Assembly: GCA_017556585.1 (NCBI GenBank)
Contig: JAFYMP010000055.1
Coordinates: forward strand, 1-36,901
Source of the DNA: Bacteroidaceae bacterium
Lineage (GTDB): Bacteria; Bacteroidota; Bacteroidia; Bacteroidales; Bacteroidaceae
Direction of reading: 5' to 3'
DNA length: 36,901 nt
Below are positions 1-36,901 of this stretch, in pieces (positions within the stretch are counted from its first letter, which is position 1; every line of letters begins with the position of its first letter). The translations under genes were made by a program, and so were the position numbers. A model generated the notes under the pieces. It searched no databases and was not told where the DNA came from. It saw nothing but the letters and a program-made list of their open reading frames with translations.

Positions 1-322
1 ACCCCTTACCTACTTTTGTTGAAAATGGAATCCAAAAATATTTATCACCTGGGCGATACCAACTTATCAACAAGTCAAAAACAGGACCTATACGATAATA
101 AAAAGTATGTCGGAAATATCTATTAATATGGAGTTGATACAACAACTGAATTCCTAAAGGCATAGTTACATTCAATTGGTGTTCTATAGCTTTAAGATCT
201 GCGTTAATACATAATCGTTTTTTCTTACATAAGAAATATATAACAAAATGTGGAATATATAACCATAAGAAAAAAAGAGAACTTACAATGTAGAGCAAAT
301 CTCTTAATATACGTTTATTCAT
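1..322 (-). CDS. Serine acetyltransferase-like protein, N-terminal part (cut by window edge)
   Basis: Reading the minus strand from an ATG at 322 gives about 107 residues with no stop before the window edge. The start (MNKRILRDLLYIVSSLFFLW) is a hydrophobic segment, followed by INADLKAIE and later FRHTFYYRIGP and WYRPGDKYFWIP. This is the usual N-terminal pattern of CysE/serine-acetyltransferase-like proteins found in Bacteroides capsule loci. In that family the left-handed beta-helix catalytic domain follows, and here it would lie outside the window. In a polysaccharide locus such proteins are expected to O-acetylate a sugar rather than make O-acetylserine; this is inference. The start lies 1 bp from the stop of the upstream glycosyltransferase gene, so the two are co-transcribed. 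Confidence 0.72.
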   Translation of the reverse strand, partial: MNKRILRDLLYIVSSLFFLWLYIPHFVIYFLCKKKRLCINADLKAIEHQLNVTMPLGIQLLYQLHINRYFRHTFYYRIGPVFDLLISWYRPGDKYFWIPFSTKVGKG

Positions 323-323
323 A

Positions 324-1412
324 TTACAGATATTTTGCATACACTTTTAAGTATGCCGATGAACATACAGAAATATCAAATTGCACAGCTTTCTTTTGGC
401 ATTTATTTATTGTATCTAAATAGAAAGCCTTGTCATCATAAAGCTTTTTTAAAATATTGGCAAGTTCTTCTGAATTCTTATTTTCATATAGAATTCCAGC
501 TCCTCCTACTACTTCTTTTAAACCATTAACATTAGAAGCTATAAAAGGTTTGCCGCTTGCCATACCTTCAATAGAAGACAAAGAAAGTCCCTCGTAATCA
601 GATGCCATGATAACGACATCTGAACTTTTTAAAATTCGGGGAACATCAGGACGAATACCTAAAAAATGTATTCTGTTTTTAATCTTTAGCTTTGCGACAA
701 CACTTTTTACATTATCCAACTCGCCATCATCTCCACCGACAAATACTGCGTGAAAATTAGAAGGTAACTTAGACATAGCTTCAACAACAGTATCTTGCCT
801 TTTCATTGAGGCAAAACGAGCTATCATTGTAACAACAAAAACGTCATTCCCAACATTAATTAATTCTTTTTTTGAGTATGGTATAGCATTCACATTTTTA
901 CTAATATTTACTCCATTGAGAATGGTACTAGCATTCATGTTTGGAAATACGTCTTTAAAAGTCTCAAAGGCCTTATCTGAACATGCAATCACTTCTTTAT
1001 AACAATTAGAATAAATAAATTTATCTATCGTAAAAAGAATCGGGTTGGCTCGTCTTTTGTTATGAGTAGAATGTTCTGTATATACTAGTGGAGTCTTCGA
1101 AAATGACAAAATTCTAGCCAATCCTGCCCAATACAATGCAGGGAATAAATGTACATGAATAATATCATATTTTCTCAAATAAGGAATTATTTTAAATGTG
1201 AGTAAAGGATTATATACAGACCCTTTTTTTGCTAAAGAAATGACATTAACACCAGAGTTACAAAGTTTGTCTGTTAACGTTTTATCCTTACTCTCAATCA
1301 ATTGTAAAATATCAACTTTATGCCCTTTCTGTCCCTGAAAAGGAGCCAAATCTACAAGTAATGCATTAGCGCCTCCCATTGACATGTTGTCTATTATATG
1401 CAATATTTTCAT
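324..1412 (-). CDS. Glycosyltransferase family 4 (GT-B fold)
   Basis: 362 residues, a normal length for a GT4 retaining glycosyltransferase. The N-terminal half opens with KILHIIDNMSMGGANALLVD, the usual acceptor-side start with a glycine-rich turn. The C-terminal half carries the EX7E nucleotide-sugar signature (EGLSLSSIE, residues 274-282), followed by GMASGKPFIAS and NGLKEVV. It should transfer a sugar from an activated donor to the growing lipid-linked oligosaccharide at the inner face of the cytoplasmic membrane. The donor and linkage cannot be read from sequence. Its start overlaps the stop of the WbsX-like gene by 4 bp, which implies translational coupling in the polysaccharide operon. 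Base composition is AT-rich like the rest of the 1-6550 cassette. Confidence 0.88.
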   Translation of the reverse strand: MKILHIIDNMSMGGANALLVDLAPFQGQKGHKVDILQLIESKDKTLTDKLCNSGVNVISLAKKGSVYNPLLTFKIIPYLRKYDIIHVHLFPALYWAGLARILSFSKTPLVYTEHSTHNKRRANPILFTIDKFIYSNCYKEVIACSDKAFETFKDVFPNMNASTILNGVNISKNVNAIPYSKKELINVGNDVFVVTMIARFASMKRQDTVVEAMSKLPSNFHAVFVGGDDGELDNVKSVVAKLKIKNRIHFLGIRPDVPRILKSSDVVIMASDYEGLSLSSIEGMASGKPFIASNVNGLKEVVGGAGILYENKNSEELANILKKLYDDKAFYLDTINKCQKKAVQFDISVCSSAYLKVYAKYL

Positions 1413-2575
1413 TTCACAAAAAGTTCCTCTTTCAATACATTTAAATAACCATGTCCATATTTTAAATCAGGTTCAACGTAATTACCTTCTCCCCATTCAT
1501 TCCAAGACATTAAGAATAAGATTTTGTGCTCTTCATTTTTATCTTTTATTAATTCCAATGCAGAAGATAAATGTTTCCTAAAGTTTTCTGGAGTACTATT
1601 TTTATAAATATTGGCTTTTTTTCCACTACGTGGAGATCTATCCCAATTAGGCAATAATGTTGGATATACGTTTTCCCATTTATCTTCTTCAACAAATAAG
1701 GATTTTATAATTTTTGTATATTCAAATGTCTTTAAAAAATTTACATTAAACAATCTTTGCAAGCATGTATGGAAATACTTTTTTATATTACCTGTAGCTT
1801 TAAGTTCTGCACGATACTGACCCCTAGAATTGACGGCATCAAACCCAGCATTTAGTAATTGATTATATCGTGGAGCTGCAGGATCATTATCTTTTGCATA
1901 ATGAAATTCAGGAGTACCTCCAAAATCTTTTTTAATACTTAGTAAATTACTAATAATTCCAACGAAATGAATACCTTTTAATCCATTCTTTTTAGCTAAA
2001 CACTGCCATTTTTCAATAAAATTTTGTGGATCAGGAATTGATAATGGATCAAAGATTAAAAACAAAGGTTTTCCATCAACGGTAATATATCTTTTATCCT
2101 TTAATGCAGGTAATATATCATTAAAGTGATCTTCATATTCTTCTGGAATATATGTTTGTTCAAGCAGTGTTTTTTCTTTAGAAAAGGTCTTTGCTTTTGT
2201 CCATAATTGGTTTGTCCAACTATGATTCGCCCATCCTAAACAGAAAGGAAAATCAGGTTTGCCAGACTCTAGAACTTCATTAAAAGGTCTTTCTAATAAT
2301 CTCTTTCCTTTGCCAAACCAATAATGCCAATAACAGAAACCTTCTATCCCGGCATCTTTAGCCATCTTAGCTTGTTCTTCTCTCACTTCTGACAAGCGTA
2401 AGTCATAAAATCCTAAATCTGCAGGAATCTTTGGCTGATAATGACCTTTAAAAAGAGGTTTGGCTTTTGCAACATTTGTCCATTCTGTAAATCCTTTTCC
2501 CCACCATTCATCGTTTAATTCAATAGGATGAAATTGAGGAAGATAAAGAGCAATAACTCGTGCTTTGGGTTTCAT
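1409..2575 (-). CDS. WbsX-like / GH99-like domain protein of polysaccharide biosynthesis
   Basis: 388 residues. It begins ARVIALYLPQFHPIELNDEW, followed by WWGKGFTEWTNV and later FCYWHYWFGKG, LGWANHSWT and, near the C-terminus, MSWNEWGEGNYVEPD. These are the hallmarks of the WbsX family (glycosyltransferase WbsX / glycoside hydrolase 99-like), which is common in O-antigen and capsule loci. The fold resembles GH99 endo-mannosidases, but its exact catalytic role in assembly is not well established, so I call only the family. There is no signal peptide, consistent with a cytoplasmic role. It overlaps the downstream GT4 gene by 4 bp and lies 2 bp after the Wzy-like gene on the minus strand. Confidence 0.85.
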   Translation of the reverse strand: MKPKARVIALYLPQFHPIELNDEWWGKGFTEWTNVAKAKPLFKGHYQPKIPADLGFYDLRLSEVREEQAKMAKDAGIEGFCYWHYWFGKGKRLLERPFNEVLESGKPDFPFCLGWANHSWTNQLWTKAKTFSKEKTLLEQTYIPEEYEDHFNDILPALKDKRYITVDGKPLFLIFDPLSIPDPQNFIEKWQCLAKKNGLKGIHFVGIISNLLSIKKDFGGTPEFHYAKDNDPAAPRYNQLLNAGFDAVNSRGQYRAELKATGNIKKYFHTCLQRLFNVNFLKTFEYTKIIKSLFVEEDKWENVYPTLLPNWDRSPRSGKKANIYKNSTPENFRKHLSSALELIKDKNEEHKILFLMSWNEWGEGNYVEPDLKYGHGYLNVLKEELFVK

Positions 2576-2577
2576 AA

Positions 2578-3903
2578 TTAACTTATGATATTACTTGGTT
2601 TATATTCATATTTATATTTATATCCAAAATAGAGTAGTATAGGAATGTAAATTGTTATCCAAGGTTTTATAAAATAACAACAAAAAATGGAATACATCAT
2701 CATAAAATAATTAAATCCAATTAATGCCAGTAAAGCAATATTTGGCCTTTTATAATAATCTAACACAATTTTTCTAAAAAATATTCCAAATAATAATGGA
2801 ATAAATATAACCCCTATTATACCAAAATCTTGATAATGAAAAAATATTCCAGTATAAGCAAAATTCGCTTCTAATAAAGGAGAGATTGGAAAATAATTAT
2901 TTTGTATATAACTAATTACAATATCATTGCCAGTTTTATAATCAGGATCAACTCGTTTTATTATATTACCTATATACAATTCTGGACCAGCAAAAGTGGC
3001 TTTCCCCAATAGTGGACCATTAAATTTACTCATATAATCTTCTTGTATAGATCTATCAAATAAAACAATAGGCAATACCGAGTAACTTAAAATTCGTTCT
3101 TTGGTGTCATTAATATTATCCCTTAATGAATTAGAATCCATTTTAAAAGTTCCATAATCTCTAAAATTAGTAATGGAAGATATTCCCAATAGTACAACTA
3201 TTAGGAATATAATAGATATAAATGATGTTTTTAATGATAAATTAAAAACTCCTTTATTGTTGATTACATACATAATTAATATGTACAATAAGATAATTAC
3301 AAACATTACCCTCCCCGCATTAATAATAATAAAAGAAAAAACAAAGGTAGATGATAGGATAGACGGAATAAGATATTTTTTTTTAAAATTTAATAATGCA
3401 TAAGGAATGATTGTCATTAGAAAATTGAACAAAGGGTATCCTATAAATGTATATATAAATTTAAAGAGGTTATTACCTACATATAATTCAGAATCACCAG
3501 TAACTCTCATTGATTTTCCTTCTATAGCTGAAGCAATAATTACATCTTTAGCATGCATTAAAAAATAAATAGAAAGCAAAAAAAGAATGATGTTAATTTT
3601 GTAATTAAGCAACAATTTCTCTAATACATACATGATCTTGTAGCTATTTTCAATAGTCGTTAATTTTTTATTAAACTTAGGAATACATAGTCCTATAATA
3701 AAAGCTATAACTCCTATTATTAGCAATGCATATGCATGACCACTAACCTCATAATATCCCATTGGTTCAAATGTAGAAATTGCAAGTGATAAAAACCAAT
3801 AAGTATTAAATGAGTTCGCAATAAATTTAGATATTTTATCCTTAATAAAATATTTAATTAATAAGTTGACAACAATAAATAAGAATAAAAGTATAATAAT
3901 CAT
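2578..3903 (-). CDS. Wzy-like O-antigen/oligosaccharide repeat-unit polymerase
   Basis: 441 residues with about ten to twelve hydrophobic segments spread over the whole length (for example near residues 1-20, 50-70, 95-112, 175-210 and 230-245) and one long hydrophilic stretch at about 245-340 that is probably a large periplasmic loop. This is the layout of Wzy-type polymerases, which have little sequence conservation. Wzy joins lipid-linked repeat units on the periplasmic side after Wzx has flipped them. The call rests on topology and on the Wzx and glycosyltransferase genes beside it. It overlaps the upstream GT4 gene by 4 bp. The sequence is very AT-rich, as usual for exchangeable wzy genes. 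An O-antigen ligase (WaaL) is a less likely alternative. Confidence 0.75.
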   Translation of the reverse strand: MIIILLFLFIVVNLLIKYFIKDKISKFIANSFNTYWFLSLAISTFEPMGYYEVSGHAYALLIIGVIAFIIGLCIPKFNKKLTTIENSYKIMYVLEKLLLNYKINIILFLLSIYFLMHAKDVIIASAIEGKSMRVTGDSELYVGNNLFKFIYTFIGYPLFNFLMTIIPYALLNFKKKYLIPSILSSTFVFSFIIINAGRVMFVIILLYILIMYVINNKGVFNLSLKTSFISIIFLIVVLLGISSITNFRDYGTFKMDSNSLRDNINDTKERILSYSVLPIVLFDRSIQEDYMSKFNGPLLGKATFAGPELYIGNIIKRVDPDYKTGNDIVISYIQNNYFPISPLLEANFAYTGIFFHYQDFGIIGVIFIPLLFGIFFRKIVLDYYKRPNIALLALIGFNYFMMMYSIFCCYFIKPWITIYIPILLYFGYKYKYEYKPSNIIS

Positions 3904-5039
3904 TCAATTATAGCTTTATAATAATTTAAAATCTTTTTTGTATTATTTTCGATGGTATACATCTCTCTAACGACAGCGTATGCACGCTCTTTCATTTCAC
4001 AAAAACTGTTAGGATTCGATACGACTTCAATCATGTGTTGAGATAATTGTTCAAGAGTTTCAAAACGCAATCCAATTTCATTCTTCAACATATTAAATCC
4101 ATTATCAAACTGTTCTTTAGTTCCACCGGTATTTCTACCAATAACTAAACATTTGTTTAACATTGCTTCTGTAGTTATAAATCCGAAACCCTCAAATTTG
4201 CTAGGAACTATTAATGCTATCGCTCTTGACATTAATTGGTAAATATCATTTCTAAAACCTAAATATTTAATTCTGTTAGGAACCGAGCATTCATTTATGA
4301 TATTACAGATATCTATTTCGTCTTTTCCAACAAGCCACAGTTCTATATTTTCAGGAAGTTTATTTATTATATGATTAAAAGCATTAACAGCATCAACGAC
4401 TCCTTTTCCTTCTTTTAAGCAACCAACAAATAGAAAATAGTTATTGGATTGGCATTGCGATATCTTTATTTTATCTGAAAACACTCCATCATATATTACC
4501 TTATCTTTTTTTGAATTTAACTCAAAAAAATCAAAAATATTTTTGGTAATAGCTATGCAATGATTGTTATTGTCGCGATATATTTTTTTTTGATATTCAA
4601 TTCCCCCTATTGGTTCCCAACCAAAATCTAAAGTCTGATATTCGCGTATATGCCAAACATGAGGAATCTTATTTCTTTTTGCAGCAACAGCACCAACGCG
4701 GATAACACCAGTATTAGAATGAATTATATCTGGGTTCTCTATTCTTATGATCTTGTTTATTTTGTGTAAAGTATAAGAATTTAGTACAATCATTCTTATT
4801 ATGCGTAACGGGTATTTCAACAAGTTAATTAAACCTTTCCTGCTTGGGTATATAGTATTGCAACAAGGGCAATAATAACACTTAATATTTAAATTTTCAA
4901 ATTCTTTCGATAGTATTCCTTTTTGAGGCAATATCAAAATAGGTGTAATACCAAATTCTCTTATGCCTTTTATTATATTTAATAAAGCAAAACCAGCCCC
5001 TTGTAATCCAGAACTGTGCGCGATATATATGACTTTCAT
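3900..5039 (-). CDS. Glycosyltransferase family 4 (GT-B fold)
   Basis: 379 residues. The N-terminus VIYIAHSSGLQGAGFALLNI is the acceptor-side start of GT4 enzymes. The C-terminal donor domain holds FVGCLKEGKGVVDAVNAF, KYLGFRNDI and PSKFEGFGFITTEAML, with the EX7E pair at about E283/E291 followed by NTGGTKEQ. It should add one sugar of the repeat unit on the cytoplasmic side; the donor is unknown. It overlaps the polymerase gene by 4 bp and lies 7 bp downstream of the flippase gene, so it belongs to the same operon. It is not closely similar to the other GT4 protein here (324-1412), so the two probably make different linkages. Confidence 0.87.
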   Translation of the reverse strand: MKVIYIAHSSGLQGAGFALLNIIKGIREFGITPILILPQKGILSKEFENLNIKCYYCPCCNTIYPSRKGLINLLKYPLRIIRMIVLNSYTLHKINKIIRIENPDIIHSNTGVIRVGAVAAKRNKIPHVWHIREYQTLDFGWEPIGGIEYQKKIYRDNNNHCIAITKNIFDFFELNSKKDKVIYDGVFSDKIKISQCQSNNYFLFVGCLKEGKGVVDAVNAFNHIINKLPENIELWLVGKDEIDICNIINECSVPNRIKYLGFRNDIYQLMSRAIALIVPSKFEGFGFITTEAMLNKCLVIGRNTGGTKEQFDNGFNMLKNEIGLRFETLEQLSQHMIEVVSNPNSFCEMKERAYAVVREMYTIENNTKKILNYYKAIIE

Positions 5040-5046
5040 ATTACAA

Positions 5047-6552
5047 TTATTTTTTTAGCAGTTTTTTCAACAAAGTCTTTTCTTGATTTGTTAATCCGCA
5101 AAATATAATTGATGTACAGAATAATAAAATACTTGCAGAGAATGTCAATAAAAATCTAAATTCAAAATCAAACCTATTTGTTATAATATGACATACAAAT
5201 ATTGATAATAAAATTGGTATAATGGTTCTTCCAATAACATCTTTAATAAAAGTAAAAATTTTAAGATTTCCTAATTGCTTCAAAAATGGCAATCTAATAA
5301 TGGATGTCAAAATTTCCATTCCTATATAAGTGATAGCAATTACTATAGGTTCTACCTTAATTGTTAATAATAAGATTGCAATAGGAAGGGTTAATAATTT
5401 AAGTGAGAATATTATAAGATTATATTTTTTTATACGACCTATAGCTTCACAATAAGTATTTAATCCTAAAGTCAAAGTATCCGCTAATGATGCAATTAAA
5501 GCCATTCTCGCAAATAATACTGTATATTCAGGAACATCTTTAAGCCATAGAATTAATAGAGATGGCATTTCGTAAATACATGGAATACAAAAAGCTGACA
5601 ACAAAATGAGAGAATATCTACATAATGAAGTTGCGAGCATTAATGCTTTTTCATGTAGACCACCGCCTTCAGCTTTAACTATTTGTGGTCTCATAGCATT
5701 TAATAAAGCAACAGAAATAGTACTTACTGCTCCTGATACTTGTAACCCTATTCCATAGGCCGCATTTGCAACTGTTGAGAAGAATTTGTTAACAACAATT
5801 GCTAATCCTTGGGTTCTTATTACTACGCAACCAGTACCGTAAATGGTCCAAATCGCAAATGAGAATAAATCCTTAAAAAATCTTATATTAAAATGATTAA
5901 AGTTGGGGAGTACGCATTCTTCATATTTACGTGACGCGTAAATGGACATTGTGAAAAAATTAAAAAAATGAATGGACAACATTATTAATCCATAGATAAT
6001 CAATTTGTCATGAGATACATATTGCAAAATCAAAACTAATACAACCTTCAAAATTCCATCTAATACATCTATGATTGATATATAAATAATGTTTTCGTGT
6101 GAAACCAAGAGTGCTCTATATGGAGCAGTACAAAATGTTACAAATAAAATTGCAATAACAATGTAATAAACTATTTTTGCGGCATGAATTCTTGCTATAG
6201 AAACATTTAAGAAACCATTAAATAATAATGGAGTAATAAGAAATAGTACACAACTAAATATTATACCAATAAATATATGCAAAAGCAAACTGTTTGTAAA
6301 AAACAATTTCATCTTTTGAGGTTCGTTTTGACCTTGATAATAAGACATGAAACGTTGTGTCGTAGTAACCAATGCTTGTGTTACAAATGAAAGCATAGCA
6401 GTAACGCCAGCTATTAGTGTATATATACCATAATCATCTGCACCTAATGCATTAAGAACTAAACGTATAGAAATAAAGGACAGTAATATGTGTAATATTG
6501 TCCGAATATATTGTGCAGCTGTATTAAGAATTATCCTGGTAGAATTTTTCAT
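5047..6552 (-). CDS. Wzx-type lipid-linked oligosaccharide flippase (MATE/PST superfamily)
   Basis: 501 residues with about 12-14 hydrophobic helices, the normal size for polysaccharide transporter (PST) proteins. The start NSTRIILNTAAQYIRTILHI, then RLVLNALGADDYGIYTLIAG and TQRFMSYYQG, is typical of this family in Bacteroidetes capsule loci. Wzx flips undecaprenyl-PP-linked repeat units across the cytoplasmic membrane. It is the first gene of the AT-rich cassette. Upstream of its start are about 200 bp of non-coding DNA and then the IS66 remnant, so a promoter may lie between 6553 and 6753, although no clear TAnnTTTG box is visible there. Confidence 0.87.
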   Translation of the reverse strand: MKNSTRIILNTAAQYIRTILHILLSFISIRLVLNALGADDYGIYTLIAGVTAMLSFVTQALVTTTQRFMSYYQGQNEPQKMKLFFTNSLLLHIFIGIIFSCVLFLITPLLFNGFLNVSIARIHAAKIVYYIVIAILFVTFCTAPYRALLVSHENIIYISIIDVLDGILKVVLVLILQYVSHDKLIIYGLIMLSIHFFNFFTMSIYASRKYEECVLPNFNHFNIRFFKDLFSFAIWTIYGTGCVVIRTQGLAIVVNKFFSTVANAAYGIGLQVSGAVSTISVALLNAMRPQIVKAEGGGLHEKALMLATSLCRYSLILLSAFCIPCIYEMPSLLILWLKDVPEYTVLFARMALIASLADTLTLGLNTYCEAIGRIKKYNLIIFSLKLLTLPIAILLLTIKVEPIVIAITYIGMEILTSIIRLPFLKQLGNLKIFTFIKDVIGRTIIPILLSIFVCHIITNRFDFEFRFLLTFSASILLFCTSIIFCGLTNQEKTLLKKLLKK

Positions 6553-6753
6553 AAAATTATATGTAAATATCCCAATTAATTTTTATAATCTCAGGCTCAT
6601 TCAAGTAAGTTCCCAAAAATGACGTATCTACTGAAATGGATGCATTAGAGCACCTATTTTCATAGGTTCAATCATTTGTTAGGACATTTTTTAATGATTA
6701 TTAATACTATTGATACAGTTCGGCAGGTTTTAAGTACTATCAATCTGTTCTTC
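6553..6753. other. Non-coding stretch between the flippase gene and the IS66 remnant
   Basis: About 200 bp without a convincing ORF. It contains a 6-bp stem with a 4-nt loop (acctat at 6652-6657 and ataggt at 6662-6667) and an attgata/tatcaat inverted pair near 6710-6745. It probably holds the leader of the polysaccharide cassette plus further decayed insertion-sequence DNA. I could not assign a promoter. Confidence 0.4.
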
Positions 6754-6897
6754 CTAATGAGACTTCTTTGAGAAAACTATTATATAGTCTGTTGCAGATA
6801 TACTCAGCAGTTTGCAGGTCACTATTATTGTATGGACGATGGCAGATGCTTTGGCACCATCGGTAGAGCAAAAGAATAATGAGTTCTTGCGCTCTAT
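6754..6897 (-). pseudogene. IS66-family transposase, C-terminal remnant
   Basis: A 47-codon reading frame without a start codon runs on the minus strand up to a TAG at 6756-6754. It reads IERKNSLFFCSTDGAKASAI followed by VHTIIVTCKLL. This matches the conserved end of IS66 transposases, which have a form like RKNWLF.S..GA.ASA..YS...T.K. The rest of the transposase is missing and no terminal inverted repeats were found, so it is a dead fragment. The remnant begins exactly at the rfbD stop codon but in a shifted frame. It marks the junction between the rhamnose genes and the AT-rich cassette. Confidence 0.68.
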
Positions 6898-7790
6898 TTA
6901 ATATATTTAAGGTTTGCAATACATTTTTGCAGTGATTCCGTCCAATATGGAATGGTTATTCCAAAAGTCTCTTTTATTTTGGTTTTGTCAAGTACACTGT
7001 AGCTTGGGCGTGTTACCGGGCTTGGGAATTCATTACTGTGGCAGGGCTGAATATCGCAAGCGGTTGTACCATTGTATAGGGCTATCATTTTGGTGAAATC
7101 ATACCAGGAGCATACGCCTTCGTTGCTGTAGTGGTAAATGCCTGTTTGACTGCCATTAAACTTTGCAAGAACAACTGTTATAGCCTTTGCCAAATCAAGT
7201 GCGTAGGTTGGTGTTCCTACTTGATCAAACACAACCTTCAGTTGTGGTTTAGTGGCAGTAAGATTCATCATTGTTTTGCAGAAATTATTGCCAAACTCAC
7301 TATATAGCCAAGCGGTACGTATTATTATGTGTTTGCAGTTTGTAGCTTGTATTTTCTGTTCTCCGTGTAGTTTAGTTAATCCATATACTCCTGTTGGGGT
7401 TCCTGTTTGGTCTTCTTTACAAGGAGTGTTGTATGGTTCTGCTCCAAAGACATAGTCTGTAGAGATGTGAATTAAAAGACCATCTACCTCTTTCATTGCC
7501 TTAGCAAGGTTTTCAGGCGCAGTAGCGTTGAGTGCTTCAACCAGTTCGTATTTATCCGGATCTTCTGCTCCATCTACGTTTGTCCAGGCAGCACAGTTTA
7601 CTATTGCATTTATGTTGTACTCTTTTACTATGGCTCTTATGGCTTCAAGATTTGTAATATCAAGGTAGGTTGTTTCAAATCCTTCTACCTGATTTACGTC
7701 TGTGAAGATATATGTGTCTTGGCTCTCTTTTGCCAGGATACGCATTTCATTTCCCATCTGTCCGTTGGCACCGGTAACTAGTATCTGCAT
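6894..7790 (-). CDS. rfbD: dTDP-4-dehydrorhamnose reductase
   Basis: 298 residues, full length for RmlD/RfbD. It is an extended-SDR Rossmann protein: the NAD(P) motif TGANGQMGNE is at residues 7-16, STDYVFG at 110-116, and the catalytic YxxxK (YGLTK) is Y136/K140. It catalyses the last step of dTDP-L-rhamnose synthesis, the reduction of dTDP-4-dehydro-L-rhamnose. rfbC lies just upstream on the same strand (about 77 bp gap); rfbA and rfbB are not in the window. The stop codon coincides with the start of the IS66 fragment. The C-terminal residues ESLQKCIANLKYIK look close to the normal family end, so the enzyme is probably intact. Confidence 0.95.
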   Translation of the reverse strand: MQILVTGANGQMGNEMRILAKESQDTYIFTDVNQVEGFETTYLDITNLEAIRAIVKEYNINAIVNCAAWTNVDGAEDPDKYELVEALNATAPENLAKAMKEVDGLLIHISTDYVFGAEPYNTPCKEDQTGTPTGVYGLTKLHGEQKIQATNCKHIIIRTAWLYSEFGNNFCKTMMNLTATKPQLKVVFDQVGTPTYALDLAKAITVVLAKFNGSQTGIYHYSNEGVCSWYDFTKMIALYNGTTACDIQPCHSNEFPSPVTRPSYSVLDKTKIKETFGITIPYWTESLQKCIANLKYIK

Positions 7791-7867
7791 TATTCAAATT
7801 AACTTCGTTGATTTTAGGCTGCACCTCTGCATAGTTCAAACAAGTTTGACTCTGCACTCGGTTTGCA

Positions 7868-8446
7868 CTAAAATTCCGGATAAAGGTTAACACTATAGTC
7901 AAACGGGCTGTCGAAGTCTTTCAAACAAAGATGTTTCAGGTCTTTTTCAGAAAGTATGGCTTTATCCATTGGGATTTGCCAGTCTATACCTAAACTGTCG
8001 TCTTTAATGCTTATGCCACCATCGGCTTGTGGAGAGTAGAAGTTATCGCACTTGTACTGGAAGATTGCAGTTTCTGATAGAACTGCAAAACCATGTGCAA
8101 AGCCTCTTGGTACAAAGAACTGTCTGTGGTTCTCTTCGCTTAATTCTACTGCTACGTGTTGTCCGTAGGTTGGACTGCCTTTGCGTATATCTACTGCTAC
8201 ATCAAGTACTTTTCCTTTTACGCAACGAACCAGTTTACTTTGAGTGAATGGTGGTATTTGGAAATGGAGACCACGCATTACACCATAACTTGACATTGAT
8301 TCGTTATCTTGTACAAAGTTAATGGGGCGTACTTTTTCTTCGAATTCACGTTGTGAGAAACTTTCAAAGAAATAGCCTCTGTCGTCTTTAAATACGCGAG
8401 GTTCTATAATTACTACGCCTTCGATGGCGGTTTTGATTACTTCCAT
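7868..8446 (-). CDS. rfbC: dTDP-4-dehydrorhamnose 3,5-epimerase
   Basis: 192 residues, normal for the RmlC cupin family. Diagnostic pieces are FKDDRGYFFESF (residues 19-30), the catalytic-histidine region MRGLHFQ (H61), the cupin strand FVPRGFAHGFAVLSE (111-125) and YKCDNFYSP with the catalytic-type tyrosine near 131. It epimerises C3 and C5 of dTDP-4-keto-6-deoxy-glucose before RfbD. It sits between the AbiH gene (about 39 bp upstream) and rfbD (about 77 bp downstream), all on the minus strand, so a defence-type gene precedes a rhamnose gene pair in one apparent transcription unit. Confidence 0.95.
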   Translation of the reverse strand: MEVIKTAIEGVVIIEPRVFKDDRGYFFESFSQREFEEKVRPINFVQDNESMSSYGVMRGLHFQIPPFTQSKLVRCVKGKVLDVAVDIRKGSPTYGQHVAVELSEENHRQFFVPRGFAHGFAVLSETAIFQYKCDNFYSPQADGGISIKDDSLGIDWQIPMDKAILSEKDLKHLCLKDFDSPFDYSVNLYPEF

Positions 8447-8485
8447 TGTTTATCAATCAAGATTTGGCTTTCCGGTTTCTTCAAA

Positions 8486-9535
8486 TTATATCGTACCTGT
8501 TGCGTTGATTTTGGTTGTTAGCCAGTCAATCACTTTGGAGTGATTGGCTTCTACGTTGTGTGTGAGGCCGAAGTTAAACATTCGGTTTGCTCTGATGGGG
8601 TAGATTCTGGGGGTTACTGCGCTGTATGCATTATTTGCAAGATACATGTTGTTTGCGCATCTGGTAATAAGGCCGTTGTTGCGGATTATCACTTCCGACA
8701 TGTCTAATGCCGATGTATCTTCTTCGTAAGGGCAGTAGATGATACGTTGGGAATATGCTGCAACGTGTTCGCCTAAATAGTTCCACCACATTCTGTCGGT
8801 TGCGCCTAATGATACTCCAAACAGGATGACCATGTTAGCTCTATCTATTGCTTGCTTACACTCTTTGTCTGTACCGCTGACATATTCGCTGTTGATGTAT
8901 GGTTTTATCATCGTTGCTTTTATGTCGGGATGAAAGGACAGGCTTTTGTTTTGTATTTGGTTCTCATCGTTTACACCGAGTATTATGCCTAATTCATTAA
9001 GTTGTTGGTGTATGTGATAGATGTTTTCTACTACTATCTTATCGGCATATTCGGGATGTGCCTCCAACTGGTCGGCTATGTTTTCTATTGTATCGGTGTA
9101 ATTGAATGTGAGTATGTCTAATGTTATCTTTTTGTCTGATATGTTTTGTACAAAACTGTTGTATGTTGATTTGTACTTGGGATCAAGGTTTTTCTTGAAT
9201 CCTATTATGTCATCGGCAAATTGTGTGGAGATTTTGTCTATGTTTGGTATCTCTACACTGTTTACTGTCTTCAGATATGCTGTAAGGTGTTTTTTAAGGT
9301 CACGAAAGGCGGCTATGAAGTGGTTCGGTGATGTGAACTGTTCTGTTACTTCGCCCAGTTTTAGTTCTAAATCGGACCAGTTTTCTATATCGTCTTTTAT
9401 TATTGATTTTAGTTTGTTTACGTGTTCGTTTCTGCTTTCGGTATGCTCTAAATAGTATTTGTAGAAATGGCGGTACGATGTTGGTAAGCCCAGGTTCAGG
9501 TCAAATCCGTTTCCTACTATTAAGAGTATGCGCAT
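8486..9535 (-). CDS. AbiH-family abortive infection protein
   Basis: 349 residues. The N-terminus MRILLIVGNGFDLNLGLPTS followed by YRHFYKYYL is the diagnostic AbiH pattern (hxxGNGFDxxxGLPTxYxxF). Further on are the family-like pieces ILTFNYTDTIE, IYHIHQQLNE and VILFGVSLGATDRMWW. AbiH was first described in Lactococcus as a phage abortive-infection factor, and homologues occur widely in defence islands; the mechanism is not established. It is a likely cytoplasmic protein with no membrane segment. It lies directly upstream of rfbC on the same strand. Two perfect palindromes (9598-9612, 9626-9654) lie in front of its start. Composition is closer to the chromosome than to the AT-rich capsule cassette. 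Confidence 0.85.
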   Translation of the reverse strand: MRILLIVGNGFDLNLGLPTSYRHFYKYYLEHTESRNEHVNKLKSIIKDDIENWSDLELKLGEVTEQFTSPNHFIAAFRDLKKHLTAYLKTVNSVEIPNIDKISTQFADDIIGFKKNLDPKYKSTYNSFVQNISDKKITLDILTFNYTDTIENIADQLEAHPEYADKIVVENIYHIHQQLNELGIILGVNDENQIQNKSLSFHPDIKATMIKPYINSEYVSGTDKECKQAIDRANMVILFGVSLGATDRMWWNYLGEHVAAYSQRIIYCPYEEDTSALDMSEVIIRNNGLITRCANNMYLANNAYSAVTPRIYPIRANRMFNFGLTHNVEANHSKVIDWLTTKINATGTI

Positions 9536-9597
9536 GGTTGCTAGTTTATGGTGTTGAAACTATGCTACGTTCTGTTTGTGTGGGTTTTTATGGTTTG

Positions 9598-9612
9598 TTA
9601 GGAGTCTCCTAA
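9598..9612. repeat. Perfect 15-bp palindrome upstream of the AbiH gene
   Basis: The sequence ttaggagtctcctaa reads the same on both strands around a central t (7-bp arms). It lies about 63 bp before the AbiH start codon. It could be an operator or a small hairpin in the mRNA leader; no function is shown by the sequence alone. Confidence 0.55.
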
Positions 9613-9625
9613 TTGGTTCTTTGTT

Positions 9626-9654
9626 TTTTGCGGTCAAAATTTTTGACCGCAAAA
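9626..9654. repeat. Perfect 29-bp palindrome between AbiH and the small gene
   Basis: The arms ttttgcggtcaaaa (9626-9639) and ttttgaccgcaaaa (9641-9654) are exact reverse complements around one central base. The element lies after the stop of the 78-aa gene and before AbiH on the minus strand. It has no run of T after the stem in either direction, so it is not a standard terminator. A related core, ggtcaaa/tttgacc, recurs at 10103-10119 on the other side of the small gene. Confidence 0.6.
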
Positions 9655-9689
9655 TTGTCCTAAATCTTTATGAGTTTGTTGGCTCCATA

Positions 9690-9926
9690 CTATATTGTGG
9701 AGCCCCATTGTGCAAAGAATTGTTTGACTTCAGCAGGTGTGGCGTTACCGCTACGTTCTGAATGTTTTATTACTTTATCAAACTCTTCTTCGGTAAACAC
9801 GCAAGGTTGAGTATTCTTACGCGAAATTACATTACCGCACTGTATGTTTGGTAATGGTTCTGTGCTGTAAGCTATTGAAGTTTCTGCTACAGCTTTCTGT
9901 TTTGTGTTTAGATTGTATTTTTCCAT
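9690..9926 (-). CDS. Small protein of unknown function (78 aa)
   Basis: I do not recognise this gene. It starts MEKYNLNTKQKAVAETSIAY and ends in a helical, charged stretch (FTEEEFDKVIKHSERSGNAT followed by PAEVKQFFAQWG). The C-terminal pattern EFDxxIxxSExSG....PAEVKxFF vaguely recalls short accessory or antitoxin-like proteins in Bacteroidetes, but that is only an impression. There are two cysteines, no signal peptide and no membrane segment. The gene stands alone on the minus strand, bracketed by two related palindromes (9626-9654 and 10103-10119). Coding is supported by plausible amino-acid usage; an overlapping 68-aa frame on the same strand reads like noise. Confidence 0.6.
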   Translation of the reverse strand: MEKYNLNTKQKAVAETSIAYSTEPLPNIQCGNVISRKNTQPCVFTEEEFDKVIKHSERSGNATPAEVKQFFAQWGSTI

Positions 9927-10102
9927 TGTGGTGTTGATTGTAATTTTTCTTCTTGCAAAGAAACTGTTTTCCCTGTGTATTTCCTAATCTTTTCTGCTTT
10001 TTAAGGTTAAAAATATAATGTTTATATGGGTTTATCACCTTAAATTGTGGCGGTTAAGGAATCCTTGACTACCACTTGTTGTAGCACTTCTTTGTGTTCT
10101 AT

Positions 10103-10119
10103 GGTCAAAAAATTTGACC
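10103..10119. repeat. Palindrome ggtcaaa-aaa-tttgacc
   Basis: A perfect 7-bp inverted repeat with a 3-base centre. The same arm sequence forms the core of the longer palindrome at 9626-9654. The two sites flank the 78-aa gene and could be a pair of binding sites for one regulator; this is inference. Confidence 0.45.
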
Positions 10120-10195
10120 TTAGAATTTGGTAATTGATTTTTACACGAAATTTCCTTAATGGGTCAGATTAAGGATTATTGGTGAATGAATGTAT

Positions 10196-10238
10196 TGCTA
10201 TGGCGGTTTTGCAGAATGGAGTAGGGTTAAGGGTGTTT
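10196..10238. repeat. Left copy of a 43-bp imperfect direct repeat flanking the TA pair
   Basis: It starts tgctatggcggttttgcaga and matches 11076-11118 at 38 of 43 positions by eye. The two copies lie 880 bp apart and enclose the antitoxin and toxin genes. Confidence 0.65.
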
Positions 10239-10272
10239 TTTTTAGGGATTTTGGAAAAAATAAGGCTCTTAA

Positions 10273-10304
10273 TTTGTTGTAGTCTTGAATTTTAGGTAAT
10301 TTCG
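10273..10304 (+). promoter_or_regulatory. Bacteroidetes-type promoter of the toxin-antitoxin operon
   Basis: TTTG at 10273-10276, a 20-bp spacer, and TAATTTCG at 10297-10304, which matches the -7 consensus TAnnTTTG except for one base. It is 26 bp upstream of the antitoxin ATG. Confidence 0.55.
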
Positions 10305-10330
10305 CAAGTGGAAATTTAATATATGTGGTT

Positions 10331-10552
10331 ATGGAAGCAACAGTTTTGAATCCTACTCAATTGCATTTGCTGAAGATGTTCTCTTTTGCGAAGACTGAGG
10401 AGGACTTGATGGAGATGAAGAAAGCGTTGAGTGTTTATTTTGCTAAGAGAGTAGAAGATGAGATGGACGCCTTGTGGGAACAGGGGGTGTGGAATGACGA
10501 GAAGAATGAGGCTGTATTGAAGGAACATCTGAGAACACCTTATGAAGAGTGA
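10331..10552 (+). CDS. Antitoxin component of a PIN-type toxin-antitoxin pair (73 aa)
   Basis: A small acidic protein starting MEATVLNPTQLHLLKMFSFA, with a conserved-looking KTEEDLMEMKKALSVYFAKR segment and the end MDALWEQGVWNDEK. This form (LNPTQ.hLL.MF......EL..LK..L.....K...EM...W..G) is common in Bacteroidetes directly before COG1569 PIN toxins, where it acts as the antitoxin. I chose the ATG at 10331 over a GTG two codons earlier. The stop overlaps the toxin start by 11 bp, so translation is coupled. It probably autoregulates with the toxin, as is usual for type II systems. No separate DNA-binding domain is recognisable at this length. Confidence 0.75.
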   Translation: MEATVLNPTQLHLLKMFSFAKTEEDLMEMKKALSVYFAKRVEDEMDALWEQGVWNDEKNEAVLKEHLRTPYEE

Positions 10553-11021
10553 TAAAATTGTTTTGGATACGAATTGCTTGATTGCTATCTTGTCGAGAAA
10601 GGGACGGTATTTTTCTGTGTGGCAGGGGTTGCATGAGGGGAAGTTTATATTGTGTGTATCAAATGAGATCCTTCATGAGTATGAGGAGATTTTGTCTGCT
10701 AAGACAAATGCTGTGATTGCGTCGAATGTTGTTCAGGTGATGCTAAACTCTCCTTTTGTTGAGTTCGTGGATACTTATTTTCATTTTCATCTGAGAGAGC
10801 AGGATAAGGATGATAATAAGTTTGTAGATTGTGCAATTGCAGCTAATGCTCAATACATTGTTTCTGAGGATTCGCATTTCAAAGTCTTGGAACTAATTCC
10901 ATTTCCAAAGGTGAACGTGCTGCGTTTAGCTTCTTTTGCTCGTATGTTGATGGGATGTAATTGGACTGATAATGCCAATCTGCTGAATGAGCCACTAGCG
11001 GAGTATAATACTGGAAAGTGA
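10542..11021 (+). CDS. PIN-domain ribonuclease toxin (COG1569 family)
   Basis: 159 residues. The PIN-fold acidic residues are visible: D9 in IVLDTN, E46 in NEILHEYEEIL, D97 in DDNKFVDCAI and D110 in IVSEDSHF. The spacing and phrases (VLDTNCLI, KFVDCAIAANAQYIVSED) match the putative type II toxin family COG1569, which is thought to cleave RNA with Mg2+. It is cytoplasmic and is held inactive by the upstream antitoxin, whose gene overlaps by 11 bp. A strong hairpin (11034-11070) follows the stop. The pair lies between two 43-bp direct repeats, suggesting that it arrived or duplicated as a unit. Confidence 0.85.
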   Translation: MKSDKIVLDTNCLIAILSRKGRYFSVWQGLHEGKFILCVSNEILHEYEEILSAKTNAVIASNVVQVMLNSPFVEFVDTYFHFHLREQDKDDNKFVDCAIAANAQYIVSEDSHFKVLELIPFPKVNVLRLASFARMLMGCNWTDNANLLNEPLAEYNTGK

Positions 11022-11033
11022 TAAATATAGAAA

Positions 11034-11070
11034 AACAAGCGTCAGGTAGGGGACCTACTTGGCGCTTGTT
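11034..11070 (+). terminator. Strong hairpin after the PIN toxin gene
   Basis: Arms aacaagcg (11034-11041) and cgcttgtt (11063-11070) enclose aggtagg/cctactt. The whole forms a stem of about 17 bp, with two G-T pairs and a gga loop. It starts 13 bp after the toxin stop. The T run is weak on the plus strand and better on the minus strand. Confidence 0.65.
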
Positions 11071-11075
11071 CTGTT

Positions 11076-11118
11076 TGCTATGGTAGTTTTGCAGAATGGA
11101 GTGGGGTAGAGGGTGTTT
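11076..11118. repeat. Right copy of the 43-bp direct repeat flanking the TA pair
   Basis: It starts tgctatggtagttttgcaga and pairs with 10196-10238 (five mismatches by eye). It lies directly after the terminator hairpin of the toxin-antitoxin operon. Confidence 0.65.
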
Positions 11119-11145
11119 GAAGTGATGTAACTGTAATTTTTGGCA

Positions 11146-11198
11146 AAAAACAATATTGGAATATGGAAATTTTGAGTAAAAACAATATTGGAATATGG
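11146..11198. repeat. Two direct copies of a 21-bp motif
   Basis: The motif, five a followed by caatattggaatatgg, occurs at 11146-11166 and again at 11178-11198, a 32-bp period (about three helix turns). Each copy also holds the near-palindrome caatattg. The rest of 11119-11366 is AT-rich non-coding DNA leading to the epimerase promoter. The helical phasing would suit two protein sites on one DNA face. Confidence 0.6.
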
Positions 11199-11299
11199 TT
11201 TTGTTGTTTGATAATAGTTTTGTTTGACCTTCCCTGATTTTGAGCTTTTTGTAATTTGTGGGGTGGTGGATGAACTTACAATAAAGAAAAATGAAGTTT

Positions 11300-11334
11300 T
11301 TTGGTGGTTATGTGGTAGAAAATAGTTAGTTTTG
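11300..11334 (+). promoter_or_regulatory. Promoter of the epimerase-ugd-cstA operon
   Basis: A perfect -7 box TAGTTTTG lies at 11327-11334, with TTTG at 11300-11303 and a 23-bp spacer that is slightly long. The box is 32 bp before the epimerase ATG. Confidence 0.5.
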
Positions 11335-11366
11335 CATAAATTTGGTTTTATATATAAATAAGGTAT

Positions 11367-12407
11367 ATGAGAATATTGATTACAGGTGCAGCTGGCTTTA
11401 TAGGAAGTAATTTGGTTAAGGCTGTTTACAAGAGATATGATAATCCGGAAGTGGTGGGCATAGATAATATGAACGATTATTATGATGTTCGCCTGAAAGA
11501 GGAGCGACTGAAAGAGCTGGAACAGTATCCAAATTTTAATCTTGTTCGTGGTAATATAGCCGATAAGGCGCTGATTGATAAGATTTTTGCCGATTTCAAA
11601 CCTCAGGTGGTAGTGAACCTGGCTGCTCAGGCAGGTGTTCGTTACAGTATTACCAATCCGGGTGCATATATAGAGGCCAATCTGATAGGTTTCTACAATA
11701 TCTTAGAGGCTTGCCGTCATTCATATTCTCAGTACGATGGTGGCGTAGAGCATCTGGTTTATGCATCGTCTTCATCGGTTTACGGTTCAAACAAGAAGAT
11801 TCCTTATAGTACAGACGATAAGGTGGATAATCCTGTTTCACTGTATGCTGCTACGAAAAAGAGCAACGAACTGATGGCTCATGCATATAGCAAGCTCTAC
11901 AATATTCCATCTACCGGACTCCGTTTCTTTACTGTTTATGGTCCTGCCGGTCGTCCTGATATGGCCTATTTTGGCTTTACCAACAAACTGGTAAAGGGTG
12001 AAAAGATTCAGATTTTCAATTTTGGTAACTGTAAGCGCGATTTTACTTACGTGGACGATATAGTGGAGGGTGTGATTCGTGTTATGCAGAAGGCTCCAGC
12101 CAAACAGGTGGGTGAAGATGGTCTGCCAGTTCCTCCGTATGCAGTATATAATATAGGTAATAATCAGCCTGAGAATCTGCTTGATTTTGTAACTATACTG
12201 CAAGAGGAGTTGCTCCGTGCCGGTGTTCTTCCGCAAGATTACGATTTTGAAGCGCACAAGGAACTGGTTCCTATGCAACCGGGCGATGTTCCTGTAACAT
12301 ACGCTGATACAACTGCTTTGGAGCGCGATTTCGGTTTCAAACCAAGTACATCGTTACGGCAGGGTTTGCGTGCTTTTGCAGAATGGTATAAAGAGTATTA
12401 TAAATAA
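11367..12407 (+). CDS. NAD-dependent UDP-glucuronate 4-epimerase-like protein
   Basis: 346 residues, an extended SDR. The Rossmann motif TGAAGFIGSNL is at residues 6-16, the Ser cluster ASSSSVYG at 133-140, and the catalytic YAATKK has Y160/K164. The phrases IDNMNDYYDVRLKEERL and QAGVRYSITNPGAYIEANL are typical of UDP-glucuronate 4-epimerases (CapI/GAE-type). The predicted reaction is UDP-GlcA to UDP-GalA, in the cytoplasm. The next gene, 14 bp downstream, is UDP-glucose dehydrogenase, which makes UDP-GlcA, so substrate supply and use are encoded together. UDP-GlcNAc or UDP-glucose 4-epimerase is the less likely alternative. Confidence 0.88.
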   Translation: MRILITGAAGFIGSNLVKAVYKRYDNPEVVGIDNMNDYYDVRLKEERLKELEQYPNFNLVRGNIADKALIDKIFADFKPQVVVNLAAQAGVRYSITNPGAYIEANLIGFYNILEACRHSYSQYDGGVEHLVYASSSSVYGSNKKIPYSTDDKVDNPVSLYAATKKSNELMAHAYSKLYNIPSTGLRFFTVYGPAGRPDMAYFGFTNKLVKGEKIQIFNFGNCKRDFTYVDDIVEGVIRVMQKAPAKQVGEDGLPVPPYAVYNIGNNQPENLLDFVTILQEELLRAGVLPQDYDFEAHKELVPMQPGDVPVTYADTTALERDFGFKPSTSLRQGLRAFAEWYKEYYK

Positions 12408-12421
12408 TTTGTTTGTAAGAT

Positions 12422-13741
12422 ATGAAGATTGCAGTAGCAGGAACAGGATATGTAGGTCTTTCAATGGCTACATTGCTGGCACAGCACAATAGTGTGGTGG
12501 CTGTGGATGTTATTCCTGAAAAGGTAGAGAAGATAAATAACCGTATCAGTCCTATTCAGGATGATTATATAGAGAAGTATTTTGCAGAAAAAGAGCTTGA
12601 TTTGGTAGCTACGCTTGATGGTGCATCGGCTTACCGTGATGCCGATTTTGTGATTATAGCAGCTCCCACCAACTACGATCCTCAGAAGAACTTCTTTGAT
12701 ACCCATCATATAGAGGATGTGATAGATTTGGTTCTCTCTGTTAATCCTGATGCTGTGATGGTGATAAAGAGTACCATTCCTGTGGGCTATACCCGCAGTC
12801 TATATGTGAAATATGCTTTGCAGTTCCTTTATAAGCCTGAACTGAAGGGAAAGAAGTTCAATCTGCTTTTCTCGCCTGAATTCCTGCGCGAAAGCAAGGC
12901 TCTTTACGATAATCTTTACCCCAGCCGTATTATAGTGGGTTATCCAAAGATAATAGACAGTGCAGAGTTTTCAGAAGAGAATGCTGCCATTCAGGCTATA
13001 GGTAATCCAAATGCAGTGAAATATGCTAAAACTTTTGCCGCTCTGTTACAGCAGGGTGCATTGAAAGAGGATATAGACACTCTGTTCATGGGAATGAAAG
13101 AGGCCGAAGCAGTTAAACTGTTTGCAAATACCTATCTGGCACTACGTGTCAGTTACTTTAATGAACTGGATACCTACGCTGAAATAAAAGGTCTTGATAC
13201 TCAGGCAATAATAAACGGTGTTGGTCTGGATCCGCGTATTGGTACACACTACAATAATCCATCTTTTGGTTATGGTGGTTATTGTCTTCCAAAAGATACC
13301 AAGCAGCTGCTTGCCAACTACACCAACGTGCCTCAGAATATGATGACCGCCATAGTGGAGAGTAACCGTACCCGTAAGGATTACATTGCCGACCGTGTAC
13401 TGCGTATGGCAGGTTACTACCGCGAGAATGCTCAGTGGGATGCATCGAAAGAGAGTGAATGTGTTATAGGCATCTTCCGTCTGACAATGAAGGCCAACAG
13501 TGACAACTTCCGCCAGAGTTCCATTCAGGGTGTTATGAAGCGTATTAAGGCTAAAGGTGCCACCATTATTATATATGAACCTACACTGGAAGAGGGTACT
13601 ACATTCTTTGGCAGTAAGGTAGTGAATAATCTGGATGAATTCAAGAAGAGCTGTAAGGCTATTATTGCCAACCGTTACGATAAGGTTTTGGACGATGTGA
13701 AGGAGAGGGTTTATACCCGCGATCTTTTTGGAACTGATTGA
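12422..13741 (+). CDS. ugd: UDP-glucose 6-dehydrogenase
   Basis: 439 residues, the family's usual length. The NAD-binding [10 protein letters not shown] is at residues 7-16, SPEFLRES at 151-158, the active-site lysine region [20 protein letters not shown] near K232, and the catalytic cysteine in [12 protein letters not shown] is C288. It oxidises UDP-glucose to UDP-glucuronate in two NAD+-dependent steps. It is 14 bp after the epimerase gene and 24 bp before cstA. UDP-GlcA and UDP-GalA would feed uronic acids into the surface polysaccharide, or into other glycans elsewhere on the chromosome. Confidence 0.95.
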
Positions 13742-13765
13742 TTATTGTTGTAATAGATTTGTGTT

Positions 13766-15205
13766 ATGATTACTTTTCTTATTGCATTGGCTTTACTGAT
13801 ATGCGGTTATATGATTTATGGCCGTATAGTGAACAATGTTTTTGGGCCCGATAACAGGGAGACGCCTGCTATATCTAAAGAGGATGGCGTAGATTATATT
13901 GTTATGCCGTCATGGAAGGTATTTATGATTCAGTTTCTGAATATAGCCGGATTAGGTCCTATATTCGGTGCTATTATGGGTGCTCAGTTTGGTACTGCCA
14001 GTTTTCTGTGGATTGTTTTCGGTACTATTTTTGCAGGTGCTGTGCACGATTTCTTTGCCGGTACTATCTCTATACGCAATGGTGGTGAGAGTCTTACACA
14101 GACTATTCGCAGGTATTTGGGCAGTAAGGTTAATTGGGTGATGATTTTCCTTACCGTACTGCTTATGTTGCTGGTGACTGCTGTCTTTACATCGGGTCCG
14201 GCAGAGATTATCGCCTCACTTACACCGGACTGGATGAATGCCTATTTCTGGATGATAGTGATTTTTGCTTATTACATTCTGGCCACACTTCTGCCTATAG
14301 ATAAGATTATTGGTAAGATATATCCTCTATTTGCTTTTGCCTTGATATTTATGGCTATCGGCATTATGATTACTCTGTTTGTGAAATGGCCCGATATGCC
14401 TGAGATTTGGGAGAGCATGGGTGTAAAATACGATAAGAGTCCTATCTTCCCAATGATGTTTGTATCTATAGCTTGTGGTGCTATCAGCGGTTTCCATGCA
14501 ACACAGTCGCCTTTGATGGCAAGATGTATGAAGAGTGAACATCTGTGTCGTCCTATTTTCTATGGCGCTATGGTTACAGAGGGTATTGTGGCGCTTGTTT
14601 GGGCTGCTGCTGCAACAGTGTTCTTTAGTGAGAATGGTATTATAGATGCTGTGTCCGGTAAACCATTTACTGGTGCTATGGTGGCTACACGTCTGTCTAA
14701 GGAGTGGTTAGGCCCTATAGGTGGTGTGCTTGCTATTCTTGGTATTGTGGCTGCTCCTATATCGACCGGCGATACTGCTCTGCGTTCATGCCGTCTGATT
14801 ATAGCGGATCTGCTTAAGATAGAACAGAAGAATGTTTCCAAACGTCTGTTGATTACGGTTCCTATTGCTCTCTGTTCTATGGGTTTCCTTATTTTCAGTC
14901 TCTCTAATGCCGATGGTTTTAAGATTATATGGCGATATTTTGCATGGACTAACCAGACTCTTTCTGTGTTTACGCTGTGGGCTATTACTGTGTTCTTAGC
15001 ACGTGAACGTAAGGGTATGGCTTACCTGATTTCTCTTATTCCTGCTATGTTTATGACTGCGGTAAGTGTGTCTTACATAGTGGTGGCTCCTGAAGGGTTG
15101 CATCTGGTTAATGCCAATCCTTATTTGGTTGGTGGCGGTGCTGCCCTGATACTTTTTTCAATTTTTGTCTATTCGCAGATTAAATACAACTCCAAACGTA
15201 AATAG
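13766..15205 (+). CDS. cstA: Carbon starvation protein A family transporter (short form)
   Basis: 479 residues with many hydrophobic helices. Conserved CstA phrases are visible: FLNIAGLGPIFGAIMGAQFG near 56-75, FAGAVHDFFAGTISIRNGGE near 90-109, and ISGFHATQSPLMARCM near 241. CstA-family proteins import peptides or pyruvate in enteric bacteria; the Bacteroidetes short form lacks much of the C-terminal region of the E. coli protein (about 700 aa). The substrate here is unknown. It sits in the cytoplasmic membrane. It is separated by 24 bp from ugd and shares its strand, so it may be the last gene of that operon; a clear terminator follows at 15226-15267. Confidence 0.9.
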   Translation: MITFLIALALLICGYMIYGRIVNNVFGPDNRETPAISKEDGVDYIVMPSWKVFMIQFLNIAGLGPIFGAIMGAQFGTASFLWIVFGTIFAGAVHDFFAGTISIRNGGESLTQTIRRYLGSKVNWVMIFLTVLLMLLVTAVFTSGPAEIIASLTPDWMNAYFWMIVIFAYYILATLLPIDKIIGKIYPLFAFALIFMAIGIMITLFVKWPDMPEIWESMGVKYDKSPIFPMMFVSIACGAISGFHATQSPLMARCMKSEHLCRPIFYGAMVTEGIVALVWAAAATVFFSENGIIDAVSGKPFTGAMVATRLSKEWLGPIGGVLAILGIVAAPISTGDTALRSCRLIIADLLKIEQKNVSKRLLITVPIALCSMGFLIFSLSNADGFKIIWRYFAWTNQTLSVFTLWAITVFLARERKGMAYLISLIPAMFMTAVSVSYIVVAPEGLHLVNANPYLVGGGAALILFSIFVYSQIKYNSKRK

Positions 15206-15225
15206 TTCTGCCGTTTTTTTGCATT

Positions 15226-15267
15226 AAGGGCTTGCAATACTTTACATTGCAGGCCTTTATTTTTTTA
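15226..15267 (+). terminator. Rho-independent terminator after cstA
   Basis: A 13-bp stem, aagggcttgcaat (15226-15238) with attgcaggccttt (15246-15258) including two G-T pairs, has a 7-nt loop and is followed by a T run to 15267. Confidence 0.85.
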
Positions 15268-15275
15268 TTGCAGTT

Positions 15276-15415
15276 GTTGTAATAGGGTGCTATTTGTTTC
15301 GGTTCCGCCAAAACAAGTTTTGGCTTCTTCCCGTCTCATCGCCTCTACAGAGGCTCTTCGCCACCCGCTCACGAGCCGCGGGCGGCCACGCCTCACAAAT
15401 ACACCCTATTACAAC
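15276..15415. repeat. Inverted-repeat-bounded multi-hairpin element
   Basis: The outer arms gttgtaatagggtgctattt (from 15276) and acaaatacaccctattacaa (from 15395) are reverse complements apart from one inserted base. Inside are three short perfect hairpins in a row: gccaaaac-aa-gttttggc (15307-15324), gcctct-ac-agaggc (15341-15354) and a composite cccgctc/gagc..gcggg hairpin (15364-15382). The interior is GC-rich against AT-rich flanks. No ORF is present. Confidence 0.65.
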
Positions 15416-15590
15416 CAGTTTAAAAAACATATATGGTTAATAGAGTAGTAATAGGGTAAGTTTGCTGGTCCCTCCCATTTACAAAGCCATGGGTGGCTAT
15501 GCCATTCAAAGTAACCTAATAGTACTTGTAGAAAATAAGTGTAATAGGGCAGTGTTTTTGTTTCGGTTAATGGAGTGATAATATGATTTT
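15416..15590. other. Non-coding spacer with further taataggg motifs and a hairpin
   Basis: No gene is seen. The motif taataggg recurs (near 15449 and 15542) along with tttgtttcggtt (near 15556), which is also found near 15293 in the left element. A small hairpin agcca-tggg-tggct is at 15485-15498. It looks like debris or spacer between two hairpin elements. Confidence 0.45.
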
Positions 15591-15690
15591 CAATAGTTTG
15601 CAAAAGAAAACTTGGCCGCCCGTGGCCTATGAACGGGGGGGACCGACGCCGAAGGCGTTGGGGGGACTTGGTTTTCGTTGTAAACTATTG
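15591..15690. repeat. Second inverted-repeat-bounded hairpin element
   Basis: The outer arms are caatagtttgcaaaagaaaa (from 15591) and gttttcgttgtaaactattg (15671-15690), reverse complements with few mismatches. The inside is GC-rich and includes ggcc-gcccgt-ggcc (15614-15627) and acgcc-gaa-ggcgt (15646-15658), plus G-runs. The second hairpin has a C-GAA-G loop. From 15691 to 15902 I see only AT-rich leader DNA with a tcctattac motif at 15699-15707. Confidence 0.65.
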
Positions 15691-15902
15691 AATTTATGTC
15701 CTATTACAATAAAATCTACTCAGTTCCACTATTTAAAAAAAGTTTCAGTTATTAAAAATTAATGTTTGGAGGCCGTTTTGTAAAGAAAAATGCACTGTGG
15801 TTAAATAAATTTATAGCCCTGAAGAAAGTTGCCTTTCAGAGAATAACGTATTCTACAACTCCATACTTTTACGCCACAATTCAAAAGAAATTGAATAGAG
15901 TT

Positions 15903-17210
15903 ATGAAGACTATTATGAAGAGATTATTTCTTGTTTGCGGTGCATCAGTGATGTGCGTGGTGACAACATCTGCTCAACAGTTGTCACAAGAAGATTCCAA
16001 CCCCGTTAAGATGGGTTGGATGCAGGGATTCCCACCTATGGACAATATGGTGGTGGAAGCAGCCGATGGTTCGTTTTTCAACTTTCCGGCTTTACGTTAC
16101 ACAGTGTGTAATATGAGACAGTTTGTACCTACAAAAGTGGTAAAATGTGCCACTACCGACAGGTACAGGTTTAGAGAGGCTATAGATCCGGGGATAGAAA
16201 AAATACAGTTTGTCCCTATGTTTGAAACAGAACCCGTGGGATGGCAGGCTTTTCTGGACAAAAACTATGTAGATGGTGTGATTATTCTGCACAAGGGGAA
16301 GATTGTTTACGAAAAGTATCAGGGAGCATTAAAACCGGACGGCACTCACTCTGTAATGTCTGTAAGTAAGACATTTACAGGTACTTTAGGTGCTATATTG
16401 GTTGCAGAAGGGGTGCTGGACGAAAACAAACTGGTAAAAGAGTATGTGCCTGAACTGGCGCAGTCTGCTTTTGGCGATGCCACAGTACGTAATCTGTTGG
16501 ATATGACAACAGCACTAAAGTACAGCGAAGACTATTCCGACCCTAATTCAGACATCTGGGAATACTCTGCTGCCGGAAATCTACAAAAACCCGAAGGCTA
16601 CAAAGGAGCAATGTATTACTATCAGTATCTTGAGAAAATCAAGAAGAGTGGGGAACACGGAAAGAGGTTCGCCTACAAGACTGTTAATACCGATGCTTTA
16701 GGTTGGGTAATATCCCGTGCTACCGGTAAGAGCATTCCTGATTTGTTGTCAGAAAAAATCTGGGTTCCTATGGGTGCTAATTACGATGGTTATTATCAGG
16801 TGGATCCGCGTGGAATAGCCTTTGCGGGGGGTGGCTTTAATGCCAATCTGCGAGATTTGGCTATGTTTGGCGAAATGGTACGCAGGCGAGGCTGGTTTAA
16901 CGGAAAGCAGATAATGCCGGCACAGGTGGTTGACGACATTTTAAAGAATGCAGATAATGCCAGATTTGACCAGGAGTCTTATCCAAATCTGAAAGGTTGG
17001 GGCTACAGAGATATGTGGTGGGTTACCAACAACGCAGATAAGGCTTTCTGTGCCCGTGGTGTGTATGGTCAGACCATCTACATAGATATGGCAGCAGAAA
17101 TGGTGCTGGTAAGGTTGGCTTCAATGCCGGTTGCATCGAATGCCGCCAACGATCCGTATTCACTGCCCGCATATCAGGCTGTGGCAGATTATTTAATGGA
17201 AAAATACTGA
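15903..17210 (+). CDS. Exported serine hydrolase (class C beta-lactamase / NylB-like fold)
   Basis: 435 residues from the ATG at 15903, which begins a clear signal peptide (MKTIMKRLFLVCGASVMCVV, then TTSAQQ). The frame is open back to 15762, but the extra N-terminus precedes a normal signal peptide, so I reject that start. The catalytic SxxK is SVSK in VMSVSKTFTGTLG. FAYKTVNTDALGWVISRATG matches the second active-site motif of the 6-aminohexanoate-dimer hydrolase (NylB)/esterase branch, and the late GGGFNANLRDLAMFGEM is also typical. It is expected to cut an amide or ester in the periplasm or be surface-anchored; the substrate is unknown. It lies alone after the hairpin elements. Confidence 0.85.
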   Translation: MKTIMKRLFLVCGASVMCVVTTSAQQLSQEDSNPVKMGWMQGFPPMDNMVVEAADGSFFNFPALRYTVCNMRQFVPTKVVKCATTDRYRFREAIDPGIEKIQFVPMFETEPVGWQAFLDKNYVDGVIILHKGKIVYEKYQGALKPDGTHSVMSVSKTFTGTLGAILVAEGVLDENKLVKEYVPELAQSAFGDATVRNLLDMTTALKYSEDYSDPNSDIWEYSAAGNLQKPEGYKGAMYYYQYLEKIKKSGEHGKRFAYKTVNTDALGWVISRATGKSIPDLLSEKIWVPMGANYDGYYQVDPRGIAFAGGGFNANLRDLAMFGEMVRRRGWFNGKQIMPAQVVDDILKNADNARFDQESYPNLKGWGYRDMWWVTNNADKAFCARGVYGQTIYIDMAAEMVLVRLASMPVASNAANDPYSLPAYQAVADYLMEKY

Positions 17211-17263
17211 ATTGCTATGTAATAAATATTAGTTGTTAGGTGCTTCTTTCAAAGATTTAAACT

Positions 17264-17271
17264 ATCTTCGC
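17264..17271 (+). promoter_or_regulatory. Likely -7 box of the ald promoter
   Basis: TATCTTCG matches TAnnTTTG at all but one base and lies 41 bp before the ald ATG. A -33 TTG at ideal spacing is not evident. Confidence 0.45.
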
Positions 17272-17312
17272 ATTCTGATATATATAATAATTATACCTTA
17301 AAAAGTACAAAT

Positions 17313-18425
17313 ATGAAGATTGGAACAACTAGGGAATTAAAGAACCACGAATATCGCGTTGGTTTGACTCCGGATAATGTGTCTGCTTTTGTAGCAAAAG
17401 GACACACAGTGTATGTGGAAACTCATGCCGGCGAAGGGGCGGGTTTCAGTGATGATGATTATGTGGCTGCCGGAGCACAGATTTTGGGTTCGCCTGCCGA
17501 GGTGTTCGAAAAATCGGATATGATTTGGAAGGTTAAAGAACCGGAACCATGCGAATATAAGTTCTTGCGTGAGAATCAGATTCTGTTTACATATCTTCAT
17601 CTTGCACCAAATCCGGGATTGACCAAGGCTTTGATGGACAAAAAGGTTAAGGGTGTGGCTTTTGAAACTATTGTAGATAAAGCGGGAAATCTGCCTTGCT
17701 TGCGTCCTATGAGCCAGATAGCAGGTCGTTTAAGTATTCAGGAGGGTGCAAAGTACATTGAGAAGAGCTACGGTGGACGTGGCATCTTGTTAGGTGGTGT
17801 TCCGGGTGTTGAACGTGGTAAGATTGTGATTGTAGGTGGCGGTATAGCAGGTACATACGCAGCAAAGGCAGCTGTAGGTATTGACGCAGAAGTTACTCTG
17901 CTGGATATTGATCTTAACCGTTTGGCTTATCTGGAGGATATTTTTGGCGCCAGCGTAACAACTCTCTATAGTACAGAGGCGAATATAAGAAAATCTTTGA
18001 AGGAGGCTGACCTGGTAATTGGTTCGGTACTGATTCCAGGCGGAAGAACTCCGAAATTGGTACGTCGCGAACATCTGAAGGAGATGAAGAAGGGTGCTGT
18101 GATAGTAGATATAGCTATTGACCAGGGCGGTTGCTGCGAATCGTCTCATGTAACTACTCACGACGATCCTGTATTCATTGAAGATGGCATAGTTCATTAC
18201 TGTGTTGGCAATATGCCGGGTGCTGTTCCCTACACATCGACAGTGGCTTTGGCAAATGCTACCTTTAGATATGGTATGATGATGGCAGAACTTGGACTGG
18301 AAGAGGCTATTAGGCGCGATAGCGGTCTGGCTAAGGGTGTAAACGTATATTGCGGCAAATGTACCAACGAAAATGTAGCTAAAGCTCTAGATTTAGAGTA
18401 TTGTAATGTATTGGATATCATTTAA
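17313..18425 (+). CDS. ald: Alanine dehydrogenase
   Basis: 370 residues, the normal length. Key residues of the family are present: R15 in EYRVGLTP, K75 in KVKEPEP, H96 in YLHLAPNP, the NAD-binding VGGGIAGTYA (174-183) and D270 in DIAIDQGGCCESS. It interconverts L-alanine and pyruvate plus ammonia with NAD(H) in the cytoplasm. It is followed after 12 bp by manC, so the two are probably co-transcribed although they are functionally unrelated. A -7 box lies upstream. Confidence 0.95.
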   Translation: MKIGTTRELKNHEYRVGLTPDNVSAFVAKGHTVYVETHAGEGAGFSDDDYVAAGAQILGSPAEVFEKSDMIWKVKEPEPCEYKFLRENQILFTYLHLAPNPGLTKALMDKKVKGVAFETIVDKAGNLPCLRPMSQIAGRLSIQEGAKYIEKSYGGRGILLGGVPGVERGKIVIVGGGIAGTYAAKAAVGIDAEVTLLDIDLNRLAYLEDIFGASVTTLYSTEANIRKSLKEADLVIGSVLIPGGRTPKLVRREHLKEMKKGAVIVDIAIDQGGCCESSHVTTHDDPVFIEDGIVHYCVGNMPGAVPYTSTVALANATFRYGMMMAELGLEEAIRRDSGLAKGVNVYCGKCTNENVAKALDLEYCNVLDII

Positions 18426-18437
18426 ATATAATTGATA

Positions 18438-19778
18438 ATGCAGTTAGTTCTTTTATCCGGTGGTTCGGGATTAAGGCTTTGGCCGTTATCCAATAATACA
18501 CGTTCCAAACAGTTTCTGCCTCTTTTGAAGGCGGCTGATGGTTCTATGGAGTCTATGCTTCAGCGTGTAGTAAGGCAGGTAAAGGAGACCAATCTTGCAG
18601 AGAGTGTTACTATTGCTACCAGCAAGACTCAGCGTGATAATATTATTAATCAGCTGGGCGATAATGTTGATGTGGTGGCAGAACCGGAGAGAAGAGATAC
18701 TTTCCCGGCTATAGCACTTGCGGTTTCTTATCTTTCTTTACAAAAGGGTTGTCCCGACAGCGAAGTGGTGGTGATTATGCCCTGCGATCCATATACAGAG
18801 AACGATTTTTTCCGTTCCATAGGTAAGATGGTGCAGGCAGTGGAAGAGGATGTGGCCGATTTGGTGCTGATGGGTATTGAACCCAAGTATCCGGCATCTA
18901 AATATGGCTATATAGTTCCGCAAGAGGGTGGCAATGATGCTGTCAAAATGGTTAGCTGTTTTGTGGAAAAACCGGATAGAGCAAAGGCTGAAGAACTTTT
19001 GGCGAAGGGTGCAATGTGGAATAGTGGCGTGTTTGCTTTCAGACTGGGCTATTTGCGCAGTATAGTAAGTAAGTACATCACTGCCAATTCATATCAAGAA
19101 GTAGTAGCACAGTATGGCTCGTTCCCAAAGATAAGCTTTGACTACGAAGTGGTAGAAAAAGCATTGTCTATTGCAGTGGTTCCGTTTGGTGGTCAGTGGA
19201 AAGACCTGGGTACCTGGAATACTTTGTCGGAAGAGATTGCAGAAGATTATATTGGTAATGTTACCTGTGGCGATAATAATAGTAATTCCATTGTAGTTAA
19301 TGAGTTAGGTTTGCCTATATTCTGCGACGGACTGAATAATATGGTGGTGGCTTGTAGCCCCGACGGTATTTTGGTTTGTGGCAAGGATTATTCTGAGGGC
19401 ATTAAAGATAAGGTGTCCAAACTGGCTGACCGACCCATGTATGAGGAGCGCAGATGGGGTTCCTATAAGGTTATGGGTACCAAACGTTATGGTGATGGTT
19501 ACAAATCATTGACCAAAGAACTCATTCTTAGACCGGGATGCAGTATAAGTTATCAGAGACATAAGTTACGTGATGAAGTGTGGACTTTTGTGGATGGTGA
19601 TGGTGTTCTGGCTTTGGACGGAGAGATTGTAAAGGTGAAACGTGGCGATGTGGTTCATATTAAGAGTGGACAGATGCACGCTGTTAAGGCTGTTTCGCAG
19701 TTGCAGATTATTGAGGTTCAGATGGGTACTCTTTTGGAAGAGGATGATATAGAGCGTTTCCCTTGGGATTGGGAATAA
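18438..19778 (+). CDS. manC: Mannose-1-phosphate guanylyltransferase with C-terminal cupin
   Basis: 446 residues from the ATG at 18438; a TTG two codons earlier is less likely. The nucleotidyltransferase signature GGSGLRLWPLS is at residues 8-18, with KQFLPL next, VVIMPCDPY and FVEKPDRAKAEELLAKGAMW mid-protein. The C-terminal 110 residues are a mannose-6-phosphate-isomerase type-II cupin (ERRWGSYKVM, ISYQRHKLRDEVWTFVDGDG, HIKSGQMHAVKA). It makes GDP-mannose from GTP and mannose-1-phosphate; the cupin half often adds isomerase activity. GDP-mannose is a precursor for mannose and fucose in surface polysaccharides. A large hairpin and structured repeats follow the stop. Confidence 0.93.
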   Translation: MQLVLLSGGSGLRLWPLSNNTRSKQFLPLLKAADGSMESMLQRVVRQVKETNLAESVTIATSKTQRDNIINQLGDNVDVVAEPERRDTFPAIALAVSYLSLQKGCPDSEVVVIMPCDPYTENDFFRSIGKMVQAVEEDVADLVLMGIEPKYPASKYGYIVPQEGGNDAVKMVSCFVEKPDRAKAEELLAKGAMWNSGVFAFRLGYLRSIVSKYITANSYQEVVAQYGSFPKISFDYEVVEKALSIAVVPFGGQWKDLGTWNTLSEEIAEDYIGNVTCGDNNSNSIVVNELGLPIFCDGLNNMVVACSPDGILVCGKDYSEGIKDKVSKLADRPMYEERRWGSYKVMGTKRYGDGYKSLTKELILRPGCSISYQRHKLRDEVWTFVDGDGVLALDGEIVKVKRGDVVHIKSGQMHAVKAVSQLQIIEVQMGTLLEEDDIERFPWDWE

Positions 19779-19786
19779 AGATATAT

Positions 19787-19851
19787 AGTCCTATTATGTT
19801 AAAATGGGGTGTACCGGTGGTACATCCCATTTTTGTAAACATAATAGGACT
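19787..19851. repeat. Large near-perfect inverted repeat after manC
   Basis: The outer arms agtcctattatgtt (19787-19800) and aacataataggact (19838-19851) are exact reverse complements. They continue into aaaatggggtgtacc / ggtacatcccatttt, with one G-T pair, a 3-nt ggt loop and a 3-base bulge. The stem is 29 bp in total. It lies between the convergent manC and DUF1573 genes and may stop transcription, but there is no T run after it. Confidence 0.7.
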
Positions 19852-19855
19852 ATTA

Positions 19856-20083
19856 GACCTTATCTATATTGGCATCCTCCGGATGCGTCCTTCGGACCAA
19901 TTAATCGTTTATGACATAAGGACAATTAGACCTTATCTATATTGGTTTGCTCCGCAAACGTCCTTCGGACCAATTAATTGTTTATGACATAAGGGCCATT
20001 TTGACCTTATCTATTTTATCACGCTCCGCGTGAGCCCTACGGGCCAATTAATCGTTTATGACATAAGGACTATATAGACCTTA
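19856..20083. repeat. Three tandem 73-74 bp structured repeat units with covarying hairpins, plus a partial fourth
   Basis: The units start at 19856, 19929 and 20003 with gaccttatct; a partial copy starts at 20077 and runs to the stop codon of the DUF1573 gene. Each unit has the outer pair ccttat/ataagg, then attgg/ccaat in units 1 and 2, then two adjacent hairpins. Hairpin A is gcatcc-tcc-ggatgc (19872-19886), gtttgc-tcc-gcaaac (19945-19959) and tcacgc-tcc-gcgtga (20019-20033). Hairpin B is gtcc-ttc-ggac (19887-19897 and 19960-19970) and gccc-tac-gggc (20034-20044). The stems change with full compensation while the loops stay constant or nearly so. On the minus strand all six loops read C-GNA-G. 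Confidence 0.8.
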
Positions 20084-21160
20084 TTATTTGGATTGGAGTT
20101 TGATGCGGATTTCGCGGAAGGGACGTACGGGATCGTTTGATGTGATATTGACAGACGCCATAACGGTTTTGCCCGATTCTTCGGGAGCAGGTAGTGTTAC
20201 CGTTACTAAATGGTCTTCTCCGGGTTTTATCACAGTTCCGTTGTTAAGGTTGCAGACGCATCTGTTTAGGGTTTCTACATCTCTTATAATGAGGTCAGCT
20301 TTTCCGGTGTTCTCTATAAGAAATGTGCCTCTGGCTACTCTTCCTGCAGGTTTTATTCCTAAATCCACCAGCGAAGGCTCTATCCTGATAGATGGTGTCG
20401 GTTCTTCGCTGTTTTCATCGAACTGATCTGTGCAGATTGATGTTACTATGATGGGGTTCTTGCTGCGAACTTCGTTTGAATAGATCCATAGTGTATCGCG
20501 TAATGTTCCATAGTATTCTCCTGTTGCAGGTATGGTGTAGGTTACATTTACACTCTCTACCTCCTGTGGCTTGACGGCTGTAGGGGCCTCTATGGTGAGC
20601 AGGCTCTTTTCGTTACTGTTCACTACTCGAATTTTAGCGATTTCTGTTCCTATGTTTGCAAGTATTATGCTTTTGCTTTCTGATTTACCTTGTTCTATAA
20701 AACCGAAATTGCTCTGCAGGGTTTCTGTTCTGATAGGTTCTGCCAATGCTCTGGGGTATCGCTCTTCCAGTCCTAATGGAGTGGGGATGACATCGGCCAT
20801 AAGCAGTAATCGGTCTATGCTTCTGCCCTGATTGGTGAATACTTCCAGTTCACGTATTACTTCTCCTTCTGTTCCGGCGGGATTGAAGCTTACTGTCAGT
20901 TCGCCTGTCTCTCCGGGTGCTATGGATTCTGTTGAATAGGATACTGTGGTGCAACCGCAACTGGTTAGTATGTTGCTGATGGTTGCATTCTGGTTGGAAG
21001 TGTTCATAAAGTAGAAGGTATGTTTTACTATACCGTCTTTTTCTTCTATTTTCCCAAAGTTGTGTTCGTTGCTGTCAAACTGAATAGGCGATTTTGGTGC
21101 CTGTGCTGCCAATGTTATTGTGATGATGGCTGCTATTATTGATATTGTTAATCTCTTCAT
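20084..21160 (-). CDS. Exported DUF1573 repeat protein
   Basis: 358 residues with a signal peptide (MKRLTISIIAAIITITLAAQ). The first domain (about 25-120) has the DUF1573 hallmark: FDSNEHNFGKIEEKDGIVKH, FYFMNTSNQNATI and the cysteine motif TSCGCTTVSY, followed by IAPGETGELTVSFNPAG. Two further Ig-like (ASH/MSP-type) beta domains follow, the last with NTGKADLIIRDVETLNRCVC. These proteins are abundant in Bacteroidetes and are thought to be periplasmic or surface proteins of unknown function. The start overlaps the MBL gene stop by 4 bp, so it is the third gene of an rsmG operon. Its stop codon abuts the structured repeat array. Confidence 0.85.
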   Translation of the reverse strand: MKRLTISIIAAIITITLAAQAPKSPIQFDSNEHNFGKIEEKDGIVKHTFYFMNTSNQNATISNILTSCGCTTVSYSTESIAPGETGELTVSFNPAGTEGEVIRELEVFTNQGRSIDRLLLMADVIPTPLGLEERYPRALAEPIRTETLQSNFGFIEQGKSESKSIILANIGTEIAKIRVVNSNEKSLLTIEAPTAVKPQEVESVNVTYTIPATGEYYGTLRDTLWIYSNEVRSKNPIIVTSICTDQFDENSEEPTPSIRIEPSLVDLGIKPAGRVARGTFLIENTGKADLIIRDVETLNRCVCNLNNGTVIKPGEDHLVTVTLPAPEESGKTVMASVNITSNDPVRPFREIRIKLQSK

Positions 21161-21807
21161 AGTGAATGTATTATGTTATAAACTTTTTCTGTTCCAATGG
21201 TGGTGGATGGTCCGTGACCGCTATAGACTATGGTATTGTCCGGCAGGGTGAACAGCTTTTGGCGTATTCCCTGCACTAATGCTGTGCCGTTGCTGTCTGC
21301 AAAATCGTATCGGCCTAAGCTTCCTTTGAATAGTACATCGCCACAGAAGAGTGTGTTCTCCTCTTTGCAGTAATATACTAAACTGCCGGGTGAATGTCCG
21401 GGTATGTGTAATATTTGGAAGGTGTGTCTGCCAAAGCGGATTACATCGCCTTCCTGCAAGAAGTTTTCGGGTTTTATGGGGTTTACGCTTTTGTTGTATT
21501 GTATGCCGAATGATGCTAGGCGTTTGCCTATCTGTAGTAACCAGGGCATGTCTGCATTATGAGCTTTGGCTGCTACTCCGAATGTTTCTTCTGCAAAGTT
21601 GTTTCCAAATATGTGGTCAAAATGCAGATGGGTGTTTAGTATGTGGTTGATGTTTAGTTTGTTGTCTTCTACAAACTGTTTTAGTGCTTGTTCTTCCTGC
21701 GGATAGTAACATCCGGGGTCAATTATCACTGCATCAAGGGTTTGACTATCCCAAACTATGTAGGTGTTTACGGATATGTCGTTAAACTGAAACTGTTTGA
21801 TTTTCAT
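21157..21807 (-). CDS. MBL-fold metallo-hydrolase (glyoxalase II-like)
   Basis: 216 residues, compact like the bacterial hydroxyacylglutathione-hydrolase-like group. The metal motif THLHFDH gives H60, H62, D64 and H65; further ligands are in HIPGHSPGSL, FCGDVLF and YSGHGPSTTIG. It binds two metal ions and hydrolyses a thioester or related bond. The true substrate is uncertain because Bacteroidetes usually lack glutathione. It overlaps rsmG (4 bp) and the DUF1573 gene (4 bp), so all three are translationally coupled. Confidence 0.88.
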   Translation of the reverse strand: MKIKQFQFNDISVNTYIVWDSQTLDAVIIDPGCYYPQEEQALKQFVEDNKLNINHILNTHLHFDHIFGNNFAEETFGVAAKAHNADMPWLLQIGKRLASFGIQYNKSVNPIKPENFLQEGDVIRFGRHTFQILHIPGHSPGSLVYYCKEENTLFCGDVLFKGSLGRYDFADSNGTALVQGIRQKLFTLPDNTIVYSGHGPSTTIGTEKVYNIIHSL

Positions 21808-22427
21808 ATCTGTACGTAAACTACTTTTTTATCGTTAAAGAACTCTTCGCTAAAATAGTTGCTTATGTTTACTATTTCTGCTACGTTGCGGTAGTTCTGA
21901 ACTTCTCCTGACAGATCGCCTCCTTTTAAGCAGATTAGTCCGTTGGGGTAGGCGTTGAATTGTTCTTTCTTGTTTATCAGTTTGTTACATATTTTGCAAA
22001 GGTCGGGTAGGGGCATCACTCCACGGCTTACTACAAAGTGGAATTTCTCTTTTTCTTCTTCTGCACGTTCGTGGCGGCAGACTACGTTTTTCAGGCCTAT
22101 GCTTTCTGCTATGCTTTCTGCTACGCGTACTTTTTTGCCTATGCTGTCAATTAGTGTGAAGTGGCTTTCAGGAAAGAGGATTGCCAATGGTATGCCTGGT
22201 ATGCCGCCTCCTGTGCCTATGTCGGCTATTTTTGTGCCGGGAGCAAAGGTTGTTACTTTTGCTATGGCCAAAGAATGGAGTACGTGGTGCAGATAGAGGT
22301 TCTCTATGTCTTTGCGAGATATGACGTTGATTTTGCTGTTCCAATCGGTGTATAGTTCGTAGAGAGCGTCTAACTGGCTATATTGTTGCTCTGTCAGTGC
22401 GGGGAAGTATTGTCTTATTTTCTCCAT
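21804..22427 (-). CDS. rsmG: 16S rRNA (guanine-N7) methyltransferase
   Basis: 207 residues, the GidB/RsmG size. The SAM-binding motif is KIADIGTGGGIPGIPLAILF, with LHHVLHSLAIAK before it and FHFVVSRGVMPLPDL after it, all standard for RsmG. It methylates N7 of a conserved guanine (G527 in E. coli) of 16S rRNA. It is the first gene of a three-gene overlapping operon. Upstream, TATCTTCG at 22452-22445 on the minus strand resembles the -7 box. Confidence 0.95.
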   Translation of the reverse strand: MEKIRQYFPALTEQQYSQLDALYELYTDWNSKINVISRKDIENLYLHHVLHSLAIAKVTTFAPGTKIADIGTGGGIPGIPLAILFPESHFTLIDSIGKKVRVAESIAESIGLKNVVCRHERAEEEKEKFHFVVSRGVMPLPDLCKICNKLINKKEQFNAYPNGLICLKGGDLSGEVQNYRNVAEIVNISNYFSEEFFNDKKVVYVQI

Positions 22428-22444
22428 ATTCTATATTCTTTCTG

Positions 22445-22452
22445 CGAAGATA
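22445..22452 (-). promoter_or_regulatory. Likely -7 box of rsmG
   Basis: TATCTTCG on the minus strand is one base from TAnnTTTG and lies 18 bp before the rsmG ATG. The -33 region would fall at the edge of the repeat array. Confidence 0.4.
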
Positions 22453-22470
22453 GTGAAAAAATTGGGAAGA

Positions 22471-22840
22471 CCACTCTTTCCGGGATTAACTTCGCTCACT
22501 TCGTTCGCTAGTTCATCCATGAATCACACTCTTTCCGTGGGATTGGCTTCGCTCGCCAACTATGTTGTCTCATTCGTTCATCCCTTATGCCGCCGCAGGC
22601 GTCCGTGGTTGAAGACCACTCTTTCCTATGGGATTGGCTCACTACTCGCTATGCTCGTAGTTCGCACATCCCATGGCTGCCGCCGGCAAAATAAGTAAGG
22701 TTTTTCCCACTCTTTCCGTGGGATTGATTTCGCTTCGCTCATCCATCCCATGAATCACACTCTTTCCTATGGGATTGATTTCGCTCGCCAACTGCGTTGT
22801 CTCGCTCATCCATCCCTTATGCCGCCGCAGGCGTCCTAAC
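22471..22840. repeat. Array of five degenerate structured repeats next to tRNA-Ser
   Basis: The motif cactctttcc starts five units at 22472, 22527, 22617, 22708 and 22758. Most continue with a gggatt block, a variable middle and a catccc block that pairs with gggat. Small hairpins recur: cgcc-gca-ggcg (22591-22601 and 22823-22833), caac-tat-gttg (22557-22567), caac-tgc-gttg (22789-22799) and actac..gtagt (22641-22661). Some units are short. No ORF here looks real. The lead motif matches the 3' end of the adjacent tRNA gene in the opposite orientation. Confidence 0.7.
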
Positions 22841-22845
22841 AAACT

Positions 22846-22904
22846 AAAAAAACGCTTTTCAAAATGTTCAAACGAGTTTGACATTTTTTTAAGCGTTTTT
22901 TTGT
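22846..22904 (-). terminator. Terminator of tRNA-Ser, possibly bidirectional
   Basis: Outer arms of aacgctt and aagcgtt with long A/T runs, and an inner 13-bp stem (22861-22873 with 22876-22888), form one long hairpin. On the minus strand it ends in a run of seven T right after the stem, directly downstream of the tRNA. Confidence 0.8.
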
Positions 22905-22907
22905 TTG

Positions 22908-22995
22908 CGGAAAGAGTGGGATTCAAACCCACGGTACGGGAGACCCGTACGCCGGATTTCGAGTCCGGTCCATTCGATCACTCTGGCATCTTTCC
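22908..22995 (-). tRNA. tRNA-Ser (anticodon CGA)
   Basis: 88 nt on the minus strand. The acceptor arms GGAAAGA and TCTTTCC pair, with discriminator G. The anticodon stem-loop is CCGGA-CTCGAAA-TCCGG, giving anticodon CGA, which reads UCG serine codons. There is a long variable arm (GTACGGG..CCCGTAC), as expected for tRNA-Ser, and the T-arm GTGGG-TTTGAAT-CCCAC. CCA is not encoded. The promoter is at 23008-23037 and the terminator at 22846-22904. Confidence 0.95.
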
Positions 22996-23007
22996 TTAAA
23001 GGTGGTG

Positions 23008-23037
23008 CAAAGGTAGTGTTTTTTTGTTAAACACCAA
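23008..23037 (-). promoter_or_regulatory. Promoter of tRNA-Ser
   Basis: On the minus strand, TTG (23037-23035), a 19-bp spacer, and a perfect -7 box TACCTTTG (23015-23008). It is 12 bp before the tRNA 5' end. Confidence 0.65.
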
Positions 23038-23055
23038 GTTGCACCACTTTATTTA

Positions 23056-23454
23056 TTACAGTTCAGATAGTATTCTGTTGGCCAATTCGTCGTTGTTGGT
23101 GCGGATTACCAAATGGCTGTTGTGGCTGTCGTCATCGGCAAAGGCATACATATATTCTATTGAGACTCCGGCTTTGCTCAATTCTTCCATTGCTATGGCC
23201 ATTGTTCCCGGTTTGTTGGGGCTGTTCAGATAATTTACCTGATGTATGCTTACTGCGTATGAATGGCTTTTAAGCAGGTTATAGGCAGTATCTATCTTTT
23301 CTCTTTCTACAATGATGCGAGCTATACCAAAATCGTCGCTTTCTGATACGGTAAAGGCTTTCATGTTGATGTTGTTGTTACCCAGCAGTCTTGCTATCTC
23401 TGCAAACTTGCCCTGTCTGTTCTCTAAAAATACTGATAGTTGTCTGATTAACAT
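23056..23454 (-). CDS. Tandem ACT-domain protein
   Basis: 132 residues made of two ACT domains (about 1-66 and 70-132). The first opens IRQLSVFLENRQGKFAEIAR and continues NNNINMKAFTVSESDDFGIA. The second has PNKPGTMAIAMEELSKAGVS followed by IEYMYAF. ACT domains bind amino acids and regulate enzymes. This standalone form commonly sits beside PaaK-type CoA ligases in Bacteroidetes, which suggests it senses an aromatic or branched amino acid for that pathway. It lies 21 bp after the ligase gene on the same strand and is co-transcribed with it. Confidence 0.85.
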   Translation of the reverse strand: MLIRQLSVFLENRQGKFAEIARLLGNNNINMKAFTVSESDDFGIARIIVEREKIDTAYNLLKSHSYAVSIHQVNYLNSPNKPGTMAIAMEELSKAGVSIEYMYAFADDDSHNSHLVIRTNNDELANRILSEL

Positions 23455-23475
23455 AGCATATCTGTTTTGGGGTTA

Positions 23476-24777
23476 TTACTCAAATTTTCTGTGGTCGATA
23501 GCGCGTTTTGCTTTACCTGTGGAGCGTTCTATGGTGTTTGGCTCTACAATCTTGATGTCCGGCTGTATGCCAATTACGCTCTGTATTCTGGATGCTAAAC
23601 GCTGACGCAGTTTGATAAGCTGATTTATCTGGTCTGTGTAGTATTCCGGTTTTACCTCTACCTGTATTACAAAGGTGTCAGTATTGTTTACTCTATCTAC
23701 TTCTATAAAGAAATATGGTTCGTATTCAGGGAATTCAAGCAGTATGGATTCTACCTGTGATGGGAATACGTTTACGCCACGGATTATCATCATATCGTCG
23801 CTACGTCCCATGATTTTTGACATTCGTACTGCTGTACGTCCGCAAGCACATTTTTCGTAGTTTAATGATGTTAAATCGCGTGTACGATATCGTATCATAG
23901 GCATTCCCCATTTGTCTAATGTGGTGAATACCAATTCGCCTTTTTCGCCCGGAGCTACAGGTTGTAGTGTTACGGGATCTACTATTTCCGGGTAGAAGAG
24001 GTCTTCCCACAGATGGGTGCCGTTCTGACATTCACATTCGCCACCTACACCGGGACCGCTTATCTCTGTGAGTCCGTAAATATCGTATGCTTTGATGTTT
24101 AGTTTCTCTTCCAGTTCTTTACGCATGTTGTTTGTCCATGGTTCTGCACCGAATACGCCAACTTTAAGTTTGATGTTGTTCATGTCGATGTTGCGCTTGC
24201 GTATCTCTTCTGTCATGTAGAGTGCGTATGATGGGGTACAAGCTATGGCTGTAGATCCAAAGTCTTGCATAAGCTGGAGCTGTTTTTCTGTGTTTCCACT
24301 GCTTGTGGGGAGTGCAACAGCACCTATTTTCTGTACGCCTGCGTGTGCGCCTAAACCGCCTGTAAAGAGTCCGTAGCCGTACGATACCTGTACCATATCC
24401 GATTTATCAAGTCCGTATGCGGTAAGACAGCGTGCTACACCTTCTGTCCAGTTATCAAGGTCTTTTTCTGTATAACCAACTACAATTGGTTTTCCGGTTG
24501 TTCCTGACGATGCGTGCAAACGAACAATTTCGCTCATAGGAACTGCCAGCATATTGAATGGGTAGTTATCTCTTAAATCCTGTTTTGTGGTAAAAGGCAG
24601 TTTGACAATATCGTCAATTGTCTGGATGTCTTCCGGTTTTACTCCGTGTTCATCGAAACGGGCCTTATAAAAAGGTGAGTTTTGATAAGCGTGGGCCACA
24701 ATTTTCTTCAACTTCTCTCCCTGTAATACGCGCATTTCTTCACGCGACATACACTCAATTTTACTATTCCAAATCAT
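23476..24777 (-). CDS. Phenylacetate-CoA ligase family protein
   Basis: 433 residues, full length for PaaK-type adenylate-forming ligases. The P-loop-like motif is LHASSGTTGKPIVVGYTEKD, followed later by YDIYGLTEISGPGVGGECEC, the acceptor loop YRTRDLTSL and GRSDDMMIIRGVNVFPSQVE. It activates an aryl acid (phenylacetate or a related aryl-acetate) to its CoA thioester with ATP. Bacteroidetes usually lack the aerobic paa ring-cleavage pathway, so a role with 2-oxoacid:ferredoxin oxidoreductases in fermentation of aromatic amino acids is more likely; that is inference. It is the first gene of the operon with the ACT protein and has a good promoter upstream. Confidence 0.88.
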   Translation of the reverse strand: MIWNSKIECMSREEMRVLQGEKLKKIVAHAYQNSPFYKARFDEHGVKPEDIQTIDDIVKLPFTTKQDLRDNYPFNMLAVPMSEIVRLHASSGTTGKPIVVGYTEKDLDNWTEGVARCLTAYGLDKSDMVQVSYGYGLFTGGLGAHAGVQKIGAVALPTSSGNTEKQLQLMQDFGSTAIACTPSYALYMTEEIRKRNIDMNNIKLKVGVFGAEPWTNNMRKELEEKLNIKAYDIYGLTEISGPGVGGECECQNGTHLWEDLFYPEIVDPVTLQPVAPGEKGELVFTTLDKWGMPMIRYRTRDLTSLNYEKCACGRTAVRMSKIMGRSDDMMIIRGVNVFPSQVESILLEFPEYEPYFFIEVDRVNNTDTFVIQVEVKPEYYTDQINQLIKLRQRLASRIQSVIGIQPDIKIVEPNTIERSTGKAKRAIDHRKFE

Positions 24778-24806
24778 CGTTGTGGTATTTTTATCAAATT
24801 ATGGTG

Positions 24807-24840
24807 CAAAATTAGATAAATGAATGGAATTTTAACCAAA
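24807..24840 (-). promoter_or_regulatory. Promoter of the PaaK-ACT operon
   Basis: A perfect -7 box TAATTTTG is on the minus strand at 24814-24807, with TTTG at 24840-24837 and a 22-bp spacer. It is divergent from the tsaD promoter about 100 bp away. Confidence 0.6.
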
Positions 24841-24911
24841 AGATTTTTGAATTTTTATGCTCTCGATAAGATAAAAATTATTCAAAACTCTGTTTAGGTG
24901 GTGTGGTGCTG

Positions 24912-24942
24912 TTGTGGTTTACATATTTTAGTTATAATTTTG
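24912..24942 (+). promoter_or_regulatory. Promoter of tsaD
   Basis: TTG at 24912-24914, a 20-bp spacer, and a perfect -7 box TAATTTTG at 24935-24942, 30 bp before the tsaD ATG. Confidence 0.7.
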
Positions 24943-24972
24943 CATCGGAAAAACTAAAACGATGTTTACAAT

Positions 24973-25995
24973 ATGGATGATGTTGTGATTTTGGGTATTG
25001 AGTCTTCGTGTGACGATACATCGGCAGCGGTTATCAGAAATGGCGAATTGTTGTCGAATGTGGTGGCCAGTCAGGGCGTGCACGAAGAGTATGGCGGAGT
25101 GGTGCCGGAATTGGCATCCAGAGCGCATCAGCAGAATATTGTACCGGTGGTTGATACTGCATTAAAAAGGGCCGGAGTGAAGCGTTCCGAACTGAGCGCT
25201 GTGGCTTTTACCCGTGGTCCCGGATTGATGGGTTCGCTGCTGGTGGGAACGTCGTTTGCTAAGGGTTTTGCACGTTCTCTGGAACTGCCTATGATTGAGG
25301 TAAATCACTTGCAGGGGCATATTCTGGCGCATTTTATCAAGCAGCCGGGAGAAGAACTGGAGACTCCGCAATTCCCGTTTTTGTGTCTGTTGGTATCGGG
25401 CGGAAATTCTCAGATAGTCAGGGTTGATTCGTTCAACAAGATGGAGATAATAGGCCAGACTATTGACGATGCTGCCGGTGAAGCTATGGATAAGTGTTCC
25501 AAAGTGATGGGATTTGGTTATCCGGGTGGTCCCATTATTGATAAATATGCTCGTTTGGGCGATGCTAAACGCTTTACTTTCAGCAAACCGAATATTCCCG
25601 GATACGATTATAGTTTTAGCGGTCTGAAGACATCGTTCTTGTATAATCTGCGTGATTGGGTAAAAGACGATCCTGATTTTATAGAGAAGAACAAGGAAGA
25701 TTTATGTGCTTCTTTGGAACGTACCATAGTGGAGATTTTAATGAAAAAATTAAAACAGGCTGCAAAAGATACCGGTATTAAACAGGTGGCTGTGGCAGGT
25801 GGCGTATCGGCCAATACAGGATTGAGAAATGCATTTATGGATTACTCAAAACGATTTGGTTGGAAGGTGTTCATTCCGCGTTTTTCATACACTACAGATA
25901 ATGCTGCAATGATTGCAGTTGCCGGACACTATAAATATCTGGCAGGCGATTTTTGCGGTATAGATGTGCCTATTTATTCAAATAGCAGGCTATAA
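24973..25995 (+). CDS. tsaD: tRNA N6-adenosine threonylcarbamoyltransferase
   Basis: 340 residues, the standard length. The ASKHA-fold phrases GIESSCDDTSAAV (8-20) and FTRGPGLMGSLLVG (79-92), the metal-binding pair H112/H116 in NHLQGHILAHF, LLVSGGNSQIV and VAGGVSANTGLR are all present. With TsaB and TsaE it transfers the threonylcarbamoyl group to A37 of ANN-decoding tRNAs (t6A). It is essential in many bacteria. It is transcribed alone or with the following ribosomal-protein genes; those have their own promoter. Confidence 0.97.
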   Translation: MDDVVILGIESSCDDTSAAVIRNGELLSNVVASQGVHEEYGGVVPELASRAHQQNIVPVVDTALKRAGVKRSELSAVAFTRGPGLMGSLLVGTSFAKGFARSLELPMIEVNHLQGHILAHFIKQPGEELETPQFPFLCLLVSGGNSQIVRVDSFNKMEIIGQTIDDAAGEAMDKCSKVMGFGYPGGPIIDKYARLGDAKRFTFSKPNIPGYDYSFSGLKTSFLYNLRDWVKDDPDFIEKNKEDLCASLERTIVEILMKKLKQAAKDTGIKQVAVAGGVSANTGLRNAFMDYSKRFGWKVFIPRFSYTTDNAAMIAVAGHYKYLAGDFCGIDVPIYSNSRL

Positions 25996-26059
25996 TGTGG
26001 AAATATTGGTGCGGAAGTGCTAAAAAACACATTATATAATGAAAATTGTGGGTGCTTTG

Positions 26060-26091
26060 TTTGGAAGTATGAAAAAAAAGTAGTTATTTTG
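26060..26091 (+). promoter_or_regulatory. Promoter of rpmB-rpmG-DUF4295
   Basis: TTTG at 26060-26063, a 20-bp spacer, and the -7-like TTATTTTG at 26084-26091. It is about 50 bp before rpmB, leaving a short leader. Confidence 0.5.
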
Positions 26092-26140
26092 CACCCTGTT
26101 TTGAGAGTAGTATTAGAAAACGAATAAAAATTATATAAAA

Positions 26141-26401
26141 ATGTCAAGAATTTGTCAGATTACAGGTAAGAAGGCGATGGTTGGCAATAATGTTTCTCAC
26201 TCAAAGAAAAGAACAAAGAGAACATTCGACGTTAACCTGTTTACAAAGAAATTCTTCTATGTAGAGGAAAATTGTTGGATTAGCCTTCGTCTCAGCGCTG
26301 CAGGCCTGAGAATTATTAACAAGAAGGGACTTGATGCAGCTCTTAGAGATGCTGTGGCTAAAGGCTATTGCGATTGGAAAGATATTAGAATAATCGCGTA
26401 A
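26141..26401 (+). CDS. rpmB: 50S ribosomal protein L28
   Basis: 86 residues. It starts [20 protein letters not shown] and then [12 protein letters not shown], the L28 signature. Only one cysteine is present, so this is the zinc-free form. It is a structural protein of the large subunit. It is followed after 24 bp by rpmG, a pairing conserved across Bacteroidetes. Confidence 0.96.
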
Positions 26402-26425
26402 CACTTAAGTAAGGAGTAAAGAATT

Positions 26426-26614
26426 ATGGCAAAGAAAGTTAAAGGTAATAGAGTTCAGGTTATCCTTGAATGCACTGAGCACAAAGAGAGCGGTATGCCG
26501 GGTACTTCTCGTTATATCACTACAAAGAACAGGAAGAACACTCCTGAGAGACTTGAGTTGAAAAAGTATAATCCAATTCTCAAGAAGGTTACTCTTCACA
26601 GAGAAATTAAGTAA
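26426..26614 (+). CDS. rpmG: 50S ribosomal protein L33
   Basis: 62 residues: [20 protein letters not shown], then [20 protein letters not shown] and [15 protein letters not shown], typical for L33. The CxxC pairs of the zinc-binding form are absent; only C16 remains. It lies 12 bp before the DUF4295 gene. Confidence 0.96.
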
Positions 26615-26626
26615 TACGTATTAGCG

Positions 26627-26773
26627 ATGGCAAAGAAAGTAGTTGCAACCCTTCGTCAGGGTAAGGTTTCAATGGCTAAGCTCATCAAGATGGTTAAATC
26701 ACCTAAGACCGGAGCTTATACATTTACAGAGCAGATTGTTACTGATGAACAGTTGAAAGAAGCTTTGAAGTAA
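26627..26773 (+). CDS. DUF4295 small basic protein (48 aa)
   Basis: This short gene reads MAKKVVATLRQGKVSMAKLI and ends FTEQIVTDEQLKEALK. The DUF4295 family is found almost only in Bacteroidetes, directly after rpmG and before ftsY, as here. Its start resembles that of L33, its size and basic charge suggest a ribosome-associated protein, and the operon supports this, but no function is proven as far as I know. A terminator follows at 26807. Confidence 0.88.
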   Translation: MAKKVVATLRQGKVSMAKLIKMVKSPKTGAYTFTEQIVTDEQLKEALK

Positions 26774-26806
26774 TTTATAGCGAATTAAGGCTAAAATGCA
26801 ATATAT

Positions 26807-26838
26807 GAGGGTAATAGTGAAAACTGTTACCCTCTTTT
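26807..26838 (+). terminator. Rho-independent terminator after the L28-L33 operon
   Basis: An 11-bp stem, gagggtaatag (26807-26817) with ctgttaccctc (26824-26834), has a 6-nt loop and four T after the stem. Confidence 0.85.
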
Positions 26839-26860
26839 GTTATGTTTGTGGGTTGTAAAC

Positions 26861-26891
26861 TTGATATTTCGCATGTTTATCACTATCTTTG
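26861..26891 (+). promoter_or_regulatory. Promoter of the ftsY-rimO-HU operon
   Basis: TTG at 26861-26863, a 20-bp spacer, and a perfect -7 box TATCTTTG at 26884-26891, 24 bp before the ftsY ATG. Confidence 0.75.
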
Positions 26892-26915
26892 CCTATTAAC
26901 AATTTATAGATAAAA

Positions 26916-27869
26916 ATGGGTCTGTTTTCGTTTTTTTCAAAAAATAAAAAAGAGGTTCTCGATAAGGGATTAGAGAAGACTAAAACCAGTGTGTTTTCTA
27001 AGATACAGCGCGCCATAATGGGTAAAAGCGTTGTAGATGACGAAGTATTGGATAATCTGGAAGAGGTTCTTATTACCTCTGACGTTGGTGTAGAGACCAC
27101 TTTGAAGATTATTAAGCGCATAGAAGAGCGTGTTGCAAAGGATAAGTATCTGAATACAGATGAACTGAATGGTATTCTTCGTAATGAGATATCGGAACTA
27201 TTGGTAGAGAGCGGTAACGACGATTCTACTCAGATAGTTATTCCGGAAGGCAGAAAACCATACGTTATAATGGTGGTTGGTGTTAATGGAGTGGGTAAGA
27301 CTACTACCATTGGCAAACTGGCATATCAGTTTAAAAAGAGCGGTCTGAAGGTGTATATGGGTGCTGCCGATACATTCCGTGCGGCTGCTATTGAGCAGTT
27401 GATGGAGTGGGGACGCAGGGTTGATGTTCCTGTTGTTCATCAATCTATGGGTTCCGATCCGGCTTCTGTGGCATACGATACTCTGCAATCGGCAGTTACC
27501 AATGGTGCCGATGTGGTTCTTATAGATACAGCTGGTCGTCTGCACAACAAGGTGGGTTTGATGAATGAGCTTACCAAGATTAAAAATGTGATGAATAAGG
27601 TTGTGGAGGGTGCTCCTGACGATGTTCTGTTGGTTCTGGATGGTTCTACCGGACAGAATGCCTTTGAACAGGCAAAACAGTTTACCAAAGCTACAGAGGT
27701 TACACAGTTGGCTATTACAAAACTTGACGGAACAGCCAAAGGTGGTGTGGTTATAGGTATTTCAGATCAGTTCCAGATACCTGTTAAATATGTAGGTTTA
27801 GGAGAAGGTATAGAAGATTTACAGGTCTTCTCAAAACGTGAATTTGTTGATTCTCTGTTTAATAATTGA
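26916..27869 (+). CDS. ftsY: Signal recognition particle receptor FtsY
   Basis: 317 residues. A short basic/charged N-terminus replaces the long acidic A domain of E. coli FtsY. The NG domain shows the GTPase motifs G1 GVNGVGKTT (122-130), DTFRAAAIEQL, DTAGRLHN and TKLDGTAKGG. It docks ribosome-SRP complexes at the membrane and hydrolyses GTP together with Ffh. It is the first gene of an operon with rimO (12 bp gap) and two HU-type genes. Confidence 0.97.
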   Translation: MGLFSFFSKNKKEVLDKGLEKTKTSVFSKIQRAIMGKSVVDDEVLDNLEEVLITSDVGVETTLKIIKRIEERVAKDKYLNTDELNGILRNEISELLVESGNDDSTQIVIPEGRKPYVIMVVGVNGVGKTTTIGKLAYQFKKSGLKVYMGAADTFRAAAIEQLMEWGRRVDVPVVHQSMGSDPASVAYDTLQSAVTNGADVVLIDTAGRLHNKVGLMNELTKIKNVMNKVVEGAPDDVLLVLDGSTGQNAFEQAKQFTKATEVTQLAITKLDGTAKGGVVIGISDQFQIPVKYVGLGEGIEDLQVFSKREFVDSLFNN

Positions 27870-27881
27870 TTTTAAGCATAT

Positions 27882-29174
27882 ATGAGAGTAGATGTTATAA
27901 CCTTGGGATGTTCAAAGAATCTGGTAGATTCGGAAAAACTGTTAAAGCAGTTTGAAGCCGAAGGTTATACTGTTCGCCACGACCCCAATCAGATAGATGC
28001 CGATATAGTGGTTATAAATACCTGTGGTTTTATAGGTGATGCTCAGGAGGAATCTATTGAGATGATTCTGAACTGTTGCGAACTGAAAAAGCAGGGTGTT
28101 ATTAAAGGGCTTTACGTAATGGGTTGTCTGTCACAGAAGTTTGGAAAGGAACTTCAGGTGGAGATTCCGGAGGTTGATAAATATTACGGTAAATTCAACT
28201 GGACCAATCTGTTACAGGATTTACGTAGTAAGTGGCATACTGAATTAGAGAACAGACGCTTTATTACTACACCTTCTCATTATGCATATTTAAAGATTTC
28301 CGAAGGTTGCGACAGACGTTGTTCTTATTGTGCCATTCCTTTAATGACCGGTGGTTATCGTTCACGTAATCAAGAAGATATAATAGATGAAGCTAAGTAT
28401 CTTATTAGTCAGGGAGTGAAGGAGATTCAGCTTATAGCTCAGGATTTGACATACTACGGCGTGGATAAGAGTGGTGTCTCTACCATTGCCGATTTAACAA
28501 AGCGACTTTCTGATTTGGATGGTTTGGAGTGGATTCGTCTGCACTACGGCTATCCTAATGATTTCCCAATGGATTTGCTTCAGGTAATGCGTGAACGCGA
28601 CAATGTATGCAACTATATGGATTTGGCTCTGCAACATATAAGCAATCCTGTTCTGGAACGTATGCATAGAAATATTACAGCAGAACAGACTCGCGATTTG
28701 CTGGCTAAGATTCGCCAGGAGGTTCCGGGTATTCATCTGCGTACCACTTTTATGGTGGGTTTCCCCGGTGAAACAGAAGATGATTATGCGCAATTGGTTG
28801 ATTTTGTTAAGGATATGCGTTTTGAACGTATGGGTGCTTTTGCATATTCAGAGGTGGAAGGAACCTATTCGGCACGTCATTTTAAGGATGATGTGGATGA
28901 AGAGACCAAACAGTTGCGTTTGTCAAAGTTGATGCGTATTCAGCAGAATATAGCTGCGGATATCAATCAGAATAAAACAGGTAAGGTATTTAAGACAATC
29001 ATAGATAGAATAGAGGGTGATTACTATGTGGGTAGAACGGAATTTGATTCGCCCGATGTAGATCCGGAGATGCTGATTAAGGCCGATAGAGAACTATCTA
29101 TAGGTGATTTCTATGATGTTCGTGTTACTGATGCAATGGATTTTGACCTATATGGTGTGGTAGAAAATAACTGA
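27882..29174 (+). CDS. rimO: Ribosomal protein S12 methylthiotransferase
   Basis: 430 residues. The N-terminal MTTase domain has C10, C48 and C82 for one 4Fe-4S cluster. The radical-SAM CxxxCxxC is C143/C147/C150 in SEGCDRRCSYCAIPLMTGGY. A TRAM domain closes the protein (about 365-430). The start MRVDVITLGCSKNLVDSE is diagnostic of RimO rather than MiaB. It adds a methylthio group to the conserved aspartate of S12. It is followed by an HU gene after 7 bp. Confidence 0.96.
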   Translation: MRVDVITLGCSKNLVDSEKLLKQFEAEGYTVRHDPNQIDADIVVINTCGFIGDAQEESIEMILNCCELKKQGVIKGLYVMGCLSQKFGKELQVEIPEVDKYYGKFNWTNLLQDLRSKWHTELENRRFITTPSHYAYLKISEGCDRRCSYCAIPLMTGGYRSRNQEDIIDEAKYLISQGVKEIQLIAQDLTYYGVDKSGVSTIADLTKRLSDLDGLEWIRLHYGYPNDFPMDLLQVMRERDNVCNYMDLALQHISNPVLERMHRNITAEQTRDLLAKIRQEVPGIHLRTTFMVGFPGETEDDYAQLVDFVKDMRFERMGAFAYSEVEGTYSARHFKDDVDEETKQLRLSKLMRIQQNIAADINQNKTGKVFKTIIDRIEGDYYVGRTEFDSPDVDPEMLIKADRELSIGDFYDVRVTDAMDFDLYGVVENN

Positions 29175-29181
29175 TTTAGAT

Positions 29182-29466
29182 ATGAACAATAAAGAGTTTC
29201 TGAACAAGCTGTCCAAAAGATGCGGTATTACTGCCGATGAGGCGCAGGTTTTATCGCAAGGTCTGCTGGATGTTATGCAAAAGCAGTGGCAGGAGGGCGA
29301 TACTATCAGTCTGTCAGGTTTTGGTGTTTTTGAGGTTCGTAAGAAGAACGAAAGAATCTCTGTAAACCCTTCTACAGGGGTACGTATGCTTATTCCACCA
29401 AAATTGGCTCTTACTTTTAAGCCGGGATTAATGTTGAAGGATAAACTTAACAGTAAGGAACTATGA
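29182..29466 (+). CDS. HU-family DNA-binding protein
   Basis: 94 residues with the HU/IHF fold pattern: an N-terminal helical pair (KEFLNKLSKRCGITADEAQV), the turn LSGFGVFEVRKKNERISVNP and the hairpin-arm region TGVRMLIPPKLALTFKPG. Relative to classical HU, the arm tip lacks the canonical RNP.TG and instead reads VNPSTG. It should bind DNA as a dimer, possibly as a heterodimer with the HU domain of the next protein. The stop overlaps that gene's start by 4 bp, so the two are made together. Confidence 0.88.
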   Translation: MNNKEFLNKLSKRCGITADEAQVLSQGLLDVMQKQWQEGDTISLSGFGVFEVRKKNERISVNPSTGVRMLIPPKLALTFKPGLMLKDKLNSKEL

Positions 29467-31142
29467 ATGCAAAGCTGAATCAGAAACAGTTATCTGAAAT
29501 ATTTTATCAGATAAACGGTAAGAGCAGACAGAAATCTGAACTGTTTGTAAAGAGTTTCTTTGAGATTATTGAAGAGGAACTTCTTAAAGGTGAGCAAGTT
29601 AAGGTTAAGGGGCTTGGCGTGTTTAAGACTGTAAAGGTAGAGGAACGCGAGAGTGTAAATGTAAATACCGGTGAGCGTATTAAGATAGATGGTTACGTAA
29701 AGATTTCATTTACTCCCGATGCTGCTCTTAAAGAGACTATAAATAAGCCTTTTGCTGCTTTTGAAACAATGGTTCTGTCTGATTTTCAGGCAGAAATGAT
29801 TTCAAAATCTCTGGAAGAAACTGTAGGAGATCAGGTTGAGGATCAAGATTTGGAAGATGCTGTTTCTGTTCCGGAAGCTATAGAGGAAGAGAATGTAGAG
29901 ATTCAAGAGTCGGAAGAACTTGTTGCGGAACCGGAAGCACCAGCAGTAGAACCAGAGCCTGAAGAAAAGGTTGTAGAGGTAATTACTGAGCCGGAAACTG
30001 AAGAGGTTGAAGAAGAGCCTGTTATAGAGGAGGAGATTATAGAAGAAGAGCAGGTGGAACCTGAAATAAAAGAGGAGAAACCTGAAGCAGAGGTAGTAGA
30101 AGAGCCTGTAGCAGAACCTGAATCAGAGCAAGAACCTGAATTAGAGCAGGAACCAGAACCAGAGCAAGAACCTGAGTCTGAAACTGAAGAGATTGTAGAG
30201 CAGGAAGCTGAAGTTGTTGAAGAAGAACCTGTAGTAGAGGAAAAGGTTATAGAAGAAGAGCAATTAGAGGCTGAAACAGAAGCAGAGGTTGTGGCTGAAT
30301 CTGCAGAAGAACAGGAAATGGTAAAAGAACCTGAAGCAGAGGTTGTTGAAGAACCTGTAGTAGAACCAGAACCTGTAGTAGAACCAGAACCTGTTGTTGA
30401 ACCAGAACCTGTTGTTGAACCAGAACCTGTTGTTGAACCAGAACCTGTTGTTGAACAGGAACCAATAGCAGAACCTGAATCAGTTGAAGAAACTACTGCA
30501 AAGATAGAGGGTGAAGTAGTTGGAGATAAGCAAATTAAAGGAAAGAAAAAACATATAGGATTAAGAGCTGTAATAGTATTGGCATCTGTAATTCTGACGT
30601 TGTTATTACTTGTCTATATGTTATGGCCTGTTATCTTCCGTCAGTACATAAAGCATCAGTACAAGACTTCACGTAATGAAGTTGTTACAGAGCAAGTTAT
30701 TACACCGGAATCTGTAGTACCAGAGCAACAGAACGTATTAGAGGGTTCTGCAGACAACAGTACTGAAACACCAGTTGAAACTACTGTTGCTACTCCTGTA
30801 CCGGCAAAACCTGTTTCTACGCTTTCAGAAACAAAACCTGTAGTAGAGACAAAACCTGCTGCAGCGTCTAACACTATTGTTAAACAGAGTATTAAGTTGG
30901 TTGCAGAAGACGAGAACAGAGATTTGGCAGATATTACAGCAGACGATACGGATAACTATGAAATTGTAGGATTGCTGGCAGAACATACTTTGAAGAAGGA
31001 TGAGATTCTGACAATTTTATCGCAAAAGTATTATGGTACCAAAAAACTGTGGCCATATATTGCAAAATATAATAACTTTGACGATTTCAATAAGTTACGT
31101 CCGGGAATGAAGATACTTATTCCAAAGTTGGAAAATAAGTAA
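29463..31142 (+). CDS. Membrane protein with N-terminal HU domain and C-terminal LysM domain
   Basis: 559 residues in four parts. Residues 1-110 are an HU-like DNA-binding domain (SEIFYQINGKSRQKSELFVK, then VKGLGVFKTV and VNVNTGERI). Residues 115-355 are a very acidic Glu/Pro/Val linker with six tandem VVEPEP-like hexapeptides (30357-30464). A Lys-rich stop precedes one membrane helix at about 367-389 (LRAVIVLASVILTLLLLVYM). The rest is periplasmic, with a LysM-like peptidoglycan-binding domain at about 508-556 (HTLKKDEILTILSQKYYGTK, then LRPGMKILIP). By the positive-inside signal the HU part is cytoplasmic, so the protein could link the nucleoid to the cell wall. It is coupled by a 4-bp overlap to the HU gene before it. 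Confidence 0.85.
   Translation: MNAKLNQKQLSEIFYQINGKSRQKSELFVKSFFEIIEEELLKGEQVKVKGLGVFKTVKVEERESVNVNTGERIKIDGYVKISFTPDAALKETINKPFAAFETMVLSDFQAEMISKSLEETVGDQVEDQDLEDAVSVPEAIEEENVEIQESEELVAEPEAPAVEPEPEEKVVEVITEPETEEVEEEPVIEEEIIEEEQVEPEIKEEKPEAEVVEEPVAEPESEQEPELEQEPEPEQEPESETEEIVEQEAEVVEEEPVVEEKVIEEEQLEAETEAEVVAESAEEQEMVKEPEAEVVEEPVVEPEPVVEPEPVVEPEPVVEPEPVVEPEPVVEQEPIAEPESVEETTAKIEGEVVGDKQIKGKKKHIGLRAVIVLASVILTLLLLVYMLWPVIFRQYIKHQYKTSRNEVVTEQVITPESVVPEQQNVLEGSADNSTETPVETTVATPVPAKPVSTLSETKPVVETKPAAASNTIVKQSIKLVAEDENRDLADITADDTDNYEIVGLLAEHTLKKDEILTILSQKYYGTKKLWPYIAKYNNFDDFNKLRPGMKILIPKLENK
30357..30464 (+). repeat. Six tandem 18-bp units inside the HU-LysM gene
   Basis: Units of gttgttgaaccagaacct, or the close variant gtagtagaaccagaacct, encode VVEPEP. 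Units 3-5 are identical at the DNA level, which points to recent slippage; copy number may vary between strains without changing the reading frame. Confidence 0.85.
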
Positions 31143-31230
31143 TTTTTACATTCTGTTTAAGATTTCTTAAATTAACTGATGGTCAATGAATTTTAATACA
31201 AATTATATTCTCTATAAGGTCTGAATGAAG

Positions 31231-31238
31231 TATCTTTG
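31231..31238 (+). promoter_or_regulatory. -7 box of the Bat operon
   Basis: A perfect TATCTTTG lies 28 bp before the moxR ATG. No TTG at the ideal -33 distance is evident, so the promoter may need an activator or be weak. Confidence 0.5.
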
Positions 31239-31265
31239 TGGGAGTGACAAATATTAAATGGTTTT

Positions 31266-32261
31266 ATGAGCACAAATATTGATATTAGAGAGTTAAACGA
31301 ACGCATTGAACAACAGAGTGCTTTCGTGACAAATCTGATGGCCGGTATGGAACAGGTCATCGTAGGACAGAAACATCTTATAGAGTCACTGCTTATAGGC
31401 TTGCTATCTGATGGACATATTCTGCTGGAAGGTGTTCCGGGATTGGCAAAAACTATGGCTATCAAGACTCTATCATCATTGATTGACGCAAGTTTTAACA
31501 GAATTCAGTTTACTCCTGATTTGCTTCCTGCCGATGTTGTGGGTACTATGATATATAATCAGAAGGACGAGACTTTTGTGGCTAAACAGGGTCCTGTTTT
31601 TGCTAACTTTATTCTTGCTGACGAAATTAACCGTGCTCCGGCAAAGGTTCAGAGTGCTTTGTTGGAGGCTATGCAGGAGCGTCAGGTGACACTTGGTGGC
31701 GAGACTTTTGAACTTCCTAAACCTTTCCTGGTTATGGCTACCCAGAACCCGATAGAGCAGGAGGGTACATATCCACTGCCTGAAGCTCAGGTTGACCGTT
31801 TTATGCTGAAAGCTGTGATTGGTTACCCAACAATAGAAGAGGAGAAGAAGATTATACATCAGAATATACATCATGAAATAGGTTCTATCAAGCCTATTAT
31901 GACTACTCAGGAGATTTTGGATGCACGTCGTGTGGTTGATATGGTTTATCTTGATGAAAAGATTGAACAGTATATTGCCGACATAGTATTTGCTACCAGA
32001 TATCCTGAAAAGTATGGTTTGAAGGAGATTAAGGAGCTGATTTCATTTGGTGGTTCGCCTCGTGCTTCTATAAATCTGGCATTGGCAGCACGTGCATACG
32101 CTTTCATTAAACGTAGAGGTTATGTTGTACCGGAAGACGTTAGAGCTATAGCACACGATGTATTGCGTCATCGTATTGGTTTATCGTACGAAGCAGAAGC
32201 TACCAATGTTACATCGGACGAATTGATTAGCAGAATTCTTAATAAGGTAGAGGTACCTTGA
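31266..32261 (+). CDS. MoxR-family AAA+ ATPase of the Bat operon
   Basis: 331 residues. Walker A is GVPGLAKT (56-63), Walker B is FILADEINRAP (115-125), and ATQNPIEQEGTYPLPEAQVD is the typical MoxR sensor region. MoxR ATPases act as chaperones for VWA-domain partner proteins, which are encoded downstream (DUF58, BatA, BatB). It is the first gene of a tightly packed operon (7 bp to the next gene). Confidence 0.93.
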   Translation: MSTNIDIRELNERIEQQSAFVTNLMAGMEQVIVGQKHLIESLLIGLLSDGHILLEGVPGLAKTMAIKTLSSLIDASFNRIQFTPDLLPADVVGTMIYNQKDETFVAKQGPVFANFILADEINRAPAKVQSALLEAMQERQVTLGGETFELPKPFLVMATQNPIEQEGTYPLPEAQVDRFMLKAVIGYPTIEEEKKIIHQNIHHEIGSIKPIMTTQEILDARRVVDMVYLDEKIEQYIADIVFATRYPEKYGLKEIKELISFGGSPRASINLALAARAYAFIKRRGYVVPEDVRAIAHDVLRHRIGLSYEAEATNVTSDELISRILNKVEVP

Positions 32262-32268
32262 TGTAAAG

Positions 32269-33138
32269 ATGGAAACCGGCGATCTTATAAAGAAGGTCCG
32301 TAAGATAGAGATAAAAACCAAGGGATTATCGAATAATATCTTTGCGGGACAGTATCATTCTGCGTTTAAGGGACGTGGTATGGCCTTTTCGGAGGTGCGC
32401 GAATACCAGTACGGAGACGACGCAAGAGATATTGAATGGAATGTTACTGCCCGTATGAATAAGCCATACGTTAAGGTTTACGAAGAGGAACGCGAATTGA
32501 CGGTGATGCTTATGGTCGATGTCTCCAGCAGTCTGTTGTATGGTACTGCAGTTTCACAGAAACGTGATATGGTTACCGAGATTGCTGCTACTTTAGCTTT
32601 TGCGGCTATTCAAAATAACGATAAAGTAGGGTTGGTTTTCTTTTCGGATAGAATAGAGAAGTTTATTCCTCCTCAGAAGGGAAAGAAGCATATCTTGTAT
32701 TTAATACGTGAACTTCTGGATTTTGTTCCTCAGAGTACAGGTACTGATATATCGGTTCCGTTGGAATTTCTTATCAGTGCTGTAAAGAAGCGTTGTACTG
32801 CTTTTCTTCTTAGCGACTTTATTGGTGGTGGCAATTATAAGAATGCTCTTTCAATAGCTAACAGAAAACATGATGTTGTTGCTATTCAGGTTTATGACAA
32901 GCGCAGTGAAGAGCTGCCGGATGTTGGTTTAATGCGTATAAAAGACCTGGAGAGTGGCGAAGATGTATATGTTGATACATCATCTAAGGCTATTCGCAAT
33001 GCGCACGCTGCATATTGGAAAGAGAATCAATCATATATAAAAGACTGTTTTACAAGAAGTAAGGTTGATTCTGTATCTATCAGAACCGATAAAGACTATG
33101 TGAAATCACTTATGGGCTTGTTTGCTATAAGAAATTGA
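32269..33138 (+). CDS. DUF58 domain protein
   Basis: 289 residues, no membrane segment. The DUF58 core SEVREYQYGDDARDIEWNVT (41-60) followed by AR and KPYVKVYEEEREL leads into a VWA-like fold with the MIDAS motif DVSSS (84-88). It is thought to work with the MoxR ATPase in assembling or activating a metal-dependent complex; the target is unknown. It sits 7 bp after moxR and 1 bp before the next gene, an order conserved in Bat operons. Confidence 0.92.
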   Translation: METGDLIKKVRKIEIKTKGLSNNIFAGQYHSAFKGRGMAFSEVREYQYGDDARDIEWNVTARMNKPYVKVYEEERELTVMLMVDVSSSLLYGTAVSQKRDMVTEIAATLAFAAIQNNDKVGLVFFSDRIEKFIPPQKGKKHILYLIRELLDFVPQSTGTDISVPLEFLISAVKKRCTAFLLSDFIGGGNYKNALSIANRKHDVVAIQVYDKRSEELPDVGLMRIKDLESGEDVYVDTSSKAIRNAHAAYWKENQSYIKDCFTRSKVDSVSIRTDKDYVKSLMGLFAIRN

Positions 33139-33139
33139 T

Positions 33140-34219
33140 ATGAGAAATTTGAAATTATTCATATTATGGCTGTTTTTGACAGTACAGAGCGCCACAATGA
33201 TGGCAAATGTGCTGGTTACAGCTTCTTCTGATTCTTTGAATCTGCTTATTGGAGACCAGACTCAGATTCATTTGGAGGTGACTTGTGATGCTGATCAGCA
33301 GGTGGATTTTCCTCTCTTTTCAGATACTATTATTACAGGTATAGAGATTGTACCACCTGTGGTTACCGATACTGTCTATGTTAATAAGAACAAGCGCATG
33401 ACAGTTACCAGACACTATACTGTTACATCATTTGATTCTGCTTTTTATTATATACCTCCTTTTAAGGTGTATGTAGATTCTGTTCCATATAATTCAGATG
33501 GTTTGGCTTTAGCTTTCTTTATGTTCGATTTGGAGAGTAGTGAGCCTGATGCATTCATTGGTCCTAAGGATATTATACAGATGCCTTTAAAGTGGCAGGA
33601 TATAAAAATTTCTGTCTTTAGCGGTCTGGCATTGGTTCTGCTGGTTGTATTGGTGATATTCCTAATCAAAAGATACAGAGACAATAAGCCTATTATCCGT
33701 ATTGTTAAAGTGGAACCAAAAATTCCTGCTCATATTAAGGCTTTGAACGGTATTGAGAATATTAAGGGCAATAAATTGTCTTACGGAGACGATGCAAAGG
33801 CTTATTACACAGATCTTACCGATATAATTCGTGAATATATTAACGAAAGATTTGGATTTTATGCTACAGAGATGACCTCTTCTGAAATTTATAACGAATT
33901 GTTAAAGCATAAGGAGAAGGAGTCTTTGCAGGAGTTGATGGAGTTGTTGCAGATGGCCGATTTGGTTAAGTTTGCCAAATTCAAGCCTATGCTGAACGAA
34001 AATGACAGGAATCTGCTTAGTGCTGTTGATTTTGTAAACGATACTATGGTAGAACCTGATGAAGAGGATAAACAGCCTAAAGAAGAGAAGGTTGTTGTTG
34101 AGGAGAAACGCAGTAAGGGTGCAAGAATGGCATTGATGGCAGTTATTGTACTGACATTGCTGCTGGCACTGGGAACTTTGTATATAGTAATTAGTCAGTT
34201 ATATTACTTATTCTTTTAA
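33140..34219 (+). CDS. Bat-locus membrane protein of unknown function
   Basis: 359 residues. A signal peptide or N-anchor (KLFILWLFLTVQSATMMANV) is followed by a periplasmic beta-rich domain (about 25-150) that resembles the first domain of BatD-type proteins. One membrane helix lies at about 155-175 (LALVLLVVLVIFLIKRY), then a cytoplasmic helical domain (about 180-325, with YYTDLTDIIREYINERFGFY), then a last membrane helix at about 330-355. Proteins in this position between the DUF58 gene and batA are regular in Bacteroidetes and are usually annotated as hypothetical. It is 3 bp before batA. Confidence 0.75.
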   Translation: MRNLKLFILWLFLTVQSATMMANVLVTASSDSLNLLIGDQTQIHLEVTCDADQQVDFPLFSDTIITGIEIVPPVVTDTVYVNKNKRMTVTRHYTVTSFDSAFYYIPPFKVYVDSVPYNSDGLALAFFMFDLESSEPDAFIGPKDIIQMPLKWQDIKISVFSGLALVLLVVLVIFLIKRYRDNKPIIRIVKVEPKIPAHIKALNGIENIKGNKLSYGDDAKAYYTDLTDIIREYINERFGFYATEMTSSEIYNELLKHKEKESLQELMELLQMADLVKFAKFKPMLNENDRNLLSAVDFVNDTMVEPDEEDKQPKEEKVVVEEKRSKGARMALMAVIVLTLLLALGTLYIVISQLYYLFF

Positions 34220-34222
34220 ACT

Positions 34223-35224
34223 ATGACTTTTGCAAATAATATATATCTGCTTTTGTTACTGTTAGTTATACCATTCGTTGTGTGGTATATTCTAAAGGGA
34301 AGAAAGAGCAATCCAACGCTTAGCGTACCTACTATAGGTATATATAAGGATGTGCAAAAAAGTTATAAGTATTACCTGATACATCTGCCTTTTATACTTA
34401 AAATGGTGGCATTTGTTATGCTTGTGCTTATTTTGGCACGTCCGCAGACTACCGATAAGTGGGAGGATTCAGAAATAGAGGGTATAGACATAATGCTGTG
34501 TGTGGATATATCTACCAGTATGTTGGCAGAAGATTTAAAGCCTAATCGTCTGGAAGCTGCAAAAAGTGTGGCTGCTGAATTTATAAATGGCAGACCTAAC
34601 GACAATATTGGTCTGACTGTTTTTGCCGGTGAAGCTTATACTCAGTGTCCTATGACCATTGATCATGCTATGTTGCTGAATCTGTTTAATAGTGTTAGTA
34701 GTGATATAGTGCTTTCAGGTGCTGTAGAAGATGGTACTGCCATAGGTATGGGACTTGCAAATGCTATTAGCAGATTAAAGGATAGCAAAGCTAAATCGAA
34801 GGTGGTTATTTTGCTTACTGATGGCTCTAATAACAGGGGTGAGATTTCTCCTTTGACTGCTGCAGAGATGGCAAAGACATTTGGTATAAGGGTTTATACA
34901 ATTGGTGTAGGTTCAAATGGTACAGCTCCATATCCTATGCAGACATACGGTGGTTCTGTACAGTATGTGAATGTACCTGTAGAGATAGACGAAGATATGT
35001 TGAGAGATATAGCAATCAATACAAATGGTATTTATTACAGAGCAGACAGCAATAGCCGTCTGTTGGAGATTTACCAGGAGATTGATAAGCTGGAAAAGAC
35101 CAAACTTCAGGTTAAAGAGTTTAGTAGAAACAACGAAGCATTTGAACCTTTTGCCTGGGTTCTTTTAATTGCGTTATTGCTATCTATAATATTGAAACAG
35201 ACTGTTTTAAGGACTATTCCTTAA
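34223..35224 (+). CDS. batA: Aerotolerance protein BatA (VWA domain)
   Basis: 333 residues. Two N-terminal membrane helices (about 8-24 and 57-73) precede a von Willebrand A domain with an intact MIDAS DISTS (95-99), LLTDGSNNRGE and a closing membrane helix at about 310-328. Conserved pieces are LARPQTTDKWEDSEIEGIDI and MLAEDLKPNRLEAAK. Bat proteins were named for Bacteroides aerotolerance and are thought to form a membrane complex, exact role unknown. Paralogous to batB downstream (18 bp gap), which has the same topology. Confidence 0.93.
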   Translation: MTFANNIYLLLLLLVIPFVVWYILKGRKSNPTLSVPTIGIYKDVQKSYKYYLIHLPFILKMVAFVMLVLILARPQTTDKWEDSEIEGIDIMLCVDISTSMLAEDLKPNRLEAAKSVAAEFINGRPNDNIGLTVFAGEAYTQCPMTIDHAMLLNLFNSVSSDIVLSGAVEDGTAIGMGLANAISRLKDSKAKSKVVILLTDGSNNRGEISPLTAAEMAKTFGIRVYTIGVGSNGTAPYPMQTYGGSVQYVNVPVEIDEDMLRDIAINTNGIYYRADSNSRLLEIYQEIDKLEKTKLQVKEFSRNNEAFEPFAWVLLIALLLSIILKQTVLRTIP

Positions 35225-35242
35225 AGTGTAATTGTAGTGATT

Positions 35243-36277
35243 ATGTTTAGATTTGCACATCCAGAATATCTATATTTGCTGTTGGTTCTGCCATTATTGG
35301 TGGTACTGCATATTGTTTCCGGAATTATCAGGAACAGACGTCTGAAGAGTTATGGCGATAAAGAACTTGTAGAGATTTTAATGCCTAATCATTCTCTGTT
35401 CAGACAGAACCTGAAATTCTGGCTATTGTTCTGTGTCTTTGGATTAAGTTGTTTTGTTATAGCAAGGCCGCAGTTTGGTTCAAAGCAGGAAACTGTTACA
35501 AGAACCGGTATTGAAACTATTATTGCTATGGATATTTCCAATTCTATGTTGGCTGATGATGTTCAACCCAGCAGATTGGAGAAATCAAAGCGTATTGTTT
35601 CTAATTTAGTGGATCAGTTCCAGGACGATAAGGTGGGGCTTATACTGTTTGCCGGCGATGCATACGTGCAGTTACCTATTACAAATGACTATATATCGGC
35701 AAAGGTGTTTTTAAATAGTATAACTCCTTCATTGATAGCTCGTCAGGGTACTAATATTAAAGATGCTGTAGATTTGGCTACACGTAGTTTTACACCTAAT
35801 GATGGAGTGGGTAAGGCTATTATTCTTATTACAGATGGTGAAAACCACGAAGCGGGTGCTGTAGAAGCTGTTAAAGCGGCTGCAGACAAAGGCTATCTGG
35901 TTTATGTGTTGGGTGTGGGTTCTCCTTCCGGTTCTCCAATACCCGGTGAAAGAGCAAATGAGTTCAGAAAAGATAAAGATGGTAATGTGGTAGTTACCAA
36001 ACTTAACGAAGCTATGTGCAGGGAATTGGCTGCTGCGGGTAATGGCGCATATTTCTATGTGGATAATACAAATGCAGCAGAAAAGGCTCTTAAACAAGAA
36101 CTTGATAAATTGGCAAAAAGCGATGTGGAGACTACAGTATATACAGATTTTGATGAGCAGTTCCAGATAGTTGCCTGGATGGCATTGATTCTGCTCTTAT
36201 TGGAATTGTTTATATCTGAAGGTAAGAATGCCAAATGGAAGAATGTGAAACTGTTCAATATTGAGAAAGAGAAATGA
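35243..36277 (+). CDS. batB: Aerotolerance protein BatB (VWA domain)
   Basis: 344 residues from the ATG at 35243; the frame also has a GTG two codons upstream, which I consider less likely. Membrane helices are at about 9-27 and 58-75, the VWA domain has MIDAS DISNS (97-101) with LITDGENHEAGAVEA, and there is a C-terminal helix near 312. The start FRFAHPEYLYLLLVLPLLVV is typical of BatB. It probably pairs with BatA. The stop overlaps the batC start by 4 bp. Confidence 0.93.
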   Translation: MFRFAHPEYLYLLLVLPLLVVLHIVSGIIRNRRLKSYGDKELVEILMPNHSLFRQNLKFWLLFCVFGLSCFVIARPQFGSKQETVTRTGIETIIAMDISNSMLADDVQPSRLEKSKRIVSNLVDQFQDDKVGLILFAGDAYVQLPITNDYISAKVFLNSITPSLIARQGTNIKDAVDLATRSFTPNDGVGKAIILITDGENHEAGAVEAVKAAADKGYLVYVLGVGSPSGSPIPGERANEFRKDKDGNVVVTKLNEAMCRELAAAGNGAYFYVDNTNAAEKALKQELDKLAKSDVETTVYTDFDEQFQIVAWMALILLLLELFISEGKNAKWKNVKLFNIEKEK

Positions 36278-36901
36278 AACGATATATTCTTATAGTATCT
36301 ATGCTTTTACTTTCGGTATCGTTGTTCGCTCAACGTACTGATAGAGAGTATGTTCGTAAGGGCAATAAGCTATACGAAGATAGTCTGTATATTAAAGCAG
36401 AAGAGAATTATCTAAAGGCTATAGATTTAAATTCATCATCGGCAGAGGCTATGTTTAATTTGGGTAATGCCTATATTGCTCAACAGAAAGGACAAGAGGC
36501 ATTAAAGCAATTTCAGAATGCTGCAACTCTGTTTGAGGTGGAGAAAGAGCGTTTAATGCACGATGAAAAAGCAACCGAAAAAGAGCTGAATGATTGTAAA
36601 GAGAATTTAGCAAAGACATATCATAATGCGGGTGTTCTGTTTCATAGTAACAGTGATTATCAGAATGCTATAGCTGCATATAAAGAGGCTCTGCGCAATA
36701 ATCCTGCCGATCATGAGACCAGATATAACCTTATTCATGCTTTGGAACAGTTGAAACAACAGCAGGAACAACAGCAGAATGAGGAGAATCAGCAGGAGAA
36801 TCAGGAGCAGCAACAGGAGCAGCAACAGGAGCAACAGCAACAGGAGCAGCAGAATGAGAATGAGCAACAAAATGAGCAGCAGCAACAACAGCAACAACAG
36901 C
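36274..36901 (+). CDS. batC: Aerotolerance protein BatC, N-terminal part (TPR protein, cut by window edge)
   Basis: 209 complete codons are present, with no stop in the window. A signal peptide (MKRYILIVSMLLLSVSLFAQ) is followed by TPR-like repeats (EYVRKGNKLYEDSLYIKAEE, AMFNLGNAYIAQQKGQEALK, and later YHNAGVLFHSNSDYQNAIAA). From about residue 160 it becomes a Gln/Glu/Asn-rich low-complexity tail encoded by CAG/CAA/GAG/AAT codons. This is the normal design of BatC, a periplasmic TPR protein. The start overlaps batB by 4 bp (ATGA). Confidence 0.9.
   Translation, partial: MKRYILIVSMLLLSVSLFAQRTDREYVRKGNKLYEDSLYIKAEENYLKAIDLNSSSAEAMFNLGNAYIAQQKGQEALKQFQNAATLFEVEKERLMHDEKATEKELNDCKENLAKTYHNAGVLFHSNSDYQNAIAAYKEALRNNPADHETRYNLIHALEQLKQQQEQQQNEENQQENQEQQQEQQQEQQQQEQQNENEQQNEQQQQQQQQ

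Follow-up and report, generated by a model that had tools for sequence, protein, structure and literature searches.

Three tandem units between convergent genes

The window, the whole stretch of 36,901 nucleotides that was analyzed, carries three tandem units in the 305-bp gap separating two convergent genes. They raise the question of how adjacent repeats can come to differ in the stems of their hairpins with each stem staying paired. The units start at 19846, 19919, and 19993 (spacing of 73 and 74), units 2 and 3 are 89% and 78% identical to unit 1, respectively, and Tandem Repeats Finder scored the array at 313 with a period of 73 and 3.4 copies. The array lies on contig C82 of the source genome (G000; 2.09 Mb, 82.8% complete).

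Upstream of the array, on the plus strand, is a gene (18432–19778) whose domain matches (NTP_transferase and MannoseP_isomer) identify a ManC-like mannose-1-phosphate guanylyltransferase. At the 3′ end of this gene, a palindromic terminator-like hairpin occupies 19785–19853; its arms (19785–19800 and 19838–19853) are 100% complementary and its inner stem, AAAATGGGGTGTACC / GGTACATCCCATTTT, contains one mismatch. It has the look of an intrinsic terminator for the guanylyltransferase gene and is the putative target palindrome of the locus. The convergent gene on the minus strand (20084–21160) encodes, according to its domain matches, a protein with a DUF1573/HYDIN-type Ig-like domain.

Between the palindrome and the convergent gene, direct repeats alternate with copies of an element of approximately 50 bp, for which we use the working name E, with the layout (CCTTAT)-CTATATTGG-hairpin A-hairpin B-CCAATTAATCnTnTAT. 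All parts were read on the plus strand. Direct repeat 1 (19839–19863), composed of the palindrome 3′ arm and a tail, ends with CCTTAT and is followed by element copy 1 (19864–19912; model match 19858–19913, E 4.6e-14) with hairpin A GCATCC-TCC-GGATGC (19872–19886) and hairpin B GTCC-TTC-GGAC (19887–19897). Direct repeat 2 (19914–19936) precedes copy 2 (19937–19985; E 5.9e-14), in which hairpin A is GTTTGC-TCC-GCAAAC (19945–19959) and hairpin B again GTCC-TTC-GGAC (19960–19970). After direct repeat 3 (19987–20010) comes copy 3 (20011–20059; E 3.5e-12), with TCACGC-TCC-GCGTGA (20019–20033) as hairpin A and GCCC-TAC-GGGC (20034–20044) as hairpin B. Direct repeat 4 (20061–20084) closes the array after the last element and shares one base with the stop codon of the convergent gene. 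Repeats 2, 3, and 4 all end with CCTTAT as well. Repeat 1 scored 34 against each of repeats 2 and 4, with a maximum of 28 in the cross-locus null; the diverged repeat 3 (score 19 versus repeat 1, p 0.0745) was not significant by itself and resembles repeats 2 and 4 by eye.

A preliminary description of the locus had reported three adjacent units of 73–74 bp with differing, fully compensated hairpin A stems, a compensated change in hairpin B from GTCC/GGAC to GCCC/GGGC, and C-GNA-G loops in all six hairpins of the minus strand. The sequence bears out each of these points: the hairpin B change is found in unit 3, and the six loops are GGA, GAA, GGA, GAA, GGA, and GTA, all closed by C-G.

Several other features of the window were recorded in passing. 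In-frame tandem repeats of 18 bp and 54 bp, EPVVEP-like and rich in Glu, Pro, and Val, lie at 30113–30486 inside the ORF 29463–31142, the N-terminus of which we take to be HU/IHF-like in appearance. At 36274–36900, an ORF that leaves the window end has a long Gln/Glu/Asn-rich C-terminal stretch built from short tandem repeats. A tRNA-Ser gene with the anticodon CGA occupies 22907–22995 on the minus strand.

Distribution of the element

DNA search combined with the covariance models R1 and R2 revealed at least 28 full copies of E, at least 17 in the source genome and at least 11 in a congeneric sister species (G003, draft genome, 77% complete); model R2 added at least five truncated copies. With the best 150 candidates per genome scored, R2 matches numbered at least 18 in G000 and at least 15 in G003, on nine and seven contigs, respectively, and the 28 full copies scored 56.7–81.7 bits. 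In the source genome, the window, C42, C67, and C46 carry three full copies each, and single full copies lie on C32, C23, C79, C71, and C47. Inspection by eye added further fragments on C42 and where contigs C79 and G003 C127 end. The copies inspected by eye lie between genes; E is thus short, extragenic, and dispersed.

Beyond these two carriers, no copy was found at E <= 0.001 in the 35 other genomes among the 37 examined from the genus, and an exact-pattern search of 392 further genomes from the order gave none; the right pattern for E reads ATTAATTGGNNCGNAN{0,1}GNNCN{4,5}CGNAG. A wider contig collection, searched with a pattern that sees only 4-base hairpin B loops, returned eight stretches, two of which were G003; in the six others, from other bacteria, the two hairpins were not both evident by eye. 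Viral contigs gave no exact-pattern match to E or to the related family described below, and blastn of the array against phages found none. Carriage by a plasmid was considered and rejected, the one partial blastn match of the array (E 0.7) being taken as chance. Titles and abstract openings of a largely open-access literature held no description of E.

Covariation and loops of the two hairpins

Across the aligned 28 full copies, 276 stem cells of hairpins A and B were scored, four gapped cells being set aside: 274 were Watson-Crick, one was G-U, and one was unpaired, which gives standard pairs in 99.6% of the cells. Both sides differed from the commonest pair in 64 of the 276 cells; the sole one-sided difference was the G-U of G003 C168, and the sole unpaired cell belongs to C67a. 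The covariation score of the 28 copies from two genomes was 0.590 versus 0.197 +/- 0.023 in 500 shuffles, none of which scored as high, and stayed at or below 0.114 with slid partners. These cells do not count as independent events because the copies are related. Seven hairpin A stem types were distinguished (GCATCC, GTTTGC, TCACGC, GCTTCC, GCACGC, ACATCC, and GTTGC); a truncated copy outside the alignment (C67, 11641) has GCTTCC opposite GGATGC, with one mismatch. The view that the fold rather than the stem sequence is kept is therefore supported by the covariation. The stems are neither fixed nor often mispaired elsewhere, yet each window stem recurs at other loci.

The loops had been described as constant. 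On the minus strand, this held for hairpin A, with GNA or GNNA in 28/28 copies (GGA 20, GTA 6, GCA 1, GTTA 1), and only in part for hairpin B, in which 21/28 loops are GNA (GAA 17, GGA 3, GTA 1) and the remaining seven are GAAT (6) or GGAT (1). In DNA, loops of the C-GNA-G and C-GNNA-G kinds have exceptional stability. The proposed exceptional stability of the hairpins agrees with these mostly GNA/GNNA loop types and not with the single-strand fold energies of the units, which are unexceptional (z from -1.55 to -2.26 for DNA and from -0.45 to -1.74 for RNA). The case for structure is covariation, not fold stability. A lower stem ATTG/CAAT beneath the hairpins was rejected as a structural feature, since 12 copies showed no compensated change in it and pairing in 81% of its cells, and the CCTTAT/ATAAGG stem drawn by folding programs in the window includes an ATAAGG that belongs to the locus-specific flank.

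Putative target palindromes and direct repeats

The loci follow one order: a palindrome (a terminator or a tRNA 3′ end), a CCTTAT-like hexamer, and E. At 13/15 loci the preceding palindrome exceeded the 95% point of random windows, and at 3/15 the 99% point, the two C46-type loci lying at the 95% point; the null consisted of random windows, E loci included, and not of the ends of genes, at which terminators are frequent. Terminators at L020 2870–2946, L022 1775–1840, and L044 1420–1500 are surrounded by unusually long palindromes, one of which, with a 27-bp stem and one mismatch, reaches into a tRNA-Cys gene at its 3′ end.

On the right side of most copies, the palindrome 3′ arm or the whole terminator appears again, usually with a terminal CCTTAT. 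In a comparison covering 26 of the 28 copies (C79, at a contig end, and G003 C115, in which the left flank is the terminator of a composite described below, were left out), 17/26 right flanks matched the left flank at the same locus (p < 0.02, 349 cross-locus comparisons). The direct repeat of the target is locus-specific, 15–55 nt long, and in 13 of the 17 cases stops no more than 2 nt from where CCTTAT ends. At 8/15 loci the last E was also followed by the repeat. For nine of the 26 right flanks no repeat reached p < 0.02; C71 and C47 had no flank repeat, and G003 C151 had a T-rich match alone (p 0.026).

At the tRNA-Thr locus, what has been copied is the tRNA 3′ end in reverse complement, a piece that lies downstream of the tRNA and forms the other palindrome arm. 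In species devoid of E, tRNA 3′ parts are likewise repeated downstream of tRNA-Thr, inverted or direct (L085, L098, L101, L104, L099, L102, L107), and some of these loci show tandem copies of tRNA parts with other hairpins in between.

An empty site at panD

The panD loci of G000 and G003 are orthologous, with 83% identity of the gene. The G003 locus has the same terminator and AATTAAATTCCTTAT|TTTTTC, CCTTAT included, but no E, and model R2 detected no E in this stretch. In G000 the locus reads terminator-E-terminator-E-terminator-E′T′E, with three terminator copies and three full E. At the panD loci of seven other species, R2 gave one weak match (L172, 16.8 bits, E 0.061); L173, L175, and L177 have in place of E a hairpin like those of the related family. 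Since E is missing from G003 panD and only one weak match occurred in the seven species, gain is favored over loss, and E was probably gained at G000 panD. The comparison, which concerns one clean empty site in incomplete draft genomes, also suggests that CCTTAT is older than the gain of E and that the extra terminators arrived with the E units. Four E loci of G003 match G000 carriers by their flanks (the window locus, tRNA-Thr, C46/C151, and C47/C168), and at all four copy numbers or stems differ.

Stem types and growth of the arrays

The stems of the window are not private to it. GTTTGC of unit 2 is also present at C42, C67, C32, and G003 C154; TCACGC of unit 3 at C42 (minus), G003 C105, and G003 C127; and GCATCC of unit 1 at C79 and G003 C105. 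The preliminary description had concluded that something changed both arms together. Because the three stems recur elsewhere as stem types, no such local change is needed, and the window units can be separate members of shared E subfamilies.

Arrays closed by a terminal repeat (the window, G003 C154, and G003 C168) have units that differ in hairpin A or B, a pattern that fits what would be expected from serial insertion with target duplication. Arrays without a terminal repeat include C46, with the hairpin A stem GTTGC in all three units, and C67a/b, with GCTTCC in both; they look like tandem duplications. The exceptions are C42 and the third E of C67, where stems differ without a terminal repeat and the last E stands behind an E′T′ composite. 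Such an E′-T′-E composite, in which a truncated E is followed by a terminator whose tip varies independently and then by a full E, was met six times in the two genomes (C42, C67, G003 C105 twice, G003 C115, and G003 C103; coordinates L019 828–900, L020 3142–3225, L179 2680–2900, L181 15–100, and L184 4406–4490). Its structure suggests that any sequence bounded by hairpin A on the left and hairpin B on the right may travel.

Dispersed copies, covariation, locus-specific repeats, and one empty orthologous site were observed directly for E. We consider it the best explanation, with a probability of roughly 60%, that the array is a short non-autonomous mobile DNA element inserted serially, usually with duplication of its target. 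The element would insert in one orientation, 3′ of a palindrome (an intrinsic terminator or a tRNA 3′ end) and right after a CCTTAT-like hexamer. In most tested copies the insertion would have duplicated 15–55 nt of the target, namely the palindrome 3′ arm or the whole hairpin with its tail, usually through CCTTAT. The repeats would arise by insertion, and different family members repeatedly entering one target would produce the order DR-E-DR-E-DR-E-DR, with stems differing per unit. Both hairpins would be recognized as single-stranded DNA, via their loops and helix shape, and would probably be exposed in this form during replication. Among the observations that run counter to serial insertion, the repeat length of 15–55 nt is unlike that left by a fixed-stagger transposase, and window repeats 2–4 resemble one another more than repeat 1. 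The latter likeness also fits duplication of a unit followed by replacement of its stem.

A stronger form of the insertion reading, which we regard as possible but doubtful, is that of a programmed process, in which a candidate enzyme would recognize the gene-end palindrome together with the 50-nt single-stranded double hairpin, join them at CCTTAT, and duplicate the arm. If true, it would mean CRISPR-like arrays of repeat units at terminators and tRNAs, with related families across one genus.

A less likely rival to serial insertion is that the repeats were born during replication without a dedicated enzyme. A polymerase stalled at the palindrome would switch template, spread E, and duplicate the flank, and switching inside a hairpin would also rewrite both arms together. 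The variable repeat length accords with this proposal, as do the C46 and C67a/b units, which with their identical stems look like plain tandem duplications, the inverted and direct copies of the tRNA-Thr 3′ end in congeners devoid of E, and the lack of association with Y1 transposases (see below). However, about eleven distinct loci with CCTTAT-like hexamers, one orientation relative to the palindrome, and conserved element ends are more site-specific than such a process would lead one to expect.

A related family in the genus

A second two-hairpin repeat, F2, with a TTTTTAGTTT lead, occurs in many species of the genus (L186–L215). It was sought with a pattern of a T-rich lead and a possible hairpin, TTTTTAGTTTN{4,14}AAACNG, which gave 54 exact matches in 24/37 congeneric genomes, the backwards control giving 13 matches in 10 genomes; the pattern is loose, and at least 5 of the 54 matches, including the sole one of G015, have no hairpin beyond the fixed letters. 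It found no match in the two E carriers. A stricter version had no match among 393 genomes of the order (the source genome included, no congeners).

Among 33 distinct F2 copies whose whole sequence was read, a second hairpin lies no more than 8 nt away in 25. Minus-strand loops are GNA or GNNA in 25/33 first and 20/25 second hairpins; among 160 random perfect hairpins taken as a control, such loops were found in 14 (plus strand) and 20 (minus strand). As the pattern fixes GTTT/AAAC, the free evidence resides in the inner stem and the loops. The latter include GTTA, GTCA, and GATA, tetraloops that fall outside the GNRA class of RNA. F2 often stands behind terminator-like hairpins and near tRNA genes (L205, L206, L210) or 5S rRNA (L213). 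By their design, and not by shared sequence, E and F2 may be grouped as one class of double-hairpin DNA repeats.

Candidate enzymes

A Y1/RAYT-type transposase had been suggested as the enzyme recognizing the hairpins, and E would then be an atypical REP moved by a RAYT (Y1 HUH) transposase, the gene for which either escaped assembly or has been lost. The Y1_Tnp/RAYT profile PF01797 was searched at E <= 0.001 in the 37 genomes of the genus and gave 42 matches in 23 of them; G000 and G003, 82.8% and 77% complete, had no match at this threshold, and the incompleteness of both leaves some room for a missed gene. Within up to 1.5 kb of 30 of the 42 Y1 loci, none of them from E carriers, neither the E nor the F2 pattern was found (0/30). 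The occurrence of F2 was independent of Y1 (15/23 against 9/14 genomes, Fisher p = 1; Spearman -0.05, p 0.77, for raw F2 matches). A GTAG or CGTC tag outside the stem and common to the E copies was not found: in the 28 copies GTAG was present in 8, GTGG in 2, and CGTC in 10, with CGTC located where hairpins A and B meet and most GTAG inside a TAC loop.

IS200/605 insertion, moreover, is not known to make a target duplication, which also speaks against such an origin. In its favor, IS200/605-type ends are single-strand hairpins beside a conserved flanking target, as outlined in the part of PMC6006769 drawn on here. Altogether, the suggestion of a Y1/RAYT transposase is unsupported, a RAYT-moved REP seems improbable, and the enzyme moving E, if there is one, is probably not of this type. 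E lacks the marks of a MITE of a DDE transposon, having no terminal inverted repeat besides a partial ATTG/CAAT and, in place of a short fixed target duplication, duplications that vary from 15 to 55 nt.

Selection on DNA or RNA

The preliminary description had held a role at the DNA level to be as plausible as one in RNA. We favor the DNA reading as the better one because of the GNA/GNNA loops, the F2 tetraloops that are not GNRA, and the scarcity of G-U (1/276 cells); the seven GAAT/GGAT loops of hairpin B are a less good fit to DNA-type loops. A structured RNA selected for its fold (an sRNA, a 3′ UTR stabilizer, or a bidirectional terminator) would agree with the strong covariation and with the location of E behind terminators where genes end, but it is unlikely in view of the same G-U count and F2 GNNA loops, of Rfam gathering scores giving no match in the window except the tRNA-Ser, and of the placement of E beyond a terminator-like palindrome in numbers that vary between sister species.

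Comparison with known systems

Small hairpin repeats occur in many bacteria, and the mechanism of their spreading has been proven for few. Group IIC introns insert directionally 3′ of terminator stems. E sits 3′ of such stems too, but its approximately 50 bp could not accommodate a group II intron ribozyme or a reverse transcriptase. CRISPR arrays grow by insertion of a unit and duplication of a border repeat of a few tens of nucleotides. The analogy is mechanical alone: the inserted unit is always E, and the repeat of an E array is locus-specific and taken from the host palindrome.

The hairpins of E, placed beside a conserved flanking target sequence, recall the IS200/IS605 ends, as far as these are set out in the portion of PMC6006769 used here; E differs in its long duplications, in two directly adjoining hairpins, and in the lack of a transposase found in its carriers. 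The BrickBuilt MITE of Porphyromonas gingivalis is likewise intergenic and found in Bacteroidales, and it contains an internal tandem array; it has small inverted-repeat ends and 23-nt units that lack spacers, and its abstract mentions no covarying double hairpin (PMC4596501).

Closer parallels are the double-hairpin and repetitive hairpin elements of mitochondria in Allomyces and sponges, which in the sections of PMC2800124 referred to here are small, single or paired, apparently mobile, and intergenic. E, with two tandem small hairpins and its mobility, belongs descriptively to this double-hairpin class, although it resides in a bacterial chromosome. Flanking duplications are present for E, whereas their lack is noted for the Allomyces elements; and in the sponge elements stems are kept and loops vary, whereas in E the loops are nearly constant and the stems vary (same sections of PMC2800124).

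The REP, BIME, and REPIN repeats are small extragenic hairpins, dispersed and sometimes clustered, with stems that vary between and within families, in the excerpted account of PMC3733652. E shares with them its small size, extragenic and dispersed location, occasional clustering, and differing stems. It departs from REP, as characterized in that account, in having no common GTAG/CGTC tag outside the stem, and it further differs in its two unlike hairpins, few loci, and long locus-specific direct repeats, as well as from REP/RAYT systems in that no Y1 gene was found in the two E carriers (82.8% and 77% complete).

From its sequence features, E is most like a REP or a double-hairpin element and fails the REP tag test; it is probably a small mobile hairpin repeat, REP-like or resembling the mitochondrial double-hairpin elements, and probably recognized as single-stranded DNA. 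It unites stems that covary, loops of the DNA type, a sharply defined target (palindrome, short tail, CCTTAT), long duplications, and a site that is empty in the orthologous locus, and a REP transposase has so far not been found. The array indicates how neighboring units of a tandem array can come to have different stems with no co-mutation of two arms, and E makes mobility directly testable in a small system.
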